The position numbers and the translations under genes were made by a program. The notes under the pieces were generated by a model. That model made no database searches. It saw only the letters and a list, made by a program, of their open reading frames with translations, and was not told the DNA's origin. 39,470 nt of DNA. Origin: Candidatus Magasanikbacteria bacterium RIFCSPLOWO2_12_FULL_43_12. GTDB taxonomy: Bacteria > Patescibacteriota > Patescibacteriia > Magasanikbacterales > UBA922. Positions 1 to 39,470 of this stretch are shown piece after piece (within the stretch, counting starts at the first letter, position 1; every line of letters begins with the position of its first letter). The stretch is from assembly GCA_001783065.1 (NCBI GenBank), contig MFQN01000028.1:1-39470 (forward strand), in the 5' to 3' direction.

Positions 1-78
1 CATACGAAAGTAAATTGGACATATTGTATACATGGGTTAAGTGAATAAAAGTTATTCTATTATCCCATTTACACAAAA

Positions 79-84
79 TATTAT
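79..84 (+). promoter_or_regulatory. Possible -10 box before the structured region
   Basis: TATTAT lies at 79-84 in an AT-rich stretch, about seven bases before the GC-rich structured region begins near 91. No convincing -35 box sits at the usual distance. This is a weak call, supported mainly by the abrupt change in composition just downstream. Confidence 0.25.
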
Positions 85-90
85 ACAGAC

Positions 91-935
91 TCTCGTGCGT
101 GGCTGGGGTGTCATCAGGACACCACGCCAAGCAAGCACACACTATTGACAGTAGTATGCTGACACAGATATACTGGACTATAATGAGAATAAGACCAGTA
201 AGTTGATGTCAGATTGGAGGGGAGAGCACGTAGGGGATGCCCTCCTGCGACAACCTTTGCGAATGCGTGTGTTCCCCGCATTTTCACCAGCCACCCTTGC
301 CGAGACGCAGACGGCGCGCTGGTGGATCGACGGGGGAGACCCGAGATCCAGTGACGCGTGTGTTCCGCGCCCGGCATGGCCCAGTGATCGCTGGGCCGAG
401 TCCTTGGGTTTCCCCAACCCAGACCCTGTGTCAGACCGGCGGCTGGGTGCCATCAGTCCAGAACAGGGACATCAAACAAGAGAACCCATATGGAACTGGT
501 ATCACAAAATATATCAGCAATAAGCCGATTATAATGAATCAACTGTGAGGCTAGGCGGAACCTGTTGAGGAGCGGGTTTGGCCACCTAGTGTGACCAAAC
601 AATGGAACACACTAGAAAAGGCGAAGTTCACCCGATATGACCGACGCAACCAAGCCTCTCAGACTGATTACACCGATCAAGTCATGGTTGACCTTCCATT
701 TCCTTCGGGGCACACGGTTCCCGCAGAAAAAATCATACGACCTCAGCAGAGCATGTCAAGATCCGTTCACGCAACACCCGAAAAACGCAGCAGAAAAGCG
801 TCACGAGAGAACCACACAGCCAAGACTGCTGCCTTGAGAATCGTCGGCGTCTACCGTTTCTGACCACTCTTTGGCAAGCAGCATCGTCGTCGCCACCTCG
901 GCCATTGCCATCGGGCATCCCGACTCAAAATACTT
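91..935 (+). ncRNA. Candidate large structured RNA or long secA leader
   Basis: No reading frame here looks like a protein, yet the region is clearly richer in G and C than its surroundings and full of complementary segments. Helices visible by eye include 107-112 with 118-123, 159-164 with 207-212 enclosing 171-176 with 195-200, 285-291 with 318-324, 378-384 with 391-397, 405-410 with 416-421, 424-429 with 463-468, 559-564 with 573-578, 586-593 with 608-615, 647-652 with 685-690 enclosing 662-668 with 676-683 (one bulged base), and 787-793 with 826-832. The 11-mer GCGTGTGTTCC occurs twice, at 264 and 354. No RNase P, tmRNA, SRP, rRNA or group I/II intron signature is recognisable. No terminator is seen before secA, so the RNA may be a leader of that gene. 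Strand is inferred from the orientation of secA. The 3' limit is a guess. Confidence 0.45.
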
Positions 936-986
936 AACAAGGTGACGCACGTGTCTCGTTCGATGGTCGTCTACTTGCGCCCGCTT

Positions 987-3710
987 ATGTCATTTTTAAC
1001 TAAAATCTTCGGTGATTCGAATGTTAAAACACTGAAAACACTTCAGCCTGTTGTTGGCGCGGTAAATTCGCTTGAGGCGGAAATGCAAGCGTTTTCTGAT
1101 GTTGAATTGAAAAATAAGACTGTTGAGTTTAAAGAAAGATTGGGAAAAGGCGAGAGTTTGGATGATTTATTGACGGAAGCGTTTGCGGTTGTCCGTGAAG
1201 TCTCAAAACGCGTTACCGGCATGCGTCATTTTGATGTACAGTTGATTGGCGGTATTGCTCTGCATCGCGGTATGATCGCGGAAATGCGCACCGGTGAGGG
1301 CAAGACTTTGGTCGCGACTTTGCCGATCTATTTGAACGCTTTGCAGGGTAAAGGTGTGCATTTGGTAACAGTGAATGATTATTTGGCCAAACGTGACGCG
1401 GTTTGGATGGGAAAGATTTATGATTTTTTGGGATTGAGCGTCGGGATTATTCAAAATTTGCGTGTCTCTTATAAATATGATTCAAGTGTTCAAGCTGAAG
1501 TCCGAAGTCTGGATGCTGAAGTCCAAAAAGAAAGTTTCAAAATTGAAGAAGAATTTTTGCGGCCGTGTTCAAGACAGGATGCGTACAGGTGCGATATTAC
1601 TTACGGGACTAACAACGAGTTTGGTTTTGATTACTTGCGCGACAACATGGTCCAGAGTTTGGAAGAAATGGTGATGCGGCCGGGTGATGAGATGCATTAC
1701 GCGATTGTGGATGAAGTTGATTCCATTTTGGTTGATGAAGCGCGCACGCCGTTGATTATTTCCGCGCCGGCGGAGGAGGCGACCCAACAGTATTATCAGT
1801 TTGCCAAATTAGTCAGGCAATTAGTGGAAAATAACCCTTCGGATCCCTCAGGGCTGGGAGATTATAATGTTGATGAAAAAATGCGCAGTTCCACCTTGAC
1901 TGAAGCGGGGATCGCGAAATTTGAAAAATGGCTGGGGATAGAAAATATTTACGCGGAAGGCGGAATTCGTACCGTGCATCACGTTGAACAGGCGTTGAAA
2001 GCGGAAGTTTTATTTAAACGAGATCGTGATTACATTGTTGATAATGGCGAAGTGATTATCATTGATGAATTTACCGGCCGCAAGATGCCCGGCCGGCGTT
2101 ATTCCGAGGGTTTGCATCAGGCGATTGAAGCAAAAGAAAATACTAATATTCAACGCGAGTCGCAGACTTTGGCGACAATCACTTTTCAAAATCTATTCAG
2201 AATGTATCGCAAGTTAGCCGGCATGACCGGAACAGCGTCAACTGAATCCGAAGAGTTTGCTAAAATTTATAATCTTGAAGTTTTAATTGCTCCCACTAAC
2301 AAACCTGATCGAAGAGTTGATTTGCAAGATCGAATTTATCGGAATGAAGCAGGCAAATACAAGGCGATCGCGGAGAGAATTAAAGAGTGTCAGACAAAAG
2401 GCCAGCCGATTTTAATCGGCACGATTTCAGTTGAGAAGAATGAGGCGTTAAGTGAATATCTAACCGGTAATGGAATTAAGCATGAGATTTTAAACGCTAA
2501 AAACCATGAACGAGAGGGGGAAATCATCGCTCAAGCCGGCCGTCCTGGCGCTGTCACTTTGGCAACCAACATGGCTGGCCGCGGTGTTGATATAAAATTG
2601 GGCGGCGCGTTAGCCGCTGGAGAAGAGCATGAGAAAGTGGTTAAAGCGGGCGGTTTATTTGTGTTAGGCACGGAACGGCACGAATCACGCCGTATTGACA
2701 ATCAGTTGCGCGGTCGGGCGGCGCGTCAGGGTGATCCGGGCGAGACGCAATTTGTTGTTTCCACCGATGATGATTTGATGCGTATTTTCGCCGGCGATCG
2801 TTTGAAATCAATCATGACTCGGCTAAAAGTTCCGGAAGATATGCCGATTGAGCAAAAAATGATTACCAAGATGTTGGAAACCGCGCAGAAAAAAGTTGAG
2901 GGGCATAATTTTGATATCCGAAAACATTTGTTGGAATATGATGATGTTTTAAACAAGCATCGCGAAGTGGTTTATAAAAAACGGCGGCAAGCGCTGGCGC
3001 CAACAACTTCATTGAAAGAAATGATTTTAGATTTGATTGAACAGGAAGTTGAATTCGTGGTATCATTCCATACGAATGTTGAGGATAGAAAAGAATGGAA
3101 TTTACAAGAAGTTTACGAAACCGCCAGCACAATTTTTCCTTTTTCAGACGTGGAAAAAGAGGAGTTGTTAAAAATGAATACAAGCGGCGATACTAAACTG
3201 GAAGATGTTGAAGCGCGTGATAGTATTGTCAAATTTTTCTTGTCAAAAGCCGAGCGTGAATATGAGGCGATTACAAAACAAGCAACAGATGCGGCTGGAA
3301 ACGAGGCAGCTGGCGCGAAGTTGATGCGGGATTTTGAAAAAAATATTTTGTTGCGCTCAATAGATAGTTTGTGGGTTGACCACCTTGTTGCCGTAGATTA
3401 TCTGCGCACCGGTATTGGCTTGCGAGGTTATGGCCAGCGCGATCCATTGGTTGAATATAAAAAAGAAACCTACCAGATGTTTAACGCGCTGTTGTCCGGC
3501 ATCCAGAAAGAAGTGGTTTATAGTTTTTACAAAATCGGCGCGGGATTGAGGTTAATATCCGCCCCGCAATCAGTTATGGCCAATGACAAATTAGTTTTGA
3601 AAGGCGCGCAAAAGGCCGCTGACGACGCTGTTGGTTCTGTTTACAGCAAGCCACGTGATGATTCTGGAAACAAAATCGGTAGGAACGATTCGTGTCCGTG
3701 TGGGAGTTGA
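987..3710 (+). CDS. secA: Preprotein translocase ATPase SecA (C-terminus cut by TGA)
   Basis: SecA is the ATP-driven motor that pushes unfolded preproteins through the SecYEG channel at the membrane. Walker A TGEGKT is at residues 102-107, the Walker B stretch DEVDSILVDEARTP starts at 242, and TGTAS and GRGVDIKLGG of the second motor domain follow. An extra charged segment of about 40 residues (161-199) lies between the first motor motifs. The ATG at 987 is preferred over an in-frame one at 942, because the family's conserved N-terminus (MSFLTKIFG) begins there and the extra 15 codons belong to the GC-rich leader. The frame stops at a TGA at 3708 after CPCGS. The next codons spell KKYKKCHG, the expected rest of the zinc finger, so one base has turned a glycine codon into a stop. 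The product is 907 residues. Confidence 0.95.
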   Translation: MSFLTKIFGDSNVKTLKTLQPVVGAVNSLEAEMQAFSDVELKNKTVEFKERLGKGESLDDLLTEAFAVVREVSKRVTGMRHFDVQLIGGIALHRGMIAEMRTGEGKTLVATLPIYLNALQGKGVHLVTVNDYLAKRDAVWMGKIYDFLGLSVGIIQNLRVSYKYDSSVQAEVRSLDAEVQKESFKIEEEFLRPCSRQDAYRCDITYGTNNEFGFDYLRDNMVQSLEEMVMRPGDEMHYAIVDEVDSILVDEARTPLIISAPAEEATQQYYQFAKLVRQLVENNPSDPSGLGDYNVDEKMRSSTLTEAGIAKFEKWLGIENIYAEGGIRTVHHVEQALKAEVLFKRDRDYIVDNGEVIIIDEFTGRKMPGRRYSEGLHQAIEAKENTNIQRESQTLATITFQNLFRMYRKLAGMTGTASTESEEFAKIYNLEVLIAPTNKPDRRVDLQDRIYRNEAGKYKAIAERIKECQTKGQPILIGTISVEKNEALSEYLTGNGIKHEILNAKNHEREGEIIAQAGRPGAVTLATNMAGRGVDIKLGGALAAGEEHEKVVKAGGLFVLGTERHESRRIDNQLRGRAARQGDPGETQFVVSTDDDLMRIFAGDRLKSIMTRLKVPEDMPIEQKMITKMLETAQKKVEGHNFDIRKHLLEYDDVLNKHREVVYKKRRQALAPTTSLKEMILDLIEQEVEFVVSFHTNVEDRKEWNLQEVYETASTIFPFSDVEKEELLKMNTSGDTKLEDVEARDSIVKFFLSKAEREYEAITKQATDAAGNEAAGAKLMRDFEKNILLRSIDSLWVDHLVAVDYLRTGIGLRGYGQRDPLVEYKKETYQMFNALLSGIQKEVVYSFYKIGAGLRLISAPQSVMANDKLVLKGAQKAADDAVGSVYSKPRDDSGNKIGRNDSCPCGS

Positions 3711-3743
3711 AAGAAATATAAGAAGTGTCATGGAAGCGTTTAG
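3708..3743 (+). other. Untranslated (or read-through) end of secA
   Basis: After the TGA at 3708-3710 the same frame continues with codons for KKYKKCHGSV and then TAG at 3741-3743. These residues match the second half of the SecA zinc finger (pattern C-P-C-G-S-G-K-K-x-x-K-C-H). The TGA stands exactly where GGA for glycine would be expected. A nonsense mutation, a sequencing error and UGA read-through all fit. Confidence 0.8.
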
Positions 3744-3769
3744 ATGAGAGATCTTTTGGGGAAGCGAGT

Positions 3770-3784
3770 CTGTCATTGCGAGGA
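3770..3784. repeat. Fragment of dispersed palindromic repeat
   Basis: CTGTCATTGCGAGGA here is identical to one arm of the repeat family found complete at 12899, 29580, 36653 and 39102. Only this arm is present, between secA and the next gene, so this is a partial or decayed copy. Confidence 0.7.
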
Positions 3785-3837
3785 TCCTGCGCATTATTTC
3801 ACTATAAATAATAAACAGACATATTAACAATTATTAT

Positions 3838-4665
3838 ATGCACGAAAGAGAACCCATAGAGCAACGAATTGCAGCTTTGCAGATGGCAAAGACACGACTA
3901 ATAAAAAATCACCTTGATGATTTAACGAACTGGATGACAATTTCTGACGAAAAAGTGGCGGAAATAAAAGCTTTAATAAAAAAAACAATCAATTTGCCGG
4001 CAGATACAGAATTAAGTTTGGCCACTTTCGGCGATAAGAGATCCGCCTTTTTGAACTATGGTGGACCAAATCAAGATTCTAAAGTCGCAGTCAAAGTGAA
4101 TGGGAAATTAACAATATGTTTTGAAGATATAAATGAAAAATGCGGCGGTGAAATGGCTTTTTACACCGATTTGGGATTTGGCGATCCAGCGGATGAGCCA
4201 GAAATTAAAAAATGTGAGGCGCTGAAAAAGCTTGTTGAGTTTTTTAAATCGGTTGGCGCAAATTCGGATGATCTGAAACCGCTAAAAGATCGATTGGTCG
4301 GGGAACACAAAGACATAAAGCATTTAGACTGTGTTTCCTTGACAGATGGTAGAGTGGCAATCTATATCGATGCCGAGCCAAAGGATTCTGAGGATTTTTA
4401 TTTACTTGAAGATTCTAAGTTTATTCGTTTGCATAAAATATCCAGAAAAAAAGGCGGACACGTGACAGCCATAAGACGAGACGGGCAGTGGCGATCTATA
4501 TTTGAATCGCCAAACGGCGAGTATTATTTAGTTACCTATAGTTATTCGTTTTCACAGAATATTACCAGTATCAGAAAAGCAAATGGTGGTAAGTTGGAAG
4601 AAAGTGAAACATGGCAGGAAGAGGTGGGGGATGAGCGCATAATGTATGGTGTGCCTAATAAATAA
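3838..4665 (+). CDS. Hypothetical protein, 275 aa
   Basis: I do not recognise this protein. It is soluble, charged, and has no signal peptide or membrane segment. The first 55 residues look helical. The later part has repeated short stretches such as DGRVAIYID, DSEDFYLLED, DGQWRSIFESPNGEYYLVTY, which suggests a beta-rich fold with turn motifs. A possible -10 (TATAAA at 3803) lies upstream, and no Shine-Dalgarno sequence is visible before the ATG. Its end overlaps the longest possible form of the next gene, but with the preferred start at 4676 there is a 10-base gap. Codon use resembles its neighbours and the frame is long and uninterrupted, so it is probably real. Confidence 0.75.
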   Translation: MHEREPIEQRIAALQMAKTRLIKNHLDDLTNWMTISDEKVAEIKALIKKTINLPADTELSLATFGDKRSAFLNYGGPNQDSKVAVKVNGKLTICFEDINEKCGGEMAFYTDLGFGDPADEPEIKKCEALKKLVEFFKSVGANSDDLKPLKDRLVGEHKDIKHLDCVSLTDGRVAIYIDAEPKDSEDFYLLEDSKFIRLHKISRKKGGHVTAIRRDGQWRSIFESPNGEYYLVTYSYSFSQNITSIRKANGGKLEESETWQEEVGDERIMYGVPNK

Positions 4666-4675
4666 TAAATTCAAC

Positions 4676-5011
4676 ATGTTGCGAGAATCCGAATTCGTCA
4701 AAATTAGAGTCACAGTACCGCGCGGTGAAGTGGCGGAAAAAGTTAGGCAAGTTCTTGGTGAGGCTGGAGCCGGCGTGCAGGGAAATTATGATAATTGTTC
4801 ATTTTCTTACCCGGTAGTTGGGCGCTTCAGGCCTTTAGCTGGCGCCAACCCTGCTATTGGGTCAGTCGGCAAGCTGGAAGAAGTTGAGGAAGAAATGATT
4901 GAAATGCTTTGTCATAAAGATAAAGTGGAAGAGGTAATTGCCGCGTTAAAAAAGGCGCACCCATACGAAGAGCCGGCGATTGATATAATCCCGCGGTTAG
5001 AAGTTGGCTAA
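4676..5011 (+). CDS. YqfO/NIF3 C-terminal-domain-like small protein
   Basis: This 111-residue protein matches, from memory, the stand-alone version of the small domain found inserted in NIF3/YqfO proteins, which has a CutA1-like ferredoxin fold. Key patterns are GAGVQGNYDNCSFS, the glycine-rich GRFRPLAGANPAIG and the C-terminal HPYEEPAIDI. The HPYEEPA motif is shared with the CutA/NIF3 group. The molecular role is uncertain, and metal binding or a regulatory function has been suggested for the family. The start at 4676 is chosen because the ten codons before it (from 4646) overlap the previous gene and read as low-quality sequence. tRNA-Thr follows after 14 bases. Confidence 0.8.
   Translation: MLRESEFVKIRVTVPRGEVAEKVRQVLGEAGAGVQGNYDNCSFSYPVVGRFRPLAGANPAIGSVGKLEEVEEEMIEMLCHKDKVEEVIAALKKAHPYEEPAIDIIPRLEVG
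4982..4989 (+). promoter_or_regulatory. Extended -10 promoter for tRNA-Thr
   Basis: TGATATAAT-type extended -10 (TATAAT at 4984-4989) lies within the last codons of the preceding gene. It would start transcription about 30 bases before the tRNA at 5026. No good -35 is visible, which an extended -10 can tolerate. Confidence 0.4.
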
Positions 5012-5025
5012 GTTCGCTAAGTTGT

Positions 5026-5098
5026 GCCGAGATAGCTCAACTGGTAGAGCAGCGGTATCGTAAACCGCAGGTTGTGGGTTCGATTCCCATTCTCGGCT
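5026..5098 (+). tRNA. tRNA-Thr (anticodon CGT)
   Basis: A complete cloverleaf can be drawn. The acceptor stem GCCGAGA (5026-5032) pairs with TCTCGGC (5091-5097). The anticodon stem GCGGT/ACCGC (5052-5056 with 5064-5068) closes a seven-base loop ATCGTAA whose central CGT (5059-5061) reads ACG threonine codons. The T arm GTGGG/TTCGATT/CCCAT is also present. The 3' CCA is not encoded, so it must be added enzymatically. Confidence 0.95.
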
Positions 5099-5104
5099 CA
5101 AAAA

Positions 5105-5113
5105 TGTTATAAT
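5105..5113 (+). promoter_or_regulatory. Extended -10 promoter for the membrane protein at 5156
   Basis: TGTTATAAT at 5105-5113 is a full extended -10 box (TG-N-TATAAT) directly after the tRNA. It would give a leader of roughly 35 bases before the ATG at 5156. Confidence 0.5.
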
Positions 5114-5155
5114 TATATCAAAGGTCGAGTTTATTTATTTAATATTTCTTTTACT

Positions 5156-5596
5156 ATGTTCAATACACGTATTAAGGCAGTATTATTTTTGTTAGTTTTT
5201 GGTTTAGTGTTATTAACAATTCCAACCGTTTTTGCTCAAGGAGAAGATGTGGTAATTTCAGATGTAGCGGAGTCGAACTTTTTAGCAGAGGCACAATGCG
5301 AAATTAACGGGCAGCCGGTTCCTTGCGACCAGCTCACTGAAAGCATCGGCGGATTTTTAGGGTGGGGAATTGCTGTTGTAGTCGTGTTGTTTTTAGTGGG
5401 CATTGCTGCATTCATCTTTTGGATAGTAATGTTGGTTCATGCAGCTTCCCATCCCGTGGAGAATAAGGCGATGTGGATTATTCTTATGGTGTTTACTGGA
5501 GTTATTGGTTCACTTATATATTATTTTGTAGTCAAAAGAAAGTTCGCTAAGCAGATTGCGCAACAAGGTCCGAGCGCTAATCAAAACGCTAAATAG
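5156..5596 (+). CDS. Small membrane protein with PLDc_N-like domain
   Basis: The 146-residue product starts with a signal-like hydrophobic segment (about residues 5-26, ending in VFAQ). A short outside segment with two cysteines follows, then two membrane helices. The second pair, with the pattern NKAMWIILMVFTGVIGSLIY, resembles the PLDc_N (phospholipase D-nuclease N-terminal) membrane domain, which occurs alone in many small bacterial proteins of unknown role. The ATG at 5156 is preferred over one at 5072, because the longer form overlaps tRNA-Thr and adds an unlikely N-terminus. A strong terminator follows at 5618, so it is probably transcribed alone. Confidence 0.8.
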   Translation: MFNTRIKAVLFLLVFGLVLLTIPTVFAQGEDVVISDVAESNFLAEAQCEINGQPVPCDQLTESIGGFLGWGIAVVVVLFLVGIAAFIFWIVMLVHAASHPVENKAMWIILMVFTGVIGSLIYYFVVKRKFAKQIAQQGPSANQNAK

Positions 5597-5617
5597 TTAC
5601 TACGGCATTTTTCGTGA

Positions 5618-5647
5618 AAACAAACGGCAGACAACGGCCGTTTGTTT
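5618..5647 (+). terminator. Intrinsic terminator after 5156-5596
   Basis: An 11-bp perfect stem AAACAAACGGC (5618-5628) with GCCGTTTGTTT (5637-5647) encloses an eight-base loop. The T-rich right arm can serve as the U-tract. It separates the small membrane protein from ftsE. Confidence 0.7.
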
Positions 5648-5674
5648 GTATCATAACGCGGTCCATGCTATAAT
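5646..5674 (+). promoter_or_regulatory. ftsEX promoter giving a nearly leaderless transcript
   Basis: TATAAT at 5669-5674 is preceded by TGC, forming an extended -10. A partial -35 (TTGTAT, 5646-5651) lies 17 bases upstream. The predicted start site near 5681 is almost at the ftsE ATG (5683), so the mRNA would have virtually no leader. Confidence 0.6.
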
Positions 5675-5682
5675 ATTTCGGT

Positions 5683-6363
5683 ATGATCAAACTCGCGAAT
5701 GTTTCCAAACACTATACCAAAGACAGCATCGGGCTTGATGATGTGAGTTTAAAAATTGAGCCAGGAGAGTTCATTTCCGTGGTCGGACAAAGCGGTACCG
5801 GTAAGACAACGCTCGTTAAATTGATTATCGCCGAAGAAAAGCCGACGGAGGGGAATATTGAAGTAGGCGGCTGGGATATCACAAAGATACATCAGCGCGA
5901 TGTGCCATTTTTGCGCCGCCAGATCGGCGTGATTTTCCAGGATTTTAAATTATTGCCAAAGAAAACTGTTCAAGAAAATGTCGCTTTCGCGCTGGAAGTG
6001 GCTGGCGTTCCGCATTCGCGCATTCGTGAGGTTGTTCCGAAAGTTTTGGATATTGTCGGGTTAAGGAAAAAAGTGGACAGCTACCCGCATCAAATTTCCG
6101 GCGGAGAACAACAACGAGTGGTTATCGCGCGGTCATTGGTGCATCGCCCGAAAATTTTGGTGGCTGACGAGCCGACCGGCAATCTTGACTCAATCAACAC
6201 CGAAGAAATTATTGAAATATTGAAACGGATAAACGAATTCGGCACCACGATTCTTTTAGTCACGCATAATCGCGAAGTCGTCAATCGTTTGCGCAAGCGG
6301 GTAGTCACCTTACATAATGGTAAAATTATCGCGGACGAAAAAGAAGGAAAATACCGTTTATAA
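5683..6363 (+). CDS. ftsE: Cell division ATP-binding protein FtsE
   Basis: FtsE is the cytoplasmic ATPase of the FtsEX complex, which links the division machinery to periplasmic or extracellular peptidoglycan hydrolases. Walker A GQSGTGKT is at residues 35-42, followed by the Q-loop FQDFKLL, the ABC signature ISGGEQQ and Walker B ILVADEPTGNLD. The length of 226 residues is usual for the family. ftsX follows after 30 bases. The coiled-coil M23 peptidase at 35401-36636 is a plausible enzyme controlled by this complex, by analogy with EnvC and related proteins. That link is inferred. Confidence 0.95.
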   Translation: MIKLANVSKHYTKDSIGLDDVSLKIEPGEFISVVGQSGTGKTTLVKLIIAEEKPTEGNIEVGGWDITKIHQRDVPFLRRQIGVIFQDFKLLPKKTVQENVAFALEVAGVPHSRIREVVPKVLDIVGLRKKVDSYPHQISGGEQQRVVIARSLVHRPKILVADEPTGNLDSINTEEIIEILKRINEFGTTILLVTHNREVVNRLRKRVVTLHNGKIIADEKEGKYRL

Positions 6364-6393
6364 ATTTCTAATTTCTAAACGCGAGTGTTTGTT

Positions 6394-7302
6394 ATGTTAA
6401 CCTTGTTTCGTATTATAAAATTTGCTTTTCAAGATATGGCAAGAAATGTCGGCTTATCGTCCATGACTGTGTTGATTTTGGTTTTGATGTTGTTGTCTAT
6501 AAATACTCTGGTAGTGATTAATGTGTTTACCAACGAAGCGGTAAAATCCATCAAAGACCAGATAGATGTCAGTCTCTATTTTAATTATGAAGCGACAAAC
6601 GAGGAGATAAACGAAGTCAAGAGTTATGTGGGCGGGTTTCCGGAAGTTACCGAGATTATTTACTTGAATCGCGACGAGGTTTTGGCGAAGTTTAAAGAAC
6701 AACAAAAAAATAATCCTGAAGTGTTGTCGGCGCTGGATGAATTGGGTGAAAATCCGCTCGGTCCGACCATGATTGTGAAAACTCGTGAACCAAAAGATTA
6801 TGAAAAAGTTATTCAGGCGTTGAATGTGCCGGAATACGAAAATATCATAGAAGCAAAAACTTTCGGCGACACTCAAAAAGCGATTGATCGGATACATATT
6901 ATTACCACCCAAGTTCAACGTTTCGCCATCGGCTTAAGTTTATTATTTGCTCTGATCGCGTTTTTAATTATTTTGAATACGATCCGCGTGGCCATTTACA
7001 CTCAACGGATAGAAATCAGCATTAAAAAACTCGTTGGCGCGTCAAATTGGTTCGTGCGCGGGCCGTATGTTGTTGAGTCTTTATTTTTTAGTATCGCAAG
7101 TATTTTAATTATCGGCGGTTTACTCTGGATTGCCTTCCGCTTGCTTGATCCGTACACCGCCATAGTGTTTCAGAAGTCAAACTTGCTTTTTGATTATTAT
7201 TTGAATAATAGATATCTGCTGATCGGCATTCAGTTGGGTTCGGTTTTGTTCTTGACTGTGGTATCAAGTCTGCTGGCGATGAGAAGGTATTTGAGGGTAT
7301 AA
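6394..7302 (+). CDS. ftsX: Cell division permease-like protein FtsX
   Basis: FtsX is the membrane partner of FtsE. The 302-residue product has one N-terminal membrane helix (about residues 22-44), an extracellular domain (about 45-170), then three helices near 175-195, 225-250 and 275-295. This is the standard FtsX plan. The ATG at 6394 is chosen over an in-frame GTG at 6385, and neither has a clear Shine-Dalgarno sequence. The sequence IEISIKKLVGASNWFVRGPY between helices two and three is the typical FtsX coupling region. A terminator follows at 7324. Confidence 0.93.
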   Translation: MLTLFRIIKFAFQDMARNVGLSSMTVLILVLMLLSINTLVVINVFTNEAVKSIKDQIDVSLYFNYEATNEEINEVKSYVGGFPEVTEIIYLNRDEVLAKFKEQQKNNPEVLSALDELGENPLGPTMIVKTREPKDYEKVIQALNVPEYENIIEAKTFGDTQKAIDRIHIITTQVQRFAIGLSLLFALIAFLIILNTIRVAIYTQRIEISIKKLVGASNWFVRGPYVVESLFFSIASILIIGGLLWIAFRLLDPYTAIVFQKSNLLFDYYLNNRYLLIGIQLGSVLFLTVVSSLLAMRRYLRV

Positions 7303-7323
7303 TTAATGGTTGATGAAGTATGG

Positions 7324-7347
7324 AACGAGTCGGAACGGCTCGTTTTT
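7324..7347 (+). terminator. Intrinsic terminator after ftsX
   Basis: AACGAG (7324-7329) pairs with CTCGTT (7339-7344), extended inward by two weaker pairs, and is followed by a T run to 7347. It closes the ftsEX unit. Confidence 0.7.
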
Positions 7348-7364
7348 AATTTAAATAGATGATA

Positions 7365-7393
7365 TTGACTAAGATAAAAATTTGTGATACAAT
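7365..7393 (+). promoter_or_regulatory. Promoter of tRNA-Gln
   Basis: TTGACT (7365-7370) and TACAAT (7388-7393) are separated by exactly 17 bases. A TG one base before the -10 makes it extended. The start site would be near 7400, about 65 bases before the tRNA. Confidence 0.7.
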
Positions 7394-7410
7394 TTTTTCA
7401 GTTATGGGGT

Positions 7411-7457
7411 ATTAGTATACCATTAGTATCATTAGTACCATTTGTATATTAGTATCT
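7411..7457. repeat. Imperfect short tandem repeat before tRNA-Gln
   Basis: The motif ATTAGTAYC recurs at 7411, 7422, 7431 and 7449 with small spacers, with a weaker copy (ATTTGTAT) at 7440. It lies between the promoter and the tRNA and would be part of the tRNA precursor leader. Confidence 0.6.
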
Positions 7458-7465
7458 TAAATTAT

Positions 7466-7536
7466 TCCGAGATCGTCTAAAGGTAGGACAGCAGCCTTTG
7501 AAGCTGTTTATCCTGGTTCGAGTCCAGGTCTCGGAA
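7466..7536 (+). tRNA. tRNA-Gln (anticodon TTG)
   Basis: The acceptor stem TCCGAGA (7466-7472) pairs with TCTCGGA (7529-7535). The anticodon stem GCAGC/GCTGT holds the loop CTTTGAA with anticodon TTG (7498-7500), reading CAA glutamine codons. The T arm CCTGG-TTCGAGT-CCAGG is intact. CCA is not encoded. No glutaminyl-tRNA synthetase is in the window. The GltX here may charge this tRNA with glutamate for later amidation, as in many bacteria. Confidence 0.95.
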
Positions 7537-7592
7537 CAACATTTAACGTCTTCTATGGAAAAAGGGGAACCTGAACGCGGAATAAATTATAG

Positions 7593-7730
7593 CAGCTTTC
7601 GAGAATCAATAGATATCGCGTTGGAAAAAAAGCAGTTACTTTCTTGGCTAATTTTTATAAATCATTTGGATTTAGAGAAGATGGAATGACGAAAGCGGGG
7701 AATGTTAGGTTGGTTAAACCGAGAATATAA
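7593..7730 (+). pseudogene. Possible remnant of a GNAT acetyltransferase C-terminus
   Basis: An open frame of 45 codons without an early ATG follows a stop at 7590-7592 and ends at TAA 7728-7730. Its middle reads VTFLANFYKSFGFREDG, which resembles the last helix-strand of GNAT acetyltransferases (FY...GF). No matching N-terminal part precedes it. Other frames through here overlap tRNA-Gln and look random. I read it as a decayed gene end, with low certainty. Confidence 0.3.
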
Positions 7731-7768
7731 TTTCTGATTTACTAAACTGTGAGAGGCGCTATTTATTT

Positions 7769-8458
7769 ATGTATATTTTTCTTGACGAAAGCGGGCAATT
7801 TCATAAAAATCATTCTGACAGCTATTTTGTAATTGGTTCTTTTACAATTGGCGATACCAAGAGGACGGCAAAAAGATTCAAATCGTGGTGTCGCTCAAAG
7901 TTTCCCAAAAAAATACGTCGGCAATCCGAAATCAAGTTTTCTGATTCTGGGGTCACTGATAAATTAAGATTAAAAACCATAAAATATATCTGCAATCTTG
8001 ATGTAAGGATTAGATTTAGTTTTATAAAAAAGGAAAACATTCCATACGAATACCGCACGAAGACAAGTGTTGAGAGTGGACTTCTATATACATCAATAGT
8101 TGGTGAGACACTGGAGATGTATCTGCCGACCAATGATTTGTTGTTTCATGTTTTTTGCGATCAGCGTCCGCTCAAGGGCATAGGCAGGAGAGAATTTGTA
8201 GAAAAAATCAAAACTCACCTTTTGCCTAATTTGCCAAAAGGCGGACATGTAAAAATAGAAATGGTTGATTCTAAAGAGTATCAAAATATTCAAATTGCTG
8301 ACTGGGTGGTGGGTGGATTGGCTTGTTATTTAAATAAAAGGCATTTGGGAAAAGAAATTTTTAGTTTGTTAAAAAATAATATTATTGGCGAAGGCAAGGA
8401 GATGTTTAAGGACTATTGGGAAAATAAATATAACAAAAAACCTAATCGGCAAGATTAG
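7769..8458 (+). CDS. DUF3800 domain protein
   Basis: This 229-residue protein begins YIFLDESGQF, the hallmark of DUF3800, a family predicted to have an RNase H-like fold. Further acidic positions fit the same active-site plan: the D in FHVFCDQRP (about residue 130), the E and D of KIEMVDSKEYQNIQIADWVV, and the following WVVGG. DUF3800 genes occur mostly in accessory regions and near mobile or defence genes, but no biochemical role is firmly established. Its stop codon lies inside the right arm of a terminator hairpin, so the gene forms a single-gene unit. Neighbours on both sides are non-syntenic in character (tRNA, gene remnant), which suggests an insertion hotspot. Confidence 0.8.
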   Translation: MYIFLDESGQFHKNHSDSYFVIGSFTIGDTKRTAKRFKSWCRSKFPKKIRRQSEIKFSDSGVTDKLRLKTIKYICNLDVRIRFSFIKKENIPYEYRTKTSVESGLLYTSIVGETLEMYLPTNDLLFHVFCDQRPLKGIGRREFVEKIKTHLLPNLPKGGHVKIEMVDSKEYQNIQIADWVVGGLACYLNKRHLGKEIFSLLKNNIIGEGKEMFKDYWENKYNKKPNRQD

Positions 8459-8467
8459 GCGTTTTGT
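8441..8467 (+). terminator. Terminator overlapping the end of the DUF3800 gene
   Basis: CCTAATC (8441-8447) pairs perfectly with GATTAGG (8453-8459) around a five-base loop, followed by CGTTTTGTT. The stop codon TAG (8456-8458) is part of the stem. Confidence 0.7.
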
Positions 8468-8663
8468 TGAAGCAGCGTCTTACGGAATGTAATCTCCAGC
8501 TTAAGCCCCGAGACACTCGGGGGAACACTAAAGCACTCCATAAGTTATTATTGCATGCTTCGTTTCTATTATAAGATAATCTTTTGTGTTTGTCAAGTTA
8601 TCCACAGCATTAGATAAAAATAGTGTAAAATAAGGTAAAAAGATGGTTTAATAATATTGAATT
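8459..8663. other. Intergenic stretch with a GC hairpin and a DnaA-box sequence
   Basis: The stretch contains a perfect 7-bp stem CCCCGAG/CTCGGGG (8506-8512 with 8516-8522) without a T run. TTATCCACA (8598-8606) is the consensus DnaA box. TAAAAT at 8626-8631 is a possible -10 for the PAP2 gene. There is no coding potential. One box alone does not make an origin. Confidence 0.4.
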
Positions 8664-9194
8664 ATGCTTCTCTCAATCGACACCGTAATCAACACATTTC
8701 TCTCCTCCATCCGCACCATGCCAATGGTAGAAATATTTTTTGGCGTAACTCTGTTTGGCGAAGTTGTTACTGTCGGGTTTTTCGCTTTTTTGATTTCAAT
8801 ATTTTTGTGGCGCAAATGTTTAAAACAAGAAATTATCGCCATTTGGATGGTGTTAATCGGTAGCGCGCTTACTACTTATTTAATTAAAATTATCATTGAT
8901 CGTCCTCGGCCAATTGACGCGTTTGTGTTTGAAGATACCGCCTCTTTTCCGAGCGGGCATGCCACGGTCGCGGGAGCTTTTTACGGTTTTTTGACGTATT
9001 TGTTGTGGCGTAATTTTAAAAATACAAAATATCGCGAGCTGGTTATTATCGCTGGCGCGATATTAGTTTTCTTAATCGGCTTTAGTCGTCTTTACCTTGG
9101 CGTACACTATTTGACTGATGTGCTTGCCGGGTATTTGGTTGGGCTGTTGTGGTTTTTTGTGGGTATTAAAATTGACAGAATCACGCGCAAGTGA
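8664..9194 (+). CDS. PAP2-family membrane phosphatase
   Basis: A six-helix type membrane phosphatase of 176 residues. The three signature motifs of the PAP2/PgpB family are complete: K75 followed by RP at 81-82, PSGH at 96-99, and S141-R142 with H148 and D152. Such enzymes remove phosphate from lipid phosphates outside the cytoplasm. In a wall-building cell the likely substrate is undecaprenyl diphosphate, which would recycle the lipid carrier used by MurF-product export and the glycosyltransferase at 38583. The substrate is inferred, and phosphatidic acid or phosphatidylglycerophosphate remain possible. The last codons contain the promoter of the next small gene. Confidence 0.88.
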   Translation: MLLSIDTVINTFLSSIRTMPMVEIFFGVTLFGEVVTVGFFAFLISIFLWRKCLKQEIIAIWMVLIGSALTTYLIKIIIDRPRPIDAFVFEDTASFPSGHATVAGAFYGFLTYLLWRNFKNTKYRELVIIAGAILVFLIGFSRLYLGVHYLTDVLAGYLVGLLWFFVGIKIDRITRK

Positions 9195-9200
9195 TTTAAT
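9172..9200 (+). promoter_or_regulatory. Consensus promoter for the 69-aa gene
   Basis: TTGACA (9172-9177) and TTTAAT (9195-9200) are separated by 17 bases. The -35 is a perfect consensus and lies inside the end of the PAP2 gene. Transcription would start near 9207, just before a strong Shine-Dalgarno sequence. Confidence 0.6.
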
Positions 9201-9235
9201 ATAGATTCAAAACATGGTGAAGGGAGGAAAAAACC

Positions 9236-9445
9236 ATGGAAGGGACAGAAAAGATCTTTAGTGGGAAGAGCCGAGATGATGTCGATGCGCAGTTCAGGAG
9301 GTTCTTGGATAGCGCCCCGACCGATGTGTGGACTCTCGGTATGGAGTACAGAGAACCGGATAACGAGTCCGGACAATGGCAGTTGATTTTCAACTTCCAT
9401 ATCACCTCTGTCGAGGATCCATGCACTGTCACAGCGCGCAAGTAG
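9236..9445 (+). CDS. Hypothetical small protein, 69 aa
   Basis: I do not recognise the product, a soluble acidic protein of 69 residues (MEGTEKIFSG...). Evidence that it is real comes from its signals: a consensus promoter at 9172, a strong Shine-Dalgarno GGGAGG (9221-9226), which is rare in this window, and a downstream hairpin plus terminator at 9580. Base composition is more GC-rich than neighbouring genes. The segment DVWTLGMEY...GQWQLIFNFHI suggests two amphipathic beta strands. The layout matches that of the other small unit at 10656-11089. Confidence 0.6.
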   Translation: MEGTEKIFSGKSRDDVDAQFRRFLDSAPTDVWTLGMEYREPDNESGQWQLIFNFHITSVEDPCTVTARK

Positions 9446-9488
9446 AAAGTAGACCACATGCAGCCGGAATCTAAGGTGGCGCGACGCG

Positions 9489-9557
9489 AACCTCGCTCGC
9501 CCACCTGCTATGGGGTTGATTTTCAACTTAATAGCAGGGAGGAACGCGAGCGAGGTT
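9489..9557 (+). ncRNA. Long GC-rich hairpin downstream of the 69-aa gene
   Basis: AACCTCGCTCGC (9489-9500) pairs perfectly with GCGAGCGAGGTT (9546-9557). Inside this, CCTGCTAT (9504-9511) pairs with ATAGCAGG (9531-9538), and GTTGA (9515-9519) with TCAAC (9523-9527). The nested stem spans 69 bases and lies between the small gene and its terminator. It could be a stable RNA element, a protein-binding site or a mobile palindrome. Confidence 0.55.
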
Positions 9558-9579
9558 TAAATCGTGCTGAATGTTTAAT

Positions 9580-9598
9580 CGCCAAAAGGCGCTTTTTT
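9580..9598 (+). terminator. Terminator of the 69-aa unit
   Basis: CGCC (9580-9583), loop AAAA, GGCG (9588-9591), then C and six T. The stem is short but has a good T run. It sits at the convergent end of greA on the other strand. Confidence 0.6.
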
Positions 9599-10100
9599 AT
9601 TTTATTTCAATTATTTTGTATTCAACTTCTTTTTTATCAGCCAATTTAATTTTAATTTTCTCGCCAACTTTGTGTCCAATCAGCGCGGCGCCCAAAGGGG
9701 AGTTGTGAGAGATTATGTCTTTTCCAGGATTAGTTTCAGAAGAACCAAGTATTTGGTAAGTTTTTTCTTTGCCGCCGTTAGTAACTGTGACTGTACTGCC
9801 AATTTGAACCGCGCCGTTTTTTGATTGCGGCTCTATAATCACCGCCTGCCTCAATTGATTTTCTAAAATAAGAATTTTTTCATTAATTCCTCTCAATCTG
9901 CCCTTGGCCATTTGATATTCTACATTTTCCGAAAAGTCGCCGAGTTCGGCCAATCGCTTCACTTCTTCAGCCGCGCGCGGCCGGCTGATATTTTTTAATT
10001 TCTCCAACTTATATTTAAGTTCGTCAAATTTGTCCTTGGTTAAAAAAGGATCTAATTTCGTTTGGCTGAATTTGCCGGGTTTGCGATAGGGAATTTGCAT
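9597..10100 (-). CDS. greA: GreA-family transcription elongation factor (divergent paralogue)
   Basis: GreA/GreB proteins enter the RNA polymerase secondary channel and trigger cleavage of backtracked RNA. This 167-residue copy has the coiled-coil N-terminal domain with the acidic tip GDFSENVEY (D55 and E58 in place) and the C-terminal FKBP-like domain (SPLGAALIGHKVGEK). It has an N-terminal extension of about 15 residues, rich in basic residues. A more canonical copy with GDLSENAEY lies at 25223. Two copies in such a small gene set suggest a division of roles. A copy of the palindromic repeat lies just upstream, between it and the divergent cupin gene. Confidence 0.85.
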   Translation of the reverse strand: MQIPYRKPGKFSQTKLDPFLTKDKFDELKYKLEKLKNISRPRAAEEVKRLAELGDFSENVEYQMAKGRLRGINEKILILENQLRQAVIIEPQSKNGAVQIGSTVTVTNGGKEKTYQILGSSETNPGKDIISHNSPLGAALIGHKVGEKIKIKLADKKEVEYKIIEIK

Positions 10101-10114
10101 AAAGTTAAGACAAA

Positions 10115-10160
10115 TGGATTGCTTCGTCGGCCGACGAATGTCGGCCTCCTCGCAATGACA
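10115..10160. repeat. Dispersed palindromic repeat, copy between greA and cupin gene
   Basis: The element begins TGGATTGCTTCGTCGG and ends CCTCCTCGCAATGACA, with the internal complementary pair GCCGACGAATGTCGGC. It is the same family as the copies at 12899, 29580, 36653 and 39102. It sits between divergently transcribed genes. Confidence 0.85.
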
Positions 10161-10195
10161 AACCGCTATTGCTTATAAGTCATAAACATTATATA

Positions 10196-10633
10196 ATGAA
10201 TAAAGATGAAAAGCTAATTTTTAACTTTAATTTTATGCGCGGATTTAACACGAACATTGAGCAAGCAACAAAAGAAAACAAAGATTTTCGTAATGTGCTT
10301 TACACCGGCAAGCATAGTCAGCTAGTATTAATGTCATTAAAACCAAATGAAGAAATCGGCATGGAAGTCCATCCGGACAACGATCAGTTTTTTCGTTTTG
10401 AAACAGGCTGCGGAAAATGTATCATTGATGGAAATGAATATGAAGTGAGAGATGGTGTCGCCATAGTTGTCCCTGCCGGAGCTCAACATAATATTATAAA
10501 TGTTTCTGATTCGGAAGATTTGAAATTATACACGATTTATTCTCCGCCACACCATCAAGACGGAGTTATTCGCGCCACGAAAGCCGAAGCGGAAGCGGAT
10601 AGTCCTGAGTTTGATGGGATGACGACAGAATGA
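10196..10633 (+). CDS. Cupin-domain protein
   Basis: A single cupin barrel of about 145 residues. The first metal-binding cupin motif appears as MEVHPDNDQFFRFETGCG, with one histidine and acidic/Gln ligands. The second is PAGAQHNIINVS. This resembles small mannose-6-phosphate isomerase-like cupins, whose substrates are mostly unknown. The ATG at 10196 is preferred over one at 10169, since the earlier codons lie in repeat-flanking sequence. TATAAT at 10191-10196 overlaps the start codon itself, so that box cannot serve this start. A strong terminator follows at 10656. Confidence 0.82.
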   Translation: MNKDEKLIFNFNFMRGFNTNIEQATKENKDFRNVLYTGKHSQLVLMSLKPNEEIGMEVHPDNDQFFRFETGCGKCIIDGNEYEVRDGVAIVVPAGAQHNIINVSDSEDLKLYTIYSPPHHQDGVIRATKAEAEADSPEFDGMTTE

Positions 10634-10655
10634 TTAGACAAAATTGACTAACTTA

Positions 10656-10688
10656 AAAAACCATCGCAGATATTCCGCGATGGTTTTT
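10656..10688. terminator. Bidirectional terminator between cupin gene and 75-aa gene
   Basis: AAAAACCATCGC (10656-10667) pairs over 12 bp with GCGATGGTTTTT (10677-10688). A and T runs at both ends allow it to stop transcription from either side. It serves the cupin gene on the plus strand and the small gene on the minus strand. Confidence 0.85.
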
Positions 10689-10696
10689 ATTTTCTC

Positions 10697-10762
10697 AACT
10701 CACCCCCCCCTCTCCACAAAAGAAATAAATTTCTGCTGTGGGGAAGGAGGGGAGGGGGGGTT
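10697..10762. repeat. GC-tract palindrome
   Basis: A left arm rich in C (AACTC followed by C8 and TCTCCACA) mirrors a right arm rich in G (TGTGGGG...GGGGGGTT). At the centre is the perfect inverted repeat AGAAAT/ATTTCT (10721-10726 with 10729-10734). A similar but weaker C-rich/G-rich pair lies at 25703-25756, so this may be a second dispersed repeat type. Confidence 0.6.
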
Positions 10763-10789
10763 GTGGTGTGGGGTCACAGGTTGGATTGC

Positions 10790-11017
10790 TTACTTGAGTA
10801 TCTGGGTGCCTTTCTTGAGGATGCGGGTTTCTTTGGCAGTGAACATGTGGGGGCGTTCGTGAGGTATCTGTGTCCTCACGATGCGTGGTTCTCTCCGGTG
10901 AGTCGCGGTAGAGCCTTCGCGAGCTGTTACGATTTTGGCGAGGATTTCTCGATTGCGTTCGCGCAGGTCTTCTCCCCTCCAGCCGCGGGGCGCACCTTTT
11001 GACAGTTTTTCTATCAT
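10790..11017 (-). CDS. Hypothetical small basic protein, 75 aa
   Basis: I do not recognise this 75-residue, strongly basic, arginine-rich protein (MIEKLSKGAPRG...). It has good expression signals: a consensus promoter on the same strand at 11061-11089, and AAGGAG six bases before the ATG, one of only two strong Shine-Dalgarno sequences noticed here. It also has a small hairpin (CCGCC-TTT-GGCGG, 11031-11043) in the leader and a terminator at 10656-10688. The high positive charge would suit binding to nucleic acid or the ribosome, but this is a guess. The frame could be extended to 11113, but that would run through the promoter, so the shorter form is chosen. Confidence 0.6.
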   Translation of the reverse strand: MIEKLSKGAPRGWRGEDLRERNREILAKIVTAREGSTATHRREPRIVRTQIPHERPHMFTAKETRILKKGTQILK

Positions 11018-11060
11018 GACACACTCCTTACCGCCAAAGGCGGATTGTTGAGATGTATGA

Positions 11061-11089
11061 ATAATAGGGCAACAAATGTCCGTTGTCAA
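11061..11089 (-). promoter_or_regulatory. Consensus promoter for the 75-aa gene (minus strand)
   Basis: Read on the minus strand, TTGACA (11089-11084) and TATTAT (11066-11061) are separated by exactly 17 bases. The start site would be near 11055, giving a leader of about 38 bases. It is one of the best promoter matches in the window. Confidence 0.7.
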
Positions 11090-11096
11090 GCGTCTA

Positions 11097-11125
11097 TTGG
11101 CTTTAAGCCGCAAATCTGCTAAAAT
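11097..11125 (+). promoter_or_regulatory. Promoter of the ABC exporter gene
   Basis: TTGGCT (11097-11102) and TAAAAT (11120-11125) are separated by 17 bases, with TGC before the -10 making it extended. Transcription would start near 11132, only about eight bases before the ATG at 11140. Confidence 0.55.
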
Positions 11126-11139
11126 GTAGACAGATTTAT

Positions 11140-12897
11140 ATGAAAAATTTTACCAACTCCACTCTAAAAATCTACTGGCAACACACTATCAGACATAAAT
11201 TTCTGATGCTTTTGACTTTGTTTATGGTAGCCGGCGGCGCTTTGGTCAGCGTTGTCGTGCCGCTTTATTTAAAAAGATTTTTTGATTTGATTTCCCAGTC
11301 CGGCAGTCAGGACACAGCGAGTCTTCTGGTGGCTACTTTGCTTTCAATTTTGGGCATTGAATTGATCGGTTGGTTGTGTTGGCGCATTGCCAGTTTTTCC
11401 GCCGGATATTTGCAGTCAGGAGTTATGGCGGAATTGTCAGACACGGTTTTTAGGTATTTGCATCGCCATTCGTTGTCTTTTTTCAGTGATAATTTTATCG
11501 GTTCGCTGGTAAAAAAAGCCAATCGTTTTATTTATTCTTATGAGCGTTTGAGCGACCGTCTGTTTTGGAGTTTATTAAATCTTTTTGTCAGCGTCAGCGC
11601 GATTATTTTTGTTTTATTCACTCGCAGTGTTTTGATCGGCTCCGCGTTATTGATTTGGGTCGCGGTATTCGTAATAGTGAATATTTTTTTAATCAAGTAT
11701 CGCCTTAAATATGATTTAGTTCGGAGCCAAGCTGAATCGTCAGTGTCCGGTGATTTAGCCGACACTTTGAGCAACCACACCAATGTAAAACTATTCAACG
11801 GCTATGAACGCGAGGTCAGTACTTTTTTTGGTTTGTGTCAGAAAGTAAAAAATCTTCAACGCCGAGTTTGGAATATAGAAAATACTTTTGAGGCGATTCA
11901 GGGCTTATTGGCGATTAGCATTGAAATTGGCTTGATGTATGTTGGCGTAACTTTATGGCAAAAAAATCAGTTTACAATCGGCGATTTTGTCCTTCTGCAA
12001 AGTTATTTATTGGCGGTTTTGATGAAGATTTGGGATTTGGGCCGTCTAATGCGCGATGTTTATCACGATTTATCTGACGCGGAGGAGATGACGGAAATTT
12101 TGAATACTCCGCACGAAATTCAAGATGTTTCACGGGCAAAAGTTTTGCGCGTGCCGCGCGGCGAAATTAAATTTGAGAATGTCGTTTTTAATTACAAACA
12201 AACCCACAATGTTTTGACTGATTTTAATTTGGATATTGTGTCAAAAGAAAAAATCGCTTTAGTTGGTCCATCCGGGGCGGGTAAAACCACGGTGACGAAA
12301 ATACTTTTACGTTTATACGATATTCAGAGCGGTAAAATCAGTATTGACGGGCGGAGAATAGACCGGGTAAGCCAAGAAAGCCTGTGGGCCAATTTAAGTT
12401 TAGTGCCGCAAGATCCGATTTTATTTCACCGTTCTTTGAAAGAAAATATTCGTTATGGCCGTCCTGAAGCAACGGATAAAGAAGTTTATAAAGCGGCTAA
12501 ACTGGCGCATTGCCATGAATTTATTTCCAAATTTCCGGAAGGCTACGAAACTTTTGTGGGGGAGCGCGGCGTTAAATTATCCGGCGGCGAGCGTCAGCGG
12601 GTGGCAATCGCGCGCGCGATTCTTCATAACACGCCGATTTTAGTTTTGGATGAGGCCACTTCCAGTTTGGATTCCGAATCCGAGCGCTTGATTCAAGAAG
12701 CGTTGGATAATTTAATGCGGAATAAAACTGTTATTGTCATCGCTCATCGCTTATCAACTATAATGAAAATGGATCGGATTATTTTGATTGACGGGGGAAA
12801 AATAAAAGAAGAGGGGACGCACGATGAACTATTAGAAAAAACAGGCGGTATTTATAGAAAATTATGGCAACTGCAGGCTGGAGGATTTATTCGTTGA
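11140..12897 (+). CDS. ABC exporter, fused permease and ATPase (MsbA-like)
   Basis: A half-transporter of 585 residues, working as a dimer in the membrane. Residues 1-310 form the six-helix export domain. The ATPase domain follows with Walker A GPSGAGKTT (about residue 380), the signature LSGGERQR, Walker B ILVLDEATSSLD and the switch histidine in IAHRLS. The family exports lipids, peptides or drugs, and nothing here fixes the substrate. A promoter at 11097 gives a very short leader. The gene ends in TGA one base before a complete palindromic repeat, which separates it from the helicase gene. Confidence 0.9.
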   Translation: MKNFTNSTLKIYWQHTIRHKFLMLLTLFMVAGGALVSVVVPLYLKRFFDLISQSGSQDTASLLVATLLSILGIELIGWLCWRIASFSAGYLQSGVMAELSDTVFRYLHRHSLSFFSDNFIGSLVKKANRFIYSYERLSDRLFWSLLNLFVSVSAIIFVLFTRSVLIGSALLIWVAVFVIVNIFLIKYRLKYDLVRSQAESSVSGDLADTLSNHTNVKLFNGYEREVSTFFGLCQKVKNLQRRVWNIENTFEAIQGLLAISIEIGLMYVGVTLWQKNQFTIGDFVLLQSYLLAVLMKIWDLGRLMRDVYHDLSDAEEMTEILNTPHEIQDVSRAKVLRVPRGEIKFENVVFNYKQTHNVLTDFNLDIVSKEKIALVGPSGAGKTTVTKILLRLYDIQSGKISIDGRRIDRVSQESLWANLSLVPQDPILFHRSLKENIRYGRPEATDKEVYKAAKLAHCHEFISKFPEGYETFVGERGVKLSGGERQRVAIARAILHNTPILVLDEATSSLDSESERLIQEALDNLMRNKTVIVIAHRLSTIMKMDRIILIDGGKIKEEGTHDELLEKTGGIYRKLWQLQAGGFIR

Positions 12898-12898
12898 T

Positions 12899-12991
12899 TG
12901 TCATTGCGAGCCTTCGCAGGCGAAGCAATCCACATTCGTCAACCGTTGACGACTGGATTGCTTCGTCGTCTGCGGACTCCTCGCAATGACA
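12899..12991. repeat. Complete palindromic repeat, head-to-head pair
   Basis: The 93-bp element begins TGTCATTGCGAG and ends with its exact complement CTCGCAATGACA. Each half contains GCGAAGCAATCC or its complement GGATTGCTTCGTC, so it looks like two inverted single units. The helicase frame can be extended in translation through it, but that is not a natural protein start. Confidence 0.9.
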
Positions 12992-13038
12992 GCGGTTATT
13001 GCATATCAGAAAGCACAGCAAAAACAGAATCTTTATAT

Positions 13039-15975
13039 ATGAATCAACTAAATCCGTCACAATTAAAAGCGGTTAAATACAGCGATGGCCCGTTGTTGAT
13101 TGTGGCTGGGGCGGGAACCGGAAAGACGACGGTGATTACTAAAAAAATCGCGCATTTGATTGAAAGCGGACTGGCAAAACCCGAAGAAATTTTAGCCGTC
13201 ACTTTTACTGATAAAGCCGCAGGCGAGATGATAGAACGAGTTGATCAAGAACTTGACGCAGGTTACGCGGATTTGCAAATTTCAACTTTCCACGCTTTTT
13301 GTCAACGCTTATTAGAACACCATGGTTTGGATATTGGTATTTCCAATCAATTCAAGCTTCTGACCCAAACTGACGCGTGGCTTTTGGTTAGACAAAATTT
13401 GGAAAAATTTAATTTGGATTATTACCGTCCGCTCGGCAATCCTACGCGGCATATTCATGAACTGATTAAACACTTTTCTAAATGCAAAGATGAGCTTGTC
13501 AGTCCGGAGGAATATTTGCAACACGCCAAAGAACAACAATTAAATAAAGATTTCACCGAAGAAGCCGGACGTTTGTCAGAGATCGCCAACGTTTATCATG
13601 TTTACAATCAGCTTCTTTTGGATAACAACACCGTGGATTTTGGGGATTTGATTTATTACGCGGTAAAACTGCTTGAAAAGCGGCCAAATATTCTTAAGTC
13701 GTTGCAAGAGAGATTCAAATATATTTTAGTTGATGAGTTTCAGGATGTGAATTGGGCGCAGTACTATTTCATCAAATTGATAGCGCAGAACGGACGCTTG
13801 ACTGTTGTCGGCGATGATGATCAGTCAATTTACGCCTTCCGCGGGGCATCGGTATCAAACATCCTGCGTTTTAAACAAGACTTTCCCAAAGCCAAAGAAG
13901 TGGTGCTGACGGAAAATTATCGTTCCGGGCAAGAAATTTTGGATTTGGCGTATAAGTCAATACAGAATAACAATCCTGACAGGTTGGAGGCGAAGTTGAA
14001 GATTGATAAGTCATTAAAGTCATTAAAGTCATTAAAGTCGAAAGTTGAACACTTGCATTTTGACACTGTGCTGAATGAAGCCGAAGGCGTGGCAAAAAGA
14101 ATTAGTGTCATTCGCGATCTTCCGGGATTCGCGGGCTTGGATGGGATTGCCATTCTGGTGCGGGCCAACAGTCATGCCGAGCCGTTTATTACGGCATTAG
14201 AACGGGCGGGGATATCATATGAATTTTTGGCTTCCTCCGGATTATTTCGCCAGCCAATAGTTTTAGACGCGTATAATTTTTTGAAAGCGGTTGATTCCTA
14301 TCATGAGTCAAGCGCGGTGTTTAGATTGTTGAAATTGCCGTTTTTTAATTTTTCGGAAAATGATCTGCAGAAATTAACGCATTTCGCGAAGAAAAAATCA
14401 ATTTCTTATTATGAAGCGTTGAAACGCGGACAAGAAATCGGTTTGTCAAAAGAGGGGATTGAAGTGTGTGATAAGTTAGTAAGTTTGATTCACGCGGGGA
14501 TGCAACAGTCAAGAATAGCGAAGCCAGCCGTGATTTTAGTTGATTTTTTTGAAACTAGCGGATATTTTAAATATTTAACTCATGAAGACGGAGTCGGAAA
14601 TCAAAACGTTATACGCCAAATTCATCAACTGCGTCAATTTTTTGAGGAAGTAAAAAAATACGAAGAAACAATCAAAGACGCGAATGTAAAAAGTTTCGTT
14701 GAACATTGCCAGTATTTAATGGATGCCGGAGAGGAAGGCTCAATGCGCCAATTGGAGGACACGCCGGATTCGGTAAACATCTTGACTATCCACAGGGCCA
14801 AAGGTTTGGAATTTAAATATGTTTTTGTGGTTAATTTGGTTGAAGACAGATTCCCTTCTCGTTCGCGCGGCGAAGCGATTGAATTGCCGATGGAATTAAT
14901 TAAAGAACAATTGCCGGAAGGGGATTTTCATATTCAAGAAGAACGCCGTTTGTTTTACGTGGCCATGACTCGCGCGAAAGAAGGTCTATTTTTAACCAGC
15001 GCGTCAGACTACGGCGGCGTCCGGACAAAAAAAATCAGCCGGTTTTTAGCTGAGTTGGGATTTGCGATTGAACAAAATAATGGTAGAGACAAGATATCTC
15101 CTACGTCCTACGTCATACGTCCTGAAAGCAGACAAAAGCCAAACAAACAGACTGCTGTTTCTTATGTAATGCCATCCTCCCTCTCTTACTCCAAAATAAA
15201 TTCTTACCAACGCTGTCCTTATCAATACAAACTGGCTTACATTTTAGAAATACCGACCAAAGGCAGCGCCAGTTTCAGTTTTGGATTGACCATGCATGGC
15301 ACAATGCAAAAATTTTATCAGCGCGTGATGGAATTAAATAGCAAAAAGCAGGACTCTTTGTTCGGTTTACCAAAGGAATCCGCAGTAAAGAATAACGGCG
15401 GGATTAAAGTCCCCGCGTTTCAAGAGTTGTTGGAGATTTATGAAAAAACATGGATTGACGATTGGTATAAAAATAAGAAGCAGAGAGAAGAATATTTTGC
15501 CAAAGGAAAAAAAGTTTTGAAAGTTTTTTACGAAACGCAGGAAGATAATTGGACAATTCCCGCGGCATTGGAGGGCTGGTTTAAAATTAAAGTCGGAGAT
15601 TGTTTTATCAACGGTCGGATTGATCGAATTGATAAGCTATCCGATGGTTCGTTGGAAATTATTGATTACAAAACCGGCAAAACCAAAGAGAAAGTTACCG
15701 GCGATGAAAAAAATCAGTTGCTGATTTATCAAATTGCGGCGCAAAGTCTGCCAGAATACAAAAATTTAGGCGCGGTGGCGAAATTAACCTATTTTTATCT
15801 GGAAGATAATGTCCGGACGGAATTTTTTGGCAAAGACGAAGAATTGAAAGAATTGTGCGAAAAAATTTCAGCTACGATTGACCGCATCAAAACGCAAGAT
15901 TTCACCGCCACCCCCGGACCGCATGTCTGTGGATTTTGCGATTTTAAAGATATTTGCGAATACAGGAGGCTGTAA
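13039..15975 (+). CDS. UvrD/PcrA-like helicase fused to Fe-S PD-(D/E)XK nuclease
   Basis: A 978-residue superfamily 1A DNA helicase. Motifs seen in order are LNPSQLKAV, Walker A GAGTGKTT (from residue 24), VDEFQDVN, DDDQSIYAFRGA, TENYRS, LTIHRAKGLEF and YVAMTRAKE. The last 260 residues form a RecB-type nuclease: H753, D862, then D876 and K878 in IIDYKTGK. Cysteines 726, 964, 967 and 973 are placed as in AddB/Cas4-type iron-sulphur nucleases. The protein therefore probably unwinds and cuts DNA ends in one chain, and may replace RecBCD or AddAB. The start at 13039 is chosen because upstream codons lie in the repeat element. Confidence 0.9.
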   Translation: MNQLNPSQLKAVKYSDGPLLIVAGAGTGKTTVITKKIAHLIESGLAKPEEILAVTFTDKAAGEMIERVDQELDAGYADLQISTFHAFCQRLLEHHGLDIGISNQFKLLTQTDAWLLVRQNLEKFNLDYYRPLGNPTRHIHELIKHFSKCKDELVSPEEYLQHAKEQQLNKDFTEEAGRLSEIANVYHVYNQLLLDNNTVDFGDLIYYAVKLLEKRPNILKSLQERFKYILVDEFQDVNWAQYYFIKLIAQNGRLTVVGDDDQSIYAFRGASVSNILRFKQDFPKAKEVVLTENYRSGQEILDLAYKSIQNNNPDRLEAKLKIDKSLKSLKSLKSKVEHLHFDTVLNEAEGVAKRISVIRDLPGFAGLDGIAILVRANSHAEPFITALERAGISYEFLASSGLFRQPIVLDAYNFLKAVDSYHESSAVFRLLKLPFFNFSENDLQKLTHFAKKKSISYYEALKRGQEIGLSKEGIEVCDKLVSLIHAGMQQSRIAKPAVILVDFFETSGYFKYLTHEDGVGNQNVIRQIHQLRQFFEEVKKYEETIKDANVKSFVEHCQYLMDAGEEGSMRQLEDTPDSVNILTIHRAKGLEFKYVFVVNLVEDRFPSRSRGEAIELPMELIKEQLPEGDFHIQEERRLFYVAMTRAKEGLFLTSASDYGGVRTKKISRFLAELGFAIEQNNGRDKISPTSYVIRPESRQKPNKQTAVSYVMPSSLSYSKINSYQRCPYQYKLAYILEIPTKGSASFSFGLTMHGTMQKFYQRVMELNSKKQDSLFGLPKESAVKNNGGIKVPAFQELLEIYEKTWIDDWYKNKKQREEYFAKGKKVLKVFYETQEDNWTIPAALEGWFKIKVGDCFINGRIDRIDKLSDGSLEIIDYKTGKTKEKVTGDEKNQLLIYQIAAQSLPEYKNLGAVAKLTYFYLEDNVRTEFFGKDEELKELCEKISATIDRIKTQDFTATPGPHVCGFCDFKDICEYRRL
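14011..14037 (+). repeat. In-frame 9-bp tandem repeat in the helicase gene
   Basis: TCATTAAAG occurs three times in a row, encoding SLK units within a linker between helicase motifs. The unit is a multiple of three, so copy changes would lengthen the linker without breaking the frame. Confidence 0.9.
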
Positions 15976-16092
15976 ACAGCAATCACGCTGTCTGATGCTT
16001 ACTTCCTTCCATACCAGAGCAGTATGATTTAAAGTAATAAGCCAAATTATAGCATATTTTACGCAAATAAAAAACCAGTTCGTATAAAGGTA

Positions 16093-16290
16093 GTTCAGCG
16101 ACATCGCTCGCTCCGCTCGCGTATGTCGCTGAACGGGGCGCGTTTCCAGCGTTGTTCAGCTAGTCGCTCGCGCGAGCTCGCGACGTCGCCGAACAACGCT
16201 TCTCCGGTTCGCTCCGCTCACCCAAATTTTGCCCAGTCCGAAAACTGCGGTTTTCGTCCGAGGCAAAACTTCGGAGAAGCGCGCCCCGTT
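16093..16290. other. Multi-armed palindromic element
   Basis: The GC-rich element holds several perfect inverted repeats. GTTCAGCGACAT (16093-16104) pairs with 16123-16134. An outer stem AACGGGGCGCG (16132-16142) pairs with CGCGCCCCGTT (16280-16290). Inside this are two arms, AGCGTTGTTC (16148-16157) with 16191-16200, and CGCTTCTCCG (16197-16206) with 16272-16281. The second arm contains TTTTGCC/GGCAAAA and the stem CGAAAAC/GTTTTCG with a TGCG loop. A three-armed cruciform or RNA can therefore form. It lies in the 340-base gap between the helicase and the acetyltransferase genes, eight bases before a 16-bp inverted repeat. I cannot assign it to a known element. Confidence 0.8.
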
Positions 16291-16298
16291 ATGCGAAA

Positions 16299-16314
16299 TA
16301 AATTTTTTTCAGCC
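16299..16314. repeat. Left 16-bp inverted repeat flanking the acetyltransferase gene
   Basis: TAAATTTTTTTCAGCC here is the exact complement of the copy at 16813-16828. The two bracket a single gene, giving a cassette-like unit of 530 bp. Confidence 0.9.
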
Positions 16315-16328
16315 TAATGCTAATCAAT

Positions 16329-16808
16329 ATGATAATTAGAAAAGCAAAAATCAAAGATGTTCCAATTATAGTAAAACTTGCAATGGAACTGCTAAAATAT
16401 CACAAAGATTTTGATTCATATTTCGCTCCCGCTAAAAATGCTAAAGATGATTATACGAAATTTTTCAAAAGATGTATCCATTCTCCAATAAAACAATTAT
16501 TCGTGGCAGAAAATAATGGCGAGATTGCTGGTTATGCTTTGGGAGAAATTTGCTCAAGACCGCCAGTATTTAAAATAAGAAATATTGGTGCAATAAACGA
16601 TATGCTTGTAGTAGAAAAATTTCGCAAAAGTGGTGTAGCCAAACAGCTTTTGACCGAATTATTAGATTGGATAAAAAGTAAAAAGTCAAAATATCCAAAA
16701 CTTGATTATATAGAATTATCAGTACATACAGAAAACTTAATTGGTCAAAAGGCGTGGGCGAAATATGGCTTTAAGGAGTTCATGATCAAACAAAGAATGA
16801 AGTTATAA
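16329..16808 (+). CDS. GNAT-family N-acetyltransferase
   Basis: A 159-residue GNAT protein that would transfer an acetyl group from acetyl-CoA to an amine. The acetyl-CoA loop is visible as R-K-S-G-V-A in the segment VVEKFRKSGVAKQLLTEL, after the usual strand IGAINDMLV. The closing part NLIGQKAWAKYGFKEFMIKQ is the typical last helix and strand. The substrate is unknown. MIIRKAKIKDV at 16329 is taken as the start, and an ATG at 16317 would add four residues. The gene is more AT-rich than most neighbours and is bracketed by perfect inverted repeats, which suggests transfer as a unit. Confidence 0.85.
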   Translation: MIIRKAKIKDVPIIVKLAMELLKYHKDFDSYFAPAKNAKDDYTKFFKRCIHSPIKQLFVAENNGEIAGYALGEICSRPPVFKIRNIGAINDMLVVEKFRKSGVAKQLLTELLDWIKSKKSKYPKLDYIELSVHTENLIGQKAWAKYGFKEFMIKQRMKL

Positions 16809-16812
16809 ACCC

Positions 16813-16828
16813 GGCTGAAAAAAATTTA
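16813..16828. repeat. Right 16-bp inverted repeat flanking the acetyltransferase gene
   Basis: GGCTGAAAAAAATTTA is the exact complement of 16299-16314. It begins four bases after the acetyltransferase stop codon. Confidence 0.9.
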
Positions 16829-16858
16829 CATCACTTAACTAATTATATCTGCAATTTT

Positions 16859-17386
16859 ATGAATCAAAAAAGTTTAATCACAATTTTAGGATTTATAGTT
16901 ATTATTCTAATCGGTGCAATTATTTATTTTACAACAATCAATAAGACGAGTCAGCCAACTAACGGGACCGCGTCATGGCAGACACATCAAAATGAAAAAT
17001 TTGGGATTGAATTTGAATACCCCCCAAATATTCAATTTGATAGCGGAGACGAAAACAGCAACGGATGGTACAATGTGAGCGCTAATTATGATAATTCTGG
17101 CGATAATTTTTTTAGTTTTACGGTTTTGGACAAAGTAGAAGGAATGGAAAACATTAATTCGTTAAAGTATAGAGACAAAAATCTATTTGTCGCAAATGAA
17201 TTAAACTTTCAAAATGGAAAATTTATCACAGTTGATGGTTATGGAACCGCAAATTATTATTTTGTTGCTGCTTATTACGAAGGGAAAGATTATGTTTACC
17301 ATTTTATGATGAGCAGACCGGACCACTCAAAGGATATGCTTGAATTATTTGAAAAAATACTCGTTACCGCTAGATTGACGAAATAA
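16859..17386 (+). CDS. Membrane-anchored hypothetical protein, 175 aa
   Basis: A single N-terminal membrane helix (about residues 7-27) anchors a domain outside the cytoplasm. The start of that domain, WQTHQNEKFGIEFEYPPNIQ, resembles the opening of PsbP-like or DUF-type extracytoplasmic domains often seen in Patescibacteria, which begin with a W...Y/H..N..YGFEFKYP pattern. There is no lipobox cysteine. The function is unknown. It is AT-rich like the acetyltransferase gene before it, so it may belong to the same acquired block. Confidence 0.72.
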   Translation: MNQKSLITILGFIVIILIGAIIYFTTINKTSQPTNGTASWQTHQNEKFGIEFEYPPNIQFDSGDENSNGWYNVSANYDNSGDNFFSFTVLDKVEGMENINSLKYRDKNLFVANELNFQNGKFITVDGYGTANYYFVAAYYEGKDYVYHFMMSRPDHSKDMLELFEKILVTARLTK

Positions 17387-17404
17387 ATTAGTTGGAAAAA
17401 CTTT

Positions 17405-17923
17405 ATGCTAATCATAATTTTAATTTTGCTGGTATTCTTCTTACTTTACATCCCGCTTTTGTTATATATTGTATACATGGTCTACGCCACCGTCAGCGGC
17501 GCGCCTTTTGTGCCGACGCGGAATCGCAATGTTGTTAAAATGATTGAATTGGCAAATTTAACCGGCGCGGAAAAGACGATTGACTTGGGTTCAGGCGAGG
17601 GAAGAATCGTGTTCACGGCCGCTCCGCATTGCGAGCAAAGCGTTGGCGTGGAAATAAATCCTTTTTTGTATTGGATCAGCAGGTTGAGGCAAATGAGAGC
17701 CAACCGTAAAAATACACTGTTTATTAGAGATTCTTTGTGGAAAATTAATTTAGCGGCGTATGATGTGGTTTTTATTTATTTTATACCGCACCGGATGCAA
17801 AAATTAGCGGAGAAAATAAAAAAAGAGATGAAACCCGGCAGCCGCGTGGTTTCACACGCTTTTACTTTTTTTGACTGGCCGATAGCGAAAAAGGATGGTA
17901 GTATTTATGTGTATGTTGTTTGA
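17405..17923 (+). CDS. Membrane-tethered class I SAM methyltransferase (FAM173-like)
   Basis: One N-terminal membrane helix (residues 1-27) precedes a compact methyltransferase domain of 172 residues in total. SAM-binding motif I appears as TIDLGSGEGRIV, followed by the acidic turn GVEINPFLYWISR. The pattern resembles the FAM173/ANTKMT group of protein-lysine methyltransferases, which are also membrane-associated, but the target cannot be read from the sequence. The stop codon is two bases before the DUF721 gene, so the two are probably co-transcribed. Confidence 0.78.
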   Translation: MLIIILILLVFFLLYIPLLLYIVYMVYATVSGAPFVPTRNRNVVKMIELANLTGAEKTIDLGSGEGRIVFTAAPHCEQSVGVEINPFLYWISRLRQMRANRKNTLFIRDSLWKINLAAYDVVFIYFIPHRMQKLAEKIKKEMKPGSRVVSHAFTFFDWPIAKKDGSIYVYVV

Positions 17924-17925
17924 TT

Positions 17926-18225
17926 ATGCCCCTCTCATTTTTAGGTGACACCTTAAAAAACAGAATCGCGGCGCAAACTCCGTTAAAAAAACAACTGCAA
18001 GCCAGCCGGATTGTTGAGTGCGCGAAAGAATTGTTGTTGGAAATGTTCGGCAAGGAGCAAGAAAGAAACATTGCCGCGCTGTTTTTGAAAAATCGCACTT
18101 TAACAATATCCTGCGCTAATTCCGCTGTGGCTCAAGAAGTCCGTCTGCGCCAGCAGGAGATTGTTAATGGAGTCAATGCCAAAATCGGCAAAAATGAAGT
18201 GGATAGGATTAGGTATTTATTGTAA
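17926..18225 (+). CDS. DUF721/DciA-like protein
   Basis: A 99-residue protein with the DUF721 plan: an N-terminal helical segment, then a KH-like half (LFLKNRTLTISCANSAVAQEVRLRQ). DciA is the ancestral bacterial loader of the replicative helicase DnaB. Small DUF721 proteins in other contexts have no proven role, so the replication function is inferred. The ATG at 17926 is used. An upstream TTG at 17920 would overlap the previous stop codon. Confidence 0.75.
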   Translation: MPLSFLGDTLKNRIAAQTPLKKQLQASRIVECAKELLLEMFGKEQERNIAALFLKNRTLTISCANSAVAQEVRLRQQEIVNGVNAKIGKNEVDRIRYLL

Positions 18226-18303
18226 TTTCACGCCCTTGCCAAAATCCGGCTAAAATAGTACACTATTCAGTGGTTAAACCTACTGTTTTTTGTTTATAGC
18301 AAT

Positions 18304-19086
18304 ATGGTAGAAGGCAAAGGTCATGGGCAAGAAGTCGTAGAAGGTGAAACATACGACTATTCAAACGTAAAAAAATTTATTAGCAGTTTAGAAAACGATC
18401 CTAAAAAATTGGAGCGTTTAGCATATTTTGGCCAAAAGAGAGCCGATCATATGTTTGAGACCGCCGATTTAGGTTCTGAAGTTAAGAAGGGCGACAGAGT
18501 GTTATATATCGGGACCGGTACCGGCCACATGCCGCGTAATTTAGAGAAAAAAACGGGGGTTAATTTTTTCAAAATAGATTTAGCCGACATTAGAACGTCA
18601 GACAATAAAGATAATAAGTTCGTGGTTGCGAACGCGCGGCGTCTTCCTTTTGCCGATACTTCTTTTGATGAGGTCTTTGTGAGCGATGTGTTGCATCACA
18701 CTGAAAAGCAGGGAGAAATTTTGGCCGAAGTTAAAAGAGTGTTAAGACCCGGAGGCAAGGCGGTAATTTTGGAGGACACGATTCCAGAGGCGATTCATCC
18801 AACCGCGAGAGTTTTGTTTGATAAATTAACCGGCTGGATGGATGATGCTCTTAATTTACAATCTAAAGGTGTTAACCCGCATAACCGTCATTCAGTCATA
18901 GAATGGGAAACAATGTTTGCTAACGCCGGTTTTGACCCCAACATAGACACTAAAACATGGTTTTGGGGATTAAATCTAATGATGGGCAAACTCGGTTCTG
19001 AAAAAAGAACAGCCATTTCACCGTTTGAAGAAAGTTGTTTTAAGATAAAGAAACCGCTTGATAAACCAAATGATCCAACAATCTAA
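18304..19086 (+). CDS. Class I SAM-dependent methyltransferase (type 11)
   Basis: A 260-residue soluble methyltransferase. SAM motif I is VLYIGTGTGHMPRNL (about residues 72-86). Later motifs include ARRLPFADTSFDEVFVSD and HHTEKQGEILAEVKRVLRPG, the usual signature of the UbiE/methyltransf_11 group. The substrate is unknown. A possible -10 (TAAAAT, 18251-18256) lies about 50 bases upstream. The gene starts after a 78-base gap and is followed after 16 bases by a small membrane protein gene. Confidence 0.85.
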   Translation: MVEGKGHGQEVVEGETYDYSNVKKFISSLENDPKKLERLAYFGQKRADHMFETADLGSEVKKGDRVLYIGTGTGHMPRNLEKKTGVNFFKIDLADIRTSDNKDNKFVVANARRLPFADTSFDEVFVSDVLHHTEKQGEILAEVKRVLRPGGKAVILEDTIPEAIHPTARVLFDKLTGWMDDALNLQSKGVNPHNRHSVIEWETMFANAGFDPNIDTKTWFWGLNLMMGKLGSEKRTAISPFEESCFKIKKPLDKPNDPTI

Positions 19087-19102
19087 TTAAATTTCAAATT
19101 CC

Positions 19103-19501
19103 ATGACCCTTCGCCAATACATCACCATCATGCTAATCGCCACGGTGCTTTGCTGGACAGCGTGGTGGATCGTTATCACAAATATTGATCCGTTTCAAGA
19201 CACTGGCGTTGGTTTTGGATTTTTTTATTCAAGCTTATTTTTCGCCTTTTTTGGCACAATTTCTTTGCTGGCATTTTTAGCGCGGCACTTGTTAAACCGC
19301 GATTATTTAAGCATGTATAGACAAGTGCATAAGAGCTTTCGTGATTCATTAATAATTTCCACCGCGCTAACTCTTCTATTGTATTTGCAGGGCAAACAAT
19401 ATCTTAATTGGTGGAATACATTGATGTTTTTCGCGATTATATTTTTAATTCTGTCATTTTTTTGGTCAAACAAAGATTCTAAACAAAATTTTATCCAATA
19501 A
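19103..19501 (+). CDS. Four-helix membrane protein, 132 aa
   Basis: Four hydrophobic segments are visible at about residues 7-27, 40-62, 82-98 and 106-124, with short loops and no recognised catalytic motif. It ends five bases before proS and so may be the first gene of the proS-mre operon. No functional assignment is possible from sequence. Confidence 0.75.
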   Translation: MTLRQYITIMLIATVLCWTAWWIVITNIDPFQDTGVGFGFFYSSLFFAFFGTISLLAFLARHLLNRDYLSMYRQVHKSFRDSLIISTALTLLLYLQGKQYLNWWNTLMFFAIIFLILSFFWSNKDSKQNFIQ

Positions 19502-19506
19502 TCATT

Positions 19507-20712
19507 ATGCGCCAATCACAACTTTTTACCAAGACATTGCGCGAAGCGCCAAAAGACGAAGTCAGTTTAAACGCCCAGCTTTTAATTCGGGCCGGATTCG
19601 TGGACAAACTGATGGCCGGAGTTTATACTTATTTACCTCTTGGCTTGCGCGTATTGAAAAAGATCCAAAATATTATCCGTGAAGAGATCGATGCCGTTGG
19701 CGGGCAGGAAGTTTTGATGCCGGCGTTGAGTCCGAAAGAAAACTGGGAGATAACCGGACGTTGGGACGGATTGGATGTTCTATTTAAATTGGCAGGCACT
19801 GGCGATAAAGAATACGCTTTAGGGGCTTCTCACGAAGAAGTGGTAACGCCTTTAGTTCAACGTTTCGTGAAATCTTACAAAGATTTACCGGTGGCAGTGT
19901 ATCAAATTCAAAATAAATTTCGCAACGAACCGCGAGCCAAGTCCGGCTTGTTGCGAGGCCGTGAATTTAACATGAAAGATCTGTACAGTTTCCATCGCGA
20001 TGAAGCTGATATGGATGCCTATTATGAAACGGTCAGCGCGGCTTATTCCAAGATTTTTCAACGTTGCGGTTTAGACGCTAAAATAGTTGAAGCGACCGGC
20101 GGCACATTCAGTAAGTTTTCTCACGAGTTTCAAGTGTTTACCGAACACGGCGAAGATGATGTGTATGTTTGTAATAAATGCGGTAAGAATCAAAACAAAG
20201 AATTAGTAACTGATTTGAAATGTCCATATTGCGGAGTGGAAAGAGAAATTAAAAAAGCGATAGAAGTCGGCAATATTTTTAAATTAAAGACAAAGTATTC
20301 CGCTCCGTTCGGTTTCAAATATAGCGCGGAAGATAGTGGAGAGAAAGACGTGTTTATGGGATGCTATGGCATTGGACCATCGCGAGTGATGGGCGCGATT
20401 GTTGAAGTCGGTCATGACTCCGGCGGCATAATTTGGCCGGAATCAGTTGCTCCGTTTGAAATTCATTTAATTTCCTTGGCTAAAGATGAAGCGGATATAA
20501 AACTCGCTGATGAAATTTATGGAAAATTAATTAAGTCTGGAAAAGAAGTGCTATACGATGACCGAGCCGGTGTTTCCGCTGGAGCAAAATTCGCGGACAG
20601 CGATCTAATCGGCATCCCTTATCGCTATGTCGTAAGCCATAAAACACTGGAACAAAACAGCGTTGAAGTAAAAAAGAGGAGGGCAGAAGAAATTGATTTG
20701 GTGAAGATATAA
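19507..20712 (+). CDS. proS: Proline--tRNA ligase, short form
   Basis: A class II synthetase that charges tRNA-Pro. The catalytic core is clear: the N-terminal motif 1 region with GVYTYLPLGLRV, motif 2 FRNEPRAKSGLLRGREFNMKD, and a motif 3 region GCYGIGPSRVMGA. The C-terminal anticodon-binding domain (VLYDDRAGVSAGAKFADSDLIG) is present. At 401 residues it is about 170 shorter than E. coli ProRS, because the editing insertion between motifs 2 and 3 is absent. A CxxC...CxxC pair (CNKCGK, CPYCGV) stands there instead and suggests a small zinc ribbon. Mischarged alanyl-tRNA-Pro would then need a separate editing enzyme. mreB follows after three bases. Confidence 0.93.
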   Translation: MRQSQLFTKTLREAPKDEVSLNAQLLIRAGFVDKLMAGVYTYLPLGLRVLKKIQNIIREEIDAVGGQEVLMPALSPKENWEITGRWDGLDVLFKLAGTGDKEYALGASHEEVVTPLVQRFVKSYKDLPVAVYQIQNKFRNEPRAKSGLLRGREFNMKDLYSFHRDEADMDAYYETVSAAYSKIFQRCGLDAKIVEATGGTFSKFSHEFQVFTEHGEDDVYVCNKCGKNQNKELVTDLKCPYCGVEREIKKAIEVGNIFKLKTKYSAPFGFKYSAEDSGEKDVFMGCYGIGPSRVMGAIVEVGHDSGGIIWPESVAPFEIHLISLAKDEADIKLADEIYGKLIKSGKEVLYDDRAGVSAGAKFADSDLIGIPYRYVVSHKTLEQNSVEVKKRRAEEIDLVKI

Positions 20713-20715
20713 ATT

Positions 20716-21762
20716 ATGTTTAGAAAGTTTTGGCCGAAATTCAGCTCGGAATTGGGGATTGACTTAGGGACAGCCAGTACTTTGGTTTATGTGCGCGGGA
20801 AAGGGATTGTCATAAACGAGCCGTCAGTTGTGGCAATAAATACCAAAACCGAACAAATTTTAGCGGTTGGTAATGAAGCAAAGAGCATGTTGGGCAAAAC
20901 CCCGCCGCACATTACAGTAACTCGACCTCTGACAAACGGAATTATTTCTGATTATGAAGTGACTGAAAAAATGTTGAAATATTTTATTGACAAAGTTAAT
21001 GAGGACAGATTCATGTTTATCAATCGTCCGAAAGTTATTATCTGCACGCCGCTGGAAGTTACTGAAGTGGAGATTAAAGCAGTGGAAGACGCGACAATCT
21101 CCGCGGGCGCGCGCGAAGTTTATGTGGTACAGGAGCCAATGGCCGCGGCAATCGGCGCAAGAATGCCGATTCAAGATCCGGTTGGCAATCTGGTGGTTGA
21201 TATCGGCGGCGGCACCACTGATATTGCCGTCATTTCTTTAAGCGGCGTTGTCACATGGAAATCAACCCGCGTGGCCGGAGACGAGATGAATCGCAATATC
21301 ATGCAATACGCGAAAGAAGTTTTTAATTTATATGTTGGCGAGAGCCACGCGGAACAAATAAAAATTAAAATCGGTTCAGCTATTTCGGCCGCGGAGAAGA
21401 TGGAATTTCCAATGCGCGGCCGCGATGTGATGACCGGTTTGCCGCGCGAAGTTATGGTGACAGACGAAAATATCCGCGAAGCATTGGCCCGCTCGGTGAA
21501 TACCATCGTTGAGCATGTAAAAATGACTTTGGAAATTACGCCGCCGGAGTTGACAGCGGATATTCATGAGCGCGGATTGCTGTTAACAGGCGGTGGCGCG
21601 CTGCTAAAAGGCCTGGATCGGGTTATTGCCAGGGCCGCGGAAATTCCAGTGCGCATTGCGGACGATCCATTGACAGCTGTGGTGCGCGGGACAGGCATAT
21701 TGTTAGAAGACCAGGAATTGTTAAAAGAAGTCGCTTTACCGTCAGCCAGAGTAAGCCGCTGA
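20716..21762 (+). CDS. mreB: Rod-shape actin-like protein MreB
   Basis: MreB polymerises under the inner membrane and guides lateral wall synthesis. Actin-family motifs are clear: phosphate 1 IDLGTASTLVYV, phosphate 2 LVVDIGGGTTDIAVIS, and the adenosine motif LLTGGGALLKGLD. The length of 348 residues is typical. First gene of the mreBCD-mrdA block, with spacings of two to three bases throughout, so translation is probably coupled. Confidence 0.97.
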   Translation: MFRKFWPKFSSELGIDLGTASTLVYVRGKGIVINEPSVVAINTKTEQILAVGNEAKSMLGKTPPHITVTRPLTNGIISDYEVTEKMLKYFIDKVNEDRFMFINRPKVIICTPLEVTEVEIKAVEDATISAGAREVYVVQEPMAAAIGARMPIQDPVGNLVVDIGGGTTDIAVISLSGVVTWKSTRVAGDEMNRNIMQYAKEVFNLYVGESHAEQIKIKIGSAISAAEKMEFPMRGRDVMTGLPREVMVTDENIREALARSVNTIVEHVKMTLEITPPELTADIHERGLLLTGGGALLKGLDRVIARAAEIPVRIADDPLTAVVRGTGILLEDQELLKEVALPSARVSR

Positions 21763-21764
21763 TT

Positions 21765-22565
21765 ATGCGGAAAAAATTTTTTACGCTTCTCGCCATATCA
21801 ATCGTGCTCGCAATAACGATTTTAACGCATTATTTAGGTTGGCTAAAACCGGTGGAAAGTTTTTTTCGTTACATAGTCAATCCTGGATCCAAAGCAATGT
21901 ATGCTTTAAGCGTGAAAATAAACAACACCGAAGAAGAATTCACCACGTCAGAAGATCTCTTGGAAGCTTATAAAAAAATAAAAGACGAATGGTTAAAAAA
22001 CAAAATTAATGAAGTAGAGCTGGAAACTCTGCGCCAGGATAATGAAAATCTACGGCAGGAGTTGAATTTCATCAAAACAAAAAATTATGATTCAATCGGC
22101 ATCGAAGTTATTGGAAAAAATATCGATCCTACCGAAAGCACACTGATTATTAATCGCGGATCTAAAGATGGTGTGAGAGAGGGAAGCCCGGTAGTCGTTG
22201 GTAATGGCATACTGGTAGGAAAGATTGCAAAGGTGGAAGAAAAAATATCAGTTGTTCGTCTTTTGGATGATAATCAAAGTAAAGTCGCGGCGACGGTAAT
22301 TAATTACGAAAAAAGCGTTGGGCTGATAGAGGGCGGATACGGTATTAGCGTGCAAATGAATTTTATACCCCAAAGCGAGTCAATTGGTGTTGGCGATATT
22401 GTGGTAACTTCCGGTTTGGAAGAAAAAATGCCGCGCGGCTTGCTGGTTGGGGCCGTCCAAGCAGTGGAAAAAGAAGCTCACCAGCCATTCCAGAAGGCGG
22501 TGATTAAACCTTTTGCCAAATTTGACAAAGTAACCATTGCTTCCGTCCTAATCAACGTTGAATAA
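21765..22565 (+). CDS. mreC: Rod-shape protein MreC
   Basis: MreC spans the membrane once (about residues 5-23), forms a coiled coil (about 50-100, LEAYKKIKDEWLKNKINEVE) and carries a beta-barrel domain outside the cytoplasm (about 105-260). It scaffolds PBP2 and MreB. The 266-residue length and the position after mreB are canonical. Confidence 0.93.
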   Translation: MRKKFFTLLAISIVLAITILTHYLGWLKPVESFFRYIVNPGSKAMYALSVKINNTEEEFTTSEDLLEAYKKIKDEWLKNKINEVELETLRQDNENLRQELNFIKTKNYDSIGIEVIGKNIDPTESTLIINRGSKDGVREGSPVVVGNGILVGKIAKVEEKISVVRLLDDNQSKVAATVINYEKSVGLIEGGYGISVQMNFIPQSESIGVGDIVVTSGLEEKMPRGLLVGAVQAVEKEAHQPFQKAVIKPFAKFDKVTIASVLINVE

Positions 22566-22568
22566 ACT

Positions 22569-23111
22569 ATGCGTTCAATATTACGATTTTTATTGATCCT
22601 ATTGGCGATAGTTTTTTTATCCGCTTTCCATATTGGTTTAGCCTTTCTTTTACCATTTCCCTGGTCCAAAATTAATATTATTCTAACCGTTCTTATTGTC
22701 CTAATGTTTTGGTGGGATTCCGGTTTTATTATCTGGCTTTCTTTTTTCTCGCATTTAATTATTGAATTATACACTACCGCGCCGTTTGGAATTTTATTAA
22801 CTTCGGGAACATTAAGTATATTATTATCCTTTTGGCTTTATAAATATCTTTTTACCAATCGTTCGTGGTACGCGGCGGGAGCGCTTGGATTGCTGACAAT
22901 TTTTATTTATCGAGCAATTTATATCATGGCAATTTTATCACTTAAATTCTTTGGACTCACTCAAATATTGCCTTGGCAAAATATCATGCAGACTCTATCT
23001 TGGGAATTGCTTTTCAGCGTGCCGGCTATCGCATTGCTGTTTTTTATTGTTTCACGTTTTTCTCGGCGGCTGAATACATCGCTGGATCACTCAGCTTTAT
23101 TTAAGGTTTAG
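22569..23111 (+). CDS. mreD: Rod-shape protein MreD
   Basis: A 180-residue integral membrane protein with five or six hydrophobic segments and little else, as usual for MreD. Identification rests partly on its position between mreC and mrdA. It stabilises the elongation complex. Confidence 0.82.
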   Translation: MRSILRFLLILLAIVFLSAFHIGLAFLLPFPWSKINIILTVLIVLMFWWDSGFIIWLSFFSHLIIELYTTAPFGILLTSGTLSILLSFWLYKYLFTNRSWYAAGALGLLTIFIYRAIYIMAILSLKFFGLTQILPWQNIMQTLSWELLFSVPAIALLFFIVSRFSRRLNTSLDHSALFKV

Positions 23112-23113
23112 TT

Positions 23114-25054
23114 ATGGCAAACCGTTATGAATGGGTAGAGGAATTTATTGTTTTTGAACAGCCCATCGGCCGCCAAATACCACTGCCGCAAGACAAAAAT
23201 TTTGTTGGAACTAGACTCACTAACCAAATAGCGCATTATTTTTTTATTGCTTTGCTTCTCGTTTTTGTCCTAATTTTTTTCCGCTTATTTTACTTGCAAA
23301 TTATTAAAGGGCGAGAGTATCGCGCCGCGGCGGAAGGCAATCGGCAAAAAATTATTCAGATTTTCGCTGAACGCGGCTTGATTTTTGACGCGAACGGAGC
23401 GCAGCTGACGAAAAATATTCCGAATTTTTATCTGGCATTAGTGCCGCAGGAGCTGCCAAGAGACTTACAAAAAAGAGAAATACTGATTGAAAAATTGTCT
23501 GGTTTAATAAATCAGAACAAGGAAGAAATACGACAAAAAATTAAAGAATATGGATCTTATAGTCATAAATCTGTCGTCATTCAGGAAGATCTTGATTATG
23601 ACACCGCCCTTTCAATTTTGATAGCTTCTTCGGATTTGCCCGGCATAGAAATTCAGCGTGGCAGTAAGCGTCTATATTACAATTACAACTCTAACTCTGT
23701 TTGGGATGTGGCCACCTCAACTCCATATTCTTTATCTTTGCTTTTGGGCTATATTGGCAAGTTAAATCAGAGTGATTTAGCTAGTTTATATAATCAGGGA
23801 TATTTGGCATCTGACAATATCGGTAAAGTTGGCATAGAAAAAAGCTATGAAAAAGAATTACGCGGCAAATATGGCAAAAAACGCGTTGAAGTTGACGCGG
23901 GCGGCAAGGAGCGGGCCACTTTAGCCGAGGAGGCGCCGATATCTGGAGAGCATGTTTATTTGACGATTGATGTATCCCTGCAGAAAAAATTAGAGGATTT
24001 GATCAGCGTGGTATTAAAAAATAATGAAAAAAAGCGCGCGAGCGGTATTGTTTTAGATCCAAACACCGGAGGTATCTTGGCAATCGTTAATTTACCGGCG
24101 TTTGATAACAATGATTTTTCCGGCGGTATCAACCCTGAAGTTTATAAGAATTATTTAGAAGATGAAAATAAACCACTTTTTAATCGCGCGATTAGCGGTC
24201 TTTTTCCATCCGGTTCGGTAATTAAGCCGGCAATCGCTTACGCCGCTTTGCAGGAGGGCATCATCACGAATCAAACCACTTTTTTGAGCGTTGGCGGCAT
24301 TCAAGTCGGTGATTGGTTTTTTCCAGATTGGCTGGCTGGCGGTCATGGCTTAACTGACGTAAAAAAGTCCCTTGCTTCTTCTGTTAATACTTTTTATTAT
24401 TACATTGGCGGCGGGTACAAAGATTTTGTTGGGTTGGGAGTTGATTTGATTGGCAAATATTTAAAATATTTTGGTTTTGGGCAAAAACTTGGGATTGATT
24501 TGCTTGGTGAAAAATCCGGCTTAGTCCCGTCTCGCGAATGGAAAGTGGCGACGACTGGCGAACGTTGGTATGTCGGCGATACTTACAATCTTTCTATCGG
24601 TCAGGGCGGTCTACTGGTTACTCCATTACAAATCAGCTCGCTTACAGCGGTTATTGCCAACGGTGGAACATTATTTCAACCACACCTGTTAAATTATTTT
24701 GAAAATCCGTTGACAAAAAAACAAGAAAAATTTATTCCCAAAAAAATCAACAGCTACTCTTTTACCGATAAATATCTTTTTACTGTAAAAGCCGGTATGA
24801 CGGATTGCGTTAAGTATGGTTCTTGCCGTCGTTTGGCGAGCTTGCCATTCTCTGTAGCCGGAAAAACCGGCACGGCGCAGTGGAATAAAAATAAAAGCAA
24901 TCACGCGTGGTTCACTTCTTTCGCGCCGGTTGACGAGCCGGAAATCGTGGTAACGATTTTAGTTGAAGAAGGCGGGGAGGGTGGCAGTATTGCCGCGCCG
25001 ATTGCGTACGAGTTTTATAAGTGGTGGTGGGGATATAAAAAGCGAAATTTTTAA
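23114..25054 (+). CDS. mrdA: Penicillin-binding protein 2, peptidoglycan transpeptidase
   Basis: The 646-residue class B PBP cross-links peptidoglycan during elongation. One membrane helix (about 41-60) precedes a dimerisation domain and the transpeptidase domain. All three active-site motifs are intact: S368-V-I-K371 in PSGSVIKP, S423-V-N425, and K584-T-G586 in KTGTAQW. The usual glycosyltransferase partner RodA is not in the window. After the stop codon come 168 bases with a DnaA-box sequence and a small hairpin. Confidence 0.95.
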   Translation: MANRYEWVEEFIVFEQPIGRQIPLPQDKNFVGTRLTNQIAHYFFIALLLVFVLIFFRLFYLQIIKGREYRAAAEGNRQKIIQIFAERGLIFDANGAQLTKNIPNFYLALVPQELPRDLQKREILIEKLSGLINQNKEEIRQKIKEYGSYSHKSVVIQEDLDYDTALSILIASSDLPGIEIQRGSKRLYYNYNSNSVWDVATSTPYSLSLLLGYIGKLNQSDLASLYNQGYLASDNIGKVGIEKSYEKELRGKYGKKRVEVDAGGKERATLAEEAPISGEHVYLTIDVSLQKKLEDLISVVLKNNEKKRASGIVLDPNTGGILAIVNLPAFDNNDFSGGINPEVYKNYLEDENKPLFNRAISGLFPSGSVIKPAIAYAALQEGIITNQTTFLSVGGIQVGDWFFPDWLAGGHGLTDVKKSLASSVNTFYYYIGGGYKDFVGLGVDLIGKYLKYFGFGQKLGIDLLGEKSGLVPSREWKVATTGERWYVGDTYNLSIGQGGLLVTPLQISSLTAVIANGGTLFQPHLLNYFENPLTKKQEKFIPKKINSYSFTDKYLFTVKAGMTDCVKYGSCRRLASLPFSVAGKTGTAQWNKNKSNHAWFTSFAPVDEPEIVVTILVEEGGEGGSIAAPIAYEFYKWWWGYKKRNF

Positions 25055-25138
25055 TTTTCTAAAATTTTGTCAAGTTTACAGGACGAAACGAGAAATTCCT
25101 TGCACCGTACCGTCCGCCTCCTGGTGGACTGGTGCTGG

Positions 25139-25147
25139 TGTGGATAA
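25139..25147 (-). other. DnaA-box-like sequence
   Basis: TGTGGATAA is the exact complement of TTATCCACA. It is one of two perfect boxes in the window (the other is at 8598), both in gaps between genes and far apart. Confidence 0.4.
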
Positions 25148-25173
25148 CTCTCTTTTCCCCACTCGCCAGTTTT

Positions 25174-25209
25174 GTTATACTACCAGTACCGCGAATGGCG
25201 GGTATTTTT
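25174..25209 (+). promoter_or_regulatory. Promoter and leader hairpin of greA
   Basis: TGTTATACT (TATACT at 25176-25181 with an extended TG) is a likely -10. Just after the expected start site lies an inverted repeat TACCGC...GCGGGTA (about 25187-25204), followed by five T. The hairpin could terminate or attenuate transcription before the greA ATG at 25223, or end the mrdA transcript. Confidence 0.45.
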
Positions 25210-25222
25210 ATTGACAAAATTT

Positions 25223-25693
25223 ATGTCTGACGAGCAATCACAATTCATGACCAAAGAAAAATTCAGCGGGTTGGAAAAAGAACTCCGTGAGTTAAAGTTG
25301 GAAGTTTTACCGCGGATTGCCAAACGGATTGATGACGCGAGGCAGATGGGCGATCTTTCAGAAAACGCTGAATATCACGCGGCGCGGGAAGAAATGGCAT
25401 GGAGGCAGAGCCGGGTTAACGAAATTCAATATCTTTTGAGCAACGCGGAAATTATCTCAACCGCGCAAGGACAAGGGAGCACGATCACTATCGGATCCAC
25501 TATTGTGGTGGAATCAAAAAACGGCAAAAAAGAATACGTGATTGTCGGCGCTCAAGAAGCCGAACCAACTAAAGGAAAAATTTCTAACGAATCTCCATTA
25601 GGTAGCGCTTTTCTGGGAAAAAAGAAAGGCGAGAAAGTCAAAGTTCAGTTGCCGTCAGGTGTTCAAGAGTATAAAATTTTGGAGGTAAAGTGA
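25223..25693 (+). CDS. greA: Transcription elongation factor GreA
   Basis: The 156-residue protein is a standard GreA. The N-terminal coiled coil has the tip QMGDLSENAEYHAA with catalytic D44 and E47. The C-terminal domain ends SPLGSAFLGKKKGEKVKVQLP. It rescues backtracked RNA polymerase by stimulating transcript cleavage. The ATG at 25223 is chosen because earlier codons lie in the promoter and hairpin. The divergent paralogue at 9597 has a changed tip and an N-terminal extension. Confidence 0.93.
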   Translation: MSDEQSQFMTKEKFSGLEKELRELKLEVLPRIAKRIDDARQMGDLSENAEYHAAREEMAWRQSRVNEIQYLLSNAEIISTAQGQGSTITIGSTIVVESKNGKKEYVIVGAQEAEPTKGKISNESPLGSAFLGKKKGEKVKVQLPSGVQEYKILEVK

Positions 25694-25702
25694 TCGCGCG
25701 AG

Positions 25703-25756
25703 ACCTCACCCCTCCCCATCTCTCGTTCCGACTCGAAGCCTACGAGGAGAGGGGAT
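25703..25756. repeat. Imperfect C-rich/G-rich inverted repeat
   Basis: A left arm with CTCACCCCTCCCCATCTCTC faces a right arm with GAGGAGAGGGGAT. The opening CTCACCCC resembles that of the palindrome at 10697, which suggests a second dispersed repeat family. Two copies are too few to be sure. Confidence 0.4.
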
Positions 25757-25762
25757 AATTGT

Positions 25763-25792
25763 ATCCCCGCTATGCGGGGATTTGTGTTTTTA
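25763..25792 (+). terminator. Intrinsic terminator after greA
   Basis: ATCCCCGC (25763-25770) pairs perfectly with GCGGGGAT (25774-25781) around a TAT loop, followed by a T-rich tail to 25792. It separates greA from lysS. Confidence 0.85.
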
Positions 25793-25810
25793 TCTAAATT
25801 TTAGTATAAT
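25782..25810 (+). promoter_or_regulatory. Promoter of the lysS operon
   Basis: TTGTGT (25782-25787) and TATAAT (25805-25810) are 17 bases apart. The -35 overlaps the T-rich tail of the greA terminator. The leader would be about 24 bases. Confidence 0.6.
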
Positions 25811-25840
25811 AACTCCATAATTTTAGTCAATTAATTTGCT

Positions 25841-27310
25841 ATGGACAGCCAAGAAAAAACAAACATTAACGACGAGCGTAAAATCCGTCTAAAAAAGATG
25901 GAAGAGTTGAGAGCGGCGGGAATTGACCCGTATCCGGCTGAATCAAACCGTAAACACACCTTACAACAAGCTCTGGTTGGTAAAGACGGCGAAAAATTCA
26001 CTGTTGCCGGACGGATTTTAACCAAAAGAGAAATGGGCAAGCTGACTTTTTGCCACCTGCAAGATGAATCCAGCAGGATGCAAATTGCGCTTAAACAGGA
26101 CGATGTCGGAAAAGAAAATTACAATTTGTTCACGAAAAAGATTGATATAGGTGATATTATTGAAATTGAAGGCGAAAAATTTTTAACGCACAAAGGCGAA
26201 CCGTCTATTTTAATAAAAAAATGGACGCTGTTATCTAAAGCCCTCTTGCCTTTACCGGATAAATTTCACGGCTTGCAAGATGAGGAATTACGTCTGCGCA
26301 AACGTTACTTGGAACTAATTACTAATCCGGAATTGAAAGAATTGTTTCGCCAGAAGAGTTGTTTTTGGCAGGCAACTCGGAATTTTTTGTTAAGCGAAGG
26401 ATTTTTAGAAGTTGAAACTCCGGTTTTGGAATCAACCTGCGGCGGAGCGGACGCGACCCCGTTTGTCACGCATCTTAATACTTTGGACATGGTTGTTTAT
26501 CTGCGCATTTCTATGGGTGAATTGTGGCAAAAAAGATTGATGGTCGCCGGGTTTGAAAAAACTTTTGAAATTGGACGGCAGTTCAGAAACGAGGGCATGA
26601 GCCGTGAACATCTTCAAGATTACACGCAAATGGAATTTTACTGGGCTTACGCTGATGATGAAAAGGGAATGGATCTCGTAGAAAGACTGACAAGACATAT
26701 CGCGCAAGAAGCATTCGGCACGCTTAAATTTGATATTGGCGAGTTCAAAGACATTGATTTAAATAAAAAGTGGGAAAGAATTGATTACACTGATACGATT
26801 AAAAAAAATCTGAAGATTGACGTGCTGAAAGCTTCTGATAAAGAAATTAAAGCTAAATTGGACAGTCTAAAGATTGAATACGGTAAACAGGAGACAAAAG
26901 GCAGATTGATTGATTCTTTGTGGAAACATTGTCGAAAATCAGTGAAGGGTCCGGCTTTTTTGGTTGGACAGCCGGTTGTTGTCTCGCCGTTATCTAAACG
27001 CCGAGTGGATAATCCGGAATTGACTCGGCGTTTCCAAATTATTCTTGCTGGCAGTGAGCTTGGCAATGGTTACGCGGAGCTAAACGATCCGATTGATCAG
27101 GCGGAAAGATTCGCCGAACAGGCAAAAATGCGAGAGGCGGGCGACTCGGAAGCGCAGATGCATGATAAAGATTTTGTTGAAGCTTTGGAACACGGCATGC
27201 CGCCCACTTGTGGTTTTGGTTTTTCTGAAAGAGTATTCGCATTTTTAGCCAACAAGCCAATGCGAGACTGCGTCTTGTTTCCTTTAGTAAAACCCACGCA
27301 AGATTCTTAA
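25841..27310 (+). CDS. lysS: Lysine--tRNA ligase, class II
   Basis: LysRS of 489 residues. The N-terminal anticodon-binding OB-fold carries KFTVAGRILTKREMGKLTF. The class II core follows with motif 2 FEIGRQFRNEGMSREH, then the region ELGNGYAELNDPIDQAERF and a motif 3 version GMPPTCGFGFSERVFAFL. The latter differs from the usual G-L-G-I-D-R form but keeps the arginine. First gene of a tight run with the RibL-like gene, rdgB and serS. Confidence 0.93.
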   Translation: MDSQEKTNINDERKIRLKKMEELRAAGIDPYPAESNRKHTLQQALVGKDGEKFTVAGRILTKREMGKLTFCHLQDESSRMQIALKQDDVGKENYNLFTKKIDIGDIIEIEGEKFLTHKGEPSILIKKWTLLSKALLPLPDKFHGLQDEELRLRKRYLELITNPELKELFRQKSCFWQATRNFLLSEGFLEVETPVLESTCGGADATPFVTHLNTLDMVVYLRISMGELWQKRLMVAGFEKTFEIGRQFRNEGMSREHLQDYTQMEFYWAYADDEKGMDLVERLTRHIAQEAFGTLKFDIGEFKDIDLNKKWERIDYTDTIKKNLKIDVLKASDKEIKAKLDSLKIEYGKQETKGRLIDSLWKHCRKSVKGPAFLVGQPVVVSPLSKRRVDNPELTRRFQIILAGSELGNGYAELNDPIDQAERFAEQAKMREAGDSEAQMHDKDFVEALEHGMPPTCGFGFSERVFAFLANKPMRDCVLFPLVKPTQDS

Positions 27311-27311
27311 T

Positions 27312-27737
27312 ATGAAATCAACCGTCATGGTGTTTGGAACTTTTGATATCCTGCACCTCGGCCACATCCACATGTTTGAAGAAGCGCGCCAATATGGAGA
27401 TAAGCTTGTGGCAGTAGTGGCGCGTGATATTAATGTTGAAAGAGTAAAAGGGATCGGTCCATTTCATAATGAGCAAGAGAGATTAAAATTTGTAAAACAT
27501 ATTAATTTGATTGACGAGGCGGTTTTGGGGGACAAAACCGATGTTTACAAAGTGATTAGAAAAATTAAACCGGATGTTGTCGCTTTGGGCTATGATCAAA
27601 GGATGTATGTAGATAAGCTTGGTCGCGCTTTGGTCCAACTTGGTCTGAATAAAACAAAAATTGTGCGTTTGAGCGAGTGCCAGCCGAAAAGAATGAAGAC
27701 GACAAAGATTAAAAAATATATTGAGAGGATGATATGA
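27312..27737 (+). CDS. RibL-like nucleotidyltransferase (possible FAD synthase)
   Basis: A 141-residue cytidylyltransferase-like protein with the HxGH signature (HLGH, residues 15-18) after GTFDIL. The sequence PDVVALGYDQRMYVDKLG and overall length resemble archaeal RibL, which makes FAD from FMN, more than the bifunctional bacterial RibF. Glycerol-3-phosphate cytidylyltransferase is the main alternative. It overlaps rdgB by four bases (ATGA), so the two are translationally coupled. Confidence 0.8.
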   Translation: MKSTVMVFGTFDILHLGHIHMFEEARQYGDKLVAVVARDINVERVKGIGPFHNEQERLKFVKHINLIDEAVLGDKTDVYKVIRKIKPDVVALGYDQRMYVDKLGRALVQLGLNKTKIVRLSECQPKRMKTTKIKKYIERMI

Positions 27738-28330
27738 CGAAAATCTTGATTGCCACAACTAACGAAGGGAAATTTGTGGAGATAAAAAGTTTTTTAAGTG
27801 ATTTGCCGGTAAAATTTGTTTCTTTAAACGATTTAAAAACAAAATACAGAGAACCGGTTGAAAATCAGCCAACGTTAGAGGGTAACGCGATACTAAAAGC
27901 CAAATATTACGCGGAGAAAACCAGATTGATTTCTTTGACTGACGATGGCGGACTATTCATAGAAACTTTAAACGGTTGGCCGGGGGTGAAGAGCGCGCGA
28001 GTCGCCAATAGTAAAACAAAGCGGAATGAGCTGGTGCTTGCTAAATTGAAAGGTATTTCGTGGAAAAAACGAACAGCAGAATTTAGAGCAGTCCTCGCGA
28101 TTTATGATCCGCAAATCAAAGATTTACATTTGACTTATGGCGAAACTGCCGGTCATATTTTGGAAAAGCCGATAAATTCAGACAATGGCTTTGGTTATGA
28201 TCCGATTTTTTACGTTGACAAAAGGAATATGGCTTACGCGGAAATGAGTATTGTGAAAAAAAATTCTTGCAGTCACCGCGGCAAAGCGCTTGCGCGAATG
28301 AAATATTTTTTACAAAAACAATATTCATAA
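27734..28330 (+). CDS. rdgB: Non-canonical purine NTP pyrophosphatase (RdgB/HAM1 family)
   Basis: The enzyme hydrolyses dITP, ITP and XTP to keep deaminated purines out of DNA and RNA. Family motifs are all visible: IATTNEGKFVEI at the N-terminus, LTDDGGLFIETLNGWPGVKS, GFGYDPIFY and SHRGKAL. The 198-residue length is usual. serS follows after nine bases. Confidence 0.93.
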   Translation: MTKILIATTNEGKFVEIKSFLSDLPVKFVSLNDLKTKYREPVENQPTLEGNAILKAKYYAEKTRLISLTDDGGLFIETLNGWPGVKSARVANSKTKRNELVLAKLKGISWKKRTAEFRAVLAIYDPQIKDLHLTYGETAGHILEKPINSDNGFGYDPIFYVDKRNMAYAEMSIVKKNSCSHRGKALARMKYFLQKQYS

Positions 28331-28339
28331 AATAAAACT

Positions 28340-29605
28340 ATGTTAGACATCAACAAGATCCGCGAACAAAAAGAAGCAGTTAAGAACGCGCTTTTGAAGC
28401 GCTTGGATTCGGCGCAGTTTGATTTGGATAAAATAATTTTCTTGGACGACAATCGCCGTAAATTAATCGCGGAAATGGAGATCTTAAAAGCTGATCGAAA
28501 CCTCCATTCAAAAACCAAACCAACTCCGGAAATTATCGCGCAAATGAAAGAGGTTGGCGGACAAATTCAAATTTTTAAAAATGATTTGCGTTTGGTTGAA
28601 GAACAGATTAAGACCGCGTTAAGCGAACTGCCAAACATTCCTGCCGATGATGTTTTGCCTGGTGGAAAAGAAAATAATAAAGTAATTAAAACTTTCGGAT
28701 GCAAGCCAATTTTTAAATTTAATCCCAAGGACCATGTTGAGATAGCGACTAGTTTAGATTTGGTTGATTATGAACGCGCGGCAAAGATGTCCGGCGCTGG
28801 TTTTTGGATTTACAAAGGTGATGGCGCGTTCTTGGAGTGGGCATTGTTAAATTATTTCGTGGAATTTCATAAGAAAAATAAATATACTTTTATTTTGCCG
28901 CCGTATTTACTAACCGAACAATCAGCATTCACTTCCGGTCACTTGCCAAAATTTAAAGATGATTTGTTTTGGACGCAAGATGGAACCTGCCTCAACGCGA
29001 CTTCGGAAATGATGCTGGGAAATTATCACCGCGATGAAATATTGGCGGAAAAAGAATTGCCGTTGAAATATTTCGCCTACTCAACTTGTTTTCGCCGCGA
29101 AGCCGGCAGTTATCGCAAAGAGGAGCGGGGGATGATCCGCGGGCACCAGTTTAATAAAATAGAGATGTTTCAATTTACCAAGCCGGAAAATTCGTGGAAG
29201 GCGTTCGCCGAACTGATTAAAAACGCGGAAAAATTAGTTGAAGGACTGGGTCTGCATTATCAGACAGTGCAATTGGCCGCCGGCGATTCTTCCGCTGCTA
29301 TGGCGAAAACTTGCGATATTGAAGTTTGGATTCCGAGTATGAATACTTTTAAAGAAGTAAGTAGTGTTTCTAATGCTTTAGATTATCAAGCTCGTCGCGG
29401 GAATATCAGATTTAAAGATTCGGCAACAGGCAAGAATGAGTTCGCGCACACGCTTAATGCCTCCGGTTTGGCCACCAGCCGTTTATTGCCGGCGATTCTG
29501 GAACAATTTCAACAGAAAGATGGTAGTGTCAAGGTGCCGAAAGTTTTACAGAGGTGGGTGGGGAAGAAAGTAATTAGTTATTGCGAGGAACGAAGCCGAG
29601 CGTAG
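28340..29605 (+). CDS. serS: Serine--tRNA ligase
   Basis: SerRS of 421 residues. The N-terminal half is the long helical arm that grips tRNA-Ser (about residues 25-105). The class II core has TSEMMLGNYHRDEIL, motif 2 FRREAGSYRKEERGMIRGHQ and motif 3 near NASGLATSRLLPAILE. The final codons are supplied by a palindromic repeat: CEERSRA and the TAG stop lie inside the element starting at 29580, replacing the natural end after VISY. Confidence 0.94.
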   Translation: MLDINKIREQKEAVKNALLKRLDSAQFDLDKIIFLDDNRRKLIAEMEILKADRNLHSKTKPTPEIIAQMKEVGGQIQIFKNDLRLVEEQIKTALSELPNIPADDVLPGGKENNKVIKTFGCKPIFKFNPKDHVEIATSLDLVDYERAAKMSGAGFWIYKGDGAFLEWALLNYFVEFHKKNKYTFILPPYLLTEQSAFTSGHLPKFKDDLFWTQDGTCLNATSEMMLGNYHRDEILAEKELPLKYFAYSTCFRREAGSYRKEERGMIRGHQFNKIEMFQFTKPENSWKAFAELIKNAEKLVEGLGLHYQTVQLAAGDSSAAMAKTCDIEVWIPSMNTFKEVSSVSNALDYQARRGNIRFKDSATGKNEFAHTLNASGLATSRLLPAILEQFQQKDGSVKVPKVLQRWVGKKVISYCEERSRA

Positions 29606-29679
29606 TGACGAAGCAATCCAGTCACCAATGACTAACGAACGTGGATTGCTTCGTCGTCTGCGGACTCCTCGCAATGACA
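29580..29679. repeat. Palindromic repeat covering the end of serS
   Basis: A head-to-head pair about 100 bp long: ATTGCGAGGAACGAAGC...GCAATCCA, then TGGATTGCTTCGTCGTC...CTCGCAATGACA. It provides the last seven codons and stop of serS and ends 15 bases before the next gene. Confidence 0.9.
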
Positions 29680-29694
29680 GTTGTCCATCATACT

Positions 29695-30423
29695 ATGACA
29701 GATAAACCAGTATTAATCATTCTCCCCGGCTGGGGCGGGACAAAAGAAACTTGGCGCGATTTTACCGAATTAGCCAAGGACTCTTTTGAAATACAAGTGA
29801 TTGATTTGCCATGTTTTGGCGAAGAGCCTTGTCCAATGGAAGTTTGGGGCGTAGAAGAATACTCCAACTTCGTCAAATCGAAAATATCCAATATCCAATA
29901 TCCAATATCTAAACCTATTCTTCTCGGCCATTCGTTCGGCGGACAGGTGGCAGCATACTTTACCGCGCAAAATCCGGAAATGATTAGTAAACTAATTTTA
30001 ATCGCGCCGGCTCTGTTCAGGAAGAAGAGGGGATTGCGGCGGCTATTTTTTGGTATCATAGCCAAAAGCGGCCATTTAATTTTTAAACTGCCGATAATTG
30101 AAAAATTTGATGTTTGGGCAAAAAAAGTTTTGTATAAAGTCGCAAATTCTCCGGATTACGGTGAAACTTCCGGAATCAAACGCGAAATTTTTAAAAAAAT
30201 CATCCGTCAGGATTTAACGAATATCTTGCCAAAAATTGCCGCTTCGACGCTGTTGATTCATGGCACGTTAGATAAATATGTACCCGTTAAAGATAGTAAA
30301 AAGGCTGTTAGTCTAATCTCGCGCGCCAAATTAGAAATAATTCCATTGGCACGGCACGGCGCGCATTTTCAACAACCGGAAAAATTATTGTCAATAATAA
30401 CAAAATATGCTCTCGGCGATTAA
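29695..30423 (+). CDS. Alpha/beta hydrolase
   Basis: A 242-residue hydrolase. The oxyanion region LPGWGGTKETW, nucleophile elbow GHSFGG (S80), an acid in HGTLDKYVP and the late His in LARHGAHFQQPE form a complete triad. The substrate is unknown. The ATG at 29695 is preferred, because codons upstream lie in the repeat. The gene contains a 7-bp tandem repeat (ATATCCA three times, 29884-29904, plus a near copy) just before the nucleophile. It overlaps the MurF-like gene by 17 bases, which implies coupling to wall synthesis. Confidence 0.85.
   Translation: MTDKPVLIILPGWGGTKETWRDFTELAKDSFEIQVIDLPCFGEEPCPMEVWGVEEYSNFVKSKISNIQYPISKPILLGHSFGGQVAAYFTAQNPEMISKLILIAPALFRKKRGLRRLFFGIIAKSGHLIFKLPIIEKFDVWAKKVLYKVANSPDYGETSGIKREIFKKIIRQDLTNILPKIAASTLLIHGTLDKYVPVKDSKKAVSLISRAKLEIIPLARHGAHFQQPEKLLSIITKYALGD
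29884..29911 (+). repeat. 7-bp tandem repeat inside the hydrolase gene
   Basis: ATATCCA occurs three times exactly and then once as ATATCTA. The unit is not a multiple of three, so slippage by one unit would shift the frame before the catalytic serine. Confidence 0.85.
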
Positions 30424-31993
30424 TTTAACAATTTTCTTTCTATGGCTTTTGAGCGCCGTAATTGACTACTCTGAATTTTGCTACATTTGGCAATTGAAAG
30501 AATATCGCTGGGATCGTTTTCATGATTTTTTGACTACCCAACAGGGAAAAACTTATTGGGTAAAATATCGCTTGCTTTGGCGTTCCACCATCGCTTTTTT
30601 TATTTTTTTCTGGCCGATGAATGATGTGCTTACGGTAAAGTATATCTTATTACTTTTATTCGCCGTTGATCTGGCGTATAACGCGTTCAAATTCTATGGT
30701 TCGAGTCTGATGCACCCAAAGTACACGCAAAAAGCGATGGTGATTATCGCGGCGGCGATTTTGTTTGAAGGGTTGATTTTTGTTTTCGCTAGAGATTGGG
30801 TGCTGTTTTTGGTACTGCTGATAATTAGATTTTTGATTATCACTGGCGTTATTTTTATTATCAACCAAATATCAAATATCTTTAAAAAGTTTTTAATTCA
30901 AAAAGCTACGCGTAAATTATCGGAGCATAAAAATTTGTTGGTAATCGGCATAACCGGCAGTTATGGCAAAAGCACGGTAAAAAAGTTTCTTCACCATATT
31001 TTGGAGCAGAAATATCATGTGATTCGGACTCCGCGCAATATCAACACGGAAATCGGCGTGGCCCAATTCGTACTCTCCACCGATTTAAGCGGAGTGGAGG
31101 TGTTTATCGTGGAAATGGGCGCGTACCAGATCGGAGAAATCGCTTTAATTTGCCAAATGGTTAAGCCAACGATCGGTATCTTAACCGCGATCAACGAACA
31201 GCATTTATCGCTGTTTGGAAGCATAGAAAAAACCCAGCAAGCAAAGTACGAGCTGTTAAAATCTTTGCCGGCAGACGGATTGGCAGTTATTAATTTTGAT
31301 AATGATTATTGCCGAGAAAAGGCGGATAAATTAAGATGCTATGTCGTTTCGTATGGTTTGGATGCCGATCAGAATCCAAACTGCTTGGTAAAAGACGTAA
31401 AGTCAAATCTAAACGGCATAAGTTTTGTCGCTGAAATCGGCGCGGAAGAATCAGAATTTTTAACTCCAATTGTCGGAGAACATAATGTAATGAACATCGC
31501 GCCTTGTTTGTTAATCGGACAAAAGATTGACGTGCCCATGGAGACAATGAGAATCGCGGTCGCGACACTGCCGCCTTCGCTCAAAATTTTTAAATACGGA
31601 AACAGCGATATTATTGACGATAGTTATAATTCCAACCCCGATGGTTTTAAAGCTGCGCTAGAAATTTTAAATAAATATCCGACAGAGAGAAAACGCGTGG
31701 TTGTTACGCGCGGCATGCTTGAATTGGGGGATGAAAGCGAAATAATCCATGAAAAAATAGGCGAAGAAATATCAGTTGTCGCCGATGAACTGGTTATAAT
31801 CACCAAAGATTTTGTAGAGCCGCTGTCTCGAGGTGTTGCCGGCAGGTTTAAGACTGTTGTCGTTTGTAAACCAGACCCAGCTGAACTTTTAGCATACCTG
31901 CAGGGATTGAAAGATTCATCCGCTGTTATTTTGCTAGAAAATCGCATTCCGGAAAATGTAATGCGAGAAATAAAATATGAAGATCTTTCGTAA
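30407..31993 (+). CDS. murF: MurF-like ligase with N-terminal membrane domain
   Basis: The 528-residue protein joins two parts. Residues 1-160 carry about five hydrophobic segments. Residues 170-528 form a Mur ligase, with P-loop GSYGKST (184-190), NTEIGVAQFVL, EMGAYQIGEI, an NEQHL metal region and the MurF hallmark DDSYNSNPDGFKAALE. MurF adds D-Ala-D-Ala to the UDP-MurNAc tripeptide. Normal MurF is soluble, so the membrane part is unusual and may hold the enzyme near MraY/MurG. Whether the ligated group is D-Ala-D-Ala is inferred from the motif. The gene overlaps its neighbours by 17 bases on each side. Confidence 0.85.
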   Translation: MLSAINLTIFFLWLLSAVIDYSEFCYIWQLKEYRWDRFHDFLTTQQGKTYWVKYRLLWRSTIAFFIFFWPMNDVLTVKYILLLLFAVDLAYNAFKFYGSSLMHPKYTQKAMVIIAAAILFEGLIFVFARDWVLFLVLLIIRFLIITGVIFIINQISNIFKKFLIQKATRKLSEHKNLLVIGITGSYGKSTVKKFLHHILEQKYHVIRTPRNINTEIGVAQFVLSTDLSGVEVFIVEMGAYQIGEIALICQMVKPTIGILTAINEQHLSLFGSIEKTQQAKYELLKSLPADGLAVINFDNDYCREKADKLRCYVVSYGLDADQNPNCLVKDVKSNLNGISFVAEIGAEESEFLTPIVGEHNVMNIAPCLLIGQKIDVPMETMRIAVATLPPSLKIFKYGNSDIIDDSYNSNPDGFKAALEILNKYPTERKRVVVTRGMLELGDESEIIHEKIGEEISVVADELVIITKDFVEPLSRGVAGRFKTVVVCKPDPAELLAYLQGLKDSSAVILLENRIPENVMREIKYEDLS

Positions 31994-33224
31994 GCCTGTT
32001 TTTACCGGCTTCGCGCCGAATTTGACGAAAAGTGACGTGTCGATCGCCGCTGCTTTTTTGTTTTTTCCTTGGAAATGGCCGAAATTAAAAATCGGAAAAA
32101 ACACAGTTAGGGCTGAACAGTGGCTAAAAAATTATTTTTCCACTAAGCATTGCCTCGCTTTTGACAGCGGTCGCAGCGCTCTTTTTTTTATTTTAAAAAG
32201 TTTGGATTTAAAACCAGGCGATGAAGTGTTGATCCAAGCCTACACTTGCGTGGTGGTGGCTAATTCGATTATTCAGGCCGGTGGAAAACCAATCTACGTG
32301 GATGTGGGTGATAATTTTAATATAGATTGCGTTGACTTAGAAAAAAAAATTACTCTGCGGACAAAAGTATTAATAATTCAACACACTTTTGGTAATCCTG
32401 CCAACCTTAATTCGTTGCTAAAATTGGCGAAAAAATACCAGTTAACCATAATAGAAGACTGTGCTCATGCTTTGGGAATAAAGTGTGAAAACAGATGGTT
32501 GGGGACTTTTGGCGATGCGGGTTTTTTTAGTTTTGGCAGCGATAAGCCAATTTCTTGCGGACGAGGCGGAGGAGTGATAACCAACGATGAAACGATTGCG
32601 AAAAAATTATTCGAGTTTCAATCAAGCCTTCCAGAGCCGAATTTAATAAAAATTTTACAACACCTATTTTCCTTTTTAGTTTTTGATAATGCCAAACCGA
32701 TTTATAATTTAGGAGTAGGGAAGTGGATCTTGTGGTTCTCCGGAAAATTAAAACTGATAAACAAGATTATTTATCCGGAAGAAAAACGCGGACAGGCAGT
32801 CGGATTTTACCCATCGCTCTTGCCGAATTGTTTGGCGGCAATTTTATTGAACCAACTCTCAAGACTCGAGGAATTTAATCGCCATCGTTGTGAAATTTCC
32901 GGTATTTACCAAAAACAAATCAATAATCAAAAAATCAGTCTGCCAAATCCGGAAAATTTTGCTATTCCGTGGCTTCGTTATCCAATTTTAGTTGCTGAAT
33001 CAACAAAACTTCTGGCATCAGCTAAAAAGAATGGCATCATCCTCGGTAATTGGTATGACGCCCCAATCGCGCCAAAAGATGCGGATTCGTCCGTCGTTGG
33101 CTATCAACATAGATTTTGTCCAAACGCGGAGAGACTCGCAAAACAATCGGTTAATTTACCAACCGATATTTCCATTAGCCGAAGTGACGCTATACGCGTA
33201 GCTAAACTATTAAACGCTTTTTGA
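31977..33224 (+). CDS. DegT/DnrJ/EryC1/StrS-family aminotransferase
   Basis: A PLP-dependent enzyme of 415 residues that typically aminates a keto group on a nucleotide sugar. The PLP lysine is K190 in FFSFGSDKPISCGRGGG, and the ring-stacking and Asp region is IIEDCAHALG (D161). The early sequence FDSGRSALFFILKSL is also typical. Its place between a MurF-like ligase and a FemX-like transferase suggests a role in wall or surface sugar synthesis, which is inference. It starts inside the MurF gene and ends three bases before the next gene. Confidence 0.88.
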   Translation: MKIFRKPVFTGFAPNLTKSDVSIAAAFLFFPWKWPKLKIGKNTVRAEQWLKNYFSTKHCLAFDSGRSALFFILKSLDLKPGDEVLIQAYTCVVVANSIIQAGGKPIYVDVGDNFNIDCVDLEKKITLRTKVLIIQHTFGNPANLNSLLKLAKKYQLTIIEDCAHALGIKCENRWLGTFGDAGFFSFGSDKPISCGRGGGVITNDETIAKKLFEFQSSLPEPNLIKILQHLFSFLVFDNAKPIYNLGVGKWILWFSGKLKLINKIIYPEEKRGQAVGFYPSLLPNCLAAILLNQLSRLEEFNRHRCEISGIYQKQINNQKISLPNPENFAIPWLRYPILVAESTKLLASAKKNGIILGNWYDAPIAPKDADSSVVGYQHRFCPNAERLAKQSVNLPTDISISRSDAIRVAKLLNAF

Positions 33225-33227
33225 AGT

Positions 33228-34259
33228 ATGTTTGCTGTCTCTGAAATTACGGAAAAGAAAAAATGGGAAGATTTTGTTTTATCTCAAACCCATACTATTT
33301 TTTTGCAGTCGCCGCAGTACGCTGAATTTTATAAAAAGTTGGGTGAGCAAAGTTGGATTTTTGGAGTTTTTGACGCGAAAAAATTAGTTGGCGGAGCGCT
33401 GGCAGTGACGGTTCACGCTAAACGCGGGAGTTTTCTCTTCTTACCATATGGACCGATCGTAAACGAGGAAAAAAATTATCATGAAGCGCTCCAAGCGTTA
33501 ACAATTCATTTGGCGGATTTTGCTAAAAAACAAAATCTGGATTTTCTTAAAATCAGTCCATTTTGGGAAAATAATCCCAGCAACCAAAATCTTTTTAAAC
33601 AATTAAAATACAAAAACGCTCCGATGCACGTACTCGCGCAGAACACCTGGCTGTTGGATTTGGGTCCGAGCGAAGATGATTTGCTGACAGGAATGGAAAA
33701 AACTCATCGCTATTTAATCCGACGCTGTCTGAAAGAAGGTGTCACTGTGAGCCAAACAAGCGAGCCACAAAAATTAATTGATTTCAACCAACTGCATGAT
33801 CTGACAGCGCGACGGCATAAATTTCATCGATTTTCTGATGAATACATCCAAGCTGAATATGATTGTTTCTCGCCGCGAAAAGAGGCAATTTTGTTTAAGG
33901 GGATACTGCCTGATGGGCGATTGGATTCAGCGGCTGTTATAATTTTTTATGGCAATATGGCCGCTTATCGGCACGGAGCTTCCGCCAATTTAGATCATAA
34001 ACTGCCCACTTCTTATCTGGTGCAGTGGGAGGCAATCAAAGAGGCCAAAAGACGCGGTTTTTCTTGGTATAATTTTTGGGGCATAGCTCCGCCAGAAGCG
34101 GATAAAAAACACCCTTTTTACGGAATCACACATTTTAAAAAAGGTTTCGGCGGATTTAATTTGGATTTACTCCACTGCCAAGATTTACCGGTGACAAAAA
34201 AGTATTATTTTAATTGGCTGGTAGAAACTTTCAGAAGTTTAAGGAGGGGATTTAAATAA
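33228..34259 (+). CDS. FemAB/FemX-like peptidoglycan bridge aminoacyltransferase
   Basis: The 343-residue protein has the paired GNAT-like domains of the FemABX family, which add amino acids from aminoacyl-tRNA to the lipid-linked stem peptide. Recognisable parts are FLQSPQYAEFYKKLG near the N-terminus, MEKTHRYLIRRCLKEGVTV in the middle, and YRHGASANLDHKLPTSYLVQW...WYNFWGIAP in the second domain. The amino acid used is unknown. Position between DegT and ftsQ supports a wall function. Confidence 0.85.
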   Translation: MFAVSEITEKKKWEDFVLSQTHTIFLQSPQYAEFYKKLGEQSWIFGVFDAKKLVGGALAVTVHAKRGSFLFLPYGPIVNEEKNYHEALQALTIHLADFAKKQNLDFLKISPFWENNPSNQNLFKQLKYKNAPMHVLAQNTWLLDLGPSEDDLLTGMEKTHRYLIRRCLKEGVTVSQTSEPQKLIDFNQLHDLTARRHKFHRFSDEYIQAEYDCFSPRKEAILFKGILPDGRLDSAAVIIFYGNMAAYRHGASANLDHKLPTSYLVQWEAIKEAKRRGFSWYNFWGIAPPEADKKHPFYGITHFKKGFGGFNLDLLHCQDLPVTKKYYFNWLVETFRSLRRGFK

Positions 34260-34266
34260 TTTTTAA

Positions 34267-35277
34267 ATGTTTAATCGGCATCGCTTAAAACGCAAATGGG
34301 GCAGGGGAATAGAAAAAGTCTCTAATTTTTTGGCGCAGACAAAAAGTCATGATAGGGTTTTAAAAGATTTTGCTTGGCACGCGATAAAACAAAACCCGCT
34401 TTCCGTCGGTCATCAGACCAAAAAAAGATTTAAACTGCTGTTTACTATTTTAATTGTGTCATTTTTAGCTGTCTTGATGGTTGGCATTTATCATCCATTC
34501 TTTTATGTTAATAAAGTGGTCGCAACCGGTTTACAGCGAATAAGCCAAAAAGAGTTTGAAGAAGCGATATTGGGAATAATGGATTACCGAAAACTCTTTT
34601 TTTTGCCGGGTAACTCCTATTTTTTAGTTGACGTTGAAGAAATAAAAAATATTCTTAAAGAAAGATTCCCGATTGAGTCAGTAACGGTAAAGAAGAGTTT
34701 TTCTGCCACACTATCCGTTCAAATTGAAGAAAAAATTTCCACTCTAATTTATGATAATGGTAAAGAATATGGCTACTTGGATGGAGGCGGCAACATCGTT
34801 GAAATAATCAGACAGGTTGGAGAAGACGAGTGGATTAAAAAGACTTTAACCACCACCAGCACGAATGAAAAAGGCGAAGTAGTTGAAGAAATCAAAATTT
34901 TGGAAGCGATTCATACGCCAAACACCAGACAAATTGTTGAGGAAATGGGCGATTATCCGATACTTTTTGACAAACGATCGCAGACAATCGCGTTAAATAC
35001 CTCCGTGATTAGTAAAGAGATGGCTGCGGGTATTATAGACTGGTTTAATCTTTTAAATAAAAAAACTGATATTTCTTTCGGTCACGCGGTGATTGAGGAT
35101 GGACGCGGGGAAGGGGAGATAATAACCGGCGCCGGTTGGCGTTTGAAAGTTAAATTAACAGAAAATGTTGATTTGCAATTTGTAGAACTTCAGCATTTGT
35201 TGGTTAAAGAAAAAATAAATTTAAACAGTCTAAATTATATTGATTTAAGATACCTGGGCAAGGTCTATTGGCAGTGA
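34267..35277 (+). CDS. ftsQ: Cell division protein FtsQ/DivIB
   Basis: The 336-residue protein has a basic cytoplasmic N-terminus, one membrane helix (about residues 55-75), then a POTRA domain starting FFYVNKVVATGLQRISQKEF and a second beta domain. This is the FtsQ layout. It links early and late division proteins and regulates septal wall synthesis. It ends the wall-synthesis run and is followed by a hairpin-rich gap before the convergent M23 peptidase gene. Confidence 0.85.
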   Translation: MFNRHRLKRKWGRGIEKVSNFLAQTKSHDRVLKDFAWHAIKQNPLSVGHQTKKRFKLLFTILIVSFLAVLMVGIYHPFFYVNKVVATGLQRISQKEFEEAILGIMDYRKLFFLPGNSYFLVDVEEIKNILKERFPIESVTVKKSFSATLSVQIEEKISTLIYDNGKEYGYLDGGGNIVEIIRQVGEDEWIKKTLTTTSTNEKGEVVEEIKILEAIHTPNTRQIVEEMGDYPILFDKRSQTIALNTSVISKEMAAGIIDWFNLLNKKTDISFGHAVIEDGRGEGEIITGAGWRLKVKLTENVDLQFVELQHLLVKEKINLNSLNYIDLRYLGKVYWQ

Positions 35278-35400
35278 TTTAGGCGGGGGAGAAGTGAGAG
35301 AAAGCCTTTTTATGAGGTATAGACTGCGTCGCACAATATATCTTATACGACACTATATACTCCGCCTTAAACTCTTTTTGCCGTTTCTCTGTTTGCTTAT
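35278..35400. terminator. Hairpin-rich region between convergent genes
   Basis: AGGCGG (35281-35286) can pair with CCGCCT (35362-35367). Between them, GTATAG and a GTCG/CGAC pair form an inner stem. A T run follows at about 35374. It probably ends transcription from ftsQ, and perhaps from the minus-strand peptidase gene. Confidence 0.45.
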
Positions 35401-36636
35401 TTACCAATCCCTAACCAAATAATTCAACGGATTAACCGGAATGCCATTCTTTCTTGTTTCAAAATGTAAATGCGGGCCGGTGACGAATGGTCCGGCGCCA
35501 GCTGTTCCTGGTGTGCCGCCGGTATAGCCAATAATGTCTCCGCGAGTCACAAATTTATCTTCAGAGACAACTATAGAGCTCGTGTGCCCATAAACAGTTG
35601 ATAATCCGTCAGCGTGCACGAGCATTATATAACTATAGCAACTACCAAGCGAACATTTTTTTGCTCTGGCAACATAGCCGGACGCGACCGCTTTAATCGC
35701 CGTGCCTTGCGCGGCCCTAATATCTATTCCCGGATGCTCAAAAACATAACGAAATGGGTAATCCGGGTCATAAAAACTCGCGGTAATGTAGCGGCTTTGC
35801 GTCGGCCAGCTTAATTTAGCGCTCGAATCCCCTTCTGTTTCCAATTGTTTTTGGCTTTCAAGTTTTTTACGCACCTCTCGCTCAATTGATGTTACTTCGC
35901 TTTCCACGGCTTGATATTGGTCTTTGAGGTTCGCCAACAATGTCTTAAATTTGAGTTCAGACGAGTATGTTTGCACCAATAAACTCTGTTTTAACCCCGC
36001 CTGTTCGTTTAGATCATTCTTTTTCTGTACCAATTCTTCATTTAAAACCGCGTAAGATTTTTTACGATCCTCGGTTTGCTTCTTTTTATCCTCTAGTTCT
36101 TGTCTCGCGTCGCGCAAAGAATTCACGCTAAGCGTTAAATCGTTTTGTACTGTTTGCAAGTATTGCACTTGGCCGTAAAAATCAGAAAAATTAGCGTAAG
36201 CCGCGGCGATTTCTAGGTAGTTTTTTCCATCCTGCTCGTGGTAGGCGCGGATTAACTCGGCTAAAATCCGTTTCTGCTTGCTAATTACTTTCTCTTTATC
36301 CTCAATGCCAAGAGTCAGCGCGTTAATCTCAAGAGTCAGTGATTCAAGTTTTTCTTTGGTAGCTTGAATGTCCAATTCCACCTGTGAAACACGGTTATCT
36401 ATAATTGCGACTTGATTGGATAAAGAAACCGCCTCCAGCCGCTTTTGGTCAATTTTCTTTTTGTAAGCCGCGATGCTCTCTTCAATCTGCTTTATTTTTG
36501 CTTTTTTTTCCGCGATTTGTTGGTTCAAGACATCAACCTCTTCTTTGTTCCCGCCAACATTTTCGGACAAAACAAAACTGGGGGCTACAAATAATCCTAT
36601 AAATAAAACTAAAAAAATAATTGCCGCTAATCTCAT
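35401..36636 (-). CDS. Secreted coiled-coil M23 peptidase (EnvC/LytM-like)
   Basis: The 411-residue product has an N-terminal signal or anchor (residues 1-24), about 230 residues of heptad-rich coiled coil, and a LytM endopeptidase domain. Metal ligands appear in EHPGIDIRAAQGT and GPHLHFETRKNG, with the conserved YGH between them. The domain looks catalytically complete, unlike EnvC. By analogy with PcsB and EnvC, the coiled coil may dock on FtsX, making this a candidate hydrolase controlled by the FtsEX pair at 5683-7302. A palindromic repeat follows its 5' end. Confidence 0.9.
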   Translation of the reverse strand: MRLAAIIFLVLFIGLFVAPSFVLSENVGGNKEEVDVLNQQIAEKKAKIKQIEESIAAYKKKIDQKRLEAVSLSNQVAIIDNRVSQVELDIQATKEKLESLTLEINALTLGIEDKEKVISKQKRILAELIRAYHEQDGKNYLEIAAAYANFSDFYGQVQYLQTVQNDLTLSVNSLRDARQELEDKKKQTEDRKKSYAVLNEELVQKKNDLNEQAGLKQSLLVQTYSSELKFKTLLANLKDQYQAVESEVTSIEREVRKKLESQKQLETEGDSSAKLSWPTQSRYITASFYDPDYPFRYVFEHPGIDIRAAQGTAIKAVASGYVARAKKCSLGSCYSYIMLVHADGLSTVYGHTSSIVVSEDKFVTRGDIIGYTGGTPGTAGAGPFVTGPHLHFETRKNGIPVNPLNYLVRDW

Positions 36637-36652
36637 AACTTTTTATGCAAAG

Positions 36653-36706
36653 CTGTCATTGCGAGGAACGAAGCCCTAGCGGAGTGACGAAGCAATCCAG
36701 TCGTCA
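36653..36706. repeat. Dispersed palindromic repeat between two minus-strand genes
   Basis: CTGTCATTGCGAGGAACG opens the single unit and GACGAAGCAATCCAGTCGTC closes it. It lies between the start of the peptidase gene and the end of gltX. Confidence 0.9.
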
Positions 36707-36721
36707 ATACTCACCGCTGCT

Positions 36722-38191
36722 TCATTCCAATTTTTTAATCGCCATTCGCAATCTCTCTATTGTTTCTTCTTTCCCCAAAACTTCCGCAATTTCAAACGGT
36801 CCCGGTGAATTTTTTTGCCCGGATAAAGCCACCCGCATTGGCCATAATACATTTCCAGTTCCAAATTCATTTTCTTTCATCCACCCCCCTACTCTTGACT
36901 CCATTCCGGTCTTTGTCCAATCTTGAACACTAATTTTATTCAAACAATTTACTAATTTTTCCAGCACATTTTTTGTTTCTTCTTTACTACTTTTTTTCCA
37001 GACCAAAATTTGCGCCTCATAAGGCGTGTCCTCAAACACAAATTTTATGCTTTCCACAAGCTCAACCAGCGTTGTCACTCGTTTTTTCTCCAAACTTAAT
37101 ACTTTCCCCAACCAATCGTTATCTCCTATCTCGTATCTCCTATCTCTAAACATTGGCAAACAAATTTTTATTAACTCAGCAGAAGGCATCTTTTTAAGAT
37201 ACTCCCGATTAAACCAATCCAGCTTCTCCAAATTAAACACCCCCGCCGCCTTGCTAATTTTTGCAAAATCAAATTCTTTAATCAGACTATCTAGATCAAA
37301 CATCTCTCTCTCGTCGCCTGGGTTCCAGCCCAAAAAAGCGATAAAATTTACCATTGCTTCCGGCAAATACCCCTTATCAATAAAATCCCGCACCGCCACA
37401 TCGCCGTGGCGCTTGCTTAATTTTTGTTTTTGCTCATTTACCAACAAAGAGAGGTGAGCAAATTCCGGCGGCTTCCAACCGAACATTTTATAAAGTTCAA
37501 TATGTTTTGGCGTGGATGGCAACCACTCCTCTGCTCTGATAACATGGGTAATTTCCATCAAGTGGTCGTCAACCACCACAGCGAGATGATAAGTCGGAAA
37601 ACGATCAGCTTTTAATATAACTTGATCATCAATCAATTCATTTTTAAATTCAACATCTCCGCGGACTAAATCCGTAAATTTCGTAATACCGGTTTTTGGC
37701 ATTTTCATTCTAATTACATGACTCTCCCCTGCCGTAACGCGCTTTTTCGCTTCAGCTAACGGCATTTCGCGGCATAACCCATCATATCCTGTCGCTTGTT
37801 TGTTTGCTTCTTGGATTTGACGCAATTCCGCCAATCGTTCTTTTGAACAAAAACAGTAATAAGCGTGGTCGTCTTTAATTAACCGATCGACGTGTTTATG
37901 ATAAATTTTTAATCTCTCTGATTGTATATATGGCCCATTTTTACCTGTCTGGATTACTTTGCCACTCTCGTCTAAATCAATACCTTCATCCGGTTTAATT
38001 CCAGCCCAACGCAATGATTTGAGTATATTTTCAATCCCTCCATCTACCAGACGCTCGCGATCAGTATCTTCAATGCGTAATAAAAATTTGCCGCCATGAT
38101 GTTTGGCGAATAAATAAGAAAATAGAGCGGTGCGCAATCCGCCGACATGTAAAAATCCGGTTGGTGATGGGGCAAAGCGAGTTTTGACCAT
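36722..38191 (-). CDS. gltX: Glutamate--tRNA ligase
   Basis: A class I synthetase of 489 residues. The HIGH-type motif is HVGG (residues 15-18) after FAPSPTGFL, followed by LLRIEDTDRERLVDG. The KMSKS-type motif is KLSKRHGD. The C-terminal helical anticodon domain fits bacterial GluRS rather than GlnRS. As tRNA-Gln is present and no GlnRS is seen, the enzyme may also load glutamate on tRNA-Gln for GatCAB, but this cannot be proved from the window. It ends in TGA, which supports UGA as a normal stop. Confidence 0.94.
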   Translation of the reverse strand: MVKTRFAPSPTGFLHVGGLRTALFSYLFAKHHGGKFLLRIEDTDRERLVDGGIENILKSLRWAGIKPDEGIDLDESGKVIQTGKNGPYIQSERLKIYHKHVDRLIKDDHAYYCFCSKERLAELRQIQEANKQATGYDGLCREMPLAEAKKRVTAGESHVIRMKMPKTGITKFTDLVRGDVEFKNELIDDQVILKADRFPTYHLAVVVDDHLMEITHVIRAEEWLPSTPKHIELYKMFGWKPPEFAHLSLLVNEQKQKLSKRHGDVAVRDFIDKGYLPEAMVNFIAFLGWNPGDEREMFDLDSLIKEFDFAKISKAAGVFNLEKLDWFNREYLKKMPSAELIKICLPMFRDRRYEIGDNDWLGKVLSLEKKRVTTLVELVESIKFVFEDTPYEAQILVWKKSSKEETKNVLEKLVNCLNKISVQDWTKTGMESRVGGWMKENEFGTGNVLWPMRVALSGQKNSPGPFEIAEVLGKEETIERLRMAIKKLE

Positions 38192-38208
38192 AAATTCAAA
38201 AAATTTTC

Positions 38209-38595
38209 TTATACCTTTTTTCCCGCGCGAGTTGTATTTTCTCCTTTATTTTCAAATCCACGCTCGTCGTCTTCGCGGTGAAGTTTTTCGCATTCGCTTT
38301 GTACCAATTCAATCAAACCAAGCATGCCTAAAGCGCGCCCCAAAGCGGATGGATTGTCTTTTACCTCCGGAGCCGAGCGCGCAAGCTCCAGATGCTTTAT
38401 CAATAGTTTTACCGCGGCCAACGCTCTTTCTTTGGTATCATCAATTTTTTGAATCTCCGGTTTTCTAAAATAATGCAAAAGCATTGTTTTTGTGTGTTCC
38501 ATGTGGGGAATTCTCGGGTCAGCGTCTACCGCGCTATCAAAAACCGTATCAATCAGCATTAAGAAGAAACTTTCTTGTAAATCTATTTTTGCCAT
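38209..38595 (-). CDS. Hypothetical helical protein, 128 aa
   Basis: I do not recognise this soluble protein, which appears mostly helical (DTKERALAAVKLLIKHLELA, ALGRALGMLGLIELVQSECE). It overlaps the end of the TagA-family gene by 13 bases (the ATG lies within its last codons), so the two are translated together. Its tail is charged and probably disordered. Confidence 0.72.
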   Translation of the reverse strand: MAKIDLQESFFLMLIDTVFDSAVDADPRIPHMEHTKTMLLHYFRKPEIQKIDDTKERALAAVKLLIKHLELARSAPEVKDNPSALGRALGMLGLIELVQSECEKLHREDDERGFENKGENTTRAGKKV

Positions 38596-39386
38596 ATTAA
38601 ATAATACAAAAAAACGATCGTCGCTTTAAAAATTCTTTTCACTCGCCACGGCTCCAAAATCAACCGCCACAACCACTCTAATCCAAAGACTCGCATAAAC
38701 TTCGGCGCGCGCTTGGCTTTTCCGGCCAAAAAATCAAAACTTCCGCCGACTCCCATTGCCACTTTAACGCTTGGCATTTGGGGTAAATTTTCATAAATCC
38801 ATTTTTCTTGTTTGCCATGCCCGAAACCAACGAACAAAATATCCGGCGCTTGCATTATTATATCATATAGTATATCTTCATTTCCAGTTTCATCATAGGT
38901 AATCTTATCATCATCTGTTTTTTCAATCTTTATCCCGCCATTAAACCCGCAAATCTTTAAACCGCCGAATTTCTTTTTTAATACCTCGGCCGCGTTTTTA
39001 ATTACATCTTCGTCTCCGGAACCAAGCAAATAAACACTTTTGTTTTTTTCTTGCGCTAAAGCGCAGATGTTCAGCATAAAATCAACGCCGGAAATGCGAA
39101 CAACTGACGACTGGATTGCTTCGTCGTCCGCCGAGTGGCGGACTCCTCGCAATGACAGTTTTGTTGCCAACCAAAGACCAAACCCATCGCAAATATTCAA
39201 ATCTCCGCTGTTCAAAACCTCGCGAAAATATTCATCCTTCTGCGCGTCAACCAGCATTTCCGGATTGGGGGTGAATACGGTGTTTTGCTTTTGCGAAACC
39301 AAAAACACTGCCACCATCTCAAGCGCTTCTGACTTTGCGATTCTGTCCACTCTAATTCCGAGGATCTCCATTGTTCTATGTTCCAT
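38583..39386 (-). CDS. WecG/TagA/CpsF glycosyltransferase with repeat-encoded insert
   Basis: The family transfers N-acetylmannosamine(uronic acid) or similar sugars to a lipid-linked acceptor for surface polymers. Family motifs are TPNPEMLVDAQKDEYF, the catalytic Asp region NICDGFGLWLA, VYLLGSGDEDV, and GFGHGKQEKWIYENLP followed by MGVGGSFDFLAGKAKRAP. Residues 78-95 (39102-39155) are not family sequence: they are a palindromic repeat read in frame between ATKL and RISGVDFM. The 54-bp insert keeps the frame open. The true start may be the sixth codon (39371, MEILGIRV). The insert is close to the acceptor site, so activity could be affected. Confidence 0.9.
   Translation of the reverse strand: MEHRTMEILGIRVDRIAKSEALEMVAVFLVSQKQNTVFTPNPEMLVDAQKDEYFREVLNSGDLNICDGFGLWLATKLSLRGVRHSADDEAIQSSVVRISGVDFMLNICALAQEKNKSVYLLGSGDEDVIKNAAEVLKKKFGGLKICGFNGGIKIEKTDDDKITYDETGNEDILYDIIMQAPDILFVGFGHGKQEKWIYENLPQMPSVKVAMGVGGSFDFLAGKAKRAPKFMRVFGLEWLWRLILEPWRVKRIFKATIVFLYYLIWQK
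39102..39155. repeat. In-frame palindromic repeat inside the TagA-family gene
   Basis: The same element as elsewhere (GGATTGCTTCGTCGTC...GACTCCTCGCAATGACA on the plus strand), with the inner stem GTCCGCC/GGCGGAC. It adds 18 codons without stops in the gene's frame. Confidence 0.9.
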
Positions 39387-39452
39387 GTTTCATTCCTTAT
39401 ATGTAAGATTTAATAGCGCTGTATATACTTTCACAACTACCGGGTAACAAGT

Positions 39453-39470
39453 CTGTCATTGCGAGGAGCT
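39453..39470. repeat. Start of another palindromic repeat at the window edge
   Basis: CTGTCATTGCGAGGAGCT is cut by the end of the window. It lies upstream of the TagA-family gene. Confidence 0.75.

Follow-up and report, generated by a model that had tools for sequence, protein, structure and literature searches.

Known large structured RNAs and the locus upstream of secA

To our knowledge, few structured RNAs of very large size have been described, and for most of them the function is still open. Among the large ornate RNAs of bacteria, ROOL and GOLLD are carried by phages and prophages, in many cases close to tRNA islands, and are supported by covariation; OLE associates with its OLE-associated proteins, OapA among them (PMC12286853). 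DIMPL-type searches have yielded candidate structured non-coding RNAs from long intergenic regions that are GC-rich in genomes otherwise rich in AT (PMC8723152, PMC6429828). A literature search found no paper on very large structured RNAs in Patescibacteria.

The locus described here lies at the start of contig C28 of a MAG from an uncultured groundwater bacterium, a member of Candidatus Magasanikbacteria (Patescibacteria), whose genome of 1.05 Mb is in 34 contigs. The whole stretch analyzed (C28:1-39470; 39,470 nucleotides) is referred to below as the window. The region between the contig start and secA is laid out as follows.

1-92, minus strand: end of an insertion sequence, with terminal GAGTCTGTATAATATTTTGTGTAAATGG; the contig breaks within the element.
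93-724, minus strand: candidate structured RNA of ~630 nt, 5' end at ~724 and 3' end at or beyond 93 (z = -6.5; no coding periodicity).
145-174, plus strand: promoter-like TTGACA-18-TATACT (11/12 consensus positions), converging on the minus-strand RNA and pointing toward secA.
690-921, no strand: unstructured non-coding spacer from the minus-strand promoter to secA (z = +1.4/+1.7 over 690-935).
732-759, minus strand: putative promoter of the candidate RNA, TTGACA (759-754), 16 nt, TATGAT (737-732), with 11/12 sigma-70 consensus positions.
922-984, plus strand: 63-nt block conserved in a same-genus genome, with Shine-Dalgarno AAGGTGA (939-945), start GTG at 951 and peptide VSRSMVVYLR, in frame with the SecA ATG at 987.
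951-3710, plus strand: secA (Pfam SecA domains on 942-3707), its start placed from the Shine-Dalgarno sequence; the usual SecA start is the ATG at 987.

The candidate resembles ROOL, GOLLD and OLE in size class, helix density, stand-alone non-coding character and a function not set by the neighboring frame. It differs from them in that bases 1-1100, searched on both strands, matched no Rfam covariance model, whether at the gathering score or with E allowed up to 10, which bears out the initial impression that no known RNA class is present; a known class was rejected on this ground. Nor does the candidate share the phage, prophage and tRNA-island setting of ROOL and GOLLD. Ten window proteins scanned with Pfam are chromosomal (SecA, FtsX, GreA, ABC transporters and others), with no phage gene seen among them; the nearest tRNA is at window position 5026, with none within 4 kb of the region, and no tRNA or tmRNA was found inside it. 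OapA-type proteins were not among the ten scanned, the upstream neighbor lying beyond the contig end. By the covariance models, and for ROOL and GOLLD also by setting, the candidate is not ROOL, GOLLD or OLE. It bears the same signature as the DIMPL-type candidates, namely a long non-coding gap of raised GC content in a genome rich in AT; those classes, however, rest on comparative alignments, whereas the candidate is a single sequence. A structured RNA of the same genome, DUF3800-V (RF02964; 72.9 bits), maps at 8468-8562 on the minus strand, directly downstream of the DUF3800 gene (7769-8458) and facing it, but this is a 96-nt known motif unrelated to 93-724.

The region is non-coding and folds beyond chance

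The preliminary description had proposed a large structured non-coding RNA at 91-935, with no believable protein, raised GC content and nested helices, and had considered that it might be a long regulatory leader for secA. Frame length, periodicity and profile searches agree that the region is non-coding. Its longest stop-free stretch is 122 aa, against a median of 102 and a 95th percentile of 161 in shuffled sequence, and its 3-base periodicity is 0.43, compared to 2.9-26 for genes of the window. All longer frames on both strands were without matches in Pfam, PHROG and NCBIfam; together with Rfam, these are the collections in which a significant match to a known protein or RNA was looked for, and none was found. 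Three frames compared by tblastn with plasmids were likewise negative, and a hidden or decayed protein was rejected on the strength of these searches. GC content reaches ~64% within 201-500 (0.64 at 201-400) compared to a window mean of 41%. The helices named at the outset are all present: 159-164 (CTGACA) with 207-212 (TGTCAG), 171-176 (TACTGG) with 195-200 (CCAGTA), 647-652 (CAACCA) with 685-690 (TGGTTG), and 662-668 with 676-683, the last with one bulge.

To allow for the uneven GC content of the region, shuffling was done in blocks of 100 so as to preserve local dinucleotides, and folding energies were compared with those of the shuffled sequences. The predicted RNA from 93-724 folds far better than its shuffles on both strands (z = -6.5 minus, -4.9 plus), with 0 of 100 shuffles as good on either one. 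The signal is weaker over 93-935 (z = -4.3 plus, -4.6 minus), and 690-935 folds worse than its shuffles (z = +1.4 plus, +1.7 minus). Thus, the extent first proposed stands for ~93-700 and fails for 690-935; bases 1-92 are the end of an insertion sequence. The non-coding structured element itself is upheld; the strand is not the expected one, the stronger fold being opposite to secA. The predicted 93-724 fold contains 30 G-U pairs on the minus strand versus 17 on the plus strand, and such pairs cannot be kept by the opposite strand. When the 5' end of the predicted minus-strand RNA is varied, z is best at 700-724 (-6.7, -6.4) and drops to -4.3 upon extension to 800. A plus-strand transcript of 181-935 gives z = -2.3.

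The putative minus-strand promoter would place the start of the RNA at ~724. On both strands of the region together, 0.01 sites matching at least 11/12 consensus positions would be expected, in a promoter search that was guided by the region; the plus-strand site at 145-174, of equal quality, tempers the claim for a minus-strand RNA. No intrinsic terminator is listed at the 3' side. The 3' end probably lies at or beyond 93, hidden by the insertion-sequence end.

Predicted anatomy of the candidate minus-strand RNA

Helices of the predicted fold, mostly at pair probabilities of at least 0.87, are listed from the 5' side; all are on the minus strand.

638-679: 5' hairpin of 15 + 4 bp, 679-665/652-638 and 664-661/657-654 (mean pair probability 0.95 and 0.92).
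267-612: long-range helix closing the core, GUGUGUUCC (612-604) with GGAACACAC (275-267) (p = 0.98 in the ensemble).
576-600: predicted hairpin 600-591/585-576.
424-468: predicted hairpin 468-424.
378-397: hairpin GGCCCAG/CUGGGCC (p = 1.00).
298-376: branched arm, 376-372/302-298, 371-364/311-304, 358-354/319-315, 350-345/328-323 and 343-340/334-331 (p = 0.88-0.99).
100-245: predicted 3'-side run of hairpins, 245-221, 210-161, 160-134 and 129-100.
161-210: nested hairpin, 210-206/165-161 around 200-195/176-171, the pair named earlier (p = 0.96, 1.00).
100-129: last hairpin before the insertion sequence, a possible 3' end, with no T-run after it (p = 0.99).

A second copy of GGAACACAC, at 366-358, sits in a 15-nt near-repeat (plus strand) and can pair with the same GUGUGUUCC segment at 612-604. 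Forcing this copy as the partner costs 2.7 kcal/mol (-262.1 versus -264.8). With two GGAACACAC copies equally good as partners for the one GUGUGUUCC strand, the modeled fold suggests, with less support than the helices themselves, that the core may switch between two conformations.

The insertion sequence and the wider genome

The sequence of 1-92 recurs at the end of contig C24 of the host genome and at two contig starts (C12, C4) of genome G016. The flanks differ each time, so the border at 92/93 is exact. From the resemblance of its end, it may belong to an IS256/Mutator-like family. That the structured region might be part of the insertion sequence was rejected, the other copies carrying other flanks; a group II intron, prompted by a GTGCG at the border, was dropped for lack of an Rfam match. 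Lying at the 3' side of the candidate RNA, the insertion sequence may have trimmed it.

A second, different insertion-sequence end (CATTTACACAAAAATATTGACACACTC) adjoins a GC-rich frame elsewhere in the host genome (G000:C14:1-100). Another host contig starts with a transporter-like ORF of ~60% GC and 462 aa (G000:C4:317-1705), which probably came from a GC-rich donor. Within the window, short, orphan-like GC-rich frames are found at 9236-9445 and 10695-11024 (~51-53% GC versus 41% for the genome), and a long imperfect inverted repeat (AACCTCGCTCGC ... GCGAGCGAGGTT), terminator- or MITE-like, lies between two genes at ~9486-9558.

Searches for relatives

The structured element is known as one copy from one MAG. 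No copy of the structured part was found elsewhere in the host genome, and blastn revealed no relative among phages and plasmids and, the secA-adjacent block aside, none in 46 family, 86 order and 381 class genomes (overlapping sets with one genome per species, so that close strains are not covered). Single-sequence covariance models of 93-250, 296-470 and 572-724, weak at long distance, matched only the window itself when run against 315 class genomes. Three short matches were rejected: a 21-nt hairpin shared exactly with two viral contigs and a 22-nt match in genome G021, neither of which extends, and an 18-nt match in two viral contigs that lies in unrelated sequence.

The secA side

The last 63 nt (922-984) are the sole part of the region to recur, in one congener. 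In this same-genus genome, G002 (Candidatus Magasanikbacteria JACRPD01), the block is found upstream of secA (95% identical) and upstream of tsaD (90%), each time directly after an insertion sequence. The block is therefore present before secA in two species, one of which also has it before tsaD, always near an insertion sequence; with its Shine-Dalgarno and start codon, it has the look of a translation start that was duplicated or is mobile. The idea that VSRSMVVYLR might be an arrest peptide in a secA leader was rejected: before tsaD the block is out of frame with tsaD, and the peptide diverges after LR. Inspection by eye showed a TTGCAT-17-TAGACT spacing in both copies of G002; the host genome does not preserve it.

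As RNA, the block shows no unusual fold (925-1000, z = +0.6), and the upstream DNA of secA in the family members read is ordinary and AT-rich, with nothing resembling the structured region. For these reasons, the structured region is not a conserved secA leader. More generally, the suggestion of a long regulatory leader was not supported: no plus-strand structure adjoins secA, as the nearest 250 bases are unstructured; the opposite strand has the stronger fold; and the minus-strand promoter sits at the structure boundary.

Weighing the explanations

We regard the minus strand from 724 to 93 as a candidate free-standing, highly folded non-coding RNA of ~630 nt, with a probability of roughly 0.5. 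The main evidence for a minus-strand RNA is the agreement among the structure boundary, the strand preference and the promoter. It is read as free-standing, and not as a secA leader, because the minus-strand signal is the strongest and peaks at starts just downstream of the minus-strand promoter. The finding of no homologue and of no terminator at the 3' side speaks against an RNA, and so does the well-folded plus strand, as hairpin-rich DNA would show the same. The last point is also among those favoring a horizontally acquired, GC-rich mobile-element fragment (an origin, a recombination region or a decayed end, for example), rich in DNA hairpins and without RNA function in the host. Such a fragment would fit a GC content far above that of the genome, the abutting insertion sequence, the GC-rich foreign genes elsewhere (as in G000:C4:317-1705) and the lack of a relative in close genomes. 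However, the fold favors one strand and begins at a promoter on that strand, and no phage or plasmid similarity was seen beyond the viral-contig hairpin match of 21 nt; we hold this origin possible, though unlikely. That the fold is a chance excess in ordinary intergenic DNA seems scarcely tenable: 1 of ~80 control windows in the same sequence also reached ~-5.9, but none of 100 shuffles keeping local composition equaled the fold across the 630 nt of either strand, and several independent parts contribute.

A plus-strand secA 5' untranslated region running from the promoter at 145-174 and regulating secA, perhaps paired with an antisense from 759-732, would account for that promoter and for a position directly upstream of the secA Shine-Dalgarno and start. 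It is distinctly improbable in view of the unstructured 690-935 interval (z = +1.4), the modest z of -2.3 for a transcript from 181, the dissimilar secA upstream sequences of family members and a conserved 63-nt block devoid of unusual fold. An assembly or binning artefact, with foreign DNA misjoined at a repeat beside the conserved secA block, could be imagined from a window that begins at a contig end within a repeated insertion sequence, from the single known copy in one MAG and from a composition unlike the rest. Yet the repeat is at the far end (1-92) and not at the secA join near 922, a search for a shared repeat at the 921/922 join found none, and the congener also diverges just upstream of the block and also has an insertion sequence there; we consider an artefact very unlikely.

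Proposed origin and significance

The candidate RNA would be transcribed from the minus-strand promoter at 759-732, away from secA, and act as a folded molecule, scaffold or regulator, like other large structured bacterial RNAs. Its core might switch between two folds through the alternative GGAACACAC partners, a step with less support. Its high GC content and absence from relatives suggest that the gene was probably acquired horizontally. The GC-rich foreign genes elsewhere make acquisition plausible but are just as compatible with a mobile-element fragment that has no RNA function. We find it rather doubtful that the locus represents a new Patescibacteria class of large (~630 nt) RNA, a two-state machine in which GUGUGUUCC at 612-604 would swap between GGAACACAC at 275-267 and 366-358, encoded by a horizontally moving gene. 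Being known from one sequence, it counts as an orphan candidate: a lead and not a class. Patescibacteria genomes are reduced, with not much DNA to spare. In a genome of 1 Mb, a structured RNA of 630 nt would, if transcribed, clearly be a candidate for a function.
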